Below, in pieces: positions 1-64,000 of a stretch of DNA of 64,000 bases (position 1 is its first letter; every line of letters begins with the position of its first letter). The notes beneath the pieces are model-generated. The model searched no databases. It worked only from the letters and a program-made list of their open reading frames with translations, and was not told the DNA's origin. The DNA comes from Micromonospora sp. NBC_01796 (GTDB lineage Bacteria > Actinomycetota > Actinomycetes > Mycobacteriales > Micromonosporaceae). Both the position numbers and the translations under genes were made by a program. The stretch is taken from positions 1,612,001-1,676,000 of the forward strand of contig NZ_CP109078.1 in assembly GCF_035917455.1 (NCBI RefSeq). Reading direction: 5' to 3'.

Positions 1-2
1 TC

Positions 3-371
3 AGCTCCGAGTGGCTGCACTACGGGTACGCCCTGGTGATGCTCGCCGGACTGTGGTTCCTGCGCAAGGGCTTCGTCGGACGCGCCCGTACCTGGTGGAT
101 GGTGGCGTTCGCCATCCAGTTCTGGCACCACATCGAACACCTGCTGCTGTTCGTCCAGGCCCAGGCCGGCGTGGTCTTCTTCGGCCAGGCGGTGCCGACC
201 AGCGTCGCCCAACTGGTCTTCCCCCGGGTCGAGCTGCACCTGTTCTACAACACCGTGGTCTTCCTGCCCATGGTCGTCGCGATGTACTACCACCTGCGGC
301 CGAGCCCGACCGAGCGGGCCGAGGCGGACTGCAACTGCGCCCCGGAACTCGTCTCCTCGGGCCACCGGTAG
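3..371 (+). CDS. C-terminal part of an integral membrane protein (5' end outside window)
   Basis: The reading frame is open from the window edge to TAG at 369-371, so the true start lies upstream. The visible 122 residues hold about three hydrophobic segments: one around GLWFL, one around a His-rich stretch (FWHHIEHLLLF), and one near the end (VVFLPMVVAMYY). They are followed by a short Cys-containing tail (CNC). The clustered histidines could bind a metal, but I do not recognise the family. It ends two bases before the CopC-like gene, so the two are probably co-transcribed and may share a copper-related or envelope role; that link is inference. Confidence 0.6.
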   Translation, partial: SSEWLHYGYALVMLAGLWFLRKGFVGRARTWWMVAFAIQFWHHIEHLLLFVQAQAGVVFFGQAVPTSVAQLVFPRVELHLFYNTVVFLPMVVAMYYHLRPSPTERAEADCNCAPELVSSGHR

Positions 372-373
372 TC

Positions 374-958
374 GTGCTCGACGTGTCGGCGGCCGGCGGG
401 GCGCAACCAGCCTCGCCGGCCCGGCCACGCCGCTGGCGGAGCCGGCTGGGCGCGGCCCTGGCGGTCTTCGCGGCACTGGCGATCGGCGTACCGGCGGTGG
501 TGGGTGGACCGGAGACCGAGCTGACCGGGGTCAGCCCCGCCGACGGGACGACCGTACCCGGACCACCGGCGGAGGTGGCCCTGGTCTTCACCGGGCCGGT
601 CGACCCGAGGGAGTTCCACCTCACCGTCGCCGACCGCAACGGCCGCGTGGTGAGCAACGGTGCCGCACGGCTGGACGGTCAGCGGATAGTGGTGCCGCTC
701 GCCCTGGTGCCGGCCGGTGCGTACCGGGTGGCGTACCACGTGGCGCTCCCCGACGGGCAGGAGTTGGACGGGATAACCGACTTCTCCGTCGCCGCCGGTT
801 CGGCGGAACGCTGGACCGCGCCACCGCCCGACCCGGCGCTCGCCGGCGCCCACGCCCACGGTGGCGCCGACCCGCTCAGCGTCGTGCTGACCTGCGTCGC
901 CCTCCTGCTCATCGGCGCCCTGCTCTACCTCCTCCTGAGCCGCCCCCGCCCGAACTGA
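374..958 (+). CDS. CopC-domain protein with C-terminal membrane anchor
   Basis: Predicted 194 residues from GTG 374; GTG 383 is an alternative. A hydrophobic N-terminal segment (about residues 20-40) looks like a signal peptide. Then comes a CopC/YcnJ-type beta-sandwich with the usual SPADG turn, and a C-terminal transmembrane helix before a short RPRPN tail. CopC proteins bind copper outside the cytoplasm, often with the mature N-terminal His as a ligand. Here the residues before SPADG read TELTGV and carry no His, so classical Cu(II) binding is doubtful, although a His pair (HAH) lies just before the anchor. The gene directly follows the partial membrane protein. Confidence 0.75.
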   Translation: MLDVSAAGGAQPASPARPRRWRSRLGAALAVFAALAIGVPAVVGGPETELTGVSPADGTTVPGPPAEVALVFTGPVDPREFHLTVADRNGRVVSNGAARLDGQRIVVPLALVPAGAYRVAYHVALPDGQELDGITDFSVAAGSAERWTAPPPDPALAGAHAHGGADPLSVVLTCVALLLIGALLYLLLSRPRPN

Positions 959-966
959 TCCCCACC

Positions 967-1013
967 GGAAGGGCTCCTTCCCGCCGCATCCCGGCGACCG
1001 AAGGGGCCCTTCC
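967..1013 (+). repeat. Two adjacent short palindromes, possible terminator
   Basis: GGAAGG-GCT-CCTTCC at 967-981 and GAAGG-GGC-CCTTC at 1000-1012 lie just after the CopC-like stop codon and before the enediyne genes. The arms are only 5-6 bp and no T-run follows, so termination is only a possibility. The two units are near-copies of each other. Confidence 0.4.
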
Positions 1014-1145
1014 CGACGCGTGGACGGGGGGCGCCGGGTGACGGTCGGTGAACAGGGCACTGGAGGAGACGTGGGGGGCGGGTCGGCCGGTTCACGATGG
1101 AACCGCCGCCGCCGGTGGCCCCGCCACTTCAGCGAGGGGGAGATC

Positions 1146-2135
1146 ATGGCTACCGCCCTTGGTTCGCTGCGCAACCTGCTCATGACGCCATCGCTGGCCC
1201 AGGTGAGCTTCGAGGGGCGGGGCTTCCCGATCACCCCCACCGACGCCACCCGCCGGCTCGAAGCAATCCCACAGTCGGTGATCTGCGGTTTCGAATGGGG
1301 CATCGACGCCCGGAGCCTGTGGGAGGTGCAGAGCCGGGTCGAGTTGGTCGAGCCGGAGCTGCGCGGATTCGCGTACGAGGGCGTGACCATGGCCTTCACC
1401 ATCCGCGACTCGATGGCCGGTGGACGCGGCCGGCTCGCCGGGGACCTGCTGCGGGGCCCCGGACGCCCGCACATCTTCCTCACCTACATCGGGATCGGAT
1501 TCGCCATGGCCCGGCTGCCGCGACCGCTGTGGAAACGGGTGGTGCCGGACCTGACCGGGGTGCCGTACCACCCGACGATGAGTTGGCTCGCGGTCGACGG
1601 ATTCGGGTTCGACCGGGCCTACTTCGACACGCAGAAATGGGTGCAGGAGCAGAAGCGGCCGACGCCGTATCCGTGGGACGGGTGGCCCGACTACTTCCCC
1701 CGCGCCTTCGATCAGGGCGTCGGGCGGGCCCTCTGGTTCATCCATGGTGGACAGGTGGCCGACGTCGCCGCGGCGGTGGAACGGTTCGCCGTGGACCGGC
1801 GGGCGGACCTGTGGAGCGGAGTGGGACTCGCGGCCACCTTCGCCGGTGGGTGCGGACCGGCCGACCTGGCCGTCCTGCGCCGGGACGCGGGCGCGTACGC
1901 ACCCGACCTGGCCCAGGGAGCCGTGTTCGCCGCCAAGGCGCGGGCGTTCTCCGGACACGTGCCGGAGCGGACCGAGGGGGCGATGGGCGCACTGGCGGAC
2001 CTGTCCGTCACCGCCGCGTCGGAACTCGCCGACGACGTCGCCGTGGGCGGACTGCACGCGGACGGGCTGCCGCAGTACGAGGTGTGGCGGGCGAAGGTAC
2101 GGGAGTCGGTCACGGCTCCCTCGGGGTTGCGCTGA
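1146..2135 (+). CDS. Enediyne biosynthesis protein, DUF1702 / UnbL (E3) type, copy 1
   Basis: Predicted 329 residues. ATG 1146 follows a strong GAGGGGGAG site six bases upstream; in-frame codons further up have no such site. The protein is soluble with no signal or membrane segment. Diagnostic stretches are LRGFAYEGVTMAF, FLTYIGIGFAMARLPR, LAVDGFGFDRAYF, ALWFIHGG and GAGYAP-like glycine turns, matching the DUF1702 family found beside enediyne synthases (UnbL in the warhead cassette). The biochemical role of the family is not established. It is the first gene of the cassette, followed by a strong hairpin and then a second family member. Confidence 0.85.
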   Translation: MATALGSLRNLLMTPSLAQVSFEGRGFPITPTDATRRLEAIPQSVICGFEWGIDARSLWEVQSRVELVEPELRGFAYEGVTMAFTIRDSMAGGRGRLAGDLLRGPGRPHIFLTYIGIGFAMARLPRPLWKRVVPDLTGVPYHPTMSWLAVDGFGFDRAYFDTQKWVQEQKRPTPYPWDGWPDYFPRAFDQGVGRALWFIHGGQVADVAAAVERFAVDRRADLWSGVGLAATFAGGCGPADLAVLRRDAGAYAPDLAQGAVFAAKARAFSGHVPERTEGAMGALADLSVTAASELADDVAVGGLHADGLPQYEVWRAKVRESVTAPSGLR

Positions 2136-2156
2136 GCGCCCGACCGCACCGGCTAC

Positions 2157-2193
2157 CGGACCCGTCCGTTCGCTCGCCGAACGGACGGGTCCG
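2157..2193 (+). terminator. 16-bp hairpin between the two DUF1702 genes
   Basis: A perfect 16-bp stem (2157-2172 with 2178-2193) closes a 5-nt CTCGC loop and is followed by TCATTTCTTCG. Stem strength and position 22 bp after the stop suggest a terminator or strong attenuator that would uncouple the first DUF1702 gene from the PKSE unit. Confidence 0.7.
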
Positions 2194-2317
2194 TCATTTC
2201 TTCGATCGTGTGGGCATCCGTTCACAATGGCCAGATGGGCAATCACGAGGAAGAAATTCCGGTCGGGCCCTGCGAGGATCGGATTAGCGTGGACGAATAG
2301 ATGTTGGGGAGCGTTCC

Positions 2318-3292
2318 ATGAGATCTTATCGCGCGTTGCGGCGCCGTATCCTGACGCCGAACGTTTCCGAGACCAAGCTCGAAGTCCGGGGATTCCACGT
2401 CAAGAATCCCGAGGCCAAGGAGCTGCTGGAAACGGTAGGCCGGTCATTTCTGACCGGTTACGCGTACGCCGCAGAGGCCGCCACCACAGACGAGGCGGAG
2501 GAGCGACTCGAAGGCGTACCGACCCGCTTCCGCGGATTTGCGTACGAGGGTGCCGCGATGGGTTTCGCGGTACGGGAGGGACTGCCGATCGGCGGCCGGG
2601 GAATGGTTCGTGACTTCCTCGACGGGCGCGGGCACGACCACATCTACATGGCGTACGTCGGTGTGGGTTGGGCGATGGCCCGGCTGCCGAGGTTCCGTTG
2701 GTCGAGCCTGTACGCGCCGGACCCGCTGCTGCGCTGGCTGGTGCTCGACGGGTACGGCTTCCACCAGGCCTACTTCCAGACCGAGCGGTACGTCCACCAG
2801 GGATTCCAGGAGGAAAACTTCCCCTGGCCCGCCGGACCCCACGGCTGGTACGCGAACCGCGCCATCGACCAGGGGATCGGTCGGGCGCTGTGGTTCGTCG
2901 GCGGGACCGAGGCCGAGGTTGTCGCCGGGCTGATCGACCGGTTCCCGGAGCACCGCCGGTCGGATCTGTACAGCGGTGCCGGACTCGCCGCCACGTACGC
3001 CGGTGGCGGTGACGACACCGAACTGCGGTGGTTCGCCAAGCACGCCGGGCCGTACCAGCGCCAGGTGGCGCAGGGATCGGCGTTCGCCGCCGGTGCCCGG
3101 GTACGGGCCGGACTCGTGGTGCCGCACAACGAGATCGCCACCCAGGTTTTCTGCGGGATGACACCGGTCGAGGCCCAGCGGGTGACCGACGAGGCGCTGG
3201 TCGACCTGCCGGCCGACGGCGACGTCCCGTCCTGGGAGGTGTGGCGGCGCCGGATCGCCGCCCGGTTCGACTCCCTCGACACCGCCCCCTAA
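2318..3292 (+). CDS. Enediyne biosynthesis protein, DUF1702 / UnbL (E3) type, copy 2
   Basis: Predicted 324 residues from ATG 2318, preceded by GGGGAG. It carries the same ordered blocks as copy 1: RFRGFAYEGAAMGFAVREG, YMAYVGVGWAMARLPR, LVLDGYGFHQAYF, GIGRALWFVGG and SGAGLAATYAGG. The N-terminus differs, with a basic MRSYRALRRR start like many stand-alone UnbL proteins. The two copies are clearly paralogous but diverged over most positions, so this is not a recent duplication. It lies 65 bp upstream of PKSE on the same strand and is probably in its operon. Function is unknown beyond its association with enediyne warhead formation. Confidence 0.87.
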   Translation: MRSYRALRRRILTPNVSETKLEVRGFHVKNPEAKELLETVGRSFLTGYAYAAEAATTDEAEERLEGVPTRFRGFAYEGAAMGFAVREGLPIGGRGMVRDFLDGRGHDHIYMAYVGVGWAMARLPRFRWSSLYAPDPLLRWLVLDGYGFHQAYFQTERYVHQGFQEENFPWPAGPHGWYANRAIDQGIGRALWFVGGTEAEVVAGLIDRFPEHRRSDLYSGAGLAATYAGGGDDTELRWFAKHAGPYQRQVAQGSAFAAGARVRAGLVVPHNEIATQVFCGMTPVEAQRVTDEALVDLPADGDVPSWEVWRRRIAARFDSLDTAP

Positions 3293-3357
3293 CCGTTTCC
3301 CGCACATCGCCGGTCGCGGACGACGCGCACCAGCGGGCGTCCGCAGGAGAAGAGGTC

Positions 3358-6300
3358 GTGTCCATGTCCAAAATTGCCATCGTGGGAATGGCGTGCCGGT
3401 ATCCGGACGCCACCTCACCGAGAGAACTGTGGGAGAACGCGGTCGCCGGTCGACGCGCGTTCCGCCGGCTGCCCGACGTACGGATGCGGCTCGACGACTA
3501 CTGGGACCCGGATCCGAAGGCGCCGGACCGTTTCTACGCCCGTAACGCCGCGGTCATCGAGGGGTACGAGTTCGACCGGATCGCGTACAAGGTCGCCGGG
3601 AGCACGTACCGGTCGACCGACCTCACCCACTGGCTGGCGCTCGACACCGCCGCCCTGGCCCTCGCGGACGCGGGTTTCCCGATGGCCGAGGGGGTCCCGC
3701 ACGAGCGCACCGGTGTGGTGGTCGGGAACACCCTGACCGGTGAGTTCTCCCGCGCCAACCAGCTCCGGCTGCGGTGGCCGTACGTGCGGCGGATGGTCGC
3801 GGCGGCGCTCAAGGAGCAGGAGTGGGACGACGACCAGCTCGGCTCGTTCCTGGACGACTTCGAGGCCACCTTCAAGAGCCCGTTCCCGGAGATCGACGAG
3901 GACACCCTCGCCGGTGGCCTGTCGAACACCATCGCCGGGCGGATCTGCAACCACTTCGACCTCAAGGGCGGCGGGTACACCGTGGACGGTGCCTGCTCGT
4001 CGTCGCTGCTCTCGGTGGCGACGGCGTGCAAGGCCCTGCTCGACGGGGACCTCGACGTGATGGTGGCCGGCGGGGTCGACCTGTCGATCGACCCGTTCGA
4101 GATCATCGGTTTCGCCAAGACCGGAGCGCTCGCCACCGGTGAGATGCGGGTCTACGACCGCAACTCGAACGGCTTCTGGCCCGGCGAGGGCTGCGGCATG
4201 GTGGTCCTGATGCGCGAGGACGAGGCCCGCCGGGCCGGTCACCGCGTGTACGCCTCCATCGCGGGCTGGGGCATCTCGTCGGACGGCAAGGGCAGCATCA
4301 CCCGGCCGGAGATCAACGGCTACCGGCTGGCGTTGCGTCGGGCGTACGAGCGGGCCGGTTTCGGGATCGAGACGGTCAGCATGTTCGAGGGTCACGGGAC
4401 CGGGACCAAGGTCGGTGACACGAACGAGCTCACCGCGCTCAGCCAGGCCCGGTTGGAGGCCGACCCGCACGCCCGACCGGCGGCACTCAGCTCGGTCAAG
4501 GGCATGATCGGACACACCAAGGCCGCGGCCGGAGTCGCCGGCCTGATCAAGGCCGCGATGGCGGTGCACCACGAGGTGATCCCGCCGTCGATCGGATGCG
4601 TCGATCCGCACGAACTGCTCGACGGGGACGGGGCCGCGCTGCGGGTGCTGCGCAAGGCGGAGTCGTGGGTGGCCGACGCCCCGGTCCGGGCCGGTATCAC
4701 CGCGATGGGCTTCGGCGGGATCAACACCCACATCGTGCTGGAGAACGACCAGCCCCGCCGACGGGTACGTTTCGACACCCGTACCCGGTCACTCGCGTCG
4801 TCGGCGCAGGACGCCGAACTGCTGCTGGTCGACGCCGGTTCCCCGACCGAGTTGCGGGAACGGGTGCAGCGGCTGATCGACTTCGTTCCGCAGCTCGCGT
4901 ACGCCCAGCTGGGTGACCTGGCCGCGACCCTGCACCGGGAGCTGCGCGAGTTGCCGTACCGGGCGGCCGTGGTGGTCTCCTCCCCCGAGGAGGCCGAACA
5001 GCGGCTGCGCCGGGTGGCCGACGCGCTGGACGCGGGCGAGACCCAGCTCTTCGCCGCCGACGGCGGCATCCTGCTCGGGCACGTACGCGGGCCCGGCCGG
5101 ATCGGCTACCTCTTCCCCGGCCAGGGGTCGGGGCGCGGCACCAGCGGCGGTGCCCTGCGCCGCCGGTTCGCCGAGGCGGCCGACATGTACCACCAGGCGT
5201 CGCTGCCCAGCTCCGGCGACATGGTGGCCACCTCGGTCGCCCAACCCCGGATCGTGACCGGCTCGATGGCCGGGGTCCGGGTGCTGTCCACGCTGGGTCT
5301 GGAGGCCGTCGTCGCGGTCGGGCACTCCCTGGGCGAGATCTCCGCGTTGCAGTGGGCCGGCGCTCTGGACGAGCAGGCCCTGCTGCGGGTCGCGGCCCTG
5401 CGCGGGAAGACCATGGCCGAGAACAGCGCCACCGGTACGATGGCCGGCCTCGCCGCGTCGCCGGCAGTGGCCGCGGATTTGACCGCCGGACTGCCGGTGG
5501 TCATCGCCGGTTACAACGGCCCGCAGCAGACCGTCATCGCCGGCCCGGTGGAGGCGGTCGAGGAGACCTGTGCGCGGGCCCAGGCGGCGGGACTCGTCGC
5601 GACCCGGCTGTCGGTGTCGCACGCGTTCCACTCGCCGCTGGTGGCACCGGCGGCGGCGGCCTTCGGCGCGGCGCTGGACGCCGAGGACTTCGGCCCGGTG
5701 GAGCGGCGGATCATCTCCACCGTCACCGGTGAGGCGCTGCCCGCCGACACCGACCTGCCGGCGCTGCTGCACCGGCAGATCACCGACCCGGTGCTGTTCA
5801 GCCAGGCGATCGCGGTCGCCGCCAAGGAGGTGGACCTGTTCGTCGAGGTCGGACCGGGCCGGGTGCTCAGCGGGCTGGTCGGCACGGCGGAACTGCCCGC
5901 GGTCGCGCTCGACACCGACGACGAGTCGATCGGCAACCTCCTGCGGGTGGTCGGTGCGGCGTACGTGGTCGGCGCGAGCCCGGTCGACTCGGCCCTGTTC
6001 CACGGCCGGCTGATCCGGCCGTTGCAGGTCGGGACCGAGTTCCGGTTCTTCGCCAGCCCGTGCGAGGCGGCACCGCCGCTGGACCTCGCCACCCGGCAAC
6101 GGGTGTCGAACGCGCCGGCCGCAACCACCGAGACGGTGGCCGGGCCGACCGACGAGTCGACCGCCCACCTGATCCGCCGGTTGGCGGCGGAACGGGCCGA
6201 ACTGCCGCTGGAACTCGTCCACGACTCCAGCCGGCTCCTCGACGACCTGCACCTGAGTTCGATCACGGTGGGACAGGTGGTCAGTCAGGTCGCCACCCAG

Positions 6301-9156
6301 TTGGGCATGCCGGCGGCACAGACGCCGACCAACCTCGCCACCGCGACCGTACGTGAACTCGCCGACGCCCTGGAGGCGCTGGCCGCGACCGCGCACAGCG
6401 GTGACCTGGCCCCCACGCAGGTGGTGGCCGGCGCCGGGGCCTGGGCCCGACCGTGGACCCTGGACCTGGACGAGGTCCCGCTGCCCGGCCCGGCGACCGG
6501 TGCCGCCGCGAACGGTGGCCAGTGGCAGGTGTACGCCAACACCGACAACCCGATCGCCGAACCGTTGCGGCACGCGTTGCAGCGGGCGAACCTCGGCTCG
6601 GGTGTGCTGGTCTGCCTGCCCGAGGGCTGCACCGAGGAACAGCTCGAGTTCGCGCTGCGGGGTGCACAGGCGGTGCTCGGCGGGACGGCCGGTGACCGGT
6701 TCGTCCTGGTCCAGCACGACCGGGGCGCGGCCGGGCTGGCCAAGACCCTGCACCTGGAGGCGCCGAAGGTGCGTACGACGATCGTCCACCTGCCGGTGAC
6801 GGCGGCGGCGGTCGAACAGGTGGTGGCGGAGGTCGCCGCGACCGGGGACTACGCCGAGGTCCACTACGACGAGGCGGGCGTACGGCGGGTGCCGACGCTG
6901 CGGGTGATGCCGGTCGAACCGGCCCGTACGGTGGCCGCCCTGGACACCACCGACGTGCTCCTGGTCACCGGTGGCGGCAAGGGCATCACGGCCGAGTGCG
7001 CGCTGGCGATGGTGCAGGACAGCGGGGCGAGCCTCGCCGTACTGGGCCGTTCCGACCCGGCCGCGGACAAGGAACTGGCGGCGAACCTGAAGCGGATGGC
7101 CGACCTCGGGGTGAACGTACGCTACGCCCGGGCCGACGTGACCGACCCGGAGCAGGTACGCACCGCCGTCGCCGAACTGGTCGGGGCACTCGGCCCGATC
7201 ACCGCGCTGCTGCACGGGGCGGGCCGTAACGAGCCGGCCGCGTTGACCGGGCTCGACATGGCGGCGTTCCGCCAGACGTTCGCGCCGAAGTTGGACGGGC
7301 TCCGGGTCGTCCTCGACGTGGTACGCCCGGAGCGGCTGCGCCTGCTGGTGACCCTGGGCAGCATCATCGGCCGGGCCGGTCTGCGCGGCGAGGCGCACTA
7401 CGCCACCGCCAACGAGTGGCTGGCCGACCTGACCCGCGAGGTCGGGCGGGAGCACCCGACGTGCCGCAGCATCTGCCTGGAGTGGTCGGTCTGGTCCGGG
7501 GTGGGCATGGGTGAGCGGCTGTCGGTGGTCGAGTCGCTGACCCGCGACGGGATCACCCCGGTCACCCCCGACCAGGGCGTCGCGATCCTCCGGCGGCTGC
7601 TGTCGGACCCGGACACCCCCGAGGTGGTGGTGATCAGCGGGCGTACCGAGGGCATCGGGACGGTCCGCTACGACCTGCCGACGCTGCCGCTGCTGCGCTT
7701 CGTCGACCGGCCGCTGGTCCGCTACCACGGTGTCGAACTGGTCACCGAGGTCGACCTCAACGGCGGTACCGACCTCTACCTGCCCGACCACCTGCTCGAC
7801 GGCAACCTGCTGATGCCGGCGGTGTTCGGGATGGAGGCGATGGCGCAGGTGACGGCCGCGTTGACCGGCTGGACCGAGGTGCCGGTGATCGAGGACGCGC
7901 AGTTCCTGCGGCCGATCGTGGTGCCGCCGGAGGGCAGCACCCGGATCAGGATCGCCGCGGTGGTCACCGGTACGGACACGGTGGACGTGGCGATCCACAG
8001 CGCCGAGACGGCGTTCGCCGCCGAGCACTTCCGGGCCCGGCTGCGTCGCGGTGACGGGGTCGTCCCGGACGGGGCCCCGGACCAGGTCCCGGACGGGCTC
8101 CCGGTGGTGCCGCTGGTGCCGGAACGGGACCTGTACGGCGACGTCCTGTTCCAGGGACCCCGCTTCCAACGGGTACGCCGCTACCACCGTGCCGCCGCCC
8201 GGGACGTCGACGCGGATCTGTCCGCCGACGCGTCGGTGGGCTGGTTCGCCGGTTACCTCCCCGGCGAGCTGCTCCTCGGCGACCCCGGCGTACGGGACGC
8301 GCTGATGCACGGCAACCAGGTGTGCGTACCGGACGCGACCCTGCTGCCGGCCGGTATCGACCGGATCCACCCGGCGGGCCCCCGGATGTCCGGCACCGAG
8401 GAGCTGCGGTACTGCGCCACCGAACGGTCCCGCGACGGCGACAACTACGTGTACGACATCGCGCTGCGCGACCGTACCGGAGCGGTGGTCGAGCGGTGGG
8501 AGGGTCTGCGGCTGCGGGCCGTACGCAAGAACGACGCGCGTGGCCCGTGGGCGGCGCCGTTGCTCGGGTCGTACCTGGAACGGGCGGTCGGCGACCTGCT
8601 CGGCGCCCGGGTGGCGGTGGCGGTCGAACCCGACCCGACCGGTCCCCCGGACGCCGACGGTGCCGACCTGATCGCCACCCGACGGGCACACACCGCGCTC
8701 GCCGCCGGCCGGGCCTTCGGGCATCCGGTGGAGGTCCGGTACCGCCCGGACGGCCGCCCGGAGGTCGACGGCGACCGTACGGTGTCCAGCGCCCACGGCG
8801 CCGGGCTCACCCTCGGCGTCGCCGGTGCCGGCGCGCTGGGCTGCGACGTCGAGCTGGCCGCACCCCGGCCGGTCTCGGTCTGGCAGAGCCTGCTCGGCCC
8901 GCATTTCGAACTGGCCGAACTCATCGCGCAGACATCCGGGGAGAGCGCGGACATCGCCGGAACCCGGGTCTGGGCGGCGGTGGAGTGCCTGCAGAAGGCG
9001 GGCCGGACCAACCAGGCACCGCTGGCACTGCTGCCGTCGGAGCGCGCGGGCTGGACCCTGCTCAGCTCGGGCGAGCTGCGGATCGCCGTGTTCGTCACCA
9101 CGGTGCGGGACGTTGCCGGACCCGTGGCGTTCGCCATCCTGACCGAAGGGCGTTGA
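3358..9156 (+). CDS. pksE: Iterative type I enediyne polyketide synthase (PKSE)
   Basis: Predicted 1932 residues from GTG 3358 (AGGAG 8 bases upstream); ATG 3364 is the alternative and is used for numbering. KS: active-site DGACSSS with Cys about 211, then FEGHGTGT and a GH-T-KAAAG block supplying the two His. AT: PGQG near 580 and GHSLGE with Ser about 655. ACP: DDLHLSSI, phosphopantetheine Ser 965 or 966. KR: VTGGGKGI near 1201, Ser 1333 and Tyr 1346. DH: PDHLLDGNLLMP, His about 1476. C-terminal phosphopantetheinyl transferase: GCDVE at 1826-1830 and a W-x-x-VECLQKAG block. This order and the built-in PPTase are diagnostic of PKSE, which makes a linear polyene from acetyl/malonyl units. All catalytic residues I could check are present. 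The thioesterase follows within five bases. Confidence 0.97.
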   Translation: MSMSKIAIVGMACRYPDATSPRELWENAVAGRRAFRRLPDVRMRLDDYWDPDPKAPDRFYARNAAVIEGYEFDRIAYKVAGSTYRSTDLTHWLALDTAALALADAGFPMAEGVPHERTGVVVGNTLTGEFSRANQLRLRWPYVRRMVAAALKEQEWDDDQLGSFLDDFEATFKSPFPEIDEDTLAGGLSNTIAGRICNHFDLKGGGYTVDGACSSSLLSVATACKALLDGDLDVMVAGGVDLSIDPFEIIGFAKTGALATGEMRVYDRNSNGFWPGEGCGMVVLMREDEARRAGHRVYASIAGWGISSDGKGSITRPEINGYRLALRRAYERAGFGIETVSMFEGHGTGTKVGDTNELTALSQARLEADPHARPAALSSVKGMIGHTKAAAGVAGLIKAAMAVHHEVIPPSIGCVDPHELLDGDGAALRVLRKAESWVADAPVRAGITAMGFGGINTHIVLENDQPRRRVRFDTRTRSLASSAQDAELLLVDAGSPTELRERVQRLIDFVPQLAYAQLGDLAATLHRELRELPYRAAVVVSSPEEAEQRLRRVADALDAGETQLFAADGGILLGHVRGPGRIGYLFPGQGSGRGTSGGALRRRFAEAADMYHQASLPSSGDMVATSVAQPRIVTGSMAGVRVLSTLGLEAVVAVGHSLGEISALQWAGALDEQALLRVAALRGKTMAENSATGTMAGLAASPAVAADLTAGLPVVIAGYNGPQQTVIAGPVEAVEETCARAQAAGLVATRLSVSHAFHSPLVAPAAAAFGAALDAEDFGPVERRIISTVTGEALPADTDLPALLHRQITDPVLFSQAIAVAAKEVDLFVEVGPGRVLSGLVGTAELPAVALDTDDESIGNLLRVVGAAYVVGASPVDSALFHGRLIRPLQVGTEFRFFASPCEAAPPLDLATRQRVSNAPAATTETVAGPTDESTAHLIRRLAAERAELPLELVHDSSRLLDDLHLSSITVGQVVSQVATQLGMPAAQTPTNLATATVRELADALEALAATAHSGDLAPTQVVAGAGAWARPWTLDLDEVPLPGPATGAAANGGQWQVYANTDNPIAEPLRHALQRANLGSGVLVCLPEGCTEEQLEFALRGAQAVLGGTAGDRFVLVQHDRGAAGLAKTLHLEAPKVRTTIVHLPVTAAAVEQVVAEVAATGDYAEVHYDEAGVRRVPTLRVMPVEPARTVAALDTTDVLLVTGGGKGITAECALAMVQDSGASLAVLGRSDPAADKELAANLKRMADLGVNVRYARADVTDPEQVRTAVAELVGALGPITALLHGAGRNEPAALTGLDMAAFRQTFAPKLDGLRVVLDVVRPERLRLLVTLGSIIGRAGLRGEAHYATANEWLADLTREVGREHPTCRSICLEWSVWSGVGMGERLSVVESLTRDGITPVTPDQGVAILRRLLSDPDTPEVVVISGRTEGIGTVRYDLPTLPLLRFVDRPLVRYHGVELVTEVDLNGGTDLYLPDHLLDGNLLMPAVFGMEAMAQVTAALTGWTEVPVIEDAQFLRPIVVPPEGSTRIRIAAVVTGTDTVDVAIHSAETAFAAEHFRARLRRGDGVVPDGAPDQVPDGLPVVPLVPERDLYGDVLFQGPRFQRVRRYHRAAARDVDADLSADASVGWFAGYLPGELLLGDPGVRDALMHGNQVCVPDATLLPAGIDRIHPAGPRMSGTEELRYCATERSRDGDNYVYDIALRDRTGAVVERWEGLRLRAVRKNDARGPWAAPLLGSYLERAVGDLLGARVAVAVEPDPTGPPDADGADLIATRRAHTALAAGRAFGHPVEVRYRPDGRPEVDGDRTVSSAHGAGLTLGVAGAGALGCDVELAAPRPVSVWQSLLGPHFELAELIAQTSGESADIAGTRVWAAVECLQKAGRTNQAPLALLPSERAGWTLLSSGELRIAVFVTTVRDVAGPVAFAILTEGR

Positions 9157-9161
9157 GCGTG

Positions 9162-9605
9162 ATGGAGATGTACTACGAGTACCGGCACACGGTTGGTTTC
9201 GAGGAAACCAACATCGTGGGGAACGTGTACTACGTCAACTACCTGCGGTGGCAGGGGCGGTGCCGGGAGATGTTCCTCAAGGACCGGGCCCCGGCGGTGC
9301 TGGACGACCTGCGCGACGACCTGAAGCTGTTCACGCTCCGGGTCGACTGCGAGTTCTTCGCCGAGATCACCGCGTTCGACGAGCTGGCGATCAGGATGCG
9401 GCTGGTCGAGCTGGCACAGACCCAGGTCCAGTTCGGATTCGACTACGTCCGGCTGGACCCGGGCGCGGGCGAGACCCTGGTCGCCCGCGGCAACCAGCGG
9501 GTGGCGTGCATGCGTGGCCCGAACACCCGTACGCTCCCGGCCCGAGTGCCGGAATCCCTGGTCCGAGCGCTCGAGCCGTACGTGCTCGCGGCGCCTCGGG
9601 CCTGA
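9162..9605 (+). CDS. Enediyne thioesterase, hotdog fold (E10/CalE7/TEBC type)
   Basis: Predicted 147 residues from ATG 9162; GTG 9159 is possible. The single-domain hotdog protein matches the 4-hydroxybenzoyl-CoA thioesterase-like enzymes that release the PKSE polyene. The N-terminal block GFEETNIVGNVYYVNYLRWQ is typical: as in the CalE7/SgcE10 group, the catalytic Asp of classical 4HBT enzymes is replaced and Asn sits in the helix start. The stop of PKSE lies only 5 bp upstream, so translation is likely coupled. Its role is hydrolysis of the ACP-bound beta-keto polyene, giving a conjugated heptaene or methyl ketone. Length and position fit the warhead cassette. Confidence 0.93.
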   Translation: MEMYYEYRHTVGFEETNIVGNVYYVNYLRWQGRCREMFLKDRAPAVLDDLRDDLKLFTLRVDCEFFAEITAFDELAIRMRLVELAQTQVQFGFDYVRLDPGAGETLVARGNQRVACMRGPNTRTLPARVPESLVRALEPYVLAAPRA

Positions 9606-9628
9606 CCGGACGGCAGTGGAGGACGACT

Positions 9629-10144
9629 GTGGATGTTCAGGCGAAACCGTCCTCGACGGCCGAGATCCAACTGCTCCGACGTTCGTTCAGCGCGTACGCC
9701 ACCGGCGTCACGGTGGTGACCGTCGGTGGCGACGCGCCGCACGGCATGACCGCGAACTCGTTCACCACGGTGTCGCTGGACCCGCCGCTGGTGCTCGTGT
9801 GCGTGGGTCGGCAGGCCATCATGCACGGGCTGCTCGCGGAGACCGGCACGTTCGGGGTTTCCGTCCTGTCCGCACACCAGGAGGCGGTGGCCCGGTACTT
9901 CGCCGACAAGCGCCGCCCCCTGGGCGCGGAGCAGTTCGAGGCGGTGGACTGCGTACCGGGTCAGATCACGGGCGCGCCGCTGGTCCGCGGCGCGCTGGCC
10001 CATTTCGAGTGCAAGCTGCGGGCAGCTTACGACGGTGGGGACCACACCATCTTCGTCGGCGAACTGCTGTCGCTGGACCGGCATCTGGACGACAAGGCCC
10101 TGCTGTTCTACCTGGGCAGGTTCGCTCAGTTCGACTTCGAGTGA
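9629..10144 (+). CDS. Flavin reductase (HpaC-like, E6-type)
   Basis: Predicted 171 residues from GTG 9629, seven bases after GGAGG. The FMN-binding split-barrel family is shown by FSAYATGVTVVTV near the start, HGMTANSFTTVSLDPPLVLVC, FGVSVLS, and a C-terminal HTIFVGELLSL motif. These enzymes reduce free FAD or FMN with NAD(P)H for a separate two-component monooxygenase. In the C-1027 pathway SgcE6 plays this part. No HpaB-type oxygenase lies next to it; the only acyl-CoA-dehydrogenase-fold monooxygenase in the window starts at 62.8 kb. It belongs to the PKSE operon by spacing (23 bp upstream, 14 bp downstream). Confidence 0.9.
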   Translation: MDVQAKPSSTAEIQLLRRSFSAYATGVTVVTVGGDAPHGMTANSFTTVSLDPPLVLVCVGRQAIMHGLLAETGTFGVSVLSAHQEAVARYFADKRRPLGAEQFEAVDCVPGQITGAPLVRGALAHFECKLRAAYDGGDHTIFVGELLSLDRHLDDKALLFYLGRFAQFDFE

Positions 10145-10158
10145 GGTGACGTGGCGCC

Positions 10159-11517
10159 ATGACAACTCTGGATCGAGCCCGGCGGGTGCCGCCGGGACCC
10201 CCGCGCAGCTCCGCGATGCGGATGCTCGCGGTGATGAACCGGGACCGGTTGGGCATGATGACCGACGCGGCCGCGGCGTACGGCGACGCGGTCCGGCTGC
10301 CGGTCGGACCGAAGTCGCTCTACTTCTTCAACCACCCCGACTACGCCAAGCACATCCTCGCCGACAACAGCGCGAACTACCACAAGGGGATCGGCCTGGT
10401 GCACGCCCGGCGGGCGCTGGGCGACGGGCTCCTGACCAGCGAGGGTGACCTCTGGCGCAAGCAGCGTTCGGTGATCCAGCCGGCGTTCCAGAGCAAGCGG
10501 ATCGCCGCCCAGGCCGGTGCGATCGGACTGGAGGCCGCCGCCCTGGTCGAGCGGCTGCGGGCGTACGAGGGCCAGGGGCCGGTCGACGTGGTCAAGGAGA
10601 TGACCGGGCTGACCCTGGGGGTGCTCGGCCGGACCCTGCTCGACGCCGACCTGGGTACGTTCAACACCATCGGGGGCTCCTTCTCGACCGTCCAGGACCA
10701 GGCGATGTTCGAGCTGGCGACGCTGAGCGCGGTGCCGACCTGGATCCCGCTGCCGACCCAGCTCCGGTTCCGCCGGGCACGGCGGGACCTGGAACGGATC
10801 GTCGACCAGTTGGTCGCCGACCGTCGGGCGAGCACCGGGAACCGCGACGACGTCCTGTCCCGGCTGATCATCTCGGCCGGGCAGGAGTCCGACCCCCGGG
10901 TGGGACGGGAGCGGCTGCGCGACGAACTGGTGACCCTGCTGCTGGCCGGGCACGAGACGACCGCGAGCACGTTGACCTGGAGTCTCTACCTGATCGACCA
11001 GCATCCGCAGGTGTGGGAGCGGATGCACGCCGAGGCGGTCGAGGTGCTCGGTGACCGGCCACCGGTCTACGAGGACCTGCGGGGGCTGAAGTACACGGCG
11101 ATGGTGGTGGAGGAGGTGATGCGACTCTTCCCGCCGGTGTGGCTGTTGCCGCGCAAGGCGTTGCGGGAGGACAACGTGGGCGGCTACCACGTACCCGCCG
11201 GGGCGGACGTGGTGGTGTGCACGTACACCCTGCACCGGCACCCGGACTTCTGGCCGTCGCCGGAGCGGTTCGACCCGGAGCGGTTCGACCCGGCCCGTTC
11301 GGGCGACCGGCCCCGGTACGCGTACATCCCGTTCGGTGCCGGTCCCCGGTTCTGCGTCGGCAACCACCTGGGCATGATGGAGGCGGCCTTCGTCCTCGCC
11401 ATGCTGGCCCGTGAGCTGCGGCTGGTGAAGGCTCCGGAGCACGAGGTGGTGCCGGAGCCGATGCTGTCGCTGCGGATGCGCGACGGGCTGCCGATGACGG
11501 TACGCAGCCTGCGCTGA
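10159..11517 (+). CDS. Cytochrome P450
   Basis: Predicted 452 residues from ATG 10159. Conserved P450 elements are all present: I-helix AGHETT at 263-268, K-helix ExxR at 319-322 (EVMR), and the heme loop PFGAGPRFCVGNHLG with the thiolate Cys 399. The lack of a membrane anchor and the AGHETTAS/EEVMRLFPPVW style resemble soluble fatty-acid or polyketide hydroxylases rather than the shorter macrolide CYPs. As last gene of the pksE operon it probably oxidises the polyene or enediyne core; the substrate is not readable from sequence. A strong terminator follows 19 bp after the stop. Confidence 0.92.
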   Translation: MTTLDRARRVPPGPPRSSAMRMLAVMNRDRLGMMTDAAAAYGDAVRLPVGPKSLYFFNHPDYAKHILADNSANYHKGIGLVHARRALGDGLLTSEGDLWRKQRSVIQPAFQSKRIAAQAGAIGLEAAALVERLRAYEGQGPVDVVKEMTGLTLGVLGRTLLDADLGTFNTIGGSFSTVQDQAMFELATLSAVPTWIPLPTQLRFRRARRDLERIVDQLVADRRASTGNRDDVLSRLIISAGQESDPRVGRERLRDELVTLLLAGHETTASTLTWSLYLIDQHPQVWERMHAEAVEVLGDRPPVYEDLRGLKYTAMVVEEVMRLFPPVWLLPRKALREDNVGGYHVPAGADVVVCTYTLHRHPDFWPSPERFDPERFDPARSGDRPRYAYIPFGAGPRFCVGNHLGMMEAAFVLAMLARELRLVKAPEHEVVPEPMLSLRMRDGLPMTVRSLR

Positions 11518-11536
11518 GGCGTACCGGACATGGTTG

Positions 11537-11566
11537 TTGCCCGCCGGCGTTCGCGCCGGCGGGCAA
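11537..11566. terminator. Bidirectional hairpin terminator after the P450
   Basis: A perfect 13-bp stem (11537-11549 with 11554-11566) closes a TTCG tetraloop, with AA/TT at the base and TTTCC after it. It lies between convergent genes and can serve both. Confidence 0.85.
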
Positions 11567-11617
11567 TTTCCGGCGAGCGCGGCCGGGGCATCGGCCGCGC
11601 TCGCCGGTCCCGCGTGG

Positions 11618-12418
11618 TCAGGCCACCGCGAACGGCTCGTAGGAGCTGTCGCTGCGGACACCCGCGCGGATCAGGGCATCCTTGCGTACGTCGAACAGGG
11701 CCAGCAGGACCGGCGGATCCATCGTCCGCATCGGCTTGAGTTGCAGGTCCACCGACTCGACCACGCTGTCCCGGCACATCTCGATCGGCCCGACGATGCC
11801 CACGGACAGGTCGTCGGGGTTCAGCCCGGCGCCGTCGACGGAGTCCTCGGTGCCGGCCGGGACGGCGTGCGCCAGCAGGTACCACGCGCCCTTCGGTACC
11901 CGCTCCAGCGCGTACTGCCCGGCATGGTCCAGGATCGCGCAGCTCACCGGCCGGCCTTCGGGGATGCGGTCGGGGAACAGGCCGACGAAGGTGACCTGGC
12001 GTCCGGTCGTCGGGTGGGGATGGATGATGCCCTTGACCGTGCCGCACGCGGCCTCGGGGCCGCTGTCCGCATGGATCTTCGGCGTGAACCCGCCGAGCCT
12101 GCGGTAGGTGGTCGGTGACAGTCCCACGCTGCGGGAGAAGCGGGAGCTGAACGTACCGACGCTGGTGTAGCCCACCCGCATGCTGATGTCGGCGACGTTC
12201 AGTGAGGTCGACACCAGCAGCTGCTTGGCCCGTTGCAGCCGCAGGGCGGACAGGAACCGTCCGGGCGACAGCCCGGTCGCGCGTTGGAACATTCTCGAGA
12301 AGTGGAACTTGCTGAACATGGCCACCCGCGCCATGTCGTCGATCGTGAGCGGCTCGCTCAGATTGTCGAGCATCGTAGCGATTACGCGTTCTACAGCTTG
12401 TTCGGCGGTATCGTGCAT
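11618..12418 (-). CDS. AraC-type regulator with N-terminal HTH and C-terminal beta domain
   Basis: Predicted 266 residues from ATG 12418, chosen because GGGGGAG lies seven bases upstream; a longer frame to 12526 has no such site. Residues about 10-105 form an AraC double HTH (PLTIDDMARVAMFSKFHFSRMF and a second helix pair ending in SPTTYRRL). The remaining 155 residues carry no cupin or DJ-1 signature. They read like a beta-rich, possibly prealbumin-like domain (HPHPTTGRQVTFVGLF, YALERVPKGAWYLLAHA). HTH-first AraC proteins are unusual, since most have the HTH at the C-terminus. Position between pksE and unbV makes it a candidate cluster regulator; ligand unknown. Confidence 0.8.
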   Translation of the reverse strand: MHDTAEQAVERVIATMLDNLSEPLTIDDMARVAMFSKFHFSRMFQRATGLSPGRFLSALRLQRAKQLLVSTSLNVADISMRVGYTSVGTFSSRFSRSVGLSPTTYRRLGGFTPKIHADSGPEAACGTVKGIIHPHPTTGRQVTFVGLFPDRIPEGRPVSCAILDHAGQYALERVPKGAWYLLAHAVPAGTEDSVDGAGLNPDDLSVGIVGPIEMCRDSVVESVDLQLKPMRTMDPPVLLALFDVRKDALIRAGVRSDSSYEPFAVA

Positions 12419-13084
12419 CGCGATTCTCCCCCGGATCTCAGCCGTTGCCCAAGGAGTAGCACTCAGGGACAAAAGCGCCTCTTCATTGACGTCGCTCGAC
12501 TCGATCAATACGGGGTTGCCCCACACTCACCCGTACTGACACTGCATCCCCGAAGCCCCGCTATCGCCGGAAGTACGTGGTCCGCGAATTGGCCCGATCC
12601 GGTGACCGCACACATCCCAAGCGATAGTTGTCGATGCTAGACCAAACCGTAACGACCAGCAACGGCTCCGTCACCGAACCGCGTTTGTCCTGGTGGCGCC
12701 CCCTATCCCAAGTCCCGGGCGCGACGCTGGCCTGCGGAAACACGTCCGGTATCGTCCCGACCAGTCCGAACTGAGCAATAATTTGGAGATAAGATGGTGG
12801 TGATTCCTGGTATCCATTGACCGACCCCGGTGCGGGCGATGCGTCCGCTTTCGATGTTGGTTGCATCGGTTCGGCCGCTAATTTCGCGGAATATCGCCTT
12901 TGCTCACCGCACCGCAACGGTCCCCCGACACCGCACCGACGGCCTTCGGACAGTGGCCGAGCGAAGCTTAAGAGACCATGAAATCCCTGGTCAGACACAT
13001 ATTGGCGAACATCTACAAGGCTTGCGGTACTCGATCATGTGTGGCAGCATGCATTGAGCGGACCCCACAAACCTCTGGAGTTCG
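12419..13084. other. Non-coding divergent regulatory region (666 bp)
   Basis: This stretch lies between the AraC-type gene (leftward) and the MerR-type gene (rightward) and must hold both promoters. It is visibly less GC-rich than its surroundings (for example around 12780-12800 and 12880-12900). Frames across it lack codon bias and homology. I could not assign a specific -35/-10 pair or operator with confidence. Confidence 0.6.
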
Positions 13085-13735
13085 ATGAGAATTTCGGTAC
13101 TCAGCAGACAGAGCGGGGTCCCGGTAGCGACGATCAAGTTCTACCTCAGAGAACAACTGCTGCCACCAGGTACACCTACCGCCAGGAACCAGGCCGAGTA
13201 TGACGAAGAGCACCTTATACGGTTAAAACTAATTCGGGTGTTGACCGGTATAGGAATGATGAGCATCGCCTCGGTCCGCGAGGTACTGGCAGCGATCGAC
13301 GACAATTGCCTCGCCCCTCAGGCGGTGGCCAAGGTGGTCACCAAGGCCCTCCTCGCGGACTACCCCACCGAGGACTCGGAGCCCGGCGTCATCGAGTCGG
13401 CGCTGGGGCGCATCGACCAGCTCGTCCACACTGTCGGCTGGCGCGTCGAGCCCGAGGCACCCGCAAAATCCACCCTGGCGCAGGTTTTCGCGGCGCTTCA
13501 GTACCTCGGCTGGGACGACGACAGTGACGCCTTCAGGCTGTACGTCTCCGCCGCCGACGCCCTGGCGAGGCACGAACTGGACCAGTCGCCGCAGGAGACC
13601 GCCGCCACGGCGGTAGCCCGTACCGTGCTGAACGAGGTGGCCTTCGCCGCCATGCGCCGGATGGCGTACGAGCACTATCTCGCCCTGCGGGTGGCCGGCG
13701 GCACGGCACCCGAAGAGGCCCCGCGGGCCGACTGA
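13085..13735 (+). CDS. MerR-family transcriptional regulator
   Basis: Predicted 216 residues from ATG 13085, with CTGGAG upstream. The N-terminal winged helix reads MRISVLSRQSGVPVATIKFY, followed by LREQLLPPG and the second wing ARNQAEYDEEHLIRL, all typical of MerR DNA binding. A helical linker (MMSIASVREVL) leads to an acidic, helix-rich C-terminal region of about 130 residues without the Cys pattern of metal sensors. It may therefore bind a small molecule or act constitutively. Its position in the middle of the enediyne cassette, upstream of unbV, suggests pathway control; this is inference from context. Confidence 0.85.
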   Translation: MRISVLSRQSGVPVATIKFYLREQLLPPGTPTARNQAEYDEEHLIRLKLIRVLTGIGMMSIASVREVLAAIDDNCLAPQAVAKVVTKALLADYPTEDSEPGVIESALGRIDQLVHTVGWRVEPEAPAKSTLAQVFAALQYLGWDDDSDAFRLYVSAADALARHELDQSPQETAATAVARTVLNEVAFAAMRRMAYEHYLALRVAGGTAPEEAPRAD

Positions 13736-14214
13736 GCAGCCGTTCGCCCGCCGCGCCACCGGGACGGATCCCCTTTCGCCGCGATCTATTCCCGGCGCCG
13801 GCAGCCACCCTTCTCCCATATTGCGCAGGTCAGGCGATACGCGGGCCTAGAGCACTTTTTGAGAAGACACCGGCTGGGCACGACGCGAGGATATCGATGG
13901 TCGGAAGGTAATTGGTCCGGCGTGACGGAATAGTCAAGGAAGGAAGGAAGAACGCTCGCTCGTCGCGCAGTGGCCGCCCAGGTGCAGTCCACAACTCGCC
14001 GGGCGCCGGGGCCGGTCATCCACCTGGTTCCACGGGCCGACCCCGCCGTGGGCCCTCGCGTAACTGGCGGTGAACCGACGAACGGCGTACGAATTCGAAA
14101 CGCCCCGTCGGACCGACAACTCCGCCAGTAAACAAGCACTCCGCAACCGCATCGCCGTACGCGATCGCCGGTTGTCGGGCGCTGCCCCGTGCCGTCTATT
14201 TCGAGGGGAAAACG
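13736..14214. other. Upstream region of unbV (479 bp), non-coding
   Basis: No frame here has convincing codon bias or homology. The stretch contains the 19-nt element at 13809-13827 and a purine-rich repeat (GGAAGGAAGGAAG near 13938). The unbV promoter must lie here; the long distance (about 390 bp from the element to the start codon) allows a long leader. Confidence 0.55.
13809..13827. promoter_or_regulatory. 19-nt element shared with the 56-kb methyltransferase upstream region
   Basis: CCTTCTCCCATATTGCGCA at this site matches 18 of 19 bases at 55958-55976. Both copies are intergenic and upstream of likely biosynthetic genes (unbV here). It contains the near-palindrome ATTGCGCA. The function is unproven. 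Confidence 0.35.
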
Positions 14215-16188
14215 ATGCCATCGAAACCCGGCGTCCTGCGCCGGTTAACCCCGGCCCTGTTCGTGCTCGTCCTGACGGGCACCCTGTTCGTGGCCGCTCA
14301 ACTACCGGAGGCGTCGGCCGAAGATCGCGCATCGATGGCCTCGCGCTTCCGGTTCACCGAGCTGCCCATCGCACTGCCCGAAGGGCTGCCGCTGCGGACC
14401 GTCCGCGAGGTGAACCCCGAATACGAGCACATCAAGTCGTGGATCTCCTCGGTCGGCGCGGCGATCGCCGTCAACGACCTGGACGGCGGCGGAGTCGCCA
14501 ACGACCTGTGCCTGGTGGACACCCGGAGCGACTCCGTGATCGTCACACCGGCACCGGAGAGCGGCGGCAGCTACCCGCCGTTCGTACTCGACCCCGCCCC
14601 GCTGCCGATGAACTCGGTGATGGCCCCGATGGGCTGTGCCCCCGGTGACTTCAACCAGGACGGTTGGACCGACCTGCTGGTCTACTTCTGGGGTCGTAGC
14701 CCGGTGCTGTTCATGCAGCGCGGCACCTCCGCGCCGCTGAGCCTGGCCACCTACCTCCCGATGGAGTTGCTCCAGTACGGCACCGCGCCCGACGGCCAGT
14801 ACCACGGCCCGCAGTGGAACACCAACGCGGTGAACATCGCCGACTTCGACGGCGACGGGCACCCCGACATCGGGGTGTTCAACTACTTTCCGGACACCGC
14901 CGTCCTCGACCCGCAGGGGCTCAAGGGCGTGACGATGAACCACTCGATGTCCCGGGCCCAGAACGCCGGCGGCGCGCACATCATGCGCTGGAAGTCGGCC
15001 ACCGTCGGCGCCACCCCGTCGGTGACGTACGAGGAACAGAACGCCATCGAGCCGAACCTGGCCACCGGGTGGTCCCTCGGCGCAGGCTCGGCCGACCTCG
15101 ACGGCGACCTGCTTCCCGAGCTGTACGTCGCCAACGACTTCGGCAACGACCGGTTCTTCCACAACGTCTCCACCCCGGGCAACATCAAGTTCACCCTCGC
15201 CGAGGGCCGCCGGGGTGCCTTCACCCCGAAGTCGCTGGTCGTCGGGCACGACTCGTTCAAGGGCATGTCGATCGAGTTCGGCGACCTCAACTCCACCGGT
15301 CGGTTCGACATGTTCGTCAGCAACATCACCACAAGTTGGGGCATCGAGGAGAGCAACTTCCTCTGGAAGAACACCGCGGACAACGTCGAAGAGGCGCGGG
15401 AGAAGCTCAGCAGCGGGGTGGCCCCGTTCGACAACAAGGCGGCGGACGCGAACATCGCCTGGGTCGGCTGGGGCTGGGACTCCAAGATGGCCGACTTCGA
15501 CAACAGCGGCCAGCTCAGCGTGGTCCAGACCACCGGCTTCGTGAAGGGCCACATCAACCGGTGGAACTGGCTCCAGGAACTCGCCATGGCCAACGACCTC
15601 ATGCTGGCCGAACCGCACATGTGGCCGAACGCCGAGCCCGGTGACGACATCTCCGGCTCGTCGCCGTTCGCGTTCTGGGTCCGGGAGGACAACGGCCGGT
15701 ACGTCAACCTCAACGAGGACCTGGGGATGACCGACACCACGCCGTCGCGCGGGGTCGCGGTCGCCGACGTGAACGCCGACGGCAGCCAGGACTTCGCGGT
15801 GGCCCGGCAGTGGGGACCGCCGGCCTACTACCGCAACACCAAGCCGGCCGAGGGCAACTTCCTCGGCCTGCGGCTGCACCGGCCGGTGGCCGGCGCGACA
15901 CCGGGGGCGGCCGGTCCGATCGGGACCCCGGCGTACGGGGCCCAGGTGAAGATCAAGACCGCAGACGGGCGTACGCAGGTCGCCCAGCTCGACGGCGGCA
16001 GCGGGCACTCCGGCAAGCGCAGCTTCGACGTCTTCTTCGGGCTCGGCGACGAAGCGAACAAGCCGGTCTCCGCCGAGCTCTGCTGGCTCGACCTCAGCGG
16101 GACGATGCACATGCAGACGCTCAACCTGAACCCCGGTTGGCACGACTTCATGCTCACCGACCAGGCCCAGGAGGTGGCGGGCTCATGA
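14215..16188 (+). CDS. unbV: Enediyne biosynthesis protein UnbV (E4 type), secreted FG-GAP repeat protein
   Basis: Predicted 657 residues from ATG 14215, preceded by GAGGGGAAAACG. Residues 1-36 form a signal peptide with a basic RR, a hydrophobic core and an ASA cleavage site. At least six calcium-binding-like FG-GAP/VCBS loops follow: DFNQDGWTDLL (145-155), DFDGDGHPDIG (210-220), DLDGDLLPELY (294-304), DLNSTGRFDMF, DFDNSGQLSVV and DVNADGSQDFA. This indicates an integrin-like beta-propeller, as in the UnbV proteins of warhead cassettes. The role of UnbV is unknown, and it is presumed extracytoplasmic. Its stop overlaps the unbU start (ATGA), implying translational coupling. Confidence 0.93.
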   Translation: MPSKPGVLRRLTPALFVLVLTGTLFVAAQLPEASAEDRASMASRFRFTELPIALPEGLPLRTVREVNPEYEHIKSWISSVGAAIAVNDLDGGGVANDLCLVDTRSDSVIVTPAPESGGSYPPFVLDPAPLPMNSVMAPMGCAPGDFNQDGWTDLLVYFWGRSPVLFMQRGTSAPLSLATYLPMELLQYGTAPDGQYHGPQWNTNAVNIADFDGDGHPDIGVFNYFPDTAVLDPQGLKGVTMNHSMSRAQNAGGAHIMRWKSATVGATPSVTYEEQNAIEPNLATGWSLGAGSADLDGDLLPELYVANDFGNDRFFHNVSTPGNIKFTLAEGRRGAFTPKSLVVGHDSFKGMSIEFGDLNSTGRFDMFVSNITTSWGIEESNFLWKNTADNVEEAREKLSSGVAPFDNKAADANIAWVGWGWDSKMADFDNSGQLSVVQTTGFVKGHINRWNWLQELAMANDLMLAEPHMWPNAEPGDDISGSSPFAFWVREDNGRYVNLNEDLGMTDTTPSRGVAVADVNADGSQDFAVARQWGPPAYYRNTKPAEGNFLGLRLHRPVAGATPGAAGPIGTPAYGAQVKIKTADGRTQVAQLDGGSGHSGKRSFDVFFGLGDEANKPVSAELCWLDLSGTMHMQTLNLNPGWHDFMLTDQAQEVAGS

Positions 16189-17225
16189 CCCACGTCGAAC
16201 GCATCAGCACCGCCGGAGTCGGCGTCCGTACCCCGGTCGCCACCGCACCGGCCCGGACCGACCAGGCGACGACCGCCGCGACCGGGGCACCTCCCCGGCC
16301 GAACCGGATCGACGGCAAGGACCCGCGCTATCTCGCGCTGCGCAACTTCGCCATCTCGATGAGCATCTTCAACATCCTCGGCTACTCGGTGTTCGGCTTC
16401 GAGCAGCCGTGGACGTGGCCACTGTTCGCCCTCGCGGTCGGCTACACCACCGAGTTCGTCTGCGAGACGATCGCGGCCTGGGCCGGGAAACGACCCGCGG
16501 AGTACGCCGGCAACGGTGCCTGGGGCGTCTACACCTTCCTGCTACCGACCCACATCACGTCGCTCGCGGCGAACATGCTGCTCTACGCGAACGACATCTT
16601 CTGGCCGATCGCCTTCGCCGTCGTGGTCTCGGTGGGTCAGAAGTACGTGCTCCGGGCGCCGATCAAGGGGCGGTTCCGGCACTTCATGAACCCCTCCAAC
16701 TTCGGCATCACGATCACCCTGCTCGCCTTCTCCTGGGTGAACATCGCGCCGCCGTACCACTTCACGGAGAACGTGCCGGACGTGATCCGGATCGTGATCC
16801 CGGTGGTCATCCTCACGGCCGGGACGGTGCTCAACGCCGCCCTGACCAAGAAAGTCGGCCTGATCATGGGGTGGGGCGGCGGCTTCGTACTCCAGGCCCT
16901 GATCAGACACTGGATCTGGGACGTGTCCCTGTGGGGCGCGCTGGTGCCGATGACCGGGGTGGCGTTCATCCTCTTCACCAACTACATGGTCACCGACCCC
17001 GGCACCACCCCGAGCCGGTTCCGGGACCAGTTCATGTTCGGTGCCAGCGTCGCCACCGTCTACGGGGTGCTGATGGTGTTCAACATCGTCTACACCCTCT
17101 TCTTCGCCGTCACCCTCGTCTGCCTGGCCCGCGGGCTCTGGTGGTGGAGCCGGTGGCTGCGTGAGCGCCGGCAGGAGGGCGTGACCGCCCCGGTGCCGGT
17201 GGCGCCACAACCGGCGACCGCCTGA
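16185..17225 (+). CDS. unbU: Enediyne biosynthesis integral membrane protein UnbU (E5 type)
   Basis: Predicted 346 residues from ATG 16185, overlapping the unbV stop by ATGA, with GGAGGTGG upstream. A hydrophilic tail of about 45 residues precedes about eight transmembrane helices. The block HFMNPSNFGITITLL and the TNYMVTDPGTTPSR motif near the C-terminus are the ones UnbU shares with NqrB/RnfD-type membrane subunits, where a similar Thr/Ser region attaches flavin. UnbU proteins accompany every typical warhead cassette, but their reaction is unknown. The gene ends at a strong terminator, so unbV-unbU form one unit. Confidence 0.93.
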   Translation: MTHVERISTAGVGVRTPVATAPARTDQATTAATGAPPRPNRIDGKDPRYLALRNFAISMSIFNILGYSVFGFEQPWTWPLFALAVGYTTEFVCETIAAWAGKRPAEYAGNGAWGVYTFLLPTHITSLAANMLLYANDIFWPIAFAVVVSVGQKYVLRAPIKGRFRHFMNPSNFGITITLLAFSWVNIAPPYHFTENVPDVIRIVIPVVILTAGTVLNAALTKKVGLIMGWGGGFVLQALIRHWIWDVSLWGALVPMTGVAFILFTNYMVTDPGTTPSRFRDQFMFGASVATVYGVLMVFNIVYTLFFAVTLVCLARGLWWWSRWLRERRQEGVTAPVPVAPQPATA

Positions 17226-17239
17226 TCCATCGCCGGTAT

Positions 17240-17281
17240 GGAATGGCCCCCTGCCCTCACTTATGGTCAGGGGGCCATTCC
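17240..17281 (+). terminator. 14-bp hairpin terminator after unbU
   Basis: A perfect 14-bp stem (17240-17253 with 17268-17281) has a 14-nt loop and is followed by TCTCTGTTGTCCT. It lies 14 bp after the unbU stop. Confidence 0.8.
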
Positions 17282-17314
17282 TCTCTGTTGTCCTACCCCC
17301 GAAGAGGAGCAACC

Positions 17315-18250
17315 GTGAAGGTCTCACCCCAGCTCGTCACGGCGCCGCCCGCCCCGACCAACGCGCGACCGCGTACCGGTCGGGTGGTTGTCCTCAGCGT
17401 GTTGGCCGGCGTGCTGCTGGCCGTGGTCTGGTCCTACCACTTCGTCGACGCGGTCATCGGAGACAACGTCGCGAACACCCTGCTCGGCCACGACGCCAAG
17501 GGCACCGCCATCGCGGGTACCGCCGCCGGGCTGCTGTTCGCGTTCGTGTCCGGGCTCGCGGGTACGTTCACCGCCTGCAACATCGCCATGGCGGCGGCGA
17601 TCGGGCCGATGAGCCAGGCCGGCGCGACCGGTGGCACAACCGGCGCCCTGCGTACGATGCTGCGTCCGGTGGGCTGGCTGGCCCTCGGCATGGTGTCGGT
17701 GTCCGCGGTGTACGGGTTCGTCGGCGTCCTGCTCGGCGACCGCCTTCCGCAGCTCTCCACCGACCTCGTCGGCGACATGCCGGTACGCATTCTCCAGTCG
17801 TCGGTGGTCTTCGGGGTGATCGGGCTGGCGCTGGCCTATCTCGGCCTCGCGGCGCTCGGGGTGCTGCCCGACCCGTTCGCCACCCGACCCGTCGCCCGGG
17901 TCGTCGTCCTGGGCGCACTCGTCGGCGGCTTCCTCATCGGTCGGCCGTACCCGCTGTTCAACAAGCTGTTCCACTGGGCGGTCGACTCCGGCAACCCGTT
18001 CTACGGTGCCGCGGCGTTCGTGCTCCAGTCCCTGGGCAACATCGTGATCGTCGCGGTGCTGTTCGCCCTCGTCGTCGCCGGCACCCGGGGCCGGTTCCTG
18101 ACCTGGTTGTCCCGCGACCCGGTACGGATGGCCGTCATCACCGGCAGCCTGCTCGTCGCGTTGGGCGTGTTCACCGTCGTCTACTGGGACATCCGGGTGC
18201 CGGCGATGTTCGGGTTCGGCTGGTTCCCGACCCTGCCGTACAACAACTGA
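17315..18250 (+). CDS. Seven-helix integral membrane protein of unknown function
   Basis: Predicted 311 residues from GTG 17315, with GAGGAGC just upstream. Seven hydrophobic segments are visible. The second contains GLAGTFTACNIAMAAAIGPM, a glycine-rich helix with a single Cys that recalls the helix starts of CcdA/DsbD-type thiol transporters, but the paired Cys of those families are absent. A loop FLIGRPYPLFNKLF and a C-terminal YWDIRVPAMFGFGWFP stretch look conserved-family-like. I do not recognise the family. It is separated from unbU by a terminator, yet still lies inside the cassette and ends at another strong hairpin, so it may be a separately expressed accessory or export component. 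Confidence 0.75.
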   Translation: MKVSPQLVTAPPAPTNARPRTGRVVVLSVLAGVLLAVVWSYHFVDAVIGDNVANTLLGHDAKGTAIAGTAAGLLFAFVSGLAGTFTACNIAMAAAIGPMSQAGATGGTTGALRTMLRPVGWLALGMVSVSAVYGFVGVLLGDRLPQLSTDLVGDMPVRILQSSVVFGVIGLALAYLGLAALGVLPDPFATRPVARVVVLGALVGGFLIGRPYPLFNKLFHWAVDSGNPFYGAAAFVLQSLGNIVIVAVLFALVVAGTRGRFLTWLSRDPVRMAVITGSLLVALGVFTVVYWDIRVPAMFGFGWFPTLPYNN

Positions 18251-18272
18251 TCCCGACCGACGTACGACCTCT

Positions 18273-18316
18273 CGGGTACGGAACCGGTGGGCAGGTCGCC
18301 ACCGGTTCCGTACCCG
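18273..18316. terminator. 18-bp hairpin between convergent genes
   Basis: A perfect 18-bp inverted repeat (18273-18290 with 18299-18316) with an 8-nt loop lies between the membrane-protein gene and the oppositely oriented MerR gene. It is probably bidirectional. Confidence 0.8.
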
Positions 18317-18320
18317 GTTG

Positions 18321-19079
18321 CTAGGCGCGGGTGATCGCGTTGGCGTGGATGGCCCCGCACAGGTAGGCCGTCATGCCCGGTGCGATGTTCTCGTAGTACG
18401 CGGTGAACCTCGGGTCGGCCAGGTACATGTCGGCCAGCCCGGTGTGGATCTCGTACGTGCACTCGTAGAACCAGCGGCTGATCAACTGGCGGTGCTCCTC
18501 GGCGAGCGCCATCGCGGCCGGGCTGTCGGCCGGGGCGCCCGTGTCCATCAGCGCCACGAACCGCCGGCCCCACTCGGCGTTCTCCGCCTTGTTCCGCAGC
18601 CAGTCGTCCTTGCTGTACTGCCCCGCACGCCGGTTCGACTCCCGGTACGCGTCGGTGTCGCCCCAGCGCTGCTCGGCCTCGGCCGCGTGCTCGTCCGGGT
18701 CGAAGTCGCCGAAGACCTCGAACCGCTCCTCCGGTGTGAGTTGGATACCCACCTTCTTCGCCTCCATCGCGAACTCGATCGCGGTGACCATCTCCCGCAG
18801 CCGGTGGATCCGACCGGTCAGCAGTTCGTGCTGCCGACGCAGATGCTCGGTCGGATTCGACTCCGGGTCGTCGACGATCGCGTTGATCTCTTCCAGTGGG
18901 AACCCCAGCTCCCGGTAGAACAGGATCTGCTGCAACCGCTCCAGGTCGGCGTCGTCGTACCGGCGGTAGCCCGCACCCGTACGACCGCTCGGCGAGAGCA
19001 GACCGATCTCGTCGTAGTGGTGCAGCGTCCGTACGGTCACGCCGGCGATCCGCGCCACCTCCCCCACCGGGTACTCCAC
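18321..19079 (-). CDS. MerR-family regulator, TipA-like
   Basis: Predicted 252 residues from GTG 19079, with AAGGGAGGG upstream. The N-terminus is a complete MerR DNA-binding domain (VGEVARIAGVTVRTLHHYDEIGLL, YRRYDDADLERLQQI) and a coiled linker. The C-terminal 120 residues match the TipAS fold: the WGDTDAYRES block, EEHRQLISRWFY, and the terminal YLCGAIHANA. TipA proteins bind thiopeptides and other hydrophobic drugs and switch on efflux or their own gene. At the edge of the enediyne cassette it may sense the product or a stress compound; the gene it controls is not obvious here. Confidence 0.9.
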   Translation of the reverse strand: MEYPVGEVARIAGVTVRTLHHYDEIGLLSPSGRTGAGYRRYDDADLERLQQILFYRELGFPLEEINAIVDDPESNPTEHLRRQHELLTGRIHRLREMVTAIEFAMEAKKVGIQLTPEERFEVFGDFDPDEHAAEAEQRWGDTDAYRESNRRAGQYSKDDWLRNKAENAEWGRRFVALMDTGAPADSPAAMALAEEHRQLISRWFYECTYEIHTGLADMYLADPRFTAYYENIAPGMTAYLCGAIHANAITRA

Positions 19080-19652
19080 GGGTTCCCTCCCTTCCGAGAA
19101 CCACCCTCCCGCCTCCCGCTACGTGAGGGTCAACCCCACCCACCAACACCCGCTGTTACGGAGAAAGAGTGCTGACGCCCCCGCATTACTGATCGTTACA
19201 TTTGCCCTTCGCGGCGACCCTCGTCCGGGGGTGCAGCGCGGCGCAGACTATCACTCTGAGCTGCGAATATGATGTGTGCCAATCGGCGGCTCACCCCTCG
19301 ACAGAGTCGACCAGCACAACTACGGTACGTAACTAGAGTCGCAGCGTCGGCTCTCCGGTACGAATCCCAGGGGCTCTCTCCTGGTCCCTCCACTCTGCTC
19401 CGACCGCCGGCCACAACCGAGTCGATCAGCCGGCACCGCCCCCGCACCACGGACCTCCACCGTCCCGGCTCCCGCCACGGCCGGGCGCTGATCTCCGGCC
19501 GTTTGCCGGTCACCCCACCGCTCCCCGCCAGCTTGAGCGGGCACGGCGGACCCGGCGGGCCATCACACGCGCAGAACACGGCCGTATCGGCCGTGCCGGT
19601 CTCCACCATGGGCAGATCCGACCCCGCCAGGATCTCCACGAAAGGAAACGCC
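19080..19652. other. Intergenic region (573 bp), no gene recognised
   Basis: It contains the promoters of the leftward TipA-like gene and the rightward ice-binding-like gene. The segment 19180-19340 is locally A/T-enriched. Frames across it show no codon bias. A rightward frame continuous with the downstream gene was not accepted as coding. Confidence 0.5.
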
Positions 19653-20351
19653 ATGAGTTCAACAGACAGCGGAACGAGCGCGGCCACAGCGGCGGTGTCG
19701 TTGGGCACGGCCGCCCAGTTCGCGGTCCTCGCCGCCTCGACGATCACCAACACCGGACCCACCACCGTCACCGGGGACCTCGGGCTCAGCCCCGGCACCT
19801 CGGTCACCGGCTTCCCGCCGGGAGTCGTCAACGGCACCCAGCACGTCGCCGACGCCGTCGCCGCACAGGCGAAAACCGACCTGGGCACCGCGTACGACGA
19901 CGCGGCGGCCCGGGTGAGCACCACCACCCCGGTCGAACTCGGCGGGACGACCAAAACTCCCGGCGTCTACGAGTCCCTCGCCGGCACCTTCGGCATCACC
20001 GGCGCACTCACCCTCGACGCCCAGGGCGACCCCGGCGCCGTTTTCGTCTTCAAGGCAGCGTCCACCCTGATCACCGCCTCGGCCAGCAGCGTCAACCTGG
20101 TCAACGGCGCACGGGCGGACAACGTCTTCTGGATCGTCGGCAGCTCGGCGACCCTCGGCACCTACTCCATCCTGCGCGGCAACATCCTCGCCGTCGCCTC
20201 GATCACCGTCACCACCGGCGTCACCATCGAGGGCCGCGCACTCGCCCGCAACGCCGCCGTCACCCTCGACAGCAACACGATCACCGCCCCCACCGGCGGT
20301 GTGCTCGCGGCGGGAAGGCACTCAGTCCGTAGTGCGGGCGCCTCGGACTGA
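19653..20351 (+). CDS. Ice-binding-like protein (DUF3494), lacking an obvious signal peptide
   Basis: Predicted 232 residues from ATG 19653, six bases after AAAGGAAA. The whole protein is the DUF3494 beta-solenoid: LGTAAQFAVLAASTITNTGP, TVTGDLGLSPGTSVTGFPPG, GVYESLAGTFGITGALTLDAQGD-like blocks, FVFKAASTLITASAS, and the capping IEGRALARNAAVTLD. Family members are secreted ice-binding or adhesion proteins and nearly always carry a signal peptide or anchor. From the best start this one begins with an 18-residue polar Ser/Thr/Ala segment and has neither. Either it is cytosolic, uses another route, or has lost its leader. A hairpin follows the stop. Confidence 0.85.
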   Translation: MSSTDSGTSAATAAVSLGTAAQFAVLAASTITNTGPTTVTGDLGLSPGTSVTGFPPGVVNGTQHVADAVAAQAKTDLGTAYDDAAARVSTTTPVELGGTTKTPGVYESLAGTFGITGALTLDAQGDPGAVFVFKAASTLITASASSVNLVNGARADNVFWIVGSSATLGTYSILRGNILAVASITVTTGVTIEGRALARNAAVTLDSNTITAPTGGVLAAGRHSVRSAGASD

Positions 20352-20358
20352 GCGCGGG

Positions 20359-20390
20359 CGGTTCGGACCGGACACGGTCGGTCCGAACCG
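20359..20390. terminator. 12-bp hairpin between convergent genes
   Basis: A perfect 12-bp stem (20359-20370 with 20379-20390) with an 8-nt loop lies 8 bp after the ice-binding-like stop and 32 bp before the oppositely oriented gene end. Confidence 0.7.
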
Positions 20391-20421
20391 GGCGCGGGCG
20401 CCGACGGGTCGGCCGGGGTCT

Positions 20422-21909
20422 CTACGACTCGGTCGACCCGTCGGTGGGTGGGCCGCCGTGGGTCCAGGGGGTGTCCTCGCGGGACGGGAAGGTGCCGGGT
20501 GGGGCGTACCCGTCGGTCAGGGTGGTGTAGCAGAGCCGCTCCCCCACCTCCGGTACGGTGCCCGGCGGCGCGGTCAGCCCCCGACCCATCCCACCGGACA
20601 GCTCCAGCACCACCTCGGTCTTCGACCCGTCACCGGTCCGGGTGACGAACACGACCCTGGCCTTCTGCCCCGGCCGGGCCGGTGAGGTGAGGGACGCACC
20701 GGGCTGGACGAGCACCGGATCGGTGGTGACCACCATGATCCGGGGACGGAGCACCGGCCGCTTGCCGGTGTCGTCGACCCGCGCCGGGTCGGCCAGGGTC
20801 ACCTCGCCGACGAACGCCTCCCCGGTCAACCGGTGGTCGGCCATCACCAGCGGGTCGTCGTACGCGCGCTGGACGGCGTAGGAGCTGAGGGCGCGTTCCA
20901 GCCGGTGCAGGCGCTGGGCGGCGGCGACCGCCCCGTCCCGTCGGGGCTGCGGCTGGCCGCCCTCGTCGGTGTAACCGGCGTAGTCGGTGAACGCGTCCCG
21001 GTCGGCGTCCCAGCGTCCGGCCACCCGCGCCCCCGGCGGCAGGGCGTGCAGCAGCGACAGCCCCCGCCACATCAGCCGCCAGGTCGGCTCCAACTGGCCG
21101 CGCAACGCCTCCGCCATGCTCGCGTACGCCCGCTGCCGGGCCGGCGCGTCGTCCGCCGCCACCGCCGCCTGGTACGCGGCCATCGCCGGGGCGAGTACGC
21201 CGTTGTCGAACTCCGGATCGGTGGCCGGTCCGGCCGGGGGCCAGATCGACGGGTCCTCCGCCTCGGCGGCGGCGACCGATCCGGTGACCCCCGGCGGCGG
21301 GTCTATCCAACCGAGCTGGGCGGCCAGGTTCAGGTCCTCCACCGAACTCTGCCCGGTCGCCCAGTGCAGGCCGAGCGCCTCGGTCAGCGCCACCAGCAGC
21401 GACGATCCGGGGTGTTCGGCCCGTTCGGCGAGAAAGGTCAGCCACCGCCCGACCAGCGGGACCGAGGCGTCGACCGGATAGTCCCCGTCGGTACGCCGGA
21501 ACCGGGTGTTGCGGCCGAGCAACCGCAGGAAGGTGATCCCGCCCGAGTTGGGGACGATCAGTTGGGGCGCCTCGACGTACCGGTAGCGCACGTCCCGTCC
21601 CCGGTCGACCGGGACCGACTCGGACACGCCCCGGTGACCGTCCAGGTAGGGCAGGAGCACGGTGCCGAGCGCGGTGACGAAGTCGAGCCGCTGGTCCCGG
21701 TTGCGCGGCTGTGGGACCACCAGCAGCCGGGGCTGTCCGGGGTCCGTGCCGACCAGGACCGCGAGCGGTGCGTTCGCCTCGCCGGCCATGGTCAGCGGGA
21801 CCAGGACCAGTGGCCGCCGGGCGAGGTGCAGGTGCCGGACGGTCGCGGTCGGTTGGGCCTTTCCGGCGGCGAGCGCCTGCGCGCGGGCGAGGGCGGTGAG
21901 CGTACTCAT
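20422..21909 (-). CDS. Hypothetical protein paired with a Cas4-like nuclease
   Basis: Predicted 495 residues from ATG 21909. It overlaps the upstream nuclease gene by 4 bp (ATGA), so the two are translationally coupled. No P-loop, nuclease or membrane signature was found. The N-terminal third is beta-rich (RPLVLVPLTMAGEANAPLAVLVG, RLLVVPQPRNRDQR). The middle contains PSIWPPAGP and an Arg-rich helical segment. The C-terminal 130 residues look like an OB or SH3-type beta domain (GEVTLADPAR, RIMVVTTDPVLVQPG, ARVVFVTRTGDGSKTEVVLEL). I do not recognise the family. Its constant partner suggests a nucleic-acid role. Confidence 0.7.
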   Translation of the reverse strand: MSTLTALARAQALAAGKAQPTATVRHLHLARRPLVLVPLTMAGEANAPLAVLVGTDPGQPRLLVVPQPRNRDQRLDFVTALGTVLLPYLDGHRGVSESVPVDRGRDVRYRYVEAPQLIVPNSGGITFLRLLGRNTRFRRTDGDYPVDASVPLVGRWLTFLAERAEHPGSSLLVALTEALGLHWATGQSSVEDLNLAAQLGWIDPPPGVTGSVAAAEAEDPSIWPPAGPATDPEFDNGVLAPAMAAYQAAVAADDAPARQRAYASMAEALRGQLEPTWRLMWRGLSLLHALPPGARVAGRWDADRDAFTDYAGYTDEGGQPQPRRDGAVAAAQRLHRLERALSSYAVQRAYDDPLVMADHRLTGEAFVGEVTLADPARVDDTGKRPVLRPRIMVVTTDPVLVQPGASLTSPARPGQKARVVFVTRTGDGSKTEVVLELSGGMGRGLTAPPGTVPEVGERLCYTTLTDGYAPPGTFPSREDTPWTHGGPPTDGSTES

Positions 21910-23141
21910 GACAGGGCCTCGGCCCGCAGCCGCGCGGCGGCCTGGAGCATCGCGGCGGCCTCGGCCTGCCCGTCGGCCGGTGCCAGTTCGCCGCTGGCCA
22001 GGGCGAGCACGGTCGGGACCCGCTCGACTCCGCCCAGTTCCTCGCGGACCGACTTGCCCAGGCTGCCGGTCTGGCCGCGTGCCTCGTGCCGGCAGAAGAA
22101 GGCCAGCTCGCAGCTTGCCAGGCAGTCCGGCGCGTAACGCGCCTCGACCACGCTCAGTGCGGTGGTCAGCGCGGCCGGCGACCGGCCCGGCCGACCGGCC
22201 CGGTCGGGCGCCAGGTCGAAGGTCAGATCCGCGGGCAGCGCGGCCACCACCTCTTCGACCCGCGCCATCCGGGTGAGCTGCCGACGCAGGGTCGACAACT
22301 GCTTGCGTACGTCGATCAGCGCGGCCACCGGCTCGTTGGTGAAGTCGCGCGGGCAGACCAGCAGTACGTCGTGCGACACGATGGCCGGGTCATGCCCCGC
22401 CTCGGTCAGCAGTTGCCGCATCGCGAGTACGTAGACCGCCGCCTGGACCGCCGCGGCGGAGACCTTGCTCGGGTCGGCCTGCCCGTCGATCACCGGAAAC
22501 GACTTGATCTCCACGACGTGGAACCGACCGTCGACCCGGAACGCGATCAGGTCCGGTTCCAGGTAGACCGGCTGGCCGGCGACCTCCAGCCGGAGCAGCG
22601 GGTGGTCGAAGATCAGGGCGTCACCGGACGCGGGTGACCCGGCGGCCTCGCCGAGCAGGTGCCGGGACCGCTCGTACCGTTCCTCGTTGGTCTCGGCCGG
22701 TCGGGCCGGGTCGGCGTCGGTGTCGGCCGTCTCCGTGGTCCGGTCCGGCCTGCCATCGTCGAGGTCGGTGTAGGCCGCGTCGGGGATCGGGAGTCCGATC
22801 CGCTCACGCAGCAGGCGGAGCAGTTCGACCCCGCCGTCCGCCTTCACCTGCCGCTCGAACGCGTTGCCACGGGTGATCGCGAACCGGGACTGGCCGAACC
22901 GGGCAGGGAAGCCGATGTGCTCGGCCAGCCGGGGCTTGTCGACCCCGGCCGCGTCCAGCACCGCCCGCCGGTGGCAGCCCGGATTGCCGGTCAACGCCGC
23001 GATCGTACGGGCGTTGTGCCGTCGGGGGGCCACGGCGCCACGCAGCCGCTCCAACCAGCGCTCGGTGGAATCCCGCATCAACCTGGAATCCGGCATCGAC
23101 GCAGCGTACAAGCTCACCGTGGGATCGCCCCCGATCGCCAC
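21906..23141 (-). CDS. PD-(D/E)XK nuclease with Cas4/AddB-type Fe-S cysteines
   Basis: Predicted 411 residues from GTG 23141 (GAAGGCGG upstream); ATG 23096 is an alternative. A RecB-family core is visible: EPDLIAFRVDGRFHVVEIKSF supplies the Asp and E-x-K of the PD-(D/E)XK motif near residue 200-215, and a Q-containing helix (AAAVQAAVYVLAM) follows. One Cys lies early (NPGCHRR, about residue 55) and three near the end (CLASCELAFFC), the 1+3 spacing used by Cas4 and AddB to hold a 4Fe-4S cluster around the nuclease. Family enzymes are exonucleases. No CRISPR or helicase gene is adjacent. It is co-transcribed with the unknown 495-residue protein. Confidence 0.8.
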   Translation of the reverse strand: MAIGGDPTVSLYAASMPDSRLMRDSTERWLERLRGAVAPRRHNARTIAALTGNPGCHRRAVLDAAGVDKPRLAEHIGFPARFGQSRFAITRGNAFERQVKADGGVELLRLLRERIGLPIPDAAYTDLDDGRPDRTTETADTDADPARPAETNEERYERSRHLLGEAAGSPASGDALIFDHPLLRLEVAGQPVYLEPDLIAFRVDGRFHVVEIKSFPVIDGQADPSKVSAAAVQAAVYVLAMRQLLTEAGHDPAIVSHDVLLVCPRDFTNEPVAALIDVRKQLSTLRRQLTRMARVEEVVAALPADLTFDLAPDRAGRPGRSPAALTTALSVVEARYAPDCLASCELAFFCRHEARGQTGSLGKSVREELGGVERVPTVLALASGELAPADGQAEAAAMLQAAARLRAEALS

Positions 23142-23225
23142 CCGCCTTCACAGCTCGCGCACATGCTCTTCACGGCACGGGCCGACGGTTCTCCGCCGGA
23201 CCGACTCGTGTAGGAGGATCGCCGG

Positions 23226-23915
23226 GTGCAGACGTACCCCGCTCGCCGCCGACCCGCCCGCCACCGGCTCGGCCCGCTGGTCACCACGGTCGCGGCGGTG
23301 CTCCTGTTCGGCGCCGGCTGCGAGGGTCCCGTGCCCGGCCAGCCGATCGTCCTGCCGGCGCCGACCCCGCCGGCGCCCTCGCCCTGGACGGTTCCGGCAC
23401 CGGGCGAGAGCGGTCGCACCGCTGACGTACCGGCGCAGGGCGCCCCGAGCGGGTCGGCCACCGGTCTGCCCGTACCGACCGTGACGGGGGCTCCGCGCGA
23501 GGCCGCCAGTTGCCCGGCGTCGGGCGTACTGGTGAGCACCAGCCCGACCGATGCCGCGATGGGGCTTCGGGGCATGGGCATCGTGCTGTTCAACTGCGGC
23601 ACCGAACCGTTCCCGCTGAACGGCTACCCGGTGGTACGGGTGCTCGACGCGGAGCGGGAACCGCTGGCGGTGAGGGTCGAGAACGGGACCGCGCTGGGCG
23701 GCGAGGACCCCGGCCCGAAGGAGATCACCGTGTACCCCGGCGGCACCGCGTACGCCTCGGTGCGCTGGCGGAACACGGTCACCGACGGGGAGATCGCCGA
23801 GGGCGCGTACCTGGAGGTCGCCCCGGCGGCCGGACAGCCGGCCCAGACCGTGGCGAAGCACCTCGACCTGGGCACCACCGGCCGGCTGGAGGTACACGCC
23901 TGGACGATGTCCTGA
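23226..23915 (+). CDS. DUF4232-type lipoprotein
   Basis: Predicted 229 residues from GTG 23226, eight bases after AGGAGG. A basic N-terminus, hydrophobic core and lipobox LLFGAGC predict a lipid-anchored exported protein. A long Pro/Ala linker (about residues 35-90) leads to a DUF4232 beta-sandwich with CPASGVLVSTSPTDAAMG, IVLFNCGTEPFPLNGYP and YPGGTAYASVRW. Two cysteines (in CPAS and NCG) are placed to form the usual disulfide. The family is widespread on actinobacterial surfaces, with unknown ligands. Confidence 0.85.
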   Translation: MQTYPARRRPARHRLGPLVTTVAAVLLFGAGCEGPVPGQPIVLPAPTPPAPSPWTVPAPGESGRTADVPAQGAPSGSATGLPVPTVTGAPREAASCPASGVLVSTSPTDAAMGLRGMGIVLFNCGTEPFPLNGYPVVRVLDAEREPLAVRVENGTALGGEDPGPKEITVYPGGTAYASVRWRNTVTDGEIAEGAYLEVAPAAGQPAQTVAKHLDLGTTGRLEVHAWTMS

Positions 23916-24041
23916 CGGGCCGTGGGATGTTTTGGACTGCCTCGCGCAAATGGCCGCGAACGGTGCGGACCCCTCGGATCAAGCCCGACCGCGTGGCTGA
24001 GACCGGGACGCCCGGCGAAACAAACAATCGCGTTCGTCTTC

Positions 24042-24086
24042 TACATCACCTTTGATGTGCGTACACAATGCCGCTCAGTTAGGGCG
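24042..24086 (+). repeat. Left terminal inverted repeat of the IS
   Basis: It begins TACATCACC and contains ACACAATGCCGCT, identical in the right repeat; six mismatches over 45 bp. Confidence 0.8.
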
Positions 24087-24200
24087 GTGGGTGGTCGGGT
24101 GACGCCGGATGGTCACGGCGGCGTGGCGGAACATGGAACAACGGAACTACCGGTATGACTGTCGATCGACCAAGAAAGACCGTCTGTCCCGGGAGTTCCG

Positions 24201-25694
24201 TTGTCGGTTCAGTTTGCCATGCCCGCGATGAGTGGCCCAGCCCGCGATCACATCGATCTCGGGGTGTTGACCAGTACCGTCCCACCCGACCTGGTCGACG
24301 AGGTCATCGAGACCACCGGCTGCCGGGAACAACGACGCCGGGTCCTACCCGCCCGGGTGGTGATCTACTTCGTACTCGCGTTAACACTGTTCAGCGCCGC
24401 CGACGGCTACCGCCCACCGGGATACCGGGCCGTCCTACGGATCCTGGTCCTACGGTGGCGGGGCCTGTGTCAGGGATGCGTGATCGCGTCGAGCTCAGCG
24501 TTGACCCAGGCCCGGCAGCGACTCGGCGTCAAGCCCTTCCACCTGCTCTTCGACCGGGTCCGTGACTCCACCAACACCCCCACAACCGGCTCGACCTACG
24601 CCTTCGGTCGACGTCTCGTCGCATGGGACGCCACCACCCTCCCCGCCCCGGACACCCCCGCCAACGCCACCGAATTCGGCTACCACGGCCAAGCCCGCAA
24701 ACCCACCAAAAAACAAGTGGACAGCTACCTACGCCGGCTCGGCAGCACCCCACTGATCCGACTCATGACACTCATCGACTGCGGCACCCACAGCATCATC
24801 GACGCCGCCTTCGACGGAGTCGTCACCTCCAGCGAACCCGCCCTCGCCCGGCGGCTCCTCGCCTCACTCACCCCCGGCATGCTCCTCCTCGCCGACCGGA
24901 ACTTCACCAGTCACGACCTGTGGTCACACGCCACCGCCACCGGCGCCGACCTCATCTGGCGAGCGAAGAAGAACCTCCAACTCGTCCCCACCACCCACCT
25001 ACCCGACGGCTCATTCCTCGCCACACTCCCCACCAGACGCGAGACCGCCCGCCTCAACGGCGCCCGCGCCCGCGGCCGCGCACCCCAACCACCACGCCAC
25101 GGCCACCAAATCCGCGTCGTGGAATTCACCATCACCACCACCACCGGCCAAGACACCCGAACCGACGAATACCGGCTACTCACCACCCTGCTCGACCACC
25201 ACCACGCCCCCGCGCAACAACTCGCCACCCTCTACCAACAACGCTGGGAATCAGAAACCCACTACAGCTTCCTCAAACCCCGCCTCATCGGCACCAACAC
25301 CACCCTCCGCTCACACACACCCACCGGCATCACCCAAGAGATCTACGCACTCCTCATCACCTACCAAGCCCTCTGCCACCTCCGCACCGAAGCCGCCACC
25401 ACCGCCAACCACGACCCCGACCACATCTCCTTCACCCTCACCCTCCGCACCGCCCGCACCGCCCTCCACCAACCCCCCACCCACCACACCCGCAACCACA
25501 CCATCACCGACATCCTCAACGAACCACCACTCACCAGACGCCACCGCACCTACCCCCGCCAACGACGACCAACCGCCACCCCCTACCCCACAAAACCCCG
25601 CCACCAACCCCGACCACCCACCCACACCCACCACCACATCACCATCACACCCAGCCAAACCACCACCAAAATCACCAACCAACGCCTTAACTAA
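24201..25694 (+). CDS. IS4-family DDE transposase
   Basis: Predicted 497 residues from TTG 24201 (GGGAG six bases upstream); ATG 24219 is an alternative. After an N-terminal IS4 domain (LPARVVIYFVLALTLF, SALTQARQRLG), the catalytic core shows D1 in AWDATTL, D2 in LLADRNF and the C1 signature YQQRWESETHYSFLK with the catalytic Glu. The last 90 residues are a low-complexity Pro/Thr/His tail. Codons in the second half are almost free of G on the coding strand, very unlike the neighbours, which points to foreign origin. Nothing indicates inactivation. Confidence 0.92.
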   Translation: MSVQFAMPAMSGPARDHIDLGVLTSTVPPDLVDEVIETTGCREQRRRVLPARVVIYFVLALTLFSAADGYRPPGYRAVLRILVLRWRGLCQGCVIASSSALTQARQRLGVKPFHLLFDRVRDSTNTPTTGSTYAFGRRLVAWDATTLPAPDTPANATEFGYHGQARKPTKKQVDSYLRRLGSTPLIRLMTLIDCGTHSIIDAAFDGVVTSSEPALARRLLASLTPGMLLLADRNFTSHDLWSHATATGADLIWRAKKNLQLVPTTHLPDGSFLATLPTRRETARLNGARARGRAPQPPRHGHQIRVVEFTITTTTGQDTRTDEYRLLTTLLDHHHAPAQQLATLYQQRWESETHYSFLKPRLIGTNTTLRSHTPTGITQEIYALLITYQALCHLRTEAATTANHDPDHISFTLTLRTARTALHQPPTHHTRNHTITDILNEPPLTRRHRTYPRQRRPTATPYPTKPRHQPRPPTHTHHHITITPSQTTTKITNQRLN

Positions 25695-25727
25695 GCGGCA
25701 TTGTGTGCGTACATCGAAGATGATGTA
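25683..25727 (-). repeat. Right terminal inverted repeat of the IS
   Basis: Reverse-complement partner of 24042-24086 (39 of 45 bases). It includes the transposase stop codon. Confidence 0.8.
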
Positions 25728-25789
25728 CGAGATCAACGCGTTGGTTTTCCTGGGAGCGTCTGCGCTTCGACCGACATGGGCGCCGGACC

Positions 25790-26575
25790 TCAGGTGGTGT
25801 CGGGGAGCTTGCCGATCGTGTCCCGGTCGACCAGGGCCCGGTTCGGGGTGGCCAGCCGGGCCTGGTCCGGATCCAGGAAGTCGATCAGGGCGATCAGTTC
25901 GTGCTGCATCCGTACCAGGCGGGCGTTGCCGTCGTAGTCCGCGGTCGCGATCACGTCCACGTCCGCCCGGATCCGGGTGAACCAGGACGCGAACCGGGGA
26001 TCGGTGTCGAGGCGCTCGCAGAACTCGGCGTACCCCATCGACTCGTACCGGGTGCCGGCGCTGTCCTCGACGCGTACGAGCAGCAGTTCGCCGATCGCCC
26101 GTTGCTGGCCCCGGAACAGGCGCAGCGGCGGCGGGGTGTCCAGCGCGGCGACGATCTGCGTCATCCGGTCGAGGAAGCCGAAGAACCGTTTGTTCCGCTC
26201 GACGTCGCCGAGGTCGAGGAACTGCTGGTCCCGCCGGATGATCTCCACCCAGCAGAGGTACTCGGCCAGCACGTACACGGTGTAGTCGCGGGTGTACCGC
26301 TCGTCGTCCACGTCACCGCAGTGCAGGTACGTGGAGAGGAAACCCGGCCGTACGGCGTTGAACAGCCGCCCCTGCAACGCGTGCGCGGACCAGAGCAGCG
26401 GCTCCCGGTAGCGGCTGAGCAACTGCTCGGCGAGTTCGGCCTTGCTCTGCCGGTGCCGCTGCTCCTCGAGCTGGTACTGCAACACGGTCACCCGACGGGC
26501 GGAGAGCGTGGTGAACAGGACACTGAGGAGGGAGACGACGGCCGATCCGACGGCGATGAATACCTCGGGCTGCAC
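25790..26575 (-). CDS. Membrane-anchored hypothetical protein with coiled-coil
   Basis: Predicted 261 residues from GTG 26575, chosen because it starts directly before the hydrophobic helix (VFIAVGSAVVSLLSVLFTTL); an upstream GTG at 26656 would add a basic 27-residue tail. After the single transmembrane helix comes a charged coiled-coil (QYQLEEQRHRQSKAELAEQLLSR), then a helical domain with WSAHALQGRLFN, YVLAEYLCWVEIIRR and LLLVRVEDS blocks. No catalytic motif was found. The layout resembles actinobacterial proteins of unknown function located at the inner membrane. It lies just beyond the right end of the IS. Confidence 0.7.
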   Translation of the reverse strand: MQPEVFIAVGSAVVSLLSVLFTTLSARRVTVLQYQLEEQRHRQSKAELAEQLLSRYREPLLWSAHALQGRLFNAVRPGFLSTYLHCGDVDDERYTRDYTVYVLAEYLCWVEIIRRDQQFLDLGDVERNKRFFGFLDRMTQIVAALDTPPPLRLFRGQQRAIGELLLVRVEDSAGTRYESMGYAEFCERLDTDPRFASWFTRIRADVDVIATADYDGNARLVRMQHELIALIDFLDPDQARLATPNRALVDRDTIGKLPDTT

Positions 26576-26906
26576 GGCGGACAGAGTGCCCGACCGGAGC
26601 CTGTCGTGTCGACCCGTTCCCCGCCCTCGGCCGTGAACTTTCCCACCACCCGACACCGGCCGGCGCGGTTTGCGCCACGACGAATCGAAGGCGGTCTAGT
26701 CTGAGCGATTCACGGCCGGTTCGAGTGTCCACTCGACACAGTGATTTTTTCACGCCTGAGCTGCACAAACGACGCGACCGGTCGGTGCGCGCGGCGGACC
26801 GGAACGGCCCGGATGCCGGCCCCGGACCCACCCCTGCCGGACGATCCGGATCTTGCGCCGAAAGATGGGGCTCGACACGATCCGGAAAACGGGTAATCCT
26901 GGCCCG
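26576..26906. other. Divergent intergenic region (331 bp)
   Basis: It lies between the leftward membrane-anchored gene and the rightward methyltransferase gene and must contain both promoters. A TTTTTTCACG stretch near 26744-26753 is the only clearly A/T-rich part. No gene or specific operator was recognised; an upstream start for either flanking gene would shorten it. Confidence 0.45.
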
Positions 26907-27662
26907 ATGTCGCTTTGGTTGCACGAGCTGTCGGAGGCGGAGCACCGCATCCTCAACCCGTTCACCCACGAGAAGTTGATGCTGCTCGGGGCGGCCAGTC
27001 GGGTCGGGCCGCAGACCAGGGTCCTCGACCTCGCGTGCGGGAAGGGTGAACTGCTCGCCCGCTGGGCCCAGGGTTACGGCATCCGTGGGCACGGCGTGGA
27101 CATCAGCGAGGTGTTCCTGACCGCCGCCAGCAAACGCGCGGCCGAACTCGGGGTCAGTGACCGGGTCAGCTTCCAGTACGGCGACGCCGCCGAGTACCGG
27201 GCCGAGCCCGCCGGTTACGACGTCGTCTCCTGCCTCGGCGCGACCTGGATCGGCGGCGGGCTGGCCGGGACCATCGAGCTGATGCGGCGGGCGGTCCGCC
27301 CCAACGGGCTGCTCCTGGTCGGCGAGCCCTACTGGATCGACCCGCCACCGCCTGGGGCGTACTCGGCGTACGGGTTCGGGCTGGACGACTTCACCTCGCT
27401 CGGCGGCACCCTGGACCGGTTCGAGGCGGCCGGCACCGACCTGGTCGAGGTGGTGCTCGCCGACGCCGACAGTTGGGACCGTTACGTGGCCCAGCAGTGG
27501 TGGACGCTGACCGAGTGGCTGCGCGCGTACCCGCACGATCCGCGCGCCCAGCAGGTACGCGAGTTCCGTGACCTGTCCCGCCGGTGGCACCTCGAGTACG
27601 GCCGCCGCTACTTCGGCTGGGGCGTCTTCGTACTCCGCCCGACGCTCGCCCCGGGACGGTAG
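26907..27662 (+). CDS. Class I SAM-dependent methyltransferase
   Basis: Predicted 251 residues from ATG 26907; an in-frame ATG at 26865 has no better ribosome site. Motif I is VLDLACGKGELLARWA (about residues 40-55), motif II GHGVDISEVFL, motif III near FQYGDAAEY, and the post-motif strand is YDVVSCLGATWIGGG. The GEPYWIDPPPPGAY loop and the LTEWLRAYPHDP helix are typical of small-molecule methyltransferases of the UbiE/SAM_11 kind. Substrate unknown. It stands alone on the plus strand, downstream of the IS. Confidence 0.85.
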   Translation: MSLWLHELSEAEHRILNPFTHEKLMLLGAASRVGPQTRVLDLACGKGELLARWAQGYGIRGHGVDISEVFLTAASKRAAELGVSDRVSFQYGDAAEYRAEPAGYDVVSCLGATWIGGGLAGTIELMRRAVRPNGLLLVGEPYWIDPPPPGAYSAYGFGLDDFTSLGGTLDRFEAAGTDLVEVVLADADSWDRYVAQQWWTLTEWLRAYPHDPRAQQVREFRDLSRRWHLEYGRRYFGWGVFVLRPTLAPGR

Positions 27663-28005
27663 TCCGGCGGCGACGCCGGCCGTGACGCCGCTGCCCACCG
27701 GTCCACTCCGACGAAGGGTGACACGTCACTCTTCGTGTTGGGACGGTTAGGACGGCAGACATCCCGGCAACGCACATCCGACATGCCGCGCGTCTTCTTT
27801 GCCGCTCGGGCTGACCTTCAGCCACCGGCACTGGCGGATAGTTGTCTCGGCGAGTGCAATTTGCGCCGCGGTGCGCGCCTACCAGCGTCGCACTGCCGCA
27901 ATTTCGCACCCGATGACCTGCTGCACGTCGGCACCACGTCGCAGCACGGGCGGTGGCCGGCACCGGGCAACCGGTGCCGGCCACCGCAGCCCGACCCGGC
28001 ACGGC
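27663..28005. other. Intergenic region (343 bp) between convergent genes
   Basis: No gene was recognised. It ends with the long hairpin at 27950-27987. Frames crossing it run antisense into the caspase-chaperonin gene and lack coding character. Confidence 0.5.
27950..27987 (-). terminator. 17-bp hairpin with GCAA loop after the caspase-chaperonin gene
   Basis: A perfect 17-bp stem (27950-27966 with 27971-27987) closed by a GCAA tetraloop lies 19 bp beyond the stop codon of the leftward gene. It may also end transcription from the rightward methyltransferase gene. Confidence 0.8.
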
Positions 28006-30474
28006 TCAGCCGAGCATGAGGTAGCGGGTCACCACGCTCGCGGCGGCGCTCACCGCCTCGCGTACGGTCGCTGCGGCGTCCACGATGCCGGCGTCCCGCG
28101 CCACCACGTACCGCCCGCTCACCAGGTCGAAGGTGACCCCCGGCCCCCGGTACCACAGGTCCTCGGGCACCCCGTCCGGGTCGCGCCCGGCGCTGCGCAG
28201 CAACTCCTCGAACGGCGCCGGCAACGCGTCGACGACAACCGCGTACCCGAGCCCCTCGTCGTCTCCCCGCTGCCTCGGCACCGGTGCGGTACGCCGACCG
28301 GTGAGCCGGGTGTGCACCCCGAGCAGCGCCGCACCGCCGCCGGCGACCAGTCCCCACTCCACCGCAGCCTTGGCGTTGCGTACCGCGTCGTCGATCTGGC
28401 GCCGCCGGACCCGCTGCTGCTCCGGGGTCACCTCGCCCACCTTGATCACCGCCACCCCGCCGGCCACCCGGGACAGCCGCTCCGCCGACACCCGCAGCGG
28501 CTCGCCGTACCGCGACTCGGCCCGCCGCCTCCCGTCCGCCCGGGGGTCGTTGCGGCGCGGATCGGCACGGGTCCGCGCGGTCCGCAGCCGCTGGTAGCGG
28601 CGGACGATCGGGTCCGGGTCGTCGACCCCGGCCAGGACCACCGACTCGCTCCGGGTGGTGACCACCCGCCGGGCCCGGCCCAACTCGGCCAGGGTCGCGT
28701 CGGCGAGACGCACGGCCGACTCGCCCCCGAGCACCGTCGCGCCGGTGAGCGCGGCCAGTTCCGCCAGCGCGTCCCGGCGTTGACCGGCCGGCCAGGGCAG
28801 GGTCACCGCGACCGGGCTGAGCAACTGCCGGGCCTTCGCCAGGACCAGCGCGGCCAGCGCCGGGTCACGGATCTCGGGCGCGAACACCGCCAGCGGCCGA
28901 CCCTCCCGTTCCACCGCGCCCAGCAACCGCAACAACTCCTCGGCGGTACCGATCCGCTCGTCGACGAGGAGCACGTACGGCTCGTCGAGCACCGCCTCCG
29001 CCTCCTCCTCGTCGGTCACGAAAGCCGGTGACACGTGCCCGGCCCGCAGGCTCATCCCCTCGGTGAGTTCCAGTTCGAGGCCGAACAGGTTGCTCGCCTC
29101 GACCCGGATCACGCCGTCGCGGCCGATCCGGTCCACCGCCTCGGCCACCAGGTCGCCGACGAGTTCGTCACCGGAGGCGATGGTCGCCAGCGCCCGCAGT
29201 TCCGCTCTGGTGCGTACCGGCACCGCGAGGCCGGCGAGTTCCACGGCGACATCCCGTACGGCGGTCGAAATCCCCCGCCGCAGCGCCACCGGGTTGGCGC
29301 CGCCCCGGAGTGCGGCGGAGGCGCCGTCCAGCATGGCCTGGGCGAGGACCACGCCGGTGGTGGCTCCGTCGCCGACCCGGTGCCGGATTCCCTCCACCAG
29401 TTCCCGCAGGTAACCGGTGCCGAGCGCGTCGCGGGGGTCGCCACCTGCCAGCAGCCGGACGATCCCGGCCGCGTCCGCCATCTCGTGGTACCCGCCCTGC
29501 TCGTCCTGGACCAGCATCCGCCGGCCGAACGGCCCGTAGGTCCGCCGGATCAGGTCCGCACCCGTACGGAAGCCGCGCGCCACGATCGCCTGGTGCTGGT
29601 TGTAGGTGGCCGGCAGGTGGAGGGTCGGGGCGCCCGGGGCGGGTCCGGCGGTGAACCCGTTCGGGGCACCGCCGACCGTTCCGCCCGGCACCGGGACGGC
29701 GGCGCCACCCGTGATCGGCGCGGTGGCCAGGTAGATGTGCGGCTCGGCGTTGTAGGCGCTGTACTTCGGCTGCTGTTCCGGCCGGCGGCGGATCACCCCG
29801 TCGTGCACGTAACGGAACAGCTCGTCGACGCCGACCAGGCCGTCCCGGTCGAGGTCCGCCGCACCGGTGACCAGCCCTTCGATCAGTACGTCGGTGAAGA
29901 TCGAGCCACGGGGTGCCGAGGCGACCAGTTCGTCGGACTCGAACGCGTACTCGTAGCTGTCGCAGGCGCTGAGTACGACGTACCCCCGGCCCACCTGGCA
30001 CTCCAGCGCGCCCTGCGGCGCTCCCTTGAAGCCCTCGGCGAACGCACCGGCGAAGCAGCAGTCCAGGATCAGCACCTTGGCCGCGGCCCGGCACGCCTCG
30101 AACTGCTCGTTGACGAAGGAACGGGAGATGGCCGTGCTCGCCGGGCGGGTACGGACGGTGTCGGCGGCGGCGAAGTAGAGCCGGTGGTAGGGGTCGACGA
30201 TCCCGTGGCAGGAGAAGTAGAGCAGGACGAGATCGCTGTCGACCCTGTCCGTCAACAGGTCCTCGATCGCCGCCCGTACCTCCCGTTCGGGGGCGTCGCG
30301 CAGCGTACGCACGTGGAAGTTGCCGATCGCCGGATCCGCCAGTACGGCACCCAACCGCGCCACGTCCTGCTGCGGTGCGCGCAGCCGGTCGAGGGAGGGG
30401 TCGGCGTACTCACCGGTCGCGATCAGCAGCGCGTACCGGCCGGCCGGTGATCTAGTCGCCACCGGACCCGACAT
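28006..30474 (-). CDS. Caspase-like peptidase fused to a GroEL-type chaperonin
   Basis: Predicted 822 residues from ATG 30474. Residues 12-255 are a caspase-fold peptidase: LLYFSCHG with catalytic His 90, LILDCCFAGAF with catalytic Cys 140, and a C-terminal DLDRDGLVGVDELF loop at 207-220 as in EACC1-linked caspases. A Gly/Pro linker follows. Residues about 290-822 align along their length with group I chaperonin: TYGPFGRRM (TLGPKGRN in GroEL), VGDGATTGVVLAQAML with Asp 369 equivalent to GroEL Asp87, AGHVSPAFVTD of the apical domain, IDDAVRNAKAAVEWGLVAGGG with Asp 696 equivalent to Asp398, and DAGIVDAAATVREAV. An Arg-rich insert lies at about 630-655. Both active sites look intact. The start overlaps the EACC1 gene by 23 bp, so the two are coupled. 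It probably acts in the cytoplasm as a conflict or cell-death effector; this is inference. Confidence 0.88.
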   Translation of the reverse strand: MSGPVATRSPAGRYALLIATGEYADPSLDRLRAPQQDVARLGAVLADPAIGNFHVRTLRDAPEREVRAAIEDLLTDRVDSDLVLLYFSCHGIVDPYHRLYFAAADTVRTRPASTAISRSFVNEQFEACRAAAKVLILDCCFAGAFAEGFKGAPQGALECQVGRGYVVLSACDSYEYAFESDELVASAPRGSIFTDVLIEGLVTGAADLDRDGLVGVDELFRYVHDGVIRRRPEQQPKYSAYNAEPHIYLATAPITGGAAVPVPGGTVGGAPNGFTAGPAPGAPTLHLPATYNQHQAIVARGFRTGADLIRRTYGPFGRRMLVQDEQGGYHEMADAAGIVRLLAGGDPRDALGTGYLRELVEGIRHRVGDGATTGVVLAQAMLDGASAALRGGANPVALRRGISTAVRDVAVELAGLAVPVRTRAELRALATIASGDELVGDLVAEAVDRIGRDGVIRVEASNLFGLELELTEGMSLRAGHVSPAFVTDEEEAEAVLDEPYVLLVDERIGTAEELLRLLGAVEREGRPLAVFAPEIRDPALAALVLAKARQLLSPVAVTLPWPAGQRRDALAELAALTGATVLGGESAVRLADATLAELGRARRVVTTRSESVVLAGVDDPDPIVRRYQRLRTARTRADPRRNDPRADGRRRAESRYGEPLRVSAERLSRVAGGVAVIKVGEVTPEQQRVRRRQIDDAVRNAKAAVEWGLVAGGGAALLGVHTRLTGRRTAPVPRQRGDDEGLGYAVVVDALPAPFEELLRSAGRDPDGVPEDLWYRGPGVTFDLVSGRYVVARDAGIVDAAATVREAVSAAASVVTRYLMLG

Positions 30475-31051
30475 CCCGCCGCGCCTGCGGTACCGCCTTC
30501 ACCTCCGGCCGCGCGCCCCGCCCGGGCACCGCCCGGACCTTCGGCTCCGGACCCGTCTGCGGCACCGGGCCGACCTCGGGCACCTGCACGGTGTCGGGCA
30601 CCTCGGGGAGGTCGACCGCCGGGTCGGTCCGGTCGGGCGTGGTGAGCCAGTGCGCGACCGCCTGCTCGGTACGTGCCGACGGGTCGACGATGGTCAGGGT
30701 CCGGTCCCCGTCGCGGAGCACGATCCGCCGGGCGGCGCCCCGCCGGACGAAGGCGACCACGATCTGGGTAAGGGCGGCGAGGGTGGTGGCCGAGAAGGCG
30801 CCGGTGATGACGAGTTCGGCGAGCGACACCGCCTCGCCGGCCTTACGGCCGGTGGCGGGGTCGGGGTCCGGTCGCGGGTCGGAACCGGTCCGGGGATCCG
30901 GGCCGGGCGCGGATCGACCGACCGCTATCCCCGCTCCGGTCCGCAACTCCCGGAGCAGGGCGGTGGTGGCGGCAGCGTCGGCCCGATCACTGTCCGCCAT
31001 CGGGCCACTGACCTGCAGAAACAGTTCCCGATCACCTGACGCGTTCCACAT
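30452..31051 (-). CDS. EACC1-type effector-associated constant component
   Basis: Predicted 199 residues from ATG 31051. The N-terminal part (FLQVSGPMADSDRADAAATTALLRELRT) and the central block (AGEAVSLAELVITG, LAALTQIVVAFVRRGAARRIVLRDGDRTLTI) match the EACC1 pattern: a beta-alpha unit, a hydrophobic helix, then a basic beta-hairpin. A Pro/Val-rich tail with repeated VPE/VPQ units (about residues 150-190) follows. EACC1 proteins accompany caspase, trypsin or TIR effectors in conflict systems of multicellular bacteria and are thought to deliver or gate the effector. It overlaps the caspase-chaperonin start by 23 bp, and together they form a two-gene operon. Confidence 0.8.
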   Translation of the reverse strand: MWNASGDRELFLQVSGPMADSDRADAAATTALLRELRTGAGIAVGRSAPGPDPRTGSDPRPDPDPATGRKAGEAVSLAELVITGAFSATTLAALTQIVVAFVRRGAARRIVLRDGDRTLTIVDPSARTEQAVAHWLTTPDRTDPAVDLPEVPDTVQVPEVGPVPQTGPEPKVRAVPGRGARPEVKAVPQARRDVGSGGD

Positions 31052-31163
31052 ACAGTAATTATCTCGTAACTATCAGTGATCCGATAGAGGGTAACGGCTT
31101 GCCGTTCCGGGAAGATCGCGCTAGCCGTGGCCGCCCCGCCCAGACCGGCATACGCTGGAAAAC

Positions 31164-31448
31164 GTGCCGAAAGCCATGTGGAACAACCAGGTCATCGCAG
31201 AGAGCACCGACACCGTGGTTGTCGAGGGCAACCACTACTTTCCGCGCAGCGCGTTGCGCGACGACGTGATTCGGGAATCCGACACTCACACCATCTGCCC
31301 CTGGAAGGGAGAAGCCTCCTACTACTCCCTCTCCCTGGACGGCAACGAGAGCCAGGACGCGGTCTGGTACTACCCCGATCCGCTCCCCGCCGCCGAGCAG
31401 ATCCGCGACCGGGTCGCCTTCTGGAAGGACGTCCAGGTCGTCGACTGA
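31164..31448 (+). CDS. DUF427 family protein
   Basis: Predicted 94 residues from GTG 31164. It is a single DUF427 beta-tent domain: GNHYFPRSALRDD, DTHTICPWKGEASYYSL and AVWYYPDPLPAAEQIRDRVAFW are the family hallmarks, including the CPWKG turn. These small proteins are common in actinobacteria and of unknown function; the fold suggests small-ligand binding. It is divergently oriented from the EACC1 gene, with about 110 bp between them holding both promoters. Confidence 0.92.
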   Translation: MPKAMWNNQVIAESTDTVVVEGNHYFPRSALRDDVIRESDTHTICPWKGEASYYSLSLDGNESQDAVWYYPDPLPAAEQIRDRVAFWKDVQVVD

Positions 31449-31582
31449 GCGCCGGGCACCCGCCGGGGATCGACGAATCCGTACCGAGCGTGCCCGCCGC
31501 GCCGTACCCGTACCGGAAAATGCCGGGTGGGGTGCGGCGGGCCGATTGGTCCCGGACCCGGCGACTGAGTCACTATCTGGGG

Positions 31583-32293
31583 ATGGTCACCTCCGAGCCA
31601 CGACCACAACCGCCGGGTGGCACCGTCTACGGCGCGCCCGCCCCGCCGCAGCCCGGCCGGGACCGGCTGATGACGGCCGCGCTCGCGATCGGCGGCGTCG
31701 GCGTACTGATCGGGGTGCTCTTCGCCACCGGCCTCTTCGCCGGTGGCGGCGACGGTGACCAGGCAGCGGTGCCCGCCCCGGCCGCCGTCTCCGACCCCGC
31801 CGCACCGCCCGCGCCGAGCGGCGTGGCGGCGGGCAGCACCGAGCCGGCACCCCCGCCCAGCCCGACCCCGGCGGAGATCCCCGCCCGGATCTTCCGCTCC
31901 GCGGCATCGTCGCTCTGCCTCGCGCTCAACACGAACGACAACCCGGACGGGCCCCAGGTCCAGCAGCGGGTCTGCACCGGCGACCTGACCCAGCAGTGGC
32001 GCCCCACCCCCGTCGTGGGTGACGAGTTCGGCCTGGTCAACGTCGCAACCGGACGCTGCCTGGAGGTGAAGGACGGCAGCAAGGACGACGGCGCGCGGCT
32101 GCACTTCGCGGTCTGCGACGGCACCGTCGAGCAGCGGTGGCGACTGGCCGGGCTCGACACCGGGCAGGTGTCGCTGGTCAACCTCAACAGCGGGCGCTGC
32201 GCGGACGTGCCCGAGAACACCCTCACCAGCCCGGACACCAGCCTGCAACAGTGGGCCTGCCACGGCCGAGCCAACCAGCAGTGGGTCGGGTAA
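31583..32293 (+). CDS. Membrane-anchored ricin-type beta-trefoil lectin
   Basis: Predicted 236 residues from ATG 31583. A Pro-rich cytoplasmic N-terminus is followed by one transmembrane helix (AALAIGGVGVLIGVLFATGLF), a Pro/Ala-rich extracellular linker, then a beta-trefoil of about 130 residues with repeated Q-x-W motifs (TQQW, EQRW, NQQW) and paired cysteines (SLCLALN, VCTGD; GRCLEV, VCDG; GRCADV, ACHG). Such domains bind carbohydrates. With no enzyme domain attached, it probably anchors or senses glycans at the cell surface. The stop lies 15 bp from the end of the oppositely oriented MFS gene. Confidence 0.85.
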   Translation: MVTSEPRPQPPGGTVYGAPAPPQPGRDRLMTAALAIGGVGVLIGVLFATGLFAGGGDGDQAAVPAPAAVSDPAAPPAPSGVAAGSTEPAPPPSPTPAEIPARIFRSAASSLCLALNTNDNPDGPQVQQRVCTGDLTQQWRPTPVVGDEFGLVNVATGRCLEVKDGSKDDGARLHFAVCDGTVEQRWRLAGLDTGQVSLVNLNSGRCADVPENTLTSPDTSLQQWACHGRANQQWVG

Positions 32294-32308
32294 CCGGGCC
32301 ACGACCCG

Positions 32309-33652
32309 CTAGACGTCGGTGGGACGCAGCCGCCAGGCGCGCGGGGCGGTGGTGACCGGCTCCGGTTCGACCACCGGCACCGGCTCGGGTTCCCGGCGGC
32401 GCAACATCAGCGAGAGCGCCGCCGCGCCGAGCGCCAGCACGCCGGCGGCGTACCAGGCCACGGTGTACTCACCGAGCCGGTCCCGGACCAGGCCGGCGCC
32501 GGTGGCCGCGATCGCCGCACCGACCTGGTGCGAGGCGAACACCCAGCCGAACACCACCGGTCCCCGGTCACCGAAGTGCTCCCGGCACAGGGCGACCGTC
32601 GGCGGCACCGTGGCCACCCAGTCGAGCCCGTAGAAGACGATGAACACCAGCATGGTCGGCCCGGTGGTGTTGACGAAGAGGCTCGGCAGGACCAGCAGGG
32701 AGAGCCCGCGCAGCGCGTAGTAACCGGCCAGGAGCAATCGGCTGTCCACCCGGTCGGTCAGCCAGCCGGACGCGATCGTGCCGACGATGTCGAAGAGACC
32801 GACCAGGGCGAGCAGGCTCGCGGCGGTCGTCTCGGCCACCCCGTGGTCGTGGGCGGCCGGGATGAAGTGGGTCCCGACCAGTCCGTTGGTGGTCGCCCCG
32901 CAGATCGCGAACCCGCCCGCGAGCAGCCAGAACGCGCGGGTCCGGGCGGCCGTCCGCAGCCCGGTCAGCGCCCGCGCCGCCGCACCGGCGGCGCCGCCCG
33001 GCAGCGGCTTCGGGCGAACGACCTCGGTGCCGCCGTACAACGGCAGGCCCAGGTCCGCCGGGTGCTCGCGCAGGAAGAACACCACCAGCGGTACGACCAG
33101 CAGCGCCGCCCCCGCCACGACCAGGGCGGCCACCTTCCAGTCGTACGACTGGACCAGGTTGGCCAGCACGGGCAGGAAAACGAGCTGCCCGGCGGCGCCA
33201 CCGGCGGTGAGCACCCCGGTCACCAGTCCCCGGCGCTTGACGAACCAACGCCCGGTCACCGTCGCCACGAAGGCGAGCGCCATCGACCCGGTCCCCAACC
33301 CGACCAGTACGCCCCAGCAGGCGATGAGCTGCCAGCTCGCGGTCATGAACACGGTCAGCCCGCTGCCGGTGGCAACCAGGAGCAGGGCGGCGACCACCAC
33401 CCGGCGGATGCCGAACCGCTCCATCAGCGCGGCGGCGAACGGTGCGGTGAGCCCGTAGAGGATCAGGTTGACCGAGACCGCCGCGGAGATGGTGGCCAGC
33501 GGCCAGCCGAACTCCTCGTGCAGCGGGTGCAGCAGGACCGACGGCGTGGCCCGGAACCCGGCGGCACCGACCAGGGCCACGAAGGCCACGGCGGCGACGG
33601 CCCAGGCGGGATGGAACAGGCGCTGAGTCTTCACGGTCGAAGTCTCGATCAC
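32309..33652 (-). CDS. MFS transporter, OFA/monocarboxylate-like
   Basis: Predicted 447 residues from GTG 33652 (GGGGTGAGT upstream). Twelve transmembrane helices are visible. MFS loop motifs are ALMERFGIRR after helix 2 and SGWLTDRVDSRLLL after helix 8; HEEFGWPLATISAAVS matches the oxalate/formate antiporter group. A charged Pro/Val/Glu tail follows the last helix. Substrate cannot be read, but organic anions are typical. It is divergently paired with a GlxA-type regulator that probably controls it. Confidence 0.87.
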   Translation of the reverse strand: MIETSTVKTQRLFHPAWAVAAVAFVALVGAAGFRATPSVLLHPLHEEFGWPLATISAAVSVNLILYGLTAPFAAALMERFGIRRVVVAALLLVATGSGLTVFMTASWQLIACWGVLVGLGTGSMALAFVATVTGRWFVKRRGLVTGVLTAGGAAGQLVFLPVLANLVQSYDWKVAALVVAGAALLVVPLVVFFLREHPADLGLPLYGGTEVVRPKPLPGGAAGAAARALTGLRTAARTRAFWLLAGGFAICGATTNGLVGTHFIPAAHDHGVAETTAASLLALVGLFDIVGTIASGWLTDRVDSRLLLAGYYALRGLSLLVLPSLFVNTTGPTMLVFIVFYGLDWVATVPPTVALCREHFGDRGPVVFGWVFASHQVGAAIAATGAGLVRDRLGEYTVAWYAAGVLALGAAALSLMLRRREPEPVPVVEPEPVTTAPRAWRLRPTDV

Positions 33653-33704
33653 ACTCACCCCGGCGACGAGTGGCCGGAGAGCCATCATGCGCAACAATCG
33701 GGCC

Positions 33705-34754
33705 ATGACCGCTCGCCCGCACCGGATCGCCGTACTCGCCCTGGACCAGGTGGTCGGCCTGGATCTTGGCACACCGTCGCAGATCTTCAGCACCGCCCGC
33801 AACGCCGCGGACGAGCACTTCTACACCGTCGACACCTGCACCCCGGGCGGGCGCCCCGTACGCAGCAGCGCCGGCTTCCAGGTCGTCCCGGACCACGGGC
33901 TGGAGCTGCTGGACCGGGCGGACACGGTGATCGTGCCCGGCGTACACGGGGCGTCCCTGGACGACCGGGCGATCCTCGATCCGGAGGTGCACCGGGCGCT
34001 GAACGCGGCGTACGAGCGGGGAGCCAGGATCATGTCCATCTGCACCGGCGCCTTCGTGCTCGCCGCCGCCGGTCTGCTCGACGGGCGTCCGGCGACCACC
34101 CACTGGGCGTACGCGGAACGGTTCCGGCGCCGGCACCCTAGCGTACGGCTCGACCCCGGGGTCCTCTTCGTCGACGACGGGAACGTCCTCACCTCGGCCG
34201 GGGTGGCCGCCGGCATCGACCTCTGCCTGCACGTCATCCGCACCGACCACGGCAGCGCGGTGGCCAACCGGTCGGCGCGCCGGTGCGTGGTCCCGCCGTG
34301 GCGCGACGGTGGTCAGGCGCAGTTCATCGAACGGCCGGTGCCCCACCCGACCGACGCCAGCACGGCGGCGACCCGGCAGTGGGCCCAGCACCGCCTGCAC
34401 GAGCCGCTGACCCTGCGGCAGCTCGCCGGTCACGCCAGCATGAGCGTACGGACGTTCACCCGGCGGTTCCGGGCCGAGACCGGTCTCAGCCCCGCCCGGT
34501 GGCTGTTGCAGCACCGCACCGACCACGCCCGCCTGCTACTGGAAACCACCGACCTCCCGGTGGACCAGGTAGCCCAACGCTCCGGCTTCGGCACCGCCGC
34601 CGCCCTACGCCAACAACTCCACCAGAGCATCGGCGTACCCCCGACCACCTACCGCCGCACCTTCCGCCACTCCTCCACCCCTCCCCCTCTTCCCACCCCT
34701 CCCCCTCTCGACCGCGCAAATACAGAGAAAGAGTGGCTATCCGACGCGGAATAA
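33705..34754 (+). CDS. GlxA-family AraC regulator (DJ-1/PfpI domain plus HTH)
   Basis: Predicted 349 residues from ATG 33705; ATG 33687 is in frame. Residues 5-180 form a DJ-1/PfpI-like domain with the nucleophile-elbow sequence MSICTGAFVLAAAGLLDG, followed by PATTHWAYAERF. Residues about 215-325 are an AraC HTH (LTLRQLAGHASMSVRTFTRRFRAE, VDQVAQRSGFGTAAALRQ). The last 20 residues are Pro/Leu-rich and end inside an inverted repeat. Family members respond to small metabolites. Divergence from the MFS gene suggests it regulates that transporter. Confidence 0.9.
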   Translation: MTARPHRIAVLALDQVVGLDLGTPSQIFSTARNAADEHFYTVDTCTPGGRPVRSSAGFQVVPDHGLELLDRADTVIVPGVHGASLDDRAILDPEVHRALNAAYERGARIMSICTGAFVLAAAGLLDGRPATTHWAYAERFRRRHPSVRLDPGVLFVDDGNVLTSAGVAAGIDLCLHVIRTDHGSAVANRSARRCVVPPWRDGGQAQFIERPVPHPTDASTAATRQWAQHRLHEPLTLRQLAGHASMSVRTFTRRFRAETGLSPARWLLQHRTDHARLLLETTDLPVDQVAQRSGFGTAAALRQQLHQSIGVPPTTYRRTFRHSSTPPPLPTPPPLDRANTEKEWLSDAE

Positions 34755-34772
34755 CCACTCTTTCTCTGTATT
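34719..34772. terminator. 22-bp inverted repeat spanning the GlxA-type gene stop codon
   Basis: Arms 34719-34740 and 34751-34772 match at 21 of 22 positions with a 10-nt loop. The left arm encodes the last codons and the right arm contains the TAA stop (34752-34754). The arms are A/T-rich, unlike the local DNA. It could act as a bidirectional terminator or as a mobile repeat. Confidence 0.7.
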
Positions 34773-34775
34773 AGT

Positions 34776-34804
34776 GGGGCGGGGCGGGGCGGGGCGGGGG
34801 TGGG
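34776..34804 (+). repeat. (GGGGC)4 G-rich tract, potential G-quadruplex
   Basis: Four GGGGC units are followed by GGGGGTGGG on the plus strand, directly before the stop codon of the leftward sugar dehydrogenase gene. Six G-runs of three or more could form a quadruplex. Confidence 0.6.
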
Positions 34805-36388
34805 TCAGGCGCAGGGGGTGTTGTTGAGGGTGAAGGTGGTGGGTGGGGGGTTGGCGCCGCTGCTGGTGCCGAGGAAGCCGAAGGTGACCGAGGCGCCCGG
34901 TGCCACGGTGCCGTTCCAGTTGGCGTTGCGGGCGGTCACCGCCGCGCCCTGCTGGCTGCCGCTGGAGTTCCAGAACGTGCCGGCCCGCTGGGTGCCGGGG
35001 AAGGTCCAGCCGACCGTCCAGCCGTTGATCGGCTGGGTGCCGGTGTTGGTGAGGGTCAGGGTGGCGGTGAAGCCGGTCCCCCACTGGGAATCCACCCGGT
35101 AGCCGACGGTGCAACCCACCGGCGGCGGGAGCGCCGCGAAGGCGACCTTGTGCAGTTGTCCGGGCAGGTCGTTGGCGAGGTAGATCTCCCCGGCCGCGTC
35201 GACCCCGAGCGTGGTCGGCTGGATGGTCAGCTCACCGAGCGCCCGGGTGGCGTACGTGCCGCCGCCGGGCCGGATCGCGAAGCCGGTGCCGGAGCAGTAG
35301 TCGGTGGCGAGGTACGTTCCGGCCGCGATGTCGGCGTACTGCTGGCCCCGGTAGACGTGCCCGCCGATGATGGCGCACCCGTCGACCGAGGTGCGGTACG
35401 TGAAGACCGGTTCGACGAAGGTGGCGCCGGCCGGACAACGCGCCTGGTTGAACACCTGGGTGCCCTCCCGGCAGGACCAGCCGAGGTTCGCCCCGGCCCG
35501 GCCGGCCGGCAGGTGGTCGACCTCCTCGAAGGTGCCCTGGCCGACGTCGGCGATCCAGAGCGATCCGTCGGCCGGGTCGAACGAGAACCGCCACGGGTTG
35601 CGCAGCCCGTACGCCCAGATCTCCGGTCGGGCGTTCGCGACCCCGACGAACGGGTTGCCCGCCGGTACGCAGTACAGCAGCGGCGCGCAGGCCCGGCTCA
35701 CGTCCAGCCGGAGGATCTTGCCGAGCAGGGTGGTCAGGTTCTGCCCGCTGTTGAGTACGTCGTCCGCGCCGCCACCGTCGCCCAGGCTCCAGTAGAGGTA
35801 GCCGTCCGGGCCGAAGGCGAGCTGCCCGCCGTTGTGGTTGCCGTACTCGGCGTGCGGCTGGGTCAGCAGGATCTGCTCGCGGGCGGCCGGTACCGGCTGC
35901 TGGTTGGCCTGGTCGAGGGTGAACCGGGACAGCGTCAGGGTGCCGGACGGCAGGCTGGTGTAGGCGACGTACAGGGCCCGGGTGGCGGCGAAGTTGGTCG
36001 AGGTGACGATGCCGAGCAGGCCGCGTTCGTTGCCGGCGGTGGAGACCCGGTCGGTGATGTCCAGCAGTGGCGCCTCGGCGAGGCCGGTGCTCGGGTGGTA
36101 GACCCGTACGGTGCCGACCTTCTCGGTGATCAGCAGCCGGCCGCTGCCGTCGTCCGGGGCGAAGATCGCGGTCGGCCGTTGCAGCCCCGAGGCGACCTGG
36201 GTGGTGCTGACGGTCAGCCGGTCCAGCGGTACGGCAGCCGCCTGGATCGTGGCCGGTCCGACCGCCGCTGCCGACCCGGTCAGGGTGTCGTCGCGGGCGG
36301 CGGCGGGTGCCCCGGCGAGGGCGAGCGGCATGAGTACGGCGATGGTCGCGGCCGCGCCGAACCGGCCAAGTGATTGACGTCGCAACAT
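34805..36388 (-). CDS. Secreted PQQ-type sugar dehydrogenase with C-terminal CBM2
   Basis: Predicted 527 residues from ATG 36388, chosen for GGGAG six bases upstream; ATG 36400 lacks a site. A signal peptide (MLRRQSLGRFG, hydrophobic core, AAA) is followed by a glucose/sorbosone dehydrogenase six-bladed propeller: VASGLQRPTAIF, ERGLLGI, NHNGGQLAFGPDGYLYWSLGDGG, AYGLRNPWRFSFDP and DVGQGTFEEV. Residues about 425-527 are a family 2 carbohydrate-binding module bounded by two cysteines (CTVGY to TPCA), with Trp in QWGTGF, GWTVGWTF and ANWNG. The CBM targets the oxidase to cellulose or chitin. A CebR/CelR-like operator lies 68 bp upstream, supporting a role in polysaccharide use. Confidence 0.92.
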   Translation of the reverse strand: MLRRQSLGRFGAAATIAVLMPLALAGAPAAARDDTLTGSAAAVGPATIQAAAVPLDRLTVSTTQVASGLQRPTAIFAPDDGSGRLLITEKVGTVRVYHPSTGLAEAPLLDITDRVSTAGNERGLLGIVTSTNFAATRALYVAYTSLPSGTLTLSRFTLDQANQQPVPAAREQILLTQPHAEYGNHNGGQLAFGPDGYLYWSLGDGGGADDVLNSGQNLTTLLGKILRLDVSRACAPLLYCVPAGNPFVGVANARPEIWAYGLRNPWRFSFDPADGSLWIADVGQGTFEEVDHLPAGRAGANLGWSCREGTQVFNQARCPAGATFVEPVFTYRTSVDGCAIIGGHVYRGQQYADIAAGTYLATDYCSGTGFAIRPGGGTYATRALGELTIQPTTLGVDAAGEIYLANDLPGQLHKVAFAALPPPVGCTVGYRVDSQWGTGFTATLTLTNTGTQPINGWTVGWTFPGTQRAGTFWNSSGSQQGAAVTARNANWNGTVAPGASVTFGFLGTSSGANPPPTTFTLNNTPCA

Positions 36389-36706
36389 ATTTACTCCCAT
36401 CGGTTAACAGGAACGTAACGCCACAACGAGGTTCCGAACCGACCGTCCCAGATCATGGGAACGCTCCCACGCCCCTGGTGGGATGCCCGGATTCACCTGC
36501 TTCAGACGCTCGGCCACTTAACCGAGGGAAAGTGGCGTTCCGGCCCGACCGGCCATCCGGACCGATGCGGCCAGAATCGGATAGACCCAGAAACGCCACC
36601 AGCTTTCCGACCAATTTACGTCGCAGTTACGACAGTTTACTGTATTGATAACAATCATTTGCTCGCTACGCTCACCGCAAAGGTCGTCGCACCGGAAAGG
36701 TGAACG
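36389..36706. other. Divergent promoter region (318 bp) with cellulose-type operator
   Basis: The region separates the CBM2 sugar dehydrogenase and the Tat-exported gene. It holds the 14-bp operator at 36456-36469 and an A/T-rich stretch at about 36600-36665 that probably carries the rightward promoter. No gene was seen in it. Confidence 0.6.
36456..36469. promoter_or_regulatory. CebR/CelR-like operator
   Basis: TGGGAACGCTCCCA differs at one position from the actinobacterial CebR/CelR consensus TGGGAGCGCTCCCA that represses cellulase and cellobiose genes. It lies 68 bp upstream of the CBM2 sugar dehydrogenase start. Confidence 0.75.
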
Positions 36707-37417
36707 ATGAGCGACACACCATTCGGGTTCTCCCGCCGGGGTTTACTGGTGACCGCGGCAACCGCCTCCGCGGTCACCGTCGCCGGCGCGACCCCCGCAC
36801 TCGGCGCCCCGCCCGAAGCGCCCGTGGCCGGCACCGGGGCCACGGCGGTCACCGTGACCCGGGACCGGATCGCCACCGCCGTCATCCGCTCGCCGGGGGG
36901 CGGGCTGGCCGCCTGGCCGTTCCAGGTGGACCTGCACGACCGGCTGGGCGGGTGGTTGGCGTTCTGGTCGGCAAACTCGCCGTCGAGCTGGCAGGAGCCG
37001 GTGGAGGTGGCCGGTCGCACCGAGTCCTCCGGTGCCACGTTCACCCTGACCGGGCTCCGTCACCGCCGTGACGACCAGGTACGCGACGGGTTCGCGGCCG
37101 GACGGACCGACCGGGCGTACTGGGCCACCCTGGCCAGCCTGCACCACCACTTCGCGCTCGTCGAGCCGACCGGCGACGGCGTACGGGTCACCGGCGGCGC
37201 CGCAGGTTTCACCGGCTCACCCGACCAGGTCGCCTTCGCCGCCTCGGCGTGCCGCGAGCTGTGGGGTTACCGGGCCGCCTCCACCGCCGACTGGCGCAGC
37301 GCCGCCAACCGGGCGCTGCGCCGGGCCGGGCAGCCGGCCGACATCGCCTCGCGCGCGGGTTGGGCGACATTCACCAGGACAAGCCTGCGGCTCGGGTTGG
37401 ACACCGAGTCGTACTAG
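36707..37417 (+). CDS. Tat-exported protein of unknown function
   Basis: Predicted 236 residues from ATG 36707 with GAAAGGTGAACG upstream. A twin-arginine signal is clear (FSRRGLLVTAATAS, then ALGA cleavage). The mature part is about 200 residues, with a beta-rich start (TVTRDRIATAVIRSPGGGLAAWPFQVDLHDRLGGWLAFWSA region), a His-rich LHHHFALV, and one CRELWGY segment. No known domain was recognised. Export by Tat suggests folding or cofactor binding before secretion. It is followed after 15 bp by two small genes, forming an apparent three-gene unit. Confidence 0.75.
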   Translation: MSDTPFGFSRRGLLVTAATASAVTVAGATPALGAPPEAPVAGTGATAVTVTRDRIATAVIRSPGGGLAAWPFQVDLHDRLGGWLAFWSANSPSSWQEPVEVAGRTESSGATFTLTGLRHRRDDQVRDGFAAGRTDRAYWATLASLHHHFALVEPTGDGVRVTGGAAGFTGSPDQVAFAASACRELWGYRAASTADWRSAANRALRRAGQPADIASRAGWATFTRTSLRLGLDTESY

Positions 37418-37432
37418 TCAGAGGAGGCAGGA

Positions 37433-37693
37433 ATGGCACGTAGCGAATTCCGGTTCGTCGTCGACGGGGTCGAACTGGACGAGGCACAGAAAGCGCGCAT
37501 CGCCGGTGAAATACAGAAAGCCGGGCTGAACGCGTTGCACAACGTTTCGGCGAAATTGTCCAATCCGCTCACCATCGGCCACGGAAACATCAAGCTCCGT
37601 CCCGAGTGGTACGGCCTCTGGGTGCTGGACGGCCCGCTGGCCGACGACCTCGGGACGAAGATCAACGATATCGGTTTCTGGATCCAACGGTGA
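37433..37693 (+). CDS. Small conserved-looking protein (86 residues)
   Basis: ATG 37433 follows GAGGAGGCAGG at ideal spacing. The protein has FRFVVDGVELDEAQKARIAGEIQKAGL near its start, a short helix-forming block, then KLRPEWYGLWVLDG and a hydrophobic end. No Cys and no membrane segment. It might be a precursor, a carrier or a regulator for its neighbours. Its stop overlaps the next start (GTGA), so the two are co-translated. I do not recognise the family. Confidence 0.75.
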   Translation: MARSEFRFVVDGVELDEAQKARIAGEIQKAGLNALHNVSAKLSNPLTIGHGNIKLRPEWYGLWVLDGPLADDLGTKINDIGFWIQR

Positions 37694-38094
37694 CCGAGGT
37701 CCCCCTACGGCCGGACCCGCCGGAGCGGATGTGCCCGAGTACACCGAAGGCCAACGCCACGGTGTTCCTGGGCATGATCACCCCGGCGGGGCGGGTCGCG
37801 TACGTCACCCCGGCGATGCCGGCCGAGGTGGCCCTGTCCGGTCTGCCGGACTCGACCGGACCGGCGGAGTCGCAGTACCGGCTGGCCGGACCGTGCGTCA
37901 CCTCGTCCTGCGGGTTCTGGACCGGTGACCACTGTGGCCTCGGCGCCCGCCTGGTCGAGTCGTACCGGGAGACGGCCGTACCGGACGAGTCCTCGCTCCC
38001 CCGCTGCGCGATCCGGCGCACCTGCCGGTGGTACGCCGAACAGGGCCCGGCCGCCTGCCCCGCCTGCTCACACGTCGTCACCGACGCCCGCTGA
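37690..38094 (+). CDS. Cys-rich small protein, putative metal or Fe-S binder
   Basis: Predicted 134 residues from GTG 37690, overlapping the previous stop by 4 bp. Cysteines cluster in two blocks: CVTSSCGFWTGDHCGLG near residue 70 and CAIRRTCRW...CPACSHV at the end. The terminal block, with an R/W-rich helix and CPAC, resembles the C-terminal signature of several uncharacterised actinobacterial proteins; eight Cys in all could hold Zn or an Fe-S cluster. No catalytic fold was recognised. It is the last gene of the three-gene unit. Confidence 0.7.
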   Translation: MTEVPLRPDPPERMCPSTPKANATVFLGMITPAGRVAYVTPAMPAEVALSGLPDSTGPAESQYRLAGPCVTSSCGFWTGDHCGLGARLVESYRETAVPDESSLPRCAIRRTCRWYAEQGPAACPACSHVVTDAR

Positions 38095-38115
38095 GTTCCC
38101 GCGCGGGGGACATCG

Positions 38116-38592
38116 TCAACCGGCGGCCGGAGCGTGCAGGGCGCGCAGGTCGTCGGTGTGGGCGGGCAGGTGGACCCGGCCATGGATGTCCAGGGCCCGA
38201 CCCCAGGGCAGTGCCTCGTCGATGTCGAGCCGGGCGCCCTCCCGTACCCGGGTCTGGACCAGGGTGTCGGACTTGTCGAGCAGCCGCTCGGTCAGGCCGC
38301 AGAGCTGCCCGCTGGTGGTACGCAACCGGCTCGTCAGTCCGTCGAGGCCGCCGTACTGGCGCGCGAGTTCGTCGAGCTGCGGTTGGTGGATGGTGTCCAG
38401 CTCGTAGTACGCGTACGGCGAGCCGGCGAGCACCGCCTCGGTGGCGTTGATCAGCAGCTCGTCGTTCGCCACCAGATGCGCGAGCAACTGCTCCGCACTC
38501 AGTTCCTCGCCAACCGCCCCCCGAAACCCCCCCACCCCGTCAACCTCGGCAAACAACGCCCGATAAGCCCCCCGCAACCCCTCAGCCTCCAC
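38116..38592 (-). CDS. DinB-like helical-bundle protein
   Basis: Predicted 158 residues from GTG 38592. It appears to be a four-helix DinB/maleylpyruvate-isomerase-N-type protein: LSAEQLLAHLVANDELLINATEAVL, then DTIHQPQLDELA, and the LPAHTDDLRAL end contribute the spaced His that usually bind a divalent metal. Family members use mycothiol or act as metal-dependent transferases. It is convergent with the three-gene Tat cassette and separated from the VWA gene by an inverted repeat. Confidence 0.6.
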   Translation of the reverse strand: MEAEGLRGAYRALFAEVDGVGGFRGAVGEELSAEQLLAHLVANDELLINATEAVLAGSPYAYYELDTIHQPQLDELARQYGGLDGLTSRLRTTSGQLCGLTERLLDKSDTLVQTRVREGARLDIDEALPWGRALDIHGRVHLPAHTDDLRALHAPAAG

Positions 38593-38622
38593 CCACCGAC
38601 CCTAACCCCGCCCCAGCCCGTC

Positions 38623-38691
38623 GATCTTGCAGTTGTGGCCCCCGTTCCGCCCCGTTTCGCGAACTTCGTGAGGCACCACAACTGCAAGATC
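38623..38691. repeat. REP-like inverted repeat (16-bp arms)
   Basis: Arms 38623-38638 and 38676-38691 are perfect complements, GATCTTGCAGTTGTGG and its reverse complement, with a 37-nt loop. It lies between two leftward genes and may terminate the VWA-gene transcript. Similar GATC-containing repeats at 50 kb suggest a dispersed repeat family. Confidence 0.65.
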
Positions 38692-38705
38692 AACGAGAGC
38701 GGGGG

Positions 38706-40682
38706 TCAGCGGCGGCGGCCTTGGCGGGCGCGGAGGTAGTCGGATACGACGTACTGGCCGAGGTCGTCGGGAGAGGGGGTGAAGACGCGGCCGCCGGAGC
38801 GCTTGGCCACGGCGTCGACGAACCGGCGTAGGCCGGGGTCCTCGCCCAGCATGAAGAGGTTCATGGTGGCGCCGTACCGGGTCAGGGCGTCGACCTCGAC
38901 CACGGTGGCCTCGATCGTCTCCCGCAGCGGCGGCCAGTTGAACACCCCGACGCCGTCGTCCGGGTCCAGGTGCGCAGTCGGTTCCCCGTCGGTCACCACC
39001 AGCACCACCGGCTCGCTGCCGGCGTGCCGGCGCAGGTGCCGACCGGCCAGCCGGAGCGCGTGCTGGAGGTTGGTGCCCTGCACCATCTCCGGCTCCACCG
39101 CCGCCAACTCCTCCCGGGACAGCTCGGCGGCCTCCCGACCGAAGCCGATGATCTGCAACGCGTCCTGCGGGAACTTGGTCGCCACCAGGTGCGACAGGGC
39201 CAGGGCGGTCTGCTTCATCGGGCCCCAGCGTCCCTCGGAGACCATCGAGAAGGAGAGGTCGACACAGAGCGCCACCGCCGCCGAGGCGCGCCGCTCGGTC
39301 TCCACCACCTCGAAGTCCTCGACCGCGAGGGCCACCGGCACCCCGCCACCACCTCGGCGTACCGCGCGGGCGACCGTGCGCACCACGTCGAGCGGCTGCT
39401 CGTCGCCGTACTCCCAGGGTCTGGACGCCCCGGTGACCTCGCCGGCCGCGCCGGCCGCGCGCAGGTCGTGTTCCCCGCGCCGGCCCGACCCCAGGTCGGC
39501 GAAGACCCGACGCAGCGCGGTCCCGCCGAGCCGGCGCAGGGCCTTCGGGCTCAACGTCAGGCCGTCTGCACCCCGGGTCACCCAACCCTGCCGGCGCAGC
39601 TCCCGCTCAAGGTCACGCAACCGGCGTACGTCGTCGGCGGCGTCCCGGCCCAGGTTGCGCCGGACCGCCTCCACGTCCACCTCGTCCAGGGTCGCGCCCG
39701 GATGTTCCTGACCGAGCTGGTCGAGCAGGTCGTCCAGCTCGGCGATCTCGGACAGCGCACCGGTCGCCTGGCCGTAGTCGAGCGGCTGGTCGCCCCGGAC
39801 CCGCTCGCGCCGTTCCCAGGCCAGGTCGGGACGCAGGCCGCGCAGGTTGCCGTCGAGAGCGGCCATCTCCGCCGCCAGGTCGGGGCCGAGCGCCGACTCC
39901 ATGAGCTGGGCCAGCTCGGACCGTTGCCGGTCGGACAGCGACCGCATCAGCCGCTCCCCGGCGGCGGCCCGCCGGGCGAGTACGTCCACCAGCTCGTCGG
40001 TCGACCCCGGCTGCTCCGGGAAGAACTCGCCGTGCCGGCCCATGAACTCGGCGAACGCGTCCGTGGTGTCCTCGCCCCGACCGTGCCGGGCGAGCAGGTC
40101 GTTCAGGTCGTGCATCATCTCGCCCAGCCGCTGCCGGGCGGCCGGGTCGGCGGCCGACGAGCGCAGCGCGTCGCGCAGCCCGGAGAACCGCTGCTCCAAC
40201 ACGTCCCGGCGCAGCCCGTCGAGGATCTGCTGGTACGCCTGCCGGGCCTCGTCGCTGGTCCACTGGTAACCGCCCAGCTCCTCGACCGCGCGGGCGGTGG
40301 AGTTCGGCAGGTTGTCCAGCACCGCCTCGGCGAACCGGGCCGCGTCGTCGTCGCGCCCGCGCAGCTCGTCGCGTTCGGCGGCGAGCGCCTGGTCCAGCAG
40401 CGCCTGCGCCCGGGTGACCGCGCCGTCGAGGTTGCCCCGGCGCATCGCCTCACGGCGCATCCGCCGGGCCCGGGCGAGCAGTTCGTCCAGTCCTGCGCCG
40501 CCCGTCGGGCCCTGCCGGAGCAGGGCCCGCAGCGCGTCCCGGAGGCTGCCGCCGGCCAGCACCTCGGCGCCGACCGAGTCGACCGCGGCACGCACGTCGT
40601 ACGGCGGGGCGAGCGGGTCCGGGCCGCCGCGCCAGGAGCCGTACCGGAACCGGTTTCCGCCGGGTACGTCCGTCGGGCTCAT
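38706..40682 (-). CDS. VWA-domain protein, partner of the AAA+ ATPase
   Basis: Predicted 658 residues from ATG 40682. The N-terminal 440 residues are charged and helical (many Arg/Asp/Leu repeats, RHGRGEDTTDAFAEFMGRHGEFF). The C-terminal 190 residues are a von Willebrand A domain with MIDAS CVDLSFSM near residue 470, a conserved Thr in QGTNLQHAL, and VVLVVTDGEP. AAA+/VWA pairs act as metal-chelatase-like or protein-remodelling machines. It starts 3 bp after the AAA+ gene, so the two form an operon. The client is unknown. Confidence 0.88.
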   Translation of the reverse strand: MSPTDVPGGNRFRYGSWRGGPDPLAPPYDVRAAVDSVGAEVLAGGSLRDALRALLRQGPTGGAGLDELLARARRMRREAMRRGNLDGAVTRAQALLDQALAAERDELRGRDDDAARFAEAVLDNLPNSTARAVEELGGYQWTSDEARQAYQQILDGLRRDVLEQRFSGLRDALRSSAADPAARQRLGEMMHDLNDLLARHGRGEDTTDAFAEFMGRHGEFFPEQPGSTDELVDVLARRAAAGERLMRSLSDRQRSELAQLMESALGPDLAAEMAALDGNLRGLRPDLAWERRERVRGDQPLDYGQATGALSEIAELDDLLDQLGQEHPGATLDEVDVEAVRRNLGRDAADDVRRLRDLERELRRQGWVTRGADGLTLSPKALRRLGGTALRRVFADLGSGRRGEHDLRAAGAAGEVTGASRPWEYGDEQPLDVVRTVARAVRRGGGGVPVALAVEDFEVVETERRASAAVALCVDLSFSMVSEGRWGPMKQTALALSHLVATKFPQDALQIIGFGREAAELSREELAAVEPEMVQGTNLQHALRLAGRHLRRHAGSEPVVLVVTDGEPTAHLDPDDGVGVFNWPPLRETIEATVVEVDALTRYGATMNLFMLGEDPGLRRFVDAVAKRSGGRVFTPSPDDLGQYVVSDYLRARQGRRR

Positions 40683-40685
40683 CGG

Positions 40686-42170
40686 TTAGCCCCGCCCACC
40701 GGCCGAGCGGCCGCCCTCCGGGTTGTGCCCGCCGTAGCGGGTCCGACCGTCCTCGGTCACGTCCTTGGCCAGCCGGCGGGTCAGGTGCAGCCCCTCCAGC
40801 ACGAACTCGATCCCGGCGGCGGCCTCGCCCGGCGTGGGCGCGTCACCGAGCCCGAGCCGGTCCAGCGCCTTGGCCAGCCCCGGTACGGTGCCCACCTGGC
40901 GCAGCAGGTCGGCGGTGCCGACCAGTTCGCCGGTCTCGATCACCGCGCCCTCGGCGACCAGGTTGATGAAACCGGAGAGGTCCAGCCCGGCGAGCCGGTC
41001 CCGGAACGTCTCGGCGGTGGCGGTACGCAGCAGGTGGCCGAGGATCTCCACCTCGCGGCCCTCCTCGCCGCTCTCGAACTCGACCTTGCCCCGCAGGGTG
41101 CTGGTCACCGAGACCGCGTCACCGACCCGGGCGACCGGTGCGCCGGTCCCCTCGGCCTCCTCGCCGAGCAGGCCGCCCCGGCGCAGTGCGGCGGCGGCCA
41201 CGGTTTCGGCGGCGGCGATGGCGAACCGGGCCGAGACACCCGAGCGGGGGTCGACCGACGGCGACTCGCGTACGGCGCGGGCGAACCGGGCGAGCACCTC
41301 CAGGACGTGCTCCGGTACGGCGGCGACCAGGGCCGCCTCCTGCCGGATCAGGTCCAGCTCCAGCTCCAGTTCGAGCGGGTAGTGGGTACGGACCTCGGCG
41401 CCGAACCGGTCCTTGAGCGGGGTGATGATCCGGCCCCGGTTGGTGTAGTCCTCCGGGTTGGCGCTGGCCACCAGGAGCAGGTCCAGGGGCAGCCGGAGCT
41501 GGTAGCCGCGTACCTGGATGTCGCGTTCCTCGAGCACGTTGAGCAGCGACACCTGGATCCGTTCGGCCAGGTCGGGCAGCTCGTTGACGGCGAAGATGCC
41601 CCGGTTCGTACGCGGCACCAACCCGAAGTGGATCGTCTCCGGGTCACCGAGGGTCCGACCTTCGGCGATCCGGATCGGGTCCACGTCGCCGATCAGGTCG
41701 CCGACGCTGGTGTCCGGGGTGGCGAGCTTCTCGCCGTAGCGCAGGGAGCGGTGCAGCCAGGCCACCGGCAGGTCGTCACCGGCTTCGGCGGCGAGCCGGC
41801 GGGCGGCCGGGGTCAGCGGTTGCATCGGGTGTTCGTTGAGAGCCGAGCCGGGCAGCACCGGGGTCCACTCGTCGAGGAGCTGGACGAGTCCCCGGATCAG
41901 CCGGGTCTTGCCCTGCCCGCGCTCGCCGAGCAGGACCAGGTCGTGGCCGGCGAGCAGGGCGCGTTCCACCTCGGGGAGCACGGTGTCCTGGTAACCGACG
42001 ATGCCGGGGAACCGGTCCTCGCCGGCTCGCATCCGGGCCAGGAGGTTCTCCCGCAGTTCCTGCTTCACGGTGCGGTAGCGGTGACCCGCCGCGCGCAGCT
42101 CTCCGAGCGTGCGCGGCAGGTCGGCCGGCGGGTTGGGCGGCAACTGGGATATCTCCGTCACCTGGAACAC
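40686..42170 (-). CDS. MoxR/magnesium-chelatase-like AAA+ ATPase
   Basis: Predicted 494 residues from GTG 42170; GTG 42161 is an alternative. Walker A is GERGQGKT at 82-89. The Walker B position reads GIFAVNELPDL, with Asn replacing the usual Asp, as is common in this subfamily; the following LAERIQVSLLNVLEERD helix and the SANPEDYTNRGRIITPLKDRF sensor region are well preserved. A C-terminal helical part follows. It is co-transcribed with the VWA partner immediately downstream. It probably assembles as a hexamer that uses ATP to remodel a VWA-bound target. Confidence 0.9.
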   Translation of the reverse strand: MFQVTEISQLPPNPPADLPRTLGELRAAGHRYRTVKQELRENLLARMRAGEDRFPGIVGYQDTVLPEVERALLAGHDLVLLGERGQGKTRLIRGLVQLLDEWTPVLPGSALNEHPMQPLTPAARRLAAEAGDDLPVAWLHRSLRYGEKLATPDTSVGDLIGDVDPIRIAEGRTLGDPETIHFGLVPRTNRGIFAVNELPDLAERIQVSLLNVLEERDIQVRGYQLRLPLDLLLVASANPEDYTNRGRIITPLKDRFGAEVRTHYPLELELELDLIRQEAALVAAVPEHVLEVLARFARAVRESPSVDPRSGVSARFAIAAAETVAAAALRRGGLLGEEAEGTGAPVARVGDAVSVTSTLRGKVEFESGEEGREVEILGHLLRTATAETFRDRLAGLDLSGFINLVAEGAVIETGELVGTADLLRQVGTVPGLAKALDRLGLGDAPTPGEAAAGIEFVLEGLHLTRRLAKDVTEDGRTRYGGHNPEGGRSAGGRG

Positions 42171-42195
42171 GCTAGCTCGCTACCACCCCCGGCCG

Positions 42196-43326
42196 TCAGG
42201 GCTGAGGTTGATCATCTGGTCCGTCGTGGGGGACGGCCGGTTGCCGGAGCTCGGCCGGGCCGCGCCGACGCAGGTGGTAGGCGAGGGTCGCGGCGCCCAG
42301 CGCAACGCCCCAGAGCGGCCAGAGCAGCATCGGCAGCACCGCAGGATTGAGGTCGCCGGCAAGCTCCAGGAACTCCGGATGGCTGAACAGGCCCACCCCG
42401 GCCGAGGTGACGAAGATCGCGACCAGGGTCGCCGGCACCACCGCCAGTTTGACCGGCACCCGCCGTCCGGCGATCCCGATCATCCAGCGTGGGAAACGCT
42501 CCCCCCAGGGCCGGGTCAGCCCCACGGTCAGCACGGCGCCCACCACGGCGAACGCCGCGAGGCCGGCTCCGGCCCAGACGCCGTCGCCGGAGCGCAGGTC
42601 GCGCAGTTCGGTCGCGGTCAGGCCGAGCGGGATGTTCGCCAGCCAGGCGAACCGGGTGAGCGCGTAGAGCACCGGGATGATCATTGCGATCCAGGTGACC
42701 CATCGCCCCCAGCGGGCCGCCGACACCGCCGTGGTCCAGCCGGCACCGGCCGCACCCGGCCCGTGCGCCGTGCCGCGGGCGGCCGTACGCGACTGCCAGC
42801 CGACCAGCGTACGGGCGAGCAGCAGCCCACCGAGCACCACCCAGATCTTGTTGATCGTGGTCCAGTCGAACACCTCCGCGTAGTCGACGTCCGGCCAGCC
42901 GAACGGGGCACCGAGGATGAGCATCGGCGCGTACCCGGCGAGCGCCAGCACCCGCATGTCGGGTACGACCACGAGCAGCAGCGCGACCACGGCCCAGCCG
43001 TACCCGAGGAGCAGTACGCGGGGCAGGCCGTGCGGTCGTACCGCCCGGGGTCCGGTGATCGCCAGGGCCAGCAGCGCGGTGAGGAACCCGATCGCGGCGA
43101 AGACCGGCGCCCCCGTGGCGTCGGTCAGCAGCCGCAGCAGGTTCGCCTCGTTGCCCCGGGTGCCGGCCCCGTACGGGTAGCCGTCGCCGGTGATCGTCCA
43201 GCCGAGCGCGAGCAGGCCGTAGAGGGCGGCCCAGACGGCGGTCAGCCAGCCGGCGTAATCCGTCGACCCGCCGGCCGGGTCCCGCACCGGCGGCGCGAGT
43301 GGTGGGGCGGTTGTCCCGGTCATCAT
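42196..43326 (-). CDS. Polytopic membrane protein of unknown function
   Basis: Predicted 376 residues from ATG 43326, five bases after GAGAGGAAA. About eight transmembrane helices are spread evenly, with Trp/Gly-rich loops (WTITGDGYPYG, GAPFGWPDVDYAEVFDW, GLTRPWGERFPRWM). A short hydrophilic tail ends in DDQPQP. The pattern (GDGYPYG after helix 1, acidic loop in the middle) is typical of uncharacterised actinobacterial membrane proteins placed next to two-component genes. A response regulator and histidine kinase lie directly upstream on the same strand and may control it. Confidence 0.75.
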   Translation of the reverse strand: MMTGTTAPPLAPPVRDPAGGSTDYAGWLTAVWAALYGLLALGWTITGDGYPYGAGTRGNEANLLRLLTDATGAPVFAAIGFLTALLALAITGPRAVRPHGLPRVLLLGYGWAVVALLLVVVPDMRVLALAGYAPMLILGAPFGWPDVDYAEVFDWTTINKIWVVLGGLLLARTLVGWQSRTAARGTAHGPGAAGAGWTTAVSAARWGRWVTWIAMIIPVLYALTRFAWLANIPLGLTATELRDLRSGDGVWAGAGLAAFAVVGAVLTVGLTRPWGERFPRWMIGIAGRRVPVKLAVVPATLVAIFVTSAGVGLFSHPEFLELAGDLNPAVLPMLLWPLWGVALGAATLAYHLRRRGPAELRQPAVPHDGPDDQPQP

Positions 43327-43411
43327 GTTTCCTCTCGTCGAGGGCGGTGGTGTCGTGTAACCACCCTCGCGAGCGGGGTGCCCGGTTACCTCCCGTGCCG
43401 GGGTGAACCAC

Positions 43412-43429
43412 CTCCCCCTGGCGGGGGAG
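43412..43429 (-). terminator. Short GC hairpin after the response regulator
   Basis: CTCCCCC-TGGC-GGGGGAG, a 7-bp stem with a 4-nt loop, lies 37 bp downstream of the leftward response-regulator stop. No T-run follows. Confidence 0.4.
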
Positions 43430-43436
43430 CCCCGGC

Positions 43437-43484
43437 GGGGTTCAGCCGGCGGACGGCGTCGGGGTTCAGCCGGCGGACGGCGTG
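43437..43484. repeat. 24-bp tandem duplication covering the response-regulator stop codon
   Basis: Two consecutive 24-bp units (43437-43460 and 43461-43484) differ only at the last base. The second unit encodes the final residues and stop of the response regulator; the first is a downstream copy. Confidence 0.75.
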
Positions 43485-44143
43485 ACGAAGCCGGACTCGT
43501 ACGCGGCGATCACCGCCTGGGTACGGTCCCGGGCGCCGAGCTTGCCGAGCACGTTGCCGACGTGGGTCTTCACCGTCTCGACCCCGACCACCAGCGCCTC
43601 CGCTATCTCCACGTTGGACAGTCCGGCGGCCATCAGGCGCAGCACCTCGGCCTCCCGGCCGGTCAGCCGGGCCCGGTCGAGCCGGTCGCCCCCGGTCCCC
43701 CCGTACGCGGCGGCGAGCCGCCGGACGGCCGCCGGGAACAGCAGCGAGTCGCCCCTGGCCACCAGCCGGATCGCGGCCACCAGTTCCGCCGGGCGGGCCC
43801 GCTTGAGCAGGAAACCGCTGGCTCCGGCGCGGAGCGCGGCGTAGACGTACTCGTCGTTGCCGAAGGTGGTCAGGACCAGCACCCTGGGCGGGTCGACGGA
43901 GGTGGCGAGCAGCCGCCGGGTGGCCTGGATGCCGTCGATCGCGGGCATCCGTACGTCCATCAGCACCACCGCGGGACGCAGCCGGGCCAGCAGCGGCGGC
44001 AGTTCGGCGCCGTCGGCTGCCTCGCCGACCACCCGCAGGTCCGGTTGGGCGTCGATGATCGCCCGCAGGCCGACCCGGATCAGTTCCTCGTCGTCCACGA
44101 TCAGCACGTCGATGGTCGGGCCGAATCCCGCCGGTCCGCTCAT
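43466..44143 (-). CDS. NarL/LuxR-family response regulator
   Basis: Predicted 225 residues from ATG 44143, which overlaps the kinase stop (ATGA) and has GGGAGG upstream. The receiver domain carries the acidic pair VDDEE, phospho-acceptor Asp 63 in LMDVRMP, Thr in VLTTFG, and Lys in LLLKRA. The C-terminal LuxR HTH (LTGREAEVLRLMAAGLSNVE, ETVKTHVGNVLGKL) is complete. It pairs with the upstream histidine kinase. Likely targets are the downstream membrane-protein gene and others not visible here. Confidence 0.95.
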   Translation of the reverse strand: MSGPAGFGPTIDVLIVDDEELIRVGLRAIIDAQPDLRVVGEAADGAELPPLLARLRPAVVLMDVRMPAIDGIQATRRLLATSVDPPRVLVLTTFGNDEYVYAALRAGASGFLLKRARPAELVAAIRLVARGDSLLFPAAVRRLAAAYGGTGGDRLDRARLTGREAEVLRLMAAGLSNVEIAEALVVGVETVKTHVGNVLGKLGARDRTQAVIAAYESGFVTPSAG

Positions 44144-45444
44144 GACAACACCTCCCGCTCGGTCGGCAGCCGCACCGACACCCGCCACTCGGCCCCGTCC
44201 GGTCCGGCGCTCATCCGCCCGCCGAGCAGCAGCACCCGCTCCCGCATGCCGGCCAGCCCGCGTCCGCGCCGGCGCCGGTCCGCGGTCCCCACCATCGGGT
44301 TGACCAGCTCGATCTCCAGGAACCCCACCGGTACGCCGATCCGCAGCCGAACCGGCCGCCGGCCGCCGTGCCGGGCCGCGTTGGTCAGCCCCTCCTGCAC
44401 GATCCGGTAACCCTCCCGGGACAGCATCGCCGGCAGCCGGTCGACGGCGCCGGTCAGCTCGACCTGGACCGGCAGTCCGGCCGCCGTGGTCTCGGCCACC
44501 AGCCGGTCCAGGTCGGCCAGGTCCCGCTGTGGTGACCGGGCCGGCTCCGGTTCCCCGTCACCTCGGTCCGGCGCGGATCGCCGGTCGTCCCCGCGGCCCG
44601 CCGGATCGTCTTCCCGTTCCCGGAGCAGGCCGAGTCCGTGGTCGAGGTCGTCCATCGCGGCACGCGCGGTCTCCTCGATGGCCAGCAGCGCCCGGCGGGT
44701 GAACTCCGGGTCGGTGTCGAGCAGTTCCCGGGCCGCACCGGCCTGGAGGGTGGCGACGGTGAGCGCGTGCCCGACCGAGTCGTGCAGTTCCCGGGCCAGT
44801 CGGTTGCGTTCGGCGAGTCTGGCGGCCCGCGCCTCCAGCACCGCCAGCCGTTCGGTCTGCGACGGGCCGAGCAGCACCGGCGCCATCTGGGTGGCCAGCG
44901 CCCCCAGACCCGCGACCGCGTACCCGAGGCCGAGAAGCAGGACCAGACCGGTGCCGACCAACCAGCCGGTGTCGTGTTCGTCCAGCGGACCGAAGCGTGT
45001 CCCGGCCATCGCCTCGGCCCCGATGCCGAACCACTGGGCGATGAACACCAGCGCCATCGGCAGTGCGGTGATCAGGCCCCACATCACCACACCACCGGTG
45101 ACCAGGTGCAGGCCGATCCAGAGCGCGGCGCGCAGCCGGGTCTCCCGGTCCAGCCGTCCGGACCGGGAGGGCTCCGGCAGGTCGACGTCGAGCAGCGCCC
45201 GGGCGGCGGCGATCTCCAGTGCCCGGCTGCCGCCGAGGAAGATCGGTACGGCGGCGATGACCACGGCCACGGCCAGCACCAGGACGGTCGCCCCGCGTGG
45301 CGTGTCCGAACCGGTCAGCATGGTGCCGAACAGGACCCCGAGCAGCAGGTACGGCAGCAGCAGCACCCCGCCCAGGAGCAGGAACACGCCGCGGCGGTAC
45401 GTGGTGCCCCGTACCAGGGGGGCCAACGCCGGGTGGACCGTCAC
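44140..45444 (-). CDS. NarL-type sensor histidine kinase
   Basis: Predicted 434 residues from GTG 45444. Four to six transmembrane helices in the first 190 residues act as an intramembrane sensor with little extracellular loop. The HisKA_3 dimerisation block is NRLARELHDSVGHALTV with phospho-acceptor His 221. The ATPase domain has an N box (EGLTNAARHGG) and a G box (GRGLAGMRERVLLLGG). An acidic, Arg/Asp-rich insert lies between them (about 275-310). Such kinases often respond to envelope stress or membrane-active drugs; the signal here is unknown. Its stop overlaps the response regulator start. Confidence 0.93.
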   Translation of the reverse strand: MTVHPALAPLVRGTTYRRGVFLLLGGVLLLPYLLLGVLFGTMLTGSDTPRGATVLVLAVAVVIAAVPIFLGGSRALEIAAARALLDVDLPEPSRSGRLDRETRLRAALWIGLHLVTGGVVMWGLITALPMALVFIAQWFGIGAEAMAGTRFGPLDEHDTGWLVGTGLVLLLGLGYAVAGLGALATQMAPVLLGPSQTERLAVLEARAARLAERNRLARELHDSVGHALTVATLQAGAARELLDTDPEFTRRALLAIEETARAAMDDLDHGLGLLREREDDPAGRGDDRRSAPDRGDGEPEPARSPQRDLADLDRLVAETTAAGLPVQVELTGAVDRLPAMLSREGYRIVQEGLTNAARHGGRRPVRLRIGVPVGFLEIELVNPMVGTADRRRRGRGLAGMRERVLLLGGRMSAGPDGAEWRVSVRLPTEREVLS

Positions 45445-45480
45445 CCCGCCATTGTCGCGGCCGGACGCCCGGCGGTGGGG

Positions 45481-45978
45481 TCAGCGATGCGCCTCGATGT
45501 ACTGCTTCGGGTCCTTGTCGCGGAACATGAGCCCCTTGCCGCCCGGGTGTTCGCCGTAGAAGGTGAGCCACCGGGCGCCGAGCTGGGCACGCAGTTCGAC
45601 ATCGGCGTGCCGCCGGAAGTCGGCCAGCGCCCCGTCCTCCTCCTCGGCCAGGTGCTCGCTGTTCTCCTTGCGGGCCCGCCAGACCGCCGCCCACCACTCG
45701 TCGGTGCCGAGCACGTGGTTCTTCGCCTCGGCGATGGCGTCCCGGATCTTGTTGTGGTCGCCGATCGCGTCGTCGGTCTCGTCCGCGCCGTCGTCACCGT
45801 GCCGGACCAGGTACGGGTAGAGGATCGACTCCTCCGCCTCGGCGTGGATGTCCAGGTGCAGGGCGAGCGCCTCCCAGACGGCCCGGATCTCGGCCTCGTC
45901 GCGGGCGTCGTCGAGGCGGGCGAACCCCCGACGGAAGGCGTGGTGGTCGTCCAGGATCAGCGCGGTGATGTCGTCCAT
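45481..45978 (-). CDS. Hemerythrin-like HHE-domain protein
   Basis: Predicted 165 residues from ATG 45978. A four-helix bundle carries the spaced metal ligands: DDHHAF near the start, HLDIHAEAEESILYP, DHNKI, and HLAEEEDGAL. This fits a di-iron hemerythrin-type site that binds oxygen or nitric oxide or stores iron. A polar C-terminal extension with GKGLMFRDKDP follows. It stands alone downstream (in direction of transcription) of the FMN reductase gene. Confidence 0.9.
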   Translation of the reverse strand: MDDITALILDDHHAFRRGFARLDDARDEAEIRAVWEALALHLDIHAEAEESILYPYLVRHGDDGADETDDAIGDHNKIRDAIAEAKNHVLGTDEWWAAVWRARKENSEHLAEEEDGALADFRRHADVELRAQLGARWLTFYGEHPGGKGLMFRDKDPKQYIEAHR

Positions 45979-46098
45979 GACGCTCGTCCTTCACGGGGTT
46001 GCTGGTCGGCGGCCGGTGACGCGTTGGCCGCCGACCGCCGGGTCGGGCGCGGCAACACGCCGAACCACGCTAACCCGACCCGGCGTCGCCCGCCCGGG

Positions 46099-46707
46099 TT
46101 ACGCCCGGACCCGCAGCCCGGCCAGTGCCCCGCCGACCAGTCCCACCTGCCGGTCGACCCACGCCGCGACCAGGTCGGACCCCGCAGCGAGCTGCCCCTC
46201 CAGCACGGCGAGCGGTTCGACGGGCAGGGTGGCGCCGAGTTCGGCCAGCAGGTCGGTCAGGCTGTTGGTCACCGCGCGCAGGTGCGCGTCCGAGGCGGCG
46301 ATCGTGACCGGTACGGCGACCACGCCGGCAAGTCCCCGGTGGCCGAACTGATCCAGGAAGATCTTCAACAGTCCGGTGTAGCTGCCCTTGTAGGTGGGGG
46401 TCGCCACGATCAGCAGCCGGGCCGACCGGACCACCTCGAACGGGTCGGCGACCTCGGCCGAGCCCCGCACCGGCTCGGCGTCGAAGCTCACCCCGACCAG
46501 GGTGGCCAGCTCCAGCACCTGTACGCCGTGCAGCACGGTGGCGGACCGGGCCAGGCCGGCGACCAGCGCCTCGGTCGCCGCCTCGGCGAGCGTACGGCTG
46601 CGGGAACCCGGACGCGGGTTGCCGACCAGCACCACGACGTCGGCGCCGGTGGGCGGCTCTGCGGTGGCGGGCTCGGTCTGCACCGGGATGGCGGGGTTGG
46701 CGGTCAT
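46099..46707 (-). CDS. NADPH-dependent FMN reductase family protein
   Basis: Predicted 202 residues from ATG 46707 (GAGGAGC upstream). The flavodoxin-like fold has the phosphate loop VGNPRPGSRSRTLAE, ATPTYKGSYTGLLKIFLDQF around the flavin ring, and the GLAGVVAVPVTIAASDAH strand, all typical of the SsuE/NADPH-FMN reductase family. It would reduce FMN with NADPH, possibly for a sulfonate or nitro-type monooxygenase, but none is adjacent. The N-terminal 20 residues are Pro/Thr-rich and probably disordered. Confidence 0.88.
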   Translation of the reverse strand: MTANPAIPVQTEPATAEPPTGADVVVLVGNPRPGSRSRTLAEAATEALVAGLARSATVLHGVQVLELATLVGVSFDAEPVRGSAEVADPFEVVRSARLLIVATPTYKGSYTGLLKIFLDQFGHRGLAGVVAVPVTIAASDAHLRAVTNSLTDLLAELGATLPVEPLAVLEGQLAAGSDLVAAWVDRQVGLVGGALAGLRVRA

Positions 46708-46857
46708 CGGCGGGCTCCTCGCATTACCTCTAATTCCGATCGGGTTAGTAGCTTAACCCGCACCCCCGCTCCACCGACACCTCCGCCGGAAGGGGCACTC
46801 ATCCTCGGCGATCATGGGGAAGGAAACCTCCACGACCACTCGTGACATCCTGTGGCG

Positions 46858-47376
46858 ATGACGTGGACAGCACCGGTGGTGGTGCGAAGTGGTGGGGCGC
46901 CGAACGCGCCGGAGCCGGAACTGCTGCGCGGGCTGCTCGACTGGCACCGGACGACGCTGCTGCTCAAGTGCGCCGGACTCGACGGCGGGCAACTGGCGCG
47001 GGCGAGTGTCGCCGGGTCGAACCTGTCCCTGCTCGGCCTGGTCCGGCACCTGGCCAAGGTGGAGCGGATCTGGTTCCGGCGCCGGTTCCGGGGCGAGGCG
47101 GTCGAGATGCTCTACTCGACCCCGGAGTGGAAGGACGCCGACTTCGAGGATCTCGACCCGGCGCGGGCCGAGGCCGAGTACGCCCAACTGCTCGCCGAGC
47201 AGGAGGCGGCCCGCCGCGCGGTCGAGGACGCCCCGCTGGACGCCACCTTCGTCGGCGCGGACGGCAAGGAGATCTCCCTGCGCCTGGTCTTCGTCCACAT
47301 GATCGGCGAGTACGCCCGGCACAATGGCCACGCCGACCTGATCCGTCAGGGAGTCGACGGGGTCACCGGCGCCTGA
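46858..47376 (+). CDS. DinB superfamily (DUF664) protein
   Basis: Predicted 172 residues from ATG 46858; GTG 46852 is also in frame. A four-helix DinB bundle with spaced metal His: LVRHLAKVERIWF and HMIGEYARHNGHADLIR. The RHNGHADLIRQGVDG end is the DUF664 hallmark. These proteins are widespread in actinomycetes, and some use mycothiol or bacillithiol as cofactor. No operon partner is seen; the divergent neighbour is the FMN reductase. Confidence 0.9.
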   Translation: MTWTAPVVVRSGGAPNAPEPELLRGLLDWHRTTLLLKCAGLDGGQLARASVAGSNLSLLGLVRHLAKVERIWFRRRFRGEAVEMLYSTPEWKDADFEDLDPARAEAEYAQLLAEQEAARRAVEDAPLDATFVGADGKEISLRLVFVHMIGEYARHNGHADLIRQGVDGVTGA

Positions 47377-47394
47377 ACCGCCACCCGCCCCCGG

Positions 47395-48990
47395 TCACAG
47401 GATCGGTGGTACGTCGGCGGTGATCGGCACCGCCAGTACGGTCGGACCGCTCGCGCCGAGCGCCGCCCGGAACGCGTCGACGAACTCGTCCGGCGTTGCC
47501 AACCGGGGCGCGTGGCAACCGAATCCGGCGGCCACCGCGGGAATGTCGAGGTCGGGCAGGTCCAGTCCGGGCACCCCGGCGGTCTCCTTGAACTCGGCGA
47601 ACGCCTTGAGGATGCCGTACTGGCGGTTGACCGGGACCACGAACACGACGGGCAGGCGCTGCTGGGCGGCGGTCCAGAGGGCCTGGACCGAGTACTGGAA
47701 CGAACCGTCGCCGATCACCGCGATCACCGGTCGTTGCTGGCCGGTGGCCCGCTGGGCGAGCGCGACACCGACCGCCGCCGGCAGTCCGAAGCCGAGTCCG
47801 CCGCTGGCCGTGGTGAAGTACGAGCCGGGGCGGGTGATCGGCAGGTGGCGGCGCAGGATGCTCAGGTTCGACGGGGTCTCGGTGACCAGGATCCCGTCGG
47901 CCGGCCAGTGCCGGGCCAGTACGGCGAACAGGGCCGCCGGGGCGAGCGGGTTGCCGACCTCCGGCTCCGGCGGTGCCGACCGTACCGGCGGGAGCGGGCG
48001 CTGGGCGACCGGGACCAGCGCGGCGAGTGCCGCACAGGCCAGACCGGGGTCACCGAGCAGGCTCTCCCCCACCGGGGCACGGGCCGCCTCGGCCGGGTCG
48101 TCGGTGATGTGCAGCAGTTGCGCGCCCGCAGGCAGGTAGTCGCCGGGCACGTGCGGGTAGTAGCGGAAGACCGGGGCCCCGATCACCAGGATGGTGTCGT
48201 GCCCGCTCAGCCGCTCGCCGAGCGGCCCGATGGCGAACGGCAGGATGCCCTGGTACTGCGGATGGTTCTCCGGGAAGCCGATCCGCTCGGGTGCGGGCGC
48301 GGACCAGACCGGGGCCCGGGTCCGCTCGGCCAGCGCGACCGCGGCCGACCAGCCACCGCTGCGGTCCACCCCGCCGCCGAGCACCAGGACCGGGTTGGCG
48401 CTCTCGGCGAGCAGGTCGGCGAAGTGGGCCAGCCGCTGCGGGTCGGCCGCGTACCGACGGCTGACCTGCCGTAGCTGCGGTGGCGGATCGGCCGGCTGAT
48501 GCCAGTCGTCCAGCGGCAGGGAGAGGAAGACCGGCCCGGCCGGTGGCTGCACCGCCGTGCTGTACGCACGCATCAGCGCCGCCGGGATGTCCTGGGCCCG
48601 GACCGGCTCGTAGCTCCACTTCACGTACGGCTGGGCCAGTTCGGTAGCGCGGACGCTGGTCAGTCGGGGTTCGATCAGCAGCATCTCGCGGGCCTGCTGG
48701 CCGGCGGTGACGATCAACGGGGTCTTGTTGTGCCAGGCGGTGATCAGGTTGCCCATGGCGTTCCCGGTGCCGGGGGCGGTGTGCAGGTTGACGTGCGCCG
48801 GTTCTCCGGTCGCCTGGGCGTACCCGTCGGCCATCGCCACCGCGGACGCCTCCTGGAGCGCGAGGACGTAGCTGAAGTCGTCCGGAAAGTGGCCGAGGAA
48901 CGGCTCCTCGGTCGAACCGGGGTTGCCGAACACGGTGGTCAGCCCGAGTTGGCGCAGCAGGTCGTACGTCGCGTCCCGGACCGTCGCCAT
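47395..48990 (-). CDS. mdlC: Benzoylformate decarboxylase-like ThDP enzyme
   Basis: Predicted 531 residues from ATG 48990, six bases after GGGGAGG. The ThDP enzyme fold is complete: NPGSTEEPFL with the activating Glu near 28, NLHTAPGTGNAMG, and the C-terminal cofactor motif starting GDGSFQYSVQALWTAAQ and ending near PVNRQYG. Similarity to Pseudomonas benzoylformate decarboxylase runs along the whole length. Ser26 and His70 equivalents are kept, but the catalytic His281 position (FRYH in the model enzyme) reads FRYY. The substrate or activity may therefore differ. It stands alone, so a mandelate operon is not supported. Confidence 0.87.
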   Translation of the reverse strand: MATVRDATYDLLRQLGLTTVFGNPGSTEEPFLGHFPDDFSYVLALQEASAVAMADGYAQATGEPAHVNLHTAPGTGNAMGNLITAWHNKTPLIVTAGQQAREMLLIEPRLTSVRATELAQPYVKWSYEPVRAQDIPAALMRAYSTAVQPPAGPVFLSLPLDDWHQPADPPPQLRQVSRRYAADPQRLAHFADLLAESANPVLVLGGGVDRSGGWSAAVALAERTRAPVWSAPAPERIGFPENHPQYQGILPFAIGPLGERLSGHDTILVIGAPVFRYYPHVPGDYLPAGAQLLHITDDPAEAARAPVGESLLGDPGLACAALAALVPVAQRPLPPVRSAPPEPEVGNPLAPAALFAVLARHWPADGILVTETPSNLSILRRHLPITRPGSYFTTASGGLGFGLPAAVGVALAQRATGQQRPVIAVIGDGSFQYSVQALWTAAQQRLPVVFVVPVNRQYGILKAFAEFKETAGVPGLDLPDLDIPAVAAGFGCHAPRLATPDEFVDAFRAALGASGPTVLAVPITADVPPIL

Positions 48991-49348
48991 GGGCACACCT
49001 CCCCCCGTCCGAGCCGGTCTACCCGCGTTCACGGCTTTTATCCCGCCGGATGGCACCCTTCCCGGCACCCGCCCCATCGGGTACCGATCACACCCGCGGC
49101 GGGAGCTGCCCGCATCGATCATGCCCAGAGGCCGGCGGCGATGTCTCGCCCCGAAGTCGGGGGCGCGCCCAACCCCGGGGGATCGAGGATGATCACCGTG
49201 GATCCGGGGCCGGCTGCCGTACCGCCCCCGACCTGCTCCGACCGGGAGCATCGGGGTTGGTCCGGTGTGGACGGGCGGGGTCAGGGCGCGCGGCAACCCC
49301 GCTACTGAGCCATAATCCCGACACAAGCAACCAACCGAAGGATGTGTG
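48991..49348. other. Divergent intergenic region (358 bp)
   Basis: It holds the promoters of the leftward decarboxylase gene and the rightward secreted protease gene. No further gene or recognisable operator was found. Confidence 0.5.
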
Positions 49349-50137
49349 GTGCCTGTGTTACGCAAGCGTCGATTCCGGTCGATATGGATGCTGCTCGCGC
49401 CGGTGCTGGTCGCCGGTCTCGCCTTCGTCCCCGCCGGTCCGGCCAACGCGGTCGCGAATGGCGTCGACGTTCCGAACGGTCTCTACCGGTTCGCGGTCAA
49501 GCTGACCATGACCGGCATCCCGACCGCCGACGGCGGGCGCCGCAACAGCGCCTGCTCGGGCGCCCTTGTCCAACAGAGGTGGATCATCACCGCCGGCCAC
49601 TGCTTCCGGGACCTCAACGGCGTACGGGTGGAACGCACCCTGGCCGACGAGACCCTCGCCACCGTCGGGCGGGCCGACATGTCGTCCTCGATCGGCGAGG
49701 AGGCGGAGGTGATCACGGTTCGTCAGCACCCCGAGCGGGACCTGGCACTGGTCCGGCTCGACCGCCAGATCACCACCATCGCGCCGCTCGCACTGAGCCT
49801 GCGCCCGCCGGCACCCGGTGAGGTGGTCCGGCTGACCGGTTTCGGCTCCATCCAGGGCACCAACCCGGTCCCGTCCAACCGGCTCCGCACCGGCGAGTTC
49901 ACCGTCACGTCCATTGCCGGGCCGACCATCGGCATGACCGGCCTGGCCCCGTTCCCCGACACCAGCGCCTGCGCGTACGACTCGGGTGCCCCGTACTTCC
50001 GGGACAACCAGCGCGGGGTGCGCAGCCTCGTCTCGATCGAGAGCGGCGGGCCGACCTGTCCGCACGCCCTCGAGGAGACCACCGTCCGGGTCGACAACAT
50101 CACCGGCTGGATCAAGGGCATCATCAACGCCGGCTGA
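49349..50137 (+). CDS. Secreted trypsin-like serine protease (S1)
   Basis: Predicted 262 residues from GTG 49349 (GAAGGA six bases upstream). A signal peptide covers about residues 1-35 (KRRF, hydrophobic core, ANA). The catalytic triad is visible: His 84 in TAGHCF, Asp 131 in ERDLALVRL, Ser 213 in YDSGAPYF, where the usual GDSGGP is altered but the nucleophile kept. Four cysteines could form two disulfides. It probably acts outside the cell. Convergent with the serine hydrolase gene, separated by a hairpin. Confidence 0.9.
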   Translation: MPVLRKRRFRSIWMLLAPVLVAGLAFVPAGPANAVANGVDVPNGLYRFAVKLTMTGIPTADGGRRNSACSGALVQQRWIITAGHCFRDLNGVRVERTLADETLATVGRADMSSSIGEEAEVITVRQHPERDLALVRLDRQITTIAPLALSLRPPAPGEVVRLTGFGSIQGTNPVPSNRLRTGEFTVTSIAGPTIGMTGLAPFPDTSACAYDSGAPYFRDNQRGVRSLVSIESGGPTCPHALEETTVRVDNITGWIKGIINAG

Positions 50138-50162
50138 CACCCGGCAGCCGCCCCGACGCCCT

Positions 50163-50223
50163 TGATCGTCGGTTGTCGCGCCGGGCACCCGCCGTGCGGG
50201 TTTCCACCGGTAACCGACGATCA
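50163..50223. terminator. Inverted repeat between convergent genes
   Basis: GATCGTCGGTT at 50164-50174 pairs with 50212-50222, extended by one T-A pair; the 37-nt loop contains a further GC-rich inner stem. It probably ends transcription from both sides and resembles the 38.6-kb repeat in layout. Confidence 0.6.
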
Positions 50224-50235
50224 GGGTGTCCGGGT

Positions 50236-51516
50236 TCAGAAGTAGTTCGGGTAGAGGTTCGTCGTCGGCCAGGTGGTCACCTTGGCCGAGGCCGCCCACA
50301 GCAGCGGGTCGATCTCGGGGTACGCCAGACCCGACGCATCGTCGCGCTGGTTGAACAGCACCGCCCAACTCCGCCCCTGGTACGTCCGGACCAGCAGCGA
50401 GTACGTTCCCGGCATGCTGCCGGTGTGCCAGGTGTTGCGGCCGGTCCCGCCGGTGGTGACCGGGCGGACCTGCCAGCCCAGCCCGTAGTACCAGCCGGCC
50501 GGGTCGACCCCGATCCCGCCGGGAACGGCCCAGACCCGCCCCAGCGAGGTGCTGTTCAGCACCGGACCGGCGGCGTCGAAGGCCGACGCCCAGCGCACCA
50601 GGTCCACCGCCGACCCGATCCAGCCACCGTTGGCGTCCTGCAACCGCATGCTGAACGCCCCGTACGGCGCGGCCACGGTGGCCCCGGTCTCGTTCAACAC
50701 CGTCGGGCCGGTGTACTGGGAGCGGTAACGCACCTCACCGGCGTGCGGGGCGATGCTCCAACCCTGGGCCATCCGGGTGATGCCCAGCGGGGCGAGAAGC
50801 TTCTGCTGCACGTACATGGCGTAGGGCAGGCCGCTGACCGCCTCGATCACCCGACCGGCCGACTGGTAGCCGAAATTGCTGTACGCGACCCTCGTACCGG
50901 GGTCGTGTTGCAGCGGCTGGCCGGCCATGTACCGGATCACGTCGGCCGGGTACAACTCCATCGGTACGCCCAGCGCCCGGGAGATGGTCCGGTCGGCGAA
51001 GTTCGGGTCGAAGGCCAGGGCCCGGTCCCATCCCCCGGTGTGTTGGAGCAGTTGCCAGAGGGTCACCCGCGACAGCCGGGGGTCGGCGGTCTGCCCGGCC
51101 GGCGGGGTGAGGTCGAGCAGCGACGCTACCGGGGTGCCGAGCGCCACCGCACCGTCCTGGGCCAGTCGGGCCAGCGCGGCGGCGGTCACCGACTTCGACA
51201 GGCTGGCGATCCGGAACAGCGAGGTCGGCGCGACCGTCTGCGCCGGGTCGTCGCTGTAGCTGTAACCACGGGCGAGCACCAGCCGCCCCTGGTGCGTGAC
51301 GGCCAACTGGCCGGCGGAGATGTTCCGCGCCTGCATGAAGCTCTTCATCGTGTCGTCGAAGCTCTTCAGCGCGGTCACCGCCGTACCGGTGACCTTCCAG
51401 GTCGGTGCGGCGGCCCGCGCGGGCGCCGTGACCAGGGCGCCCCCGGTCAACGTCCCGGCACCTGCCGCCCCGATCAGCTTGCCGAAGGTCCGCCGGTCCA
51501 AACCTGTACGTCGCAT
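50236..51516 (-). CDS. Tat-exported serine hydrolase of the beta-lactamase/DD-peptidase (class C) family
   Basis: Predicted 426 residues from ATG 51516 with GGGGAGGAC upstream. A twin-arginine signal is present (LDRRTFGKLIGAAGAG, then ARA). The active-site set is complete: SLSK at 105-108 (nucleophile Ser 105), YSN at 212-214, and HTG in WHTGSMPG. This is the esterase/DD-peptidase/EstB-like layout, not a classical resistance beta-lactamase. It probably acts on cell-wall peptides or esters outside the membrane. Confidence 0.92.
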   Translation of the reverse strand: MRRTGLDRRTFGKLIGAAGAGTLTGGALVTAPARAAAPTWKVTGTAVTALKSFDDTMKSFMQARNISAGQLAVTHQGRLVLARGYSYSDDPAQTVAPTSLFRIASLSKSVTAAALARLAQDGAVALGTPVASLLDLTPPAGQTADPRLSRVTLWQLLQHTGGWDRALAFDPNFADRTISRALGVPMELYPADVIRYMAGQPLQHDPGTRVAYSNFGYQSAGRVIEAVSGLPYAMYVQQKLLAPLGITRMAQGWSIAPHAGEVRYRSQYTGPTVLNETGATVAAPYGAFSMRLQDANGGWIGSAVDLVRWASAFDAAGPVLNSTSLGRVWAVPGGIGVDPAGWYYGLGWQVRPVTTGGTGRNTWHTGSMPGTYSLLVRTYQGRSWAVLFNQRDDASGLAYPEIDPLLWAASAKVTTWPTTNLYPNYF

Positions 51517-51530
51517 GCCCGTCCTCCCCG

Positions 51531-51572
51531 TGATCGTCGAGCCTTGATCGTCGAGCCTTGATCATCGACGGG
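51531..51572. repeat. Three tandem 14-nt units in a promoter region
   Basis: TGATCGTCGAGCCT occurs at 51531-51544 and 51545-51558, followed by a diverged unit at 51559-51572. The repeats lie in the 115-bp divergent gap between the serine hydrolase and thymidine kinase genes, 15 bp upstream of the hydrolase start. Confidence 0.7.
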
Positions 51573-51631
51573 GGTCAGGGTAACCGAGAGACGAGTTCTC
51601 GCCGGTCGGGTCGGGCGCTACGGTGTGGCCC

Positions 51632-52204
51632 GTGGATCTCACCGTCATCCTGGGGCCGATGAAGAGCGGAAAGTCGCTCGAACTCGTCAGCCTGCTCTCG
51701 CCCCTGCAGTACACCAACGTCCGGCACCGGGTCTACCAGAGCGCCCGGCACGTACGCGACGTCGGCGTCGTCTCCCGCAGCGGTGCCGCCCTGGCGACGG
51801 TGAAGACGACCTCGCTCGCCGCCGCCCTGGACGAGCAGGTGGAGGTGGTCGGGATCGACGAGGTGCACATGTTCACCGTCACCGACGTGTCGGTGGTCCG
51901 GACCCTGCTGGGGCGGGGCACCCGGGTGGTGGCGGCCGGGATCGACCTGGATCACCGGGGCGAGATGTTCGCCCCCGTACGCGCCCTGCTCGAACTCGGT
52001 CCGGCGACGGTGACCTACCGGCGCGCGGTGTGCGACATCTGCCGGCACTTCACCGCCGTCTACACCCAGGTGCTCGAACACGGTGAGCCGATGATCCGGG
52101 TGCTCCCGCCGTCGACCGCACTGCCGGACGACGGGACCTACACCTACGAGGCCCGCTGCCGGGACTGCGCCGTGCTGCCCGTCGCCGCCCCGGTCCCGGC
52201 CTGA
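51632..52204 (+). CDS. tdk: Thymidine kinase (type II)
   Basis: Predicted 190 residues from GTG 51632; GTG 51623 would add three residues. P-loop GPMKSGKS at 8-15, the IDEVHMF variant of the IDEAQF Walker B motif, and a lid with two Cys pairs (CDIC and CRDC) for structural zinc are all present. It phosphorylates thymidine with ATP in the salvage pathway. The Val/His changes in the Asp-Glu motif are mild, and activity is likely retained. No operon partner. Confidence 0.9.
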   Translation: MDLTVILGPMKSGKSLELVSLLSPLQYTNVRHRVYQSARHVRDVGVVSRSGAALATVKTTSLAAALDEQVEVVGIDEVHMFTVTDVSVVRTLLGRGTRVVAAGIDLDHRGEMFAPVRALLELGPATVTYRRAVCDICRHFTAVYTQVLEHGEPMIRVLPPSTALPDDGTYTYEARCRDCAVLPVAAPVPA

Positions 52205-52262
52205 CCCCGCCTCCGGCACCCCCCGCCGCTGGTCCGGGCGATTTTTTCCGGTCCGGATGACA

Positions 52263-52309
52263 CCGGAATGTCGATTCCGGGAGGCTGGCTCCGACCTCTG
52301 ATGTGAGGG
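52263..52309 (+). promoter_or_regulatory. ECF42-like promoter, copy 1 (VOC/sigma unit)
   Basis: TGTCGA at 52269-52274 and CGACCT at 52292-52297, 17 nt apart, fit the -35/-10 pattern described for ECF42 sigma factors. The 47-bp block around them is repeated, with 41 of 47 bases the same, on the minus strand at 58538-58584. The VOC gene starts 54 bp after the -10 element. Confidence 0.75.
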
Positions 52310-52350
52310 CCCGACCGGTGGTGCCCGACGACCGAGGAGAGGACTGGACA

Positions 52351-52737
52351 ATGGGTCTACCTGTGGTACATTTCGAAATAATTGGTACGGATCCCACCAA
52401 GCTCCGCGACTACTACGCCGGGCTGTTCGACTGGGAGTCCACCGCTGGTGACGCGACCACGGAAAAGGTCTCCCAGCCGGGCAACTACCACTTCATCGAG
52501 GGAAACACGAACGGCGACGGAAACGCGATCAACGGCGGTATCGGTGGCGGCGAGGGCTACGAGCGCCGGGTCGTGTTCTACGTGGGCGTACCGGACGTCG
52601 AGTCCGCGCTGCAGAAGGCCGAGAGCCTGGGCGGCAAGCGCCTGATGGGACCCGAGCCGAAGTCCGGTGACTTCGCTGTCGGGCACTTCTCCGACCCGGA
52701 GGGTAACGTCGTCGGCGTCGCCGGCCCGTCGGCCTGA
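52351..52737 (+). CDS. VOC-superfamily (glyoxalase-like) protein
   Basis: Predicted 128 residues from ATG 52351, eight bases after GAGGAGAGG. A single VOC module with two beta-alpha-beta-beta-beta units: VHFEIIGTDPTKLRDYYAGLFDW, then VVFYVGVPDVESALQKAESLGG and FAVGHFSDPEGNVVGV. It is close to the small glyoxalase/bleomycin-resistance proteins often induced with ECF sigma factors. A metal site is not obvious, since most ligand positions lack His/Glu pairs. It lies in one unit with the sigma factor gene downstream, behind the ECF42-like promoter. Confidence 0.9.
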   Translation: MGLPVVHFEIIGTDPTKLRDYYAGLFDWESTAGDATTEKVSQPGNYHFIEGNTNGDGNAINGGIGGGEGYERRVVFYVGVPDVESALQKAESLGGKRLMGPEPKSGDFAVGHFSDPEGNVVGVAGPSA

Positions 52738-52806
52738 CCACCCGCCTGCGCCACGGCCGGTGCGGCGCGGCGCGGAGGGGTGAGCTGAGATGCCTGGCCA
52801 GGAGAT

Positions 52807-54057
52807 GTGAGCGGCACGCACGAGCTGGAGGACCTGCTGCGCCGGCTGGCGCCGCGGGTCCTCGCCGCGCTGGTCCGCCACTTCGGCAACTTCGAGACCG
52901 CCGAGGACGCGGTCCAGGAGGCACTGCTCGCCGCCGCGACACAGTGGCCCGGGCGCGGCGTACCGGACAACCCCTCGGCATGGCTGATCACGGTCGCCTC
53001 CCGGCGGATGACCGACCAGCTCCGCAGCGAGCAGGCGAGCCGGCAGCGGGAGGAATGGGTGCACGCCCAGACCCCGTCGGACGAGTTCCTCTCGCCCGCG
53101 GCCGATGTCGAACGACGGGACGCCGACGACACGCTCATCCTGATGCTGCTCTGCTGTCACCCGAGCCTCACCCCGGCCTCCCAGGTCGCGCTCATGCTGC
53201 GCGCGGTCGGTGGCCTGACCACGGCCGAGATCGCCAAGGCGTTCCTGGCGCCCGAGACGACCATGGCCCAGCGGATCAGCCGGGCCCGGCAGCGCATCCG
53301 GGCGGCCGGGGCGACGTTCGAGATGCCGCCCGAGCACGAGCGGGCCGAGCGGGTCCCGGTCGTGCTGCACGCGCTGTACCTGATCTTCAATGAGGGCTAC
53401 ACCGCGACCTCGGGGCCGAGTCTGCACCGGGTCGGCCTGACCGCCGAGGCGATCCGGCTGACCCGGATCGCGCACAAGGTGCTGCCCCAGGACGGCGAGG
53501 TGGCCGGGCTGCTGGCATTGATGCTGCTCACCGACGCCCGCCGGCCGGCCCGTACCCGCCCGGACGGCAGTCTGGTGCCGCTCGCCGAGCAGGATCGCAC
53601 CCAGTGGCAGCCGGACTCACTCAAGGAGGGGCTCGATCTCATCACCGGGATCCTGTCCCGGGCGCGGCTCGGGCCGTACCAGCTCCAGGCGGCGATCGCG
53701 GCGGTACACAGCGAGGCCGGCCGCGCCGAGGACACCGACTGGCCGCAGATCGTGGCGCTGTACAAGCTGTTGCAGCAGGTCGCGCCCAGCCCCATGGTGT
53801 CCCTCGGTCATGCGGTCGCGGTCGCGATGGTGCGCGGACCACAGGCCGGGATCGAACTGCTCGCCCCGCTGGAGGCCGACGGCCGGCTACCCGACCACCA
53901 CCGCCTGCACGCGGTACGGGCACATCTGCTGGAGATGGCCGGTGACCGCGCCGGCGCACACGAGTCGTACCGGCGGGCCGCCCGTCTGACCACCAGCCTG
54001 CCCGAGCAGCACTACCTGCACAGCCGTGCGGCGCGATTGGCCCCGGAAGACTCCTGA
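52807..54057 (+). CDS. ECF-type RNA polymerase sigma factor, ECF42 group with TPR-like extension
   Basis: Predicted 416 residues from GTG 52807. Region 2 (LRRLAPRVLAALVRHFGNFETAEDAVQEAL, then PSAWLITVASRRMTDQLR) and region 4 (LTTAEIAKAFLAPETTMAQRISRARQRIR) are complete. The C-terminal 240 residues form the helical TPR-like extension that marks ECF42, with its signatures YLIFNEGYTA at 191-200 and LTDARR at 241-246. No anti-sigma gene is adjacent, consistent with control by the extension itself. ECF42 genes usually neighbour DGPF/YCII proteins; here a VOC protein takes that place. It is probably autoregulated through the upstream promoter. Confidence 0.92.
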   Translation: MSGTHELEDLLRRLAPRVLAALVRHFGNFETAEDAVQEALLAAATQWPGRGVPDNPSAWLITVASRRMTDQLRSEQASRQREEWVHAQTPSDEFLSPAADVERRDADDTLILMLLCCHPSLTPASQVALMLRAVGGLTTAEIAKAFLAPETTMAQRISRARQRIRAAGATFEMPPEHERAERVPVVLHALYLIFNEGYTATSGPSLHRVGLTAEAIRLTRIAHKVLPQDGEVAGLLALMLLTDARRPARTRPDGSLVPLAEQDRTQWQPDSLKEGLDLITGILSRARLGPYQLQAAIAAVHSEAGRAEDTDWPQIVALYKLLQQVAPSPMVSLGHAVAVAMVRGPQAGIELLAPLEADGRLPDHHRLHAVRAHLLEMAGDRAGAHESYRRAARLTTSLPEQHYLHSRAARLAPEDS

Positions 54058-54334
54058 CCGGCGGCGGCGCCGAGCCCGCTGCCAGCGCACTTCCGAACCC
54101 GTGATCTCCGGGTCCTTTCGCCGATCCATTGTGGACTCGCGGCGTTACTCTCCGCAATTTTCCGGTCGCATCGCATTTGCCACGCGCGGCGACTCGTGCA
54201 CGTACCGGTTGATTGTTCTCCAAAGTGGATTTACTCCTTTGATGCTGAGTCAAAAATCAGCAAGACAGGAGATGCAAGGTACGCGATCATCGATAGACTC
54301 CCTGTGATGTCCGCTTGATCAGGAAGGGATCGCT

Positions 54335-55876
54335 GTGACCAAAGACCTGACTCGCCGTGGCTTCCTTGGCCTCGCCGCCGTATCCGCTATCGGTGCCGTG
54401 GCGGGTTCCTCTGCATCAGCCGTCTACGCCTCCGGCACCACCCCCTCGGGACGCGGCGGCAGGGTCGACTGGAATTCACTCGGTCGCCACCTGGACGGCG
54501 ACCTGGTCCTGCCGTCGGATGGCCGCTACTTACAGGCCCGGCAGCTGGCAAACGCTCAATTCGACAGCATCCGTCCGCAGGCCGTCGCCTACTGCGAGAC
54601 CAGAAGAGACGTACAGATCGCCCTGGCGTTCGCCCAGGACCACTCGTTGCACACCGTCCCCCGCAGCGGTGGGCACAGCTTCGGCGGTTACTCGACCACA
54701 CAGGGCCTGGTACTGGACGTCTCCCGGATGAACCAGATCAGGATGAGGGGGCCGAATGTCGTCATCGGCGCGGGCACCCAGCAGGTCGACGCCCTCGGCA
54801 CGCTGACCCCGCACGGAATGGCACTGGTCAGCGGGATCTGTCCCACCGTGGGCGTGGGTGGATTCATGCAGGGCGGTGGTATCGGCTGGCAGACCCGCAA
54901 GTACGGAATGGCGTGCGACCAACTGGTCGAGGCCACCGTCGTACTGGCGGACCGGCGGGTCGTACGCGCCTCGGCCGACGAACACCCCGACCTGTTCTGG
55001 GCGCTGCGCGGCAACGGCGGCGGAAACTACGGTGTGATCACCAGTTACGAGCTCAAGCCGGTCCACCGCCGCACCATGGTGAGCTACATGGTGTCCTGGT
55101 CGTGGGACATCGCCAAGGAGGTCATCGAGCACTGGCAGCGGTGGGCGATCGATTCGTCCAACGACCTCGCCTCGATCCTGCTCGCGATGATCCCGGACCT
55201 GGGCCAGACCCCGCAGCTCGTCGTACTCGGCAACTGGTACGGCACCGTGGAGGAACTCAACGGCCACCTCGACACGCTGGCGGGAACGATCGGCGTGACT
55301 CCGGCCGTCCGGAACGTCATCGAACGGTCGGTCTTCGACGCCACCATGGACATCTACGGCTGTGCACAACTGACCACCGAGCAGTGCCACCGCGTCGGAA
55401 CCTCTCCGGTGGCCCAGACTCCCCGGCAGAACTACTACCACACCCGCAGCCGAATGTTCGACGAGCCGGCACCGAATGTCGACCAACTCCTCGAAGCCTT
55501 GGCCGCACCAGGAAAGGCACGGAGTGGGCAGAACCGCATGCTCTACTTCGAAACGCTTGGTGGGGCGGCGAACGTGCCGGCCCGGACGGACACCGCCTAC
55601 GTCCACCGCACCACCGAAATGCTCATCGGCTACACCGGTACGTTGAACCACCCGGACTACACCGACGAGGACACCACGGCGTGCGAGGAATGGCTCGCCG
55701 ACAGCTTCCGGGTGCTCAGTGAACACTCCCTGCCGGAGAGCTACCAGAACTACATGGATCCGTCGCTGCCGGACTGGCGCCAGGCGTACTACGCGGAGAA
55801 CTACCCCCGGCTGGTGCAGATCAAGCGCAGATACGACCCGCACCGTTTCTTCAACTTCGCCCGGAGCATCGGCTGA
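54335..55876 (+). CDS. Tat-exported FAD-linked oxidase (BBE type)
   Basis: Predicted 513 residues from GTG 54335, with AGGAAGGGATCGCT upstream. Twin-arginine signal LTRRGFLGLA is followed by an FAD_binding_4 domain. His 114 in PRSGGHSFGGYS and Cys 169 in GICPTVGVGGFMQGGG are the two residues that bind FAD covalently in berberine-bridge/GOOX-type enzymes. The C-terminal BBE segment (YQNYMDPSLPDW, then RRYDPHRFFNFARSI) is complete. Such oxidases act on sugars or late natural-product intermediates outside the cytoplasm. First of the 54-64 kb group of tailoring-like genes. Confidence 0.92.
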   Translation: MTKDLTRRGFLGLAAVSAIGAVAGSSASAVYASGTTPSGRGGRVDWNSLGRHLDGDLVLPSDGRYLQARQLANAQFDSIRPQAVAYCETRRDVQIALAFAQDHSLHTVPRSGGHSFGGYSTTQGLVLDVSRMNQIRMRGPNVVIGAGTQQVDALGTLTPHGMALVSGICPTVGVGGFMQGGGIGWQTRKYGMACDQLVEATVVLADRRVVRASADEHPDLFWALRGNGGGNYGVITSYELKPVHRRTMVSYMVSWSWDIAKEVIEHWQRWAIDSSNDLASILLAMIPDLGQTPQLVVLGNWYGTVEELNGHLDTLAGTIGVTPAVRNVIERSVFDATMDIYGCAQLTTEQCHRVGTSPVAQTPRQNYYHTRSRMFDEPAPNVDQLLEALAAPGKARSGQNRMLYFETLGGAANVPARTDTAYVHRTTEMLIGYTGTLNHPDYTDEDTTACEEWLADSFRVLSEHSLPESYQNYMDPSLPDWRQAYYAENYPRLVQIKRRYDPHRFFNFARSIG

Positions 55877-55957
55877 CCGTTCCGTACGACACGGTCGGTG
55901 GTAGCCGCGCATGCGTGTTGCGCGGCTACCACCGAGTGGTGGCGGTGGCCGCGCTTT

Positions 55958-55976
55958 CCTTCTCCCAAATTGCGCA
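55958..55976. promoter_or_regulatory. 19-nt element shared with the unbV upstream region
   Basis: CCTTCTCCCAAATTGCGCA, 18 of 19 identical to 13809-13827, lies 69 bp upstream of the methyltransferase start. Function unproven. Confidence 0.35.
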
Positions 55977-56045
55977 ACAGCCGGATGGGCCGGTGAGCGC
56001 ACTCCATCGGATGTCCCGCGCCGCGTACTCGCGAAGGATGGCGGC

Positions 56046-56951
56046 ATGGCAGACAAGTACGGTGGCAGCACTCTGTGGGACACCTACCATCGGACGCGCA
56101 TCACGAAGGAATCGAGCGTCGACCTGGCCGGCTTCAAATCGGCCGGGGTCAACTTCAAGCTCGCCCTGTGGAACCCGCGGACCAACGGAGTCCGCTACCT
56201 CAAGTCGCTGATCTACAACGTCGCCGACGGGCTGGACGATGCCGGCTGGCAGCGGCTGCGCCGGATCGGCGGTCGCGAGACGGGCGCGCCGATCGCGGTA
56301 CGGATCCACGGCGAGCTGGTCTGCATGGACTATCTGCAGGCCGTGCTGGAGCTGGAGTTCATGGAGCGCCATGTCGCGCTCGACGGCGGGACCGTTCTGG
56401 AGATCGGCGCCGGATACGGCCGTACGTGCCACGCCGTACTGGCCAACCACGACGTGGCCGGGTACTACATCGTCGACCTGGAGAACTCGCTCGACCTCGC
56501 CCGGGCCTACCTCCGGGAGGTCCTGGACGCCGACGACTTCGCCAAGGTGCGGTTCGTGCCGGCCGGGGACCTGGAGGAGACGCTCGCCGGCCTCCGGTTC
56601 GACCTGTGCCTCAACATCGACTCGTTCGCCGAGATGGACGCCGAGGTCGTCCGGAACTACCTCGCCTTCGTCGCCCGTCACTGCCGCCACCTGTACGTGA
56701 AGAACCCGGTCGGCAAGTACCTCGACCCGAGCCTCGACGACCACGCCGAGGGTCAGGAGCTCGTCGCGATGGCGTTGCGCACCGGGTTGCTCCGGGACGT
56801 CATCGACATCCACGACAGCGAGGTGGTACGCGTCCAGTCGGCCAAGTTCGTCGACGCGTACCGCCCGGCGGCGGGCTGGACGGACCTGGCCGACGAGTGG
56901 GCACCGCCGTGGAGCTACTACTGGCAGGCGCTCTACCGCGCCGCCGCCTGA
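56046..56951 (+). CDS. Putative sugar O-methyltransferase
   Basis: Predicted 301 residues from ATG 56046 with GAAGGATGG upstream. A SAM-binding core is present: GGTVLEIGAGYGRTCHAVL (motif I), YYIVDLENSLDLARAYL (motif II), FDLCLNIDSFAEMD (motif IV). The N-terminal half contains SLIYNVADGLDD and MDYLQAVLELEF, as in the putative sugar O-methyltransferase family (SAM_MTase around KNP loops; here YVKNPVGKYLD). It would methylate a sugar hydroxyl on a glycoside or polysaccharide. No glycosyltransferase lies in the window. A strong hairpin follows. Confidence 0.82.
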   Translation: MADKYGGSTLWDTYHRTRITKESSVDLAGFKSAGVNFKLALWNPRTNGVRYLKSLIYNVADGLDDAGWQRLRRIGGRETGAPIAVRIHGELVCMDYLQAVLELEFMERHVALDGGTVLEIGAGYGRTCHAVLANHDVAGYYIVDLENSLDLARAYLREVLDADDFAKVRFVPAGDLEETLAGLRFDLCLNIDSFAEMDAEVVRNYLAFVARHCRHLYVKNPVGKYLDPSLDDHAEGQELVAMALRTGLLRDVIDIHDSEVVRVQSAKFVDAYRPAAGWTDLADEWAPPWSYYWQALYRAAA

Positions 56952-56959
56952 ACAGCACC

Positions 56960-56997
56960 CGAGGGCGGGGAAGCGCTTGAGCGCTCCCCCGCCCTCG
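56960..56997. terminator. Hairpin terminator between convergent genes
   Basis: An 11-bp stem (56960-56970 with 56987-56997), one mismatch, then a 5-bp inner stem (56972-56976 with 56981-56985) closed by TTGA. It lies 9 bp after the methyltransferase stop and just before the end of the leftward MFS gene. Confidence 0.8.
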
Positions 56998-57007
56998 CCG
57001 ATCTCGC

Positions 57008-58474
57008 TCAGGACGGTTGCGGCACCCTGCTGGCGAGCCGCTGAGTGACCGGCCGCAGCAGCACCAACGCGACAACCAGGCAAGCGAACGCGACGAGCAC
57101 GTCGGCCCGGAGTCCCGCCTGGAGGCCGTCGGTCATCCGAGCAGGGTCCCCGGAATCGCCGCCGGCGGAGACGACCACGGCCGAGATGATCGCCGCACCG
57201 AGCGCGCCACCGAGCTGGAACGTGGCGTTGGTGGCGCCGGAGGCCACACCGGCGATTTCCTGGTCCACCGTGGAGAGCGCCGCGGCGACCGCCGCCACCG
57301 GCCCGGCACCGAGCCCGAGGCCGAAGAGGAGCAGGCCCGGGAACAGGTCGGCGAAGTAGGTGCCGTCGGGCGACACCTGCGACAGCAGGAGTAGGGCACC
57401 GATCATGAGCACGGCGGCGACGGCGACCACCGGACGGAACCCGAGCTTGGTCATCGCGGCCTGACCGGCGAAGGCTCCGACGAGGGTCATCAGCGTCATC
57501 GTCAGCATGCCGAGGCCGAACTCCATCGGCGTGTAGCCGAGCACCCGCTGGGCGTACGTCGTGATCGCCACCGACATGCCCACGGTCGTCATGGCGAAGA
57601 GGGTCATCGCCAGGTTGCCCCCGACGAACAGCCGGTTCCGGAAGATCCGCAGCGGCAGGAGCGGCGCGGCCGACCGGCTCTCGACGACGACGAACAGGGC
57701 GATCAGCACCACCGCGCCGAGCAGCATGGCGAGGACCGTGCCGTCGGCCCAGCCCCTGGTGGGCGCCCACACGATGGCCGCGATCAGCAGCATCAGTCCC
57801 ACGGTGCTGGTGAACGCCCCGGCCGGGTCGTACGCCCGCGCACCCGACTCACGGCTCTCGAGCAGCAGGATCGGCGCGAAGATCAACATGCCGATGGCCA
57901 CCGGAATGTTGATGAAGAAGATCCACTCCCAGCCGAGGGTGTCGGTGATCGGCCCGCCGATCAGCAGGGCCGCCGTGGCGCCGATCCCGCCCAACCCCGA
58001 CCAGAACGCGAGCGCCTTGTTGCGCTCGGGCCCCTCCGGGAACATCGTCATCAGGATCGCCAGCGCGGACGGTGCCAGCAGCGCCGCCGAGACCCCCTGC
58101 ACGACCCGGGCGGCGATCAGCACGCCCGCCGAGCCGGCAAGGCCGCACAGCAGCGACGACACCAGGAACAGCGCCGTGCCGACGATGAACATCTGGCGGC
58201 GCCCGCGCATGTCGGCCAGCCGGCCGCCGAAGAGCAGCAGACCACCGAAGGCCAACATGTACGCGCTCAGGAACCACTGGCCCACGTTGGCCGAGACCCC
58301 CAGATCGATCTCCATCGACGGCAGCGCCAGGAGGACGATCTGGGCGTCGAGGATCACCATGAAGGCGGTGACGGAGAGCAGGATCAGCGCCTTCCAGCGC
58401 CGCGGATCCGGCGCGGGGACCGCTGGCCCGGGCTCGGCGGTCGCCGTCGGCTCGGGTCGATGGCTGTCGGACAC
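57008..58474 (-). CDS. MFS drug exporter, DHA2 (14-helix) family
   Basis: Predicted 488 residues from GTG 58474 (GGAGGAACGAC upstream). Fourteen transmembrane helices are visible. DHA2 hallmarks are LDAQIVLLALPSMEIDL in helix 1, LLLFGGRLADMRGRR (motif A) after helix 2, RVVQGVSAALLAPSAL (motif B) and WIFFINIPVAIG in helix 5 (motif C region). It probably exports a hydrophobic drug or toxin. The ECF42-like promoter is repeated 76 bp upstream, so the ECF42 sigma factor at 52.8 kb may drive it, a likely self-resistance or stress link. Confidence 0.93.
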   Translation of the reverse strand: MSDSHRPEPTATAEPGPAVPAPDPRRWKALILLSVTAFMVILDAQIVLLALPSMEIDLGVSANVGQWFLSAYMLAFGGLLLFGGRLADMRGRRQMFIVGTALFLVSSLLCGLAGSAGVLIAARVVQGVSAALLAPSALAILMTMFPEGPERNKALAFWSGLGGIGATAALLIGGPITDTLGWEWIFFINIPVAIGMLIFAPILLLESRESGARAYDPAGAFTSTVGLMLLIAAIVWAPTRGWADGTVLAMLLGAVVLIALFVVVESRSAAPLLPLRIFRNRLFVGGNLAMTLFAMTTVGMSVAITTYAQRVLGYTPMEFGLGMLTMTLMTLVGAFAGQAAMTKLGFRPVVAVAAVLMIGALLLLSQVSPDGTYFADLFPGLLLFGLGLGAGPVAAVAAALSTVDQEIAGVASGATNATFQLGGALGAAIISAVVVSAGGDSGDPARMTDGLQAGLRADVLVAFACLVVALVLLRPVTQRLASRVPQPS

Positions 58475-58537
58475 GTCGTTCCTCCAAACGGGGTTTCCCG
58501 GTCGGTCCTTGTCGCATGCGTCGGGCGCCTGATGGCT

Positions 58538-58584
58538 CCCTCACAGCAGAGGTCGGAGCGGACGGCCCGGAATCGACATTCCGG
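58538..58584 (-). promoter_or_regulatory. ECF42-like promoter, copy 2 (exporter)
   Basis: On the minus strand TGTCGA (58578-58573) and CGACCT (58555-58550) are 17 nt apart, and the block matches copy 1 at 41 of 47 positions. The exporter start is 75 bp beyond the -10 element. Confidence 0.75.
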
Positions 58585-58674
58585 CACCACGAGGTCCCGA
58601 AAAGCTTCGGTCCCTCATGGCCCGGTCGGATTCACCGCGACCCCGCCCGACTTCGGCGGGGTCGGTCGCCGGGG

Positions 58675-60069
58675 TCAGGCGGTGGGCCTGGCACCCGCGT
58701 CGGACGAGACGCCACTCGGTACGGGCTTGCCGGGCACGGGCCGGCGGACGGAGCGCCGCAGTACCCGGCCGACCATCTGCGGGCGCATCAGCGCCTCGGG
58801 CGGGTCGAGAAGGCCGGCGACCCGCATGAAGCCCTCGGTGACCTTGGCGTCCTTCGTCGCGGCGTACTGCAACCGCGCCATGTACGCGTTCCCGACCCGT
58901 ACCTTCAGCGGACGCTCGCCGGGGACGCCGGGAAAGGCCAGGTCACCGGTGACCGAGATCTCCCACGGGGTGTCGATGATGCGGGACACCTCGGTGAAGA
59001 AGTCGGCGGCGTCGGGTGGCGAGCCGAGCCGGAGCCCGTCACGGAGGGCGACCACCTCCATCGCGGCGACGCTCATCCCCTGCCCGTACACCGGGTTGAA
59101 GCTGCACACCGCGTCGCCCATGACCAGATACCCCTCCGGGAAGCGGGGCAGCCTCTCGTAGTGCCGCCGTACGCTGGCCGGGAACCGGAAGCTCACCGGG
59201 TCGTTGATCGGCTCGGCCTCGCGCAGGGTCTCGTAGATCTGCGGCACCGGCAGGCTGCGGACGAAGTCGAGGAACGCGTCCGGGTCGGTCGGCGGGTAGT
59301 CGCCGAGGATTCCGGTCAGCGACAGGTTGACCAGGTCCGGGCCGATCTTGCCGAAGAACGCGCCGCGCGGGTGCGACGGCCCCGCGATCTGGTTGATCGA
59401 CGGAATTCCCTCCAGCATGCCCGGGTACGGCTTGTAGTGGCGGGTCGTGTACGCCAGGCCGATCTTGACGGTTTCCTCTTCCGGACGGGTGTAGCCGAGT
59501 TCGTTGAGCCACACCGGGGTACGGGAGCCCTTGCCGGTGGAGTCGACGATCAGGTCGGCCTCGAGCAGCCGCTCCTGTTCGTCACCCTCGTGCGCCTGCA
59601 CCCGTACGCCGACGATCCGCTGGTTGTCCGGGGTGGCGACGATGCCGAGGATGTCGTACCGCTCCAGGAAGGTGACGTTGGGCAGGGCGGCGACCCGGGC
59701 CCGGAGCTTCTCCTCCAGCATCGGCCGGGGCGCCATCACCGAACGCAGACCGGTCCACGCGGCGCGCAGCCGGCGCGCGTTGATGTACCAGTGCATCTCG
59801 CCGAGGTCGCAGGTGGGGATCCCGTCCGCGATCAGCCCGTCGGTGAGGCCCGGAAACAGGTCCTCCAGGATGAGGTGGCCGCGGGCGTGCAGGGCGTGGG
59901 CGTGGATGGTGTGCGGCGTGCCGCGGCGGGGCTCGCTGACACCGACCACCTTGTCCCGGTCGACGACCAGCACCTCCCCGTAGAACTCGGACAGCACCCG
60001 GGCCGCGAGGACCCCGCCCATGCTCCCGCCGAGCACCACGGCGCGCTTTCCGATCTGATCCTTGGTCAT
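58675..60069 (-). CDS. FAD-dependent monooxygenase/hydroxylase
   Basis: Predicted 464 residues from ATG 60069, with GGAGGAGGAACCG upstream. The dinucleotide-binding start is VVLGGSMGGVLAARVLSEFYGEVLVVDRD. The second FAD motif is MGDAVCSFNPVYGQGMSVAAMEVVAL. The DSTGKGSRTPVWLNELGY strand and the long middle domain with RGTPHTIHAHALHARG resemble geranylgeranyl-reductase/UbiH-like hydroxylases found in polyketide clusters. It has no fused reductase, so it probably uses NAD(P)H directly. The likely role is hydroxylation or epoxidation of a pathway intermediate; substrate unknown. Confidence 0.87.
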   Translation of the reverse strand: MTKDQIGKRAVVLGGSMGGVLAARVLSEFYGEVLVVDRDKVVGVSEPRRGTPHTIHAHALHARGHLILEDLFPGLTDGLIADGIPTCDLGEMHWYINARRLRAAWTGLRSVMAPRPMLEEKLRARVAALPNVTFLERYDILGIVATPDNQRIVGVRVQAHEGDEQERLLEADLIVDSTGKGSRTPVWLNELGYTRPEEETVKIGLAYTTRHYKPYPGMLEGIPSINQIAGPSHPRGAFFGKIGPDLVNLSLTGILGDYPPTDPDAFLDFVRSLPVPQIYETLREAEPINDPVSFRFPASVRRHYERLPRFPEGYLVMGDAVCSFNPVYGQGMSVAAMEVVALRDGLRLGSPPDAADFFTEVSRIIDTPWEISVTGDLAFPGVPGERPLKVRVGNAYMARLQYAATKDAKVTEGFMRVAGLLDPPEALMRPQMVGRVLRRSVRRPVPGKPVPSGVSSDAGARPTA

Positions 60070-60272
60070 CGGTTCCTCCTCCTGTGTGTCACGCGGTCAG
60101 AGCGGGTTCGGGGCCCGGTGCCGACGAGCCGGCCCGTTGCCTGGTCGAGCAGGCCGTACACGGAATCGCGCCCGGCCCGACGGACCGGCCGCGCGCTCCC
60201 GGACGGCCGGATCCGCGCGGGGCCGTCGCCCGTCCCGCTCATCACCCCGACTCCGCCCGTCCGGGGCCGACG

Positions 60273-61433
60273 TCAGTCCTTCTTCAGCAGGCGGCCGAAG
60301 GTCCGGATGTCGTCGACGAGCAGGTCCGGCTCCTCCATGGCGGCGTAGTGGCCACCACGGTCGAACTCCGACCAGTGCACGATCGTCGGGAAGTCGCGCT
60401 CGGCGAACCGGCGGATGGCCACGAACGCGGCGTGCGGGAACACCGCCACCCCCATCGGCGCCTGGATCGTCGGGTAACGGCCGACCGGCAGGTTGATCGG
60501 GAGCTGCTCCGCCGACTCGTAGTAGGTCTGGTTGGACGAGCCGGCGGTACCGGTGAGCCAGTAGATGGTGGCGATGGTCAGCAACTGGTCGCGATCGACC
60601 GCGTCCTCCGGGAACCGGTCCGAGTCGGTCCAGTCCTTGAACTTCTCCACGATGTACGCGAGCTGCCCGACCGGCGAGTCGGTCAGCGCGTACGAGACCG
60701 TGTGGGGGCGGGTGGAGTGCAGCTTCATGGTGCCGGCGAGGTGGTCGTTGAACCGCTGCGAGTGCGCCATCCGGGCCTGGTCGACCTCGCTGAGGTTCTC
60801 CAGGTCGGCCGGGTCTTCACTGGGTGTGGTGGCCAGCATGTTGAGGTGTACGCCGGCCACGTGCTCGGGGTCGACGAGACCCACCAGGATCGAGATCGGC
60901 GCACCGAAGTCGCCGCCCTGCGGCACGTAGCGCTCGTACCCGAGCCGGCGCATCAGCTCCGCCCAGGCCTGGGCGACCCGCATGAGGTTCCAGCCGGTCT
61001 GCTCGGTCGGGCCGGAGAACCCGTAGCCGGGGATCGACGGGATGACGAGGTCGAACGCGTCCGCCGGGTCGCCGCCGTGCGCGCGGGGATCGGTCAGCGG
61101 GCCGATCACCTTGGTGAACTCCGCGACCGCGCCCGGCCACCCGTGCGTGATCAGCAGCGGCGTCGCGTTCGGCTCGGGCGACCGGATGTGCAGGAAGTGC
61201 ACGTTGGCGCCGTCGAGCTCGGTAGTGAACTGCGGGTACTGGTTGAGTTCGGCCTCGGCGGCACGCCAGTCGTAGGACGTGCGCCAGTACTCGGCCAACT
61301 CCTTGAGGTAGGCGGTGGGCACACCGCGGTCCCAGCCGGTGTCCGGGAGCTTCTCCGGCCAACGGGTCGCGGCGATCCGGCGGTTCAGGTCATCCAGATC
61401 GGCTTGCGGAATCTCAATTCGAAACGGCTTCAC
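60273..61433 (-). CDS. Epoxide hydrolase with EHN domain (microsomal type)
   Basis: Predicted 386 residues from GTG 61433 (TAGGAGCCCAGC upstream). The N-terminal EHN segment ([38 protein letters not shown]) precedes an alpha/beta hydrolase. HGWPG at 97-101 forms the oxyanion hole, the nucleophile is Asp 175 in GGDFGA, and His 362 in [12 protein letters not shown] completes the charge relay. Enzymes of this type open epoxides; SgcF and NcsF2 act on enediyne core epoxides. That makes it a candidate enediyne tailoring enzyme, though such hydrolases also occur in many other clusters. Confidence 0.92.
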
Positions 61434-61585
61434 GCTGGGCTCCTAGTCGCACTGAATGAGAGGGCGCCCGTCGACTTTCCCATCGACTTTCCGGGTGCCG
61501 CATCTTCGGTGATGCGCTGCCTGCGGTGATGCGTTGCCTTCGGCGGATCGGGATCGCCGGAACAGGCACGGCGGTGCGTGGCGTC

Positions 61586-62467
61586 TCAGCCGGTCCGCTC
61601 CGGGGAGCGGACCGGGATGCCGGCGAAGTCGGCCACCAGGGACCAGTACGCCTCCGGGTTCTGCTCGTGGGCCAGGTGCCCGGCGTCGGGCACCCAGGCG
61701 GCCGACACGTTGCGGATACCGGCCTCCAGGAAGCCCTTCACGTGCGGGTCGAGCGAATGACCGGCCGGCTTCGCGCCGTGCAGGTAGAGCAGCGGGGTGG
61801 TGACGTCCGTTGTCGCGGCCTGGTTCTCCGCGACGTCGCGGGGCATCGCGCGATACCAGGAGAACGCCGTCCGCCGCGCGCCCTCGGTCTGGTACGCGCG
61901 CACGTACTCCTGTCGCGACTGCTCGCTGATCCGGCTCCCGTCCCCGGAGAGGTTGTCGTACCAGTGGTCGAAGAACTGCCGTTCACGGCCGGCGACCAGG
62001 GCCTCCGGCAGGCCCGGCATGGCGTTGAAGTGGAAGTGCCACATGGAGGGGTCACGGGTACCGAACTCCCACGGGAACACCCCGGGGATGACAACGTGCA
62101 GGATCACCGCGCGAGCCAGTCCGGGGAAGTGACGCAGGTAGGCGAAGGCCGCCATCCCGCCGACGTCGCTGCCGACCAGTGTCACGTCCCTGAGCCCGAG
62201 CGCCTCGAACAGTCCGTACAACTTTCCCGCGATCGCCTTCTTGGTCCCGTCGGTCGGATCACCGAGCGAGCCGCCGACCCCGGGCAGGTCCACCGCGATG
62301 GCGTGCGCGGAGGGCGCGGCCAGTTCCAGCACCCTGCGGTACGTCACCCAGGAGGTCGGGAAGCCGTGCACGAACACGACCGGGGGTGCCCCGGGCGTGC
62401 CGGCCTCCACCACGTGCAGCGACGAATCGCCGACCTGCACCTGACGATGCCGAAGGTTGTCGTCCAT
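61586..62467 (-). CDS. Alpha/beta hydrolase, haloalkane dehalogenase/epoxide hydrolase-like
   Basis: Predicted 293 residues from ATG 62467, chosen for AGGGGAAAACCG upstream. HGFPTSW at 34-40 (oxyanion side), nucleophile Asp 101 in GSDVGGMAA, and His 264 in DAGHLAHEQNPE. The Asp nucleophile excludes ordinary esterases and favours epoxide hydrolase or dehalogenase chemistry. The cap region is rich in aromatic residues (WHFHFNAMPGLP, FFDHWYDNL). It stands between a second epoxide hydrolase and the divergent monooxygenase gene. Confidence 0.88.
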   Translation of the reverse strand: MDDNLRHRQVQVGDSSLHVVEAGTPGAPPVVFVHGFPTSWVTYRRVLELAAPSAHAIAVDLPGVGGSLGDPTDGTKKAIAGKLYGLFEALGLRDVTLVGSDVGGMAAFAYLRHFPGLARAVILHVVIPGVFPWEFGTRDPSMWHFHFNAMPGLPEALVAGRERQFFDHWYDNLSGDGSRISEQSRQEYVRAYQTEGARRTAFSWYRAMPRDVAENQAATTDVTTPLLYLHGAKPAGHSLDPHVKGFLEAGIRNVSAAWVPDAGHLAHEQNPEAYWSLVADFAGIPVRSPERTG

Positions 62468-62806
62468 CGGTTTTCCCCTAACAGTGAATGGTCTCTGGCT
62501 TCCGGTTCCGCGGCATGAGCACGGGGTCGCGCGATCCCACAGGGCTCCGCCGCGAGCGGCGAGCGGCGAGTAGACGGGCATGCGGCATTTTCGGCATTTC
62601 GCAGCCCTCGCGGATCTGATTCTGGGTCTCGCCGTACCAAAACCGCATCTCCGAGCGTGCCCCGCAAAGCGCAAGAAATGACCACCGGGATCGCATCCTC
62701 GGAGGTGCGCCTACGGCGCACGTCAATGCAGAATCAAGTGCCACATCGCTGGCGACCCGGCTCCATTGCAGAGCACTTCCCAGATTTCGACACCCAGGAG
62801 GGCATG
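62468..62806. other. Divergent promoter region (339 bp)
   Basis: It separates the leftward hydrolase and the rightward monooxygenase. It contains the palindrome at 62705-62721 and a small direct repeat (GAGCGGC units near 62565). No gene was recognised; an extended frame into the monooxygenase was rejected. Confidence 0.5.
62705..62721. promoter_or_regulatory. Palindrome, possible operator
   Basis: GTGCGCC-TAC-GGCGCAC, perfect 7-bp arms with a 3-nt spacer, lies 86 bp upstream of the monooxygenase start. No regulator is assigned. Confidence 0.35.
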
Positions 62807-63994
62807 ATGTCGCCGACGCAGACGGTGGCCCCGACGCGTGAAGAGTTGGTCCGGCGCGCCTCGTCGCTGGTGCCGTTGTTGCGCGAGCGGAGCGGGTGGA
62901 TCGACGACAACCGGCGGCTGCCCGACGACGTGATCCGGGCGTTCGAGGACTCCGGCCTGCTCAGGATGCGCGTGCCGACACAGTACGGCGGGTTCGAGAG
63001 CGATGCCCGTACCCTGATCGACGTCCACGCGGAGATCGCCCGGGGTGATGGTTCGGCCGCCTTCTGCATCTCGGTCTGGTCCCTGATCAACTGGCTGGTC
63101 GGGCGTTTTCCCGACGAGGTGCAGGACGAGGTGTTCGCCACGCCCAATGTCCGGGTGTGCGGCAACATCTCGGCGACCGGTACGGCCACTCCGGTCGACG
63201 GGGGCTACGTCTACAACGGCCGATGGCGCTTCAGCTCCGGCGTACTGCACAGCCACTGGGTTTTCGCGGCGGCCATGCTGGACAGCCCGGACGGCCAGTC
63301 GGTGCCGATGACCGCGCTCATTCCCGCCAGCGAGATCGAGATCGTCGACGACTGGCACGTGACGGGGCTACGCGGCACCGGCAGTGTCACCACCGTGGCG
63401 AAGGACCTGTTCGTGCCCGCGGCACACGTGGTCGCGCAGAGCGATCTGTTCAGCCCGCAGAGCCAGTCCCGGGCCAACGCGGCGAAGCCGATCTACGAGG
63501 TGCCGCTGCTGGTCACCTCGACCGCGGCGACGGCCGGGCAGACCATCGGCGCCGCGAAATACGCCATGGAGTCCTTCCTGGAACGGCTCCCGGGCCGGAA
63601 GATCACCTACACCTACTACCAGAGCCAGCGCGAGGCGCCGATCACTCATTTCAAGGTGGGCGAGGCGGCGCTGTTGACGGAGGAGGCCGAGGCTCGGGCG
63701 CACCGCTTCGCCGAGATGGTGGAGCGCAAGGCGAAGATCAATGAACCGTGGTCGGAAGCCGATCGCATCTACTCCCGGGTGCAACTCGGGCGGATAGCCC
63801 AGCTCGCCGAGCGGGCGGTCAACATCCTCGCCTCGGCCAGCGGGGCATCGTCGATCTACGAGGACGTCCCGATCCAGCGCATCCAGCGCAATCTGCACGC
63901 CATGGCCATGCACGCGCTGACCCTGCCGGACACCAACATCGAGCTGTACGGCCGCAGCCTGTGCGGGCTCGAACCCAACACCCCGTTCCTCTGA
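62807..63994 (+). CDS. Acyl-CoA dehydrogenase-fold flavin-dependent monooxygenase (class D type)
   Basis: Predicted 395 residues from ATG 62807 (AGGAGG five bases upstream); ATG 62804 is adjacent. The N-terminal helix (LVRRASSLVPLLRERSGWIDDNRRLPDDVIRAFEDSGLLRM), RVPTQYGGFE, the WRFSSGVLHSHWVFAAAML strand and DWHVTGLRGTGSVTTVAKDLFVP are those of HsaA/HpaB-like hydroxylases. These depend on reduced flavin from a separate reductase. The usual dehydrogenase catalytic Glu is not obvious. The flavin reductase at 9.6 kb could supply it. The gene is intact, ending 6 bp before the window edge; its operon may continue beyond. Confidence 0.85.
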   Translation: MSPTQTVAPTREELVRRASSLVPLLRERSGWIDDNRRLPDDVIRAFEDSGLLRMRVPTQYGGFESDARTLIDVHAEIARGDGSAAFCISVWSLINWLVGRFPDEVQDEVFATPNVRVCGNISATGTATPVDGGYVYNGRWRFSSGVLHSHWVFAAAMLDSPDGQSVPMTALIPASEIEIVDDWHVTGLRGTGSVTTVAKDLFVPAAHVVAQSDLFSPQSQSRANAAKPIYEVPLLVTSTAATAGQTIGAAKYAMESFLERLPGRKITYTYYQSQREAPITHFKVGEAALLTEEAEARAHRFAEMVERKAKINEPWSEADRIYSRVQLGRIAQLAERAVNILASASGASSIYEDVPIQRIQRNLHAMAMHALTLPDTNIELYGRSLCGLEPNTPFL

Positions 63995-64000
63995 CCCACC

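Follow-up and report, generated by a model that had tools for sequence, protein, structure and literature searches.

EACC1-associated caspases were described by Kaur et al. (2020, eLife, PMC7159879) as part of System 4, which the main text presents as a predicted conflict system that combines EACC1 with a caspase carrying a variable C-terminal module. According to the same text, caspases of this family are elsewhere fused to housekeeping-like proteins, including EF-Tu and Clp-like proteases, and the variable C-terminal domains in general were suggested to be effectors that are released by autoproteolysis of the caspase. The terms GroEL, cpn60, Hsp60, and TCP-1 do not occur in that main text. 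No caspase-GroEL fusion was described in the titles and abstract beginnings listed by searches of the open-access literature, and no experiment on any EACC1 system was found in the portion of that literature covered. In the accessible part of PMC12799240, GroEL serves only as a loading control, and the main text of PMC10907252 contains neither EACC1 nor GroEL. The EACC1-caspase system type is already known, and in the present case its variable module is a chaperonin.

The Fusion Gene and Its EACC1-Like Partner

The window, a stretch of 64,000 nucleotides from Micromonospora sp. NBC_01796 (NZ_CP109078.1, positions 1,612,001 to 1,676,000), contained an EACC1-associated caspase joined to a group I chaperonin in one ORF. 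The preliminary description had claimed an 822-residue fusion of this kind that overlaps an EACC1 gene, and both claims are confirmed, with each half of the protein matched by Pfam or NCBIfam and with the following features:

30452..31051, minus strand: EACC1-like partner gene, 199 aa, overlapping the fusion ORF (match to Pfam PF19953 below threshold for this gene but above it for the partner at locus L030)
28006..30474, minus strand: caspase-chaperonin fusion gene, 822 aa (ORF, Pfam and NCBIfam matches, 22 distinct homologues of like architecture)
30462, minus strand: alternative start of the fusion gene (GTG)
29755..30438, minus strand: caspase domain (Peptidase_C14, EACC1-associated type), residues 13-240 (Pfam, NCBIfam)
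30205-30207, minus strand: catalytic His90 (H in 23/23 fusions)
30055-30057, minus strand: catalytic Cys140 (C in 23/23 fusions)
29821..29856, minus strand: EF-hand-like loop DLDRDGLVGVDE, residues 207-218, within the caspase domain; possible Ca2+ site
29605..29724, minus strand: low-confidence Gly/Pro/Ala linker, residues 251-290, variable in length and sequence among relatives
28009..29604, minus strand: chaperonin part of group I type (Cpn60/GroEL), residues 291-822, corresponding to GroEL 9-518 (profiles and model)
29368..29370, minus strand: D369, equivalent to GroEL D87 in the ATP pocket (D in 23/23 fusions)
28453..29058, minus strand: apical domain, which in GroEL binds clients and GroES, residues 473-674 (boundaries from alignment to ordinary GroEL)
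28387..28389, minus strand: D696, equivalent to GroEL D398 of ATP hydrolysis (D in 9/23 fusions)

The 22 distinct homologues and the window protein gave 23 aligned fusions, one of which (L007) was without most of the apical domain. An origin by chance, frameshift, or annotation error was rejected because each of the 23 distinct proteins is encoded in a single open frame, and an artefact was also countered by codon-model omega values of 0.04-0.34 in 15 of the 17 domain partitions that were run. L061 and L067 contained internal stops and were left out of the analysis.

The caspase part matched NF047832 with 165.2 bits (cut-off, 140) and, over residues 14-244, the PADLOC "caspase" model PDLC02987 (34.4 bits, E 3.4e-9). 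A sequence search of solved structures returned none close to the caspase part, the best being the MALT1 paracaspase (E 0.17). His90 and Cys140, which the preliminary description had named as the caspase residues and on whose conservation in homologues its active fusion depended, were invariant among the fusions. With this pair intact, the caspase is a predicted active-type clan CD peptidase. The predicted monomer model was poor near both residues (pLDDT <50 at 90-119 and 141-163) and had pLDDT <50 in the linker at residues 254-289. All 23 fusions contained the EF-hand-like pattern, and a looser version of it occurred in 8 of the 25 other caspases from the NF047832 search.

Directly upstream of the fusion, a gene similar to the partner was present at all 23 loci when translations were compared by eye, and an alignment of eight partner proteins was made. 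The partner contained one hydrophobic helix-like stretch near its middle. Among the six partners scanned with PF19953, only that of L030 was above the threshold (24.3 bits; cut-off, 23.6); L028, L035, and the window partner scored 18.9, 18.2, and 11.9 bits, respectively, and L032 and L036 showed no match. The window partner was 58% identical to the L030 partner over 84 aa and was counted as EACC1-like due to this homology. A PADLOC scan of the partner gave no match. The EACC1 profile also matched a stretch of 37 residues in a PDZ protease (E 5e-4). In a crude gene-neighbor comparison of 15 fusion loci, the EACC1-like gene was the only neighbor family that spanned both host families. Among 10 of the 25 other caspase loci, scanned with Pfam and in several cases cut off at the locus end, the variable C-terminal domains included FtsK-like, solute-binding-like, amylase, and AAA/helicase-like domains. 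The two-gene arrangement fits the conflict system predicted in the main text of PMC7159879, in agreement with the context that had been proposed for this locus.

The Chaperonin Part

The chaperonin part matched Cpn60 of Pfam with 132.6 bits and the GroEL equivalog model TIGR02348 with 337.5 bits, which is below the cut-off of 582.1. The predicted model aligned with E. coli GroEL from residue 8/9 to 518, and the assignment of the C-terminal half to the chaperonins was upheld by the Pfam profile and the model. The window protein has no counterpart of either end segment of GroEL (1-8 and 519-548). All 23 fusions end near GroEL 518, so that the C-terminal strand and the Gly/Met- or His-rich tail are missing. 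Loss of 27 C-terminal residues from E. coli GroEL is tolerated at high expression, and one further residue renders it assembly-deficient, as reported in PMC11978752; the fusions are approximately two residues shorter still. Loss of assembly in the fusions is deduced from these truncations of the E. coli protein, and the missing strands could be replaced by the linker. Furthermore, all 11 Micromonosporaceae fusions carried R452E, together with Ala or Gly in place of V464. R452E is one of the four SR1 single-ring substitutions (PMC12696368 and PMC9138447).

The preliminary description had also stated that the ATPase aspartates are kept, which held for D369 in every fusion, whereas D696 was present in only nine, the remaining 14 having H, N, R, or A at this position. 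The refuting condition set by that description, that the His/Cys and Asp positions prove unconserved in homologues, thus had a divided outcome: both caspase residues and D369 were conserved throughout, D696 in a minority. The D398 equivalent was kept in the window protein and in the Plantactinospora-genus members, and was lost in both congeners of the window strain. GroEL D398A hydrolyzes ATP at approximately 2% of the wild-type level (PMC3813556). The D52 equivalent was present in all 23 fusions, and the window protein contained D52, D87, and D398; since it retains D52 and D398, it may hydrolyze ATP. T89 was replaced in all 23 fusions and T90 in 12, and the N479-A481 stretch was absent from the 11 Saccharothrix fusions; ATP binding itself is therefore uncertain, most of all in Saccharothrix. 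Two ordinary GroELs were additionally encoded in each of the six host genomes checked.

The apical part was strongly divergent among relatives, and in the congener G002 (fusion L007) most of it was deleted in frame. Among the client-binding positions, F204, L234, L237, L259, and V263 were unchanged in the window protein and V264 was replaced by Leu, and both the window protein and L006 had His at Y199 and Ala at Y203. Codon-model omega was 0.34 for the apical domain versus 0.09 for the caspase in Saccharothrix, and 0.16 versus 0.045 in the Plantactinospora genus; the window genus, with two sequences in the apical partition, was left out of the model for that partition. The fusion is under purifying selection, and its apical domain is weakly constrained in two of the three groups. 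In the Plantactinospora genus, D398 is kept and the apical domain is constrained (omega 0.16), so that these members look more like a working chaperonin. Ordinary GroELs had a higher omega in the apical than in the N-terminal equatorial domain in six of seven usable pairs, at a lower level (0.02-0.16), and the trend in the fusion is therefore partly ordinary; the canonical pairs L110-L111 and L112-L111 had been compared out of register and were discarded. By simple counting, the apical domain was not the fastest part in Saccharothrix (intN 0.72, apical 0.69) or Plantactinospora (equatC 0.20, apical 0.16).

Positive selection on the apical domain was unsupported by its omega values. No whole-domain omega exceeded 1 in the codon-model partitions relied on, and a value of 1.000 for the 32-codon intC partition of the Plantactinospora and window genera was discarded as an optimizer default. 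Three 30-codon windows exceeded 1 by simple counting: one in Saccharothrix (1.07), and two near the apical end in the single pair L001-L006 (2.77 and 1.18), which differs there by insertions or deletions. None of the three windows was relied on.

Distribution and Ancestry

When other actinomycetes were searched for this pair of domains, it was recovered from the window genus, Plantactinospora and its kin, Kutzneria, and Saccharothrix, in each case with the EACC1-like gene upstream. The fusion was present in 3/3 genomes of the window genus, 7/7 of the Plantactinospora genus, and 20/25 of the Saccharothrix genus, the other five being without it at the threshold used. Wider scans detected it, within the family, in at least 8 of 101 genomes, and in at least 1 of 150 of the order and at least 1 of 197 of the class, which in each case was the genome of the window itself. 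These scans scored the top few candidates per genome, and the genome-contig scan used two peptide patterns; therefore, distant fusions may be missed.

The caspase part formed one clade (tree without L089, L090, L093, and L094), as did the chaperonin part (tree with 23 ordinary GroELs), and a single fusion event therefore fits. With 23 distinct members, the fusion is an established lineage. Neighboring genes, compared by tblastn for the window, were syntenic within genera, and the locus was stable. None of 1277 matched plasmid records covered 80% of the query. Viral contigs, scanned narrowly with two peptides, gave no relatives, which is a weak negative. A recent or mobile fusion was thus unsupported. 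Stability and within-genus synteny are compatible with a developmental role as much as with defense.

Possible Function of the Fusion

The explanation that we prefer, and consider about as likely to be right as wrong, is an EACC1-caspase system, of a type predicted to mount conflict or cell-death responses at the membrane, in which a repurposed chaperonin forms the variable module and acts as a sensor or switch. The relatives suggest that the chaperone half has ceased to be a folding machine and instead senses or controls within what is suspected to be a self-destruct system, and the chaperonin as a built-in sensor is our best guess. EACC1 at the membrane would hold or sense, and the chaperonin part would bind a trigger. 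Candidates for this trigger are a polypeptide that is non-native or foreign and the condition of the ordinary chaperonin of the cell. ATP would probably be bound in the Micromonosporaceae and Kutzneria members, and the chaperonin may then function as a conformational switch that is slow or acts only once, not as a cycling folding cage. The conformational change could relieve or cluster the caspase, which would cleave itself or proteins of the cell. A bacterial counterpart of the apoptosome or inflammasome made from GroEL, i.e., an ATP-gated receptor that has abandoned the folding cycle, whose divergent apical surface captures an alarm polypeptide without folding it, and whose linker gathers membrane-tethered caspases, seems distinctly unlikely.

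The preliminary description had proposed that, should the chaperonin part form rings, up to fourteen proteases could be carried by one ATP-driven machine. Rings that use ATP to probe for unfolded or foreign protein and hand it over to seven or fourteen caspase domains would agree with the three aspartates and five client-binding positions of the window protein (apart from V264) and with the modeled fold from GroEL 9 to 518. However, such a machine is unsupported and very unlikely: the hydrolysis residue is lost in most fusions, the C-terminal strand and tail are missing from all, the ring-ring contact is altered by R452E and V464 A/G in the 11 Micromonosporaceae members, Y199H and Y203A occur in the window protein and L006, and L007 lacks most of the apical domain. 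Crowding is also expected if each N-terminus carries a protein (PMC9138447). An integrated decoy, in which the chaperonin part mimics host GroEL and GroEL-binding phage factors trip the caspase, is in keeping with the two normal GroELs in each checked host, with the fusion of related caspases to EF-Tu and Clp-like proteases (PMC7159879, main text), and with the strong apical divergence. On the other hand, close resemblance to the target would be expected of a decoy, but two groups have a divergent client-binding surface and L007 has lost most of it; moreover, the fusions are chromosomally stable, no plasmid record covered 80% of the query, the narrow two-peptide viral-contig scan gave no relatives, and whole-domain omega never exceeded 1 in the partitions relied on. 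We regard the decoy as rather unlikely. Many phages need or alter GroEL.

The position of the chaperonin behind the caspase and a flexible linker would also suit a cargo that caspase autoproteolysis frees as an effector, as in the general model of Kaur et al. (main text), but a chaperonin whose features for hydrolysis and assembly are lost would be an odd effector, and we consider this highly improbable. The absence of Lys and Arg from the linker of the window protein (251-290) would oppose it further, but only with a caspase that has a preference for basic residues. A regulator of developmental or stress-induced cell death that is inherited vertically in multicellular actinomycetes and responds to protein-folding stress, and not a defense system, would explain the regular presence of the fusion in the three genera and its within-genus synteny; its lack from five Saccharothrix-genus genomes at the threshold used and the prediction of this system class as a conflict system (PMC7159879, main text) make it very unlikely. 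It is mainly about the trigger and less about the mechanism, and therefore overlaps with the repurposed chaperonin that we prefer.

If the latter is correct, bacteria employ the chaperonin fold to control a death-type protease and not to fold proteins. The role of variable C-terminal domains in EACC1-caspase systems would then become testable because it is well known which chaperonin residues serve in ATP binding, hydrolysis, ring assembly, and client binding. Members with an intact hydrolysis residue, with a lost one, and with a deleted apical domain form a natural series that could indicate on which of these functions the caspase depends.

Comparison with Known Systems

The fusion resembles GroEL/Cpn60 in its equatorial, intermediate, and apical domains (approximately 9 to 518) and in most ATP-pocket residues, but it sits behind a caspase, lacks GroEL 1-8 and 519-548, has lost the hydrolysis residue in 14/23 members, and has changed ring contacts. 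GroEL SR1 and mitochondrial Hsp60 are heptamers. The 11 Micromonosporaceae members share with these single-ring chaperonins the ring-ring contact changes R452E and V464 A/G; in contrast, SR1 and Hsp60 keep the C-terminal strand that is missing from the fusion. The chaperonin-like domains of the PIKfyve/Fab1 kinase and BBS6/10/12 retain the fold in a binding or regulatory role that involves no folding cycle, but these domains are eukaryotic, group II-type, and unlinked to a caspase. PDLC02987 shares the caspase fold, although the match covers only positions 4-167 of the 453-position model. The EACC1-caspase System 4 (PMC7159879, main text; NF047832, PF19953) has the same order of a 5' EACC1-like gene and a 3' caspase gene with a variable C-terminal domain, whereas the variable domain here is a group I chaperonin.

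Domain organization of the fusion and its partner gene

The caspase-chaperonin fusion and its partner were encoded by two overlapping genes:

28006-30474, minus strand: caspase-chaperonin fusion ORF, 822 residues in a single ORF
30452-31051, minus strand: upstream EACC1-like ORF, overlapping the fusion ORF by 23 bp

Pfam placed the caspase family at residues 13-240 and the Cpn60 family at residues 306-819, and the first part of the protein was above the cut-off of the NCBIfam model for "caspase, EACC1-associated type". The chaperonin part exceeded one NCBIfam GroEL subfamily model (356.5, cut-off 352) and missed the GroEL equivalog cut-off by a wide margin (337.5 against 582.1); its top sequence match among solved structures was M. 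tuberculosis Cpn60.2 (residues 298-819). The joining of both domains in one protein, as proposed in the preliminary description, was thus confirmed, as was the 23-bp overlap with an EACC1-like gene. The partner protein scored below the Pfam EACC1 cut-off, and its homolog in Micromonospora sp. HM5-17 (L030) scored above it; judged by this homology, the upstream protein is EACC1-like.

The structure predicted for the fusion from 17 sequences (mean pLDDT 67.0, pTM 0.55) had low confidence in the region of the caspase active site (residues 90-119 and 141-163). Residues 290/291-822 of the model aligned with E. coli GroEL 8/9-518; therefore, both GroEL end segments lack a counterpart in the fusion. 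The chaperonin had been described as full-length and GroEL-like, which holds for the Cpn60 fold but not for the two ends.

Distribution and origin

The fusion was found in all three genomes of the window genus (one with a shortened form, L007). A sample of the family had it in 8/101 genomes and 3/44 genera. It also occurred in 7/7 genomes of a second genus, which was called the Plantactinospora genus because four of its fusion proteins have the exact sequences of the P. endophytica, P. alkalitolerans, P. mayteni, and Micromonospora sp. HM5-17 proteins. A genome scan returned 19 named loci, including 16 fusion carriers (three Plantactinospora, Micromonospora sp. HM5-17, Kutzneria viridogrisea, and eleven Saccharothrix); L043, L044, and L046 encoded other caspase-like proteins. 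Plantactinospora belongs to Micromonosporaceae, and Kutzneria and Saccharothrix to Pseudonocardiaceae. In the genus of one Saccharothrix locus, 20 of 25 genomes carried the fusion (E <= 1e-60), all 20 best matches beginning at residue 1 and reaching residue 622 or further. When the best few candidates per genome were scored, no fusion besides that of the window's own genome was detected in the order sample (150 genomes) or the class sample (197 genomes). The search for the same domain pair in other actinomycetes, as suggested earlier, was therefore successful, and 23 distinct proteins were aligned (three from the window genus, seven from the Plantactinospora genus, one from a third genus (G021), one from Kutzneria, and eleven from Saccharothrix).

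An unrooted chaperonin tree of the 23 fusions and 23 ordinary GroELs separated the two sets with 100/100 support, and the 23 fusion caspases formed one group (100/100) apart from 21 further caspases drawn from the search for this caspase family, in a tree with many long branches. Both trees fit a single ancestral fusion event behind all 23 proteins. By sequence likeness, the EACC1-like gene was directly 5' of the fusion in 23/23 loci. A crude gene-neighbor comparison of 15 fusion loci, in which the gene finder recovered the EACC1-like gene in 11, showed that neighbors were conserved within genera but that this gene was the only family shared across both host families. The window and Plantactinospora loci shared MFS, AraC-like, and a third gene on the EACC1 side (names read from translations), and several neighbor families were common to 10 or 11 of the 11 Saccharothrix loci; this pattern suggests vertical inheritance of the pair within genera.

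A methyltransferase gene adjoining the fusion (26853-27662, plus strand) was 96-97% identical in both congeners and had no match in the flanks of the four Plantactinospora-genus loci with long flanks. Some 2.3 kb away from the fusion, the ORF at 24201-25694 (plus strand) encodes a putative DDE transposase.

Conserved and lost residues

The catalytic His90 and Cys140 named in the preliminary description were invariant in all 23 fusions, as were the equivalents of GroEL T30, G32, P33, D52, D87, G88, G414, and D495. Both proposed ATPase aspartates were present in the window protein, and D369 (GroEL D87) was retained throughout, but D696 (GroEL D398) was aspartate in only 9/23 fusions (the window protein, the seven proteins of the Plantactinospora genus, and that of G021). 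The remaining 14 had H (congener L006), N (congener L007), R (Kutzneria and ten Saccharothrix), or A (one Saccharothrix). GroEL D398A retains approximately 2% of ATPase activity (PMC3813556). Furthermore, the T89 equivalent was replaced in 23/23 and T90 in 12/23 fusions, and the 11 Saccharothrix proteins lacked the N479-A481 stretch; these changes would count against intact ATP binding. An EF-hand-like loop inside the caspase domain (29821-29856) had its pattern in 23/23 fusions, with a looser form in 8/25 other caspases of the family search, suggesting possible Ca2+ control of the caspase.

Ring assembly

All 23 fusions shared a C-terminal motif, R(Y/F)(L/I)(M/L) followed by two residues, which aligned immediately ahead of the GroEL C-terminal strand. 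GroEL minus 27 C-terminal residues can be functional if highly expressed, whereas removal of one further residue makes it assembly-deficient (PMC11978752); the fusions end about two residues short of that deficient truncation. At the ring-ring contact, the R452 equivalent was E and that of V464 was A or G in 11/11 Micromonosporaceae fusions; the four changes of single-ring SR1 GroEL include both R452E and V464A (PMC12696368 and PMC9138447). Position 452 alone is no proof because some ordinary GroELs also vary there (K or F in 4/10 shown). Saccharothrix fusions had R at 452 in 9/11, yet D or E at A109 in 11/11. A GroEL-type ring is therefore doubtful, and the ATP-driven ring with up to fourteen proteases envisaged earlier is not supported, given the missing end segments, R452E in the Micromonosporaceae fusions, and the loss of D398 in 14/23. 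Alternatively, the fusion may form mixed rings with ordinary GroEL, or the linker may complete the ring.

Selection by domain

Codon-model omega (Saccharothrix, Plantactinospora genus, and window genus, respectively) was 0.09, 0.045, and 0.07 for the caspase, 0.14, 0.07, and 0.14 for the N-terminal equatorial part, and 0.13, 0.11, and 0.10 for the C-terminal equatorial part; apical values were 0.34 in Saccharothrix and 0.16 in the Plantactinospora genus. By simple counting, apical values were 0.69, 0.16, and 0.44; the first intermediate segment of Saccharothrix was equally fast (0.72), and the C-terminal equatorial part of Plantactinospora was slightly faster (0.20) than its apical domain. Ordinary GroELs, counted likewise, had apical values of 0.02-0.16 over seven usable pairs, exceeding the N-terminal equatorial part in six. 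The apical domain is therefore much more loosely constrained than that of ordinary GroEL in Saccharothrix and the window genus, but not clearly so in Plantactinospora.

One congener (genome G002) encoded a shorter fusion:

L007 1510-3327: natural fusion without most of the apical domain, two in-frame losses

This 606-residue protein matched residues 2-470 and 667-822 nearly end to end, having lost about 469-610 and 618-670, with a seven-residue piece equal to 611-617 left at the join. Omega of its remaining equatorial parts was similar to that of its relatives; the protein may still function at this reduced length, or decay may have set in.

Comparison with known systems

The window's genome contained four caspases above the NF047832 cut-off, including the fusion; within the stretches covered, the other three carried FtsK-like domains, a solute-binding-like domain, or the caspase alone by Pfam. 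Two ordinary GroELs each were found in this genome, both congeners, Kutzneria, and two Saccharothrix genomes. Other caspases of that search (L092, L095, L102, L088, L098, and L100) carried an alpha-amylase, solute-binding-like, FtsK, or AAA/helicase-like domain, and the caspase match of genome G001 (L013) had one TGA inside a long open frame.

The fusion most likely works, at about even chances, as a death-type protease under sensor or switch control, in which the chaperonin fold would be the control module; we infer that a trigger would act on this module, which would then govern caspase action. In the analogous EACC2 system, the C-terminal variable domain is proposed to take part in sensing (PMC8195603). 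Kaur et al. (PMC7159879) describe up to 50 alternative C-terminal domains for the EACC1-caspase system, naming EF-Tu and Clp-like proteases; GroEL, Hsp60, TCP-1, and cpn60 are absent as words from its main text. Compared with GroEL, the fusion falls within the Cpn60 fold definition without the full set of GroEL features, and the fusion and its partner together fall within the sequence definition of the EACC1-caspase system.
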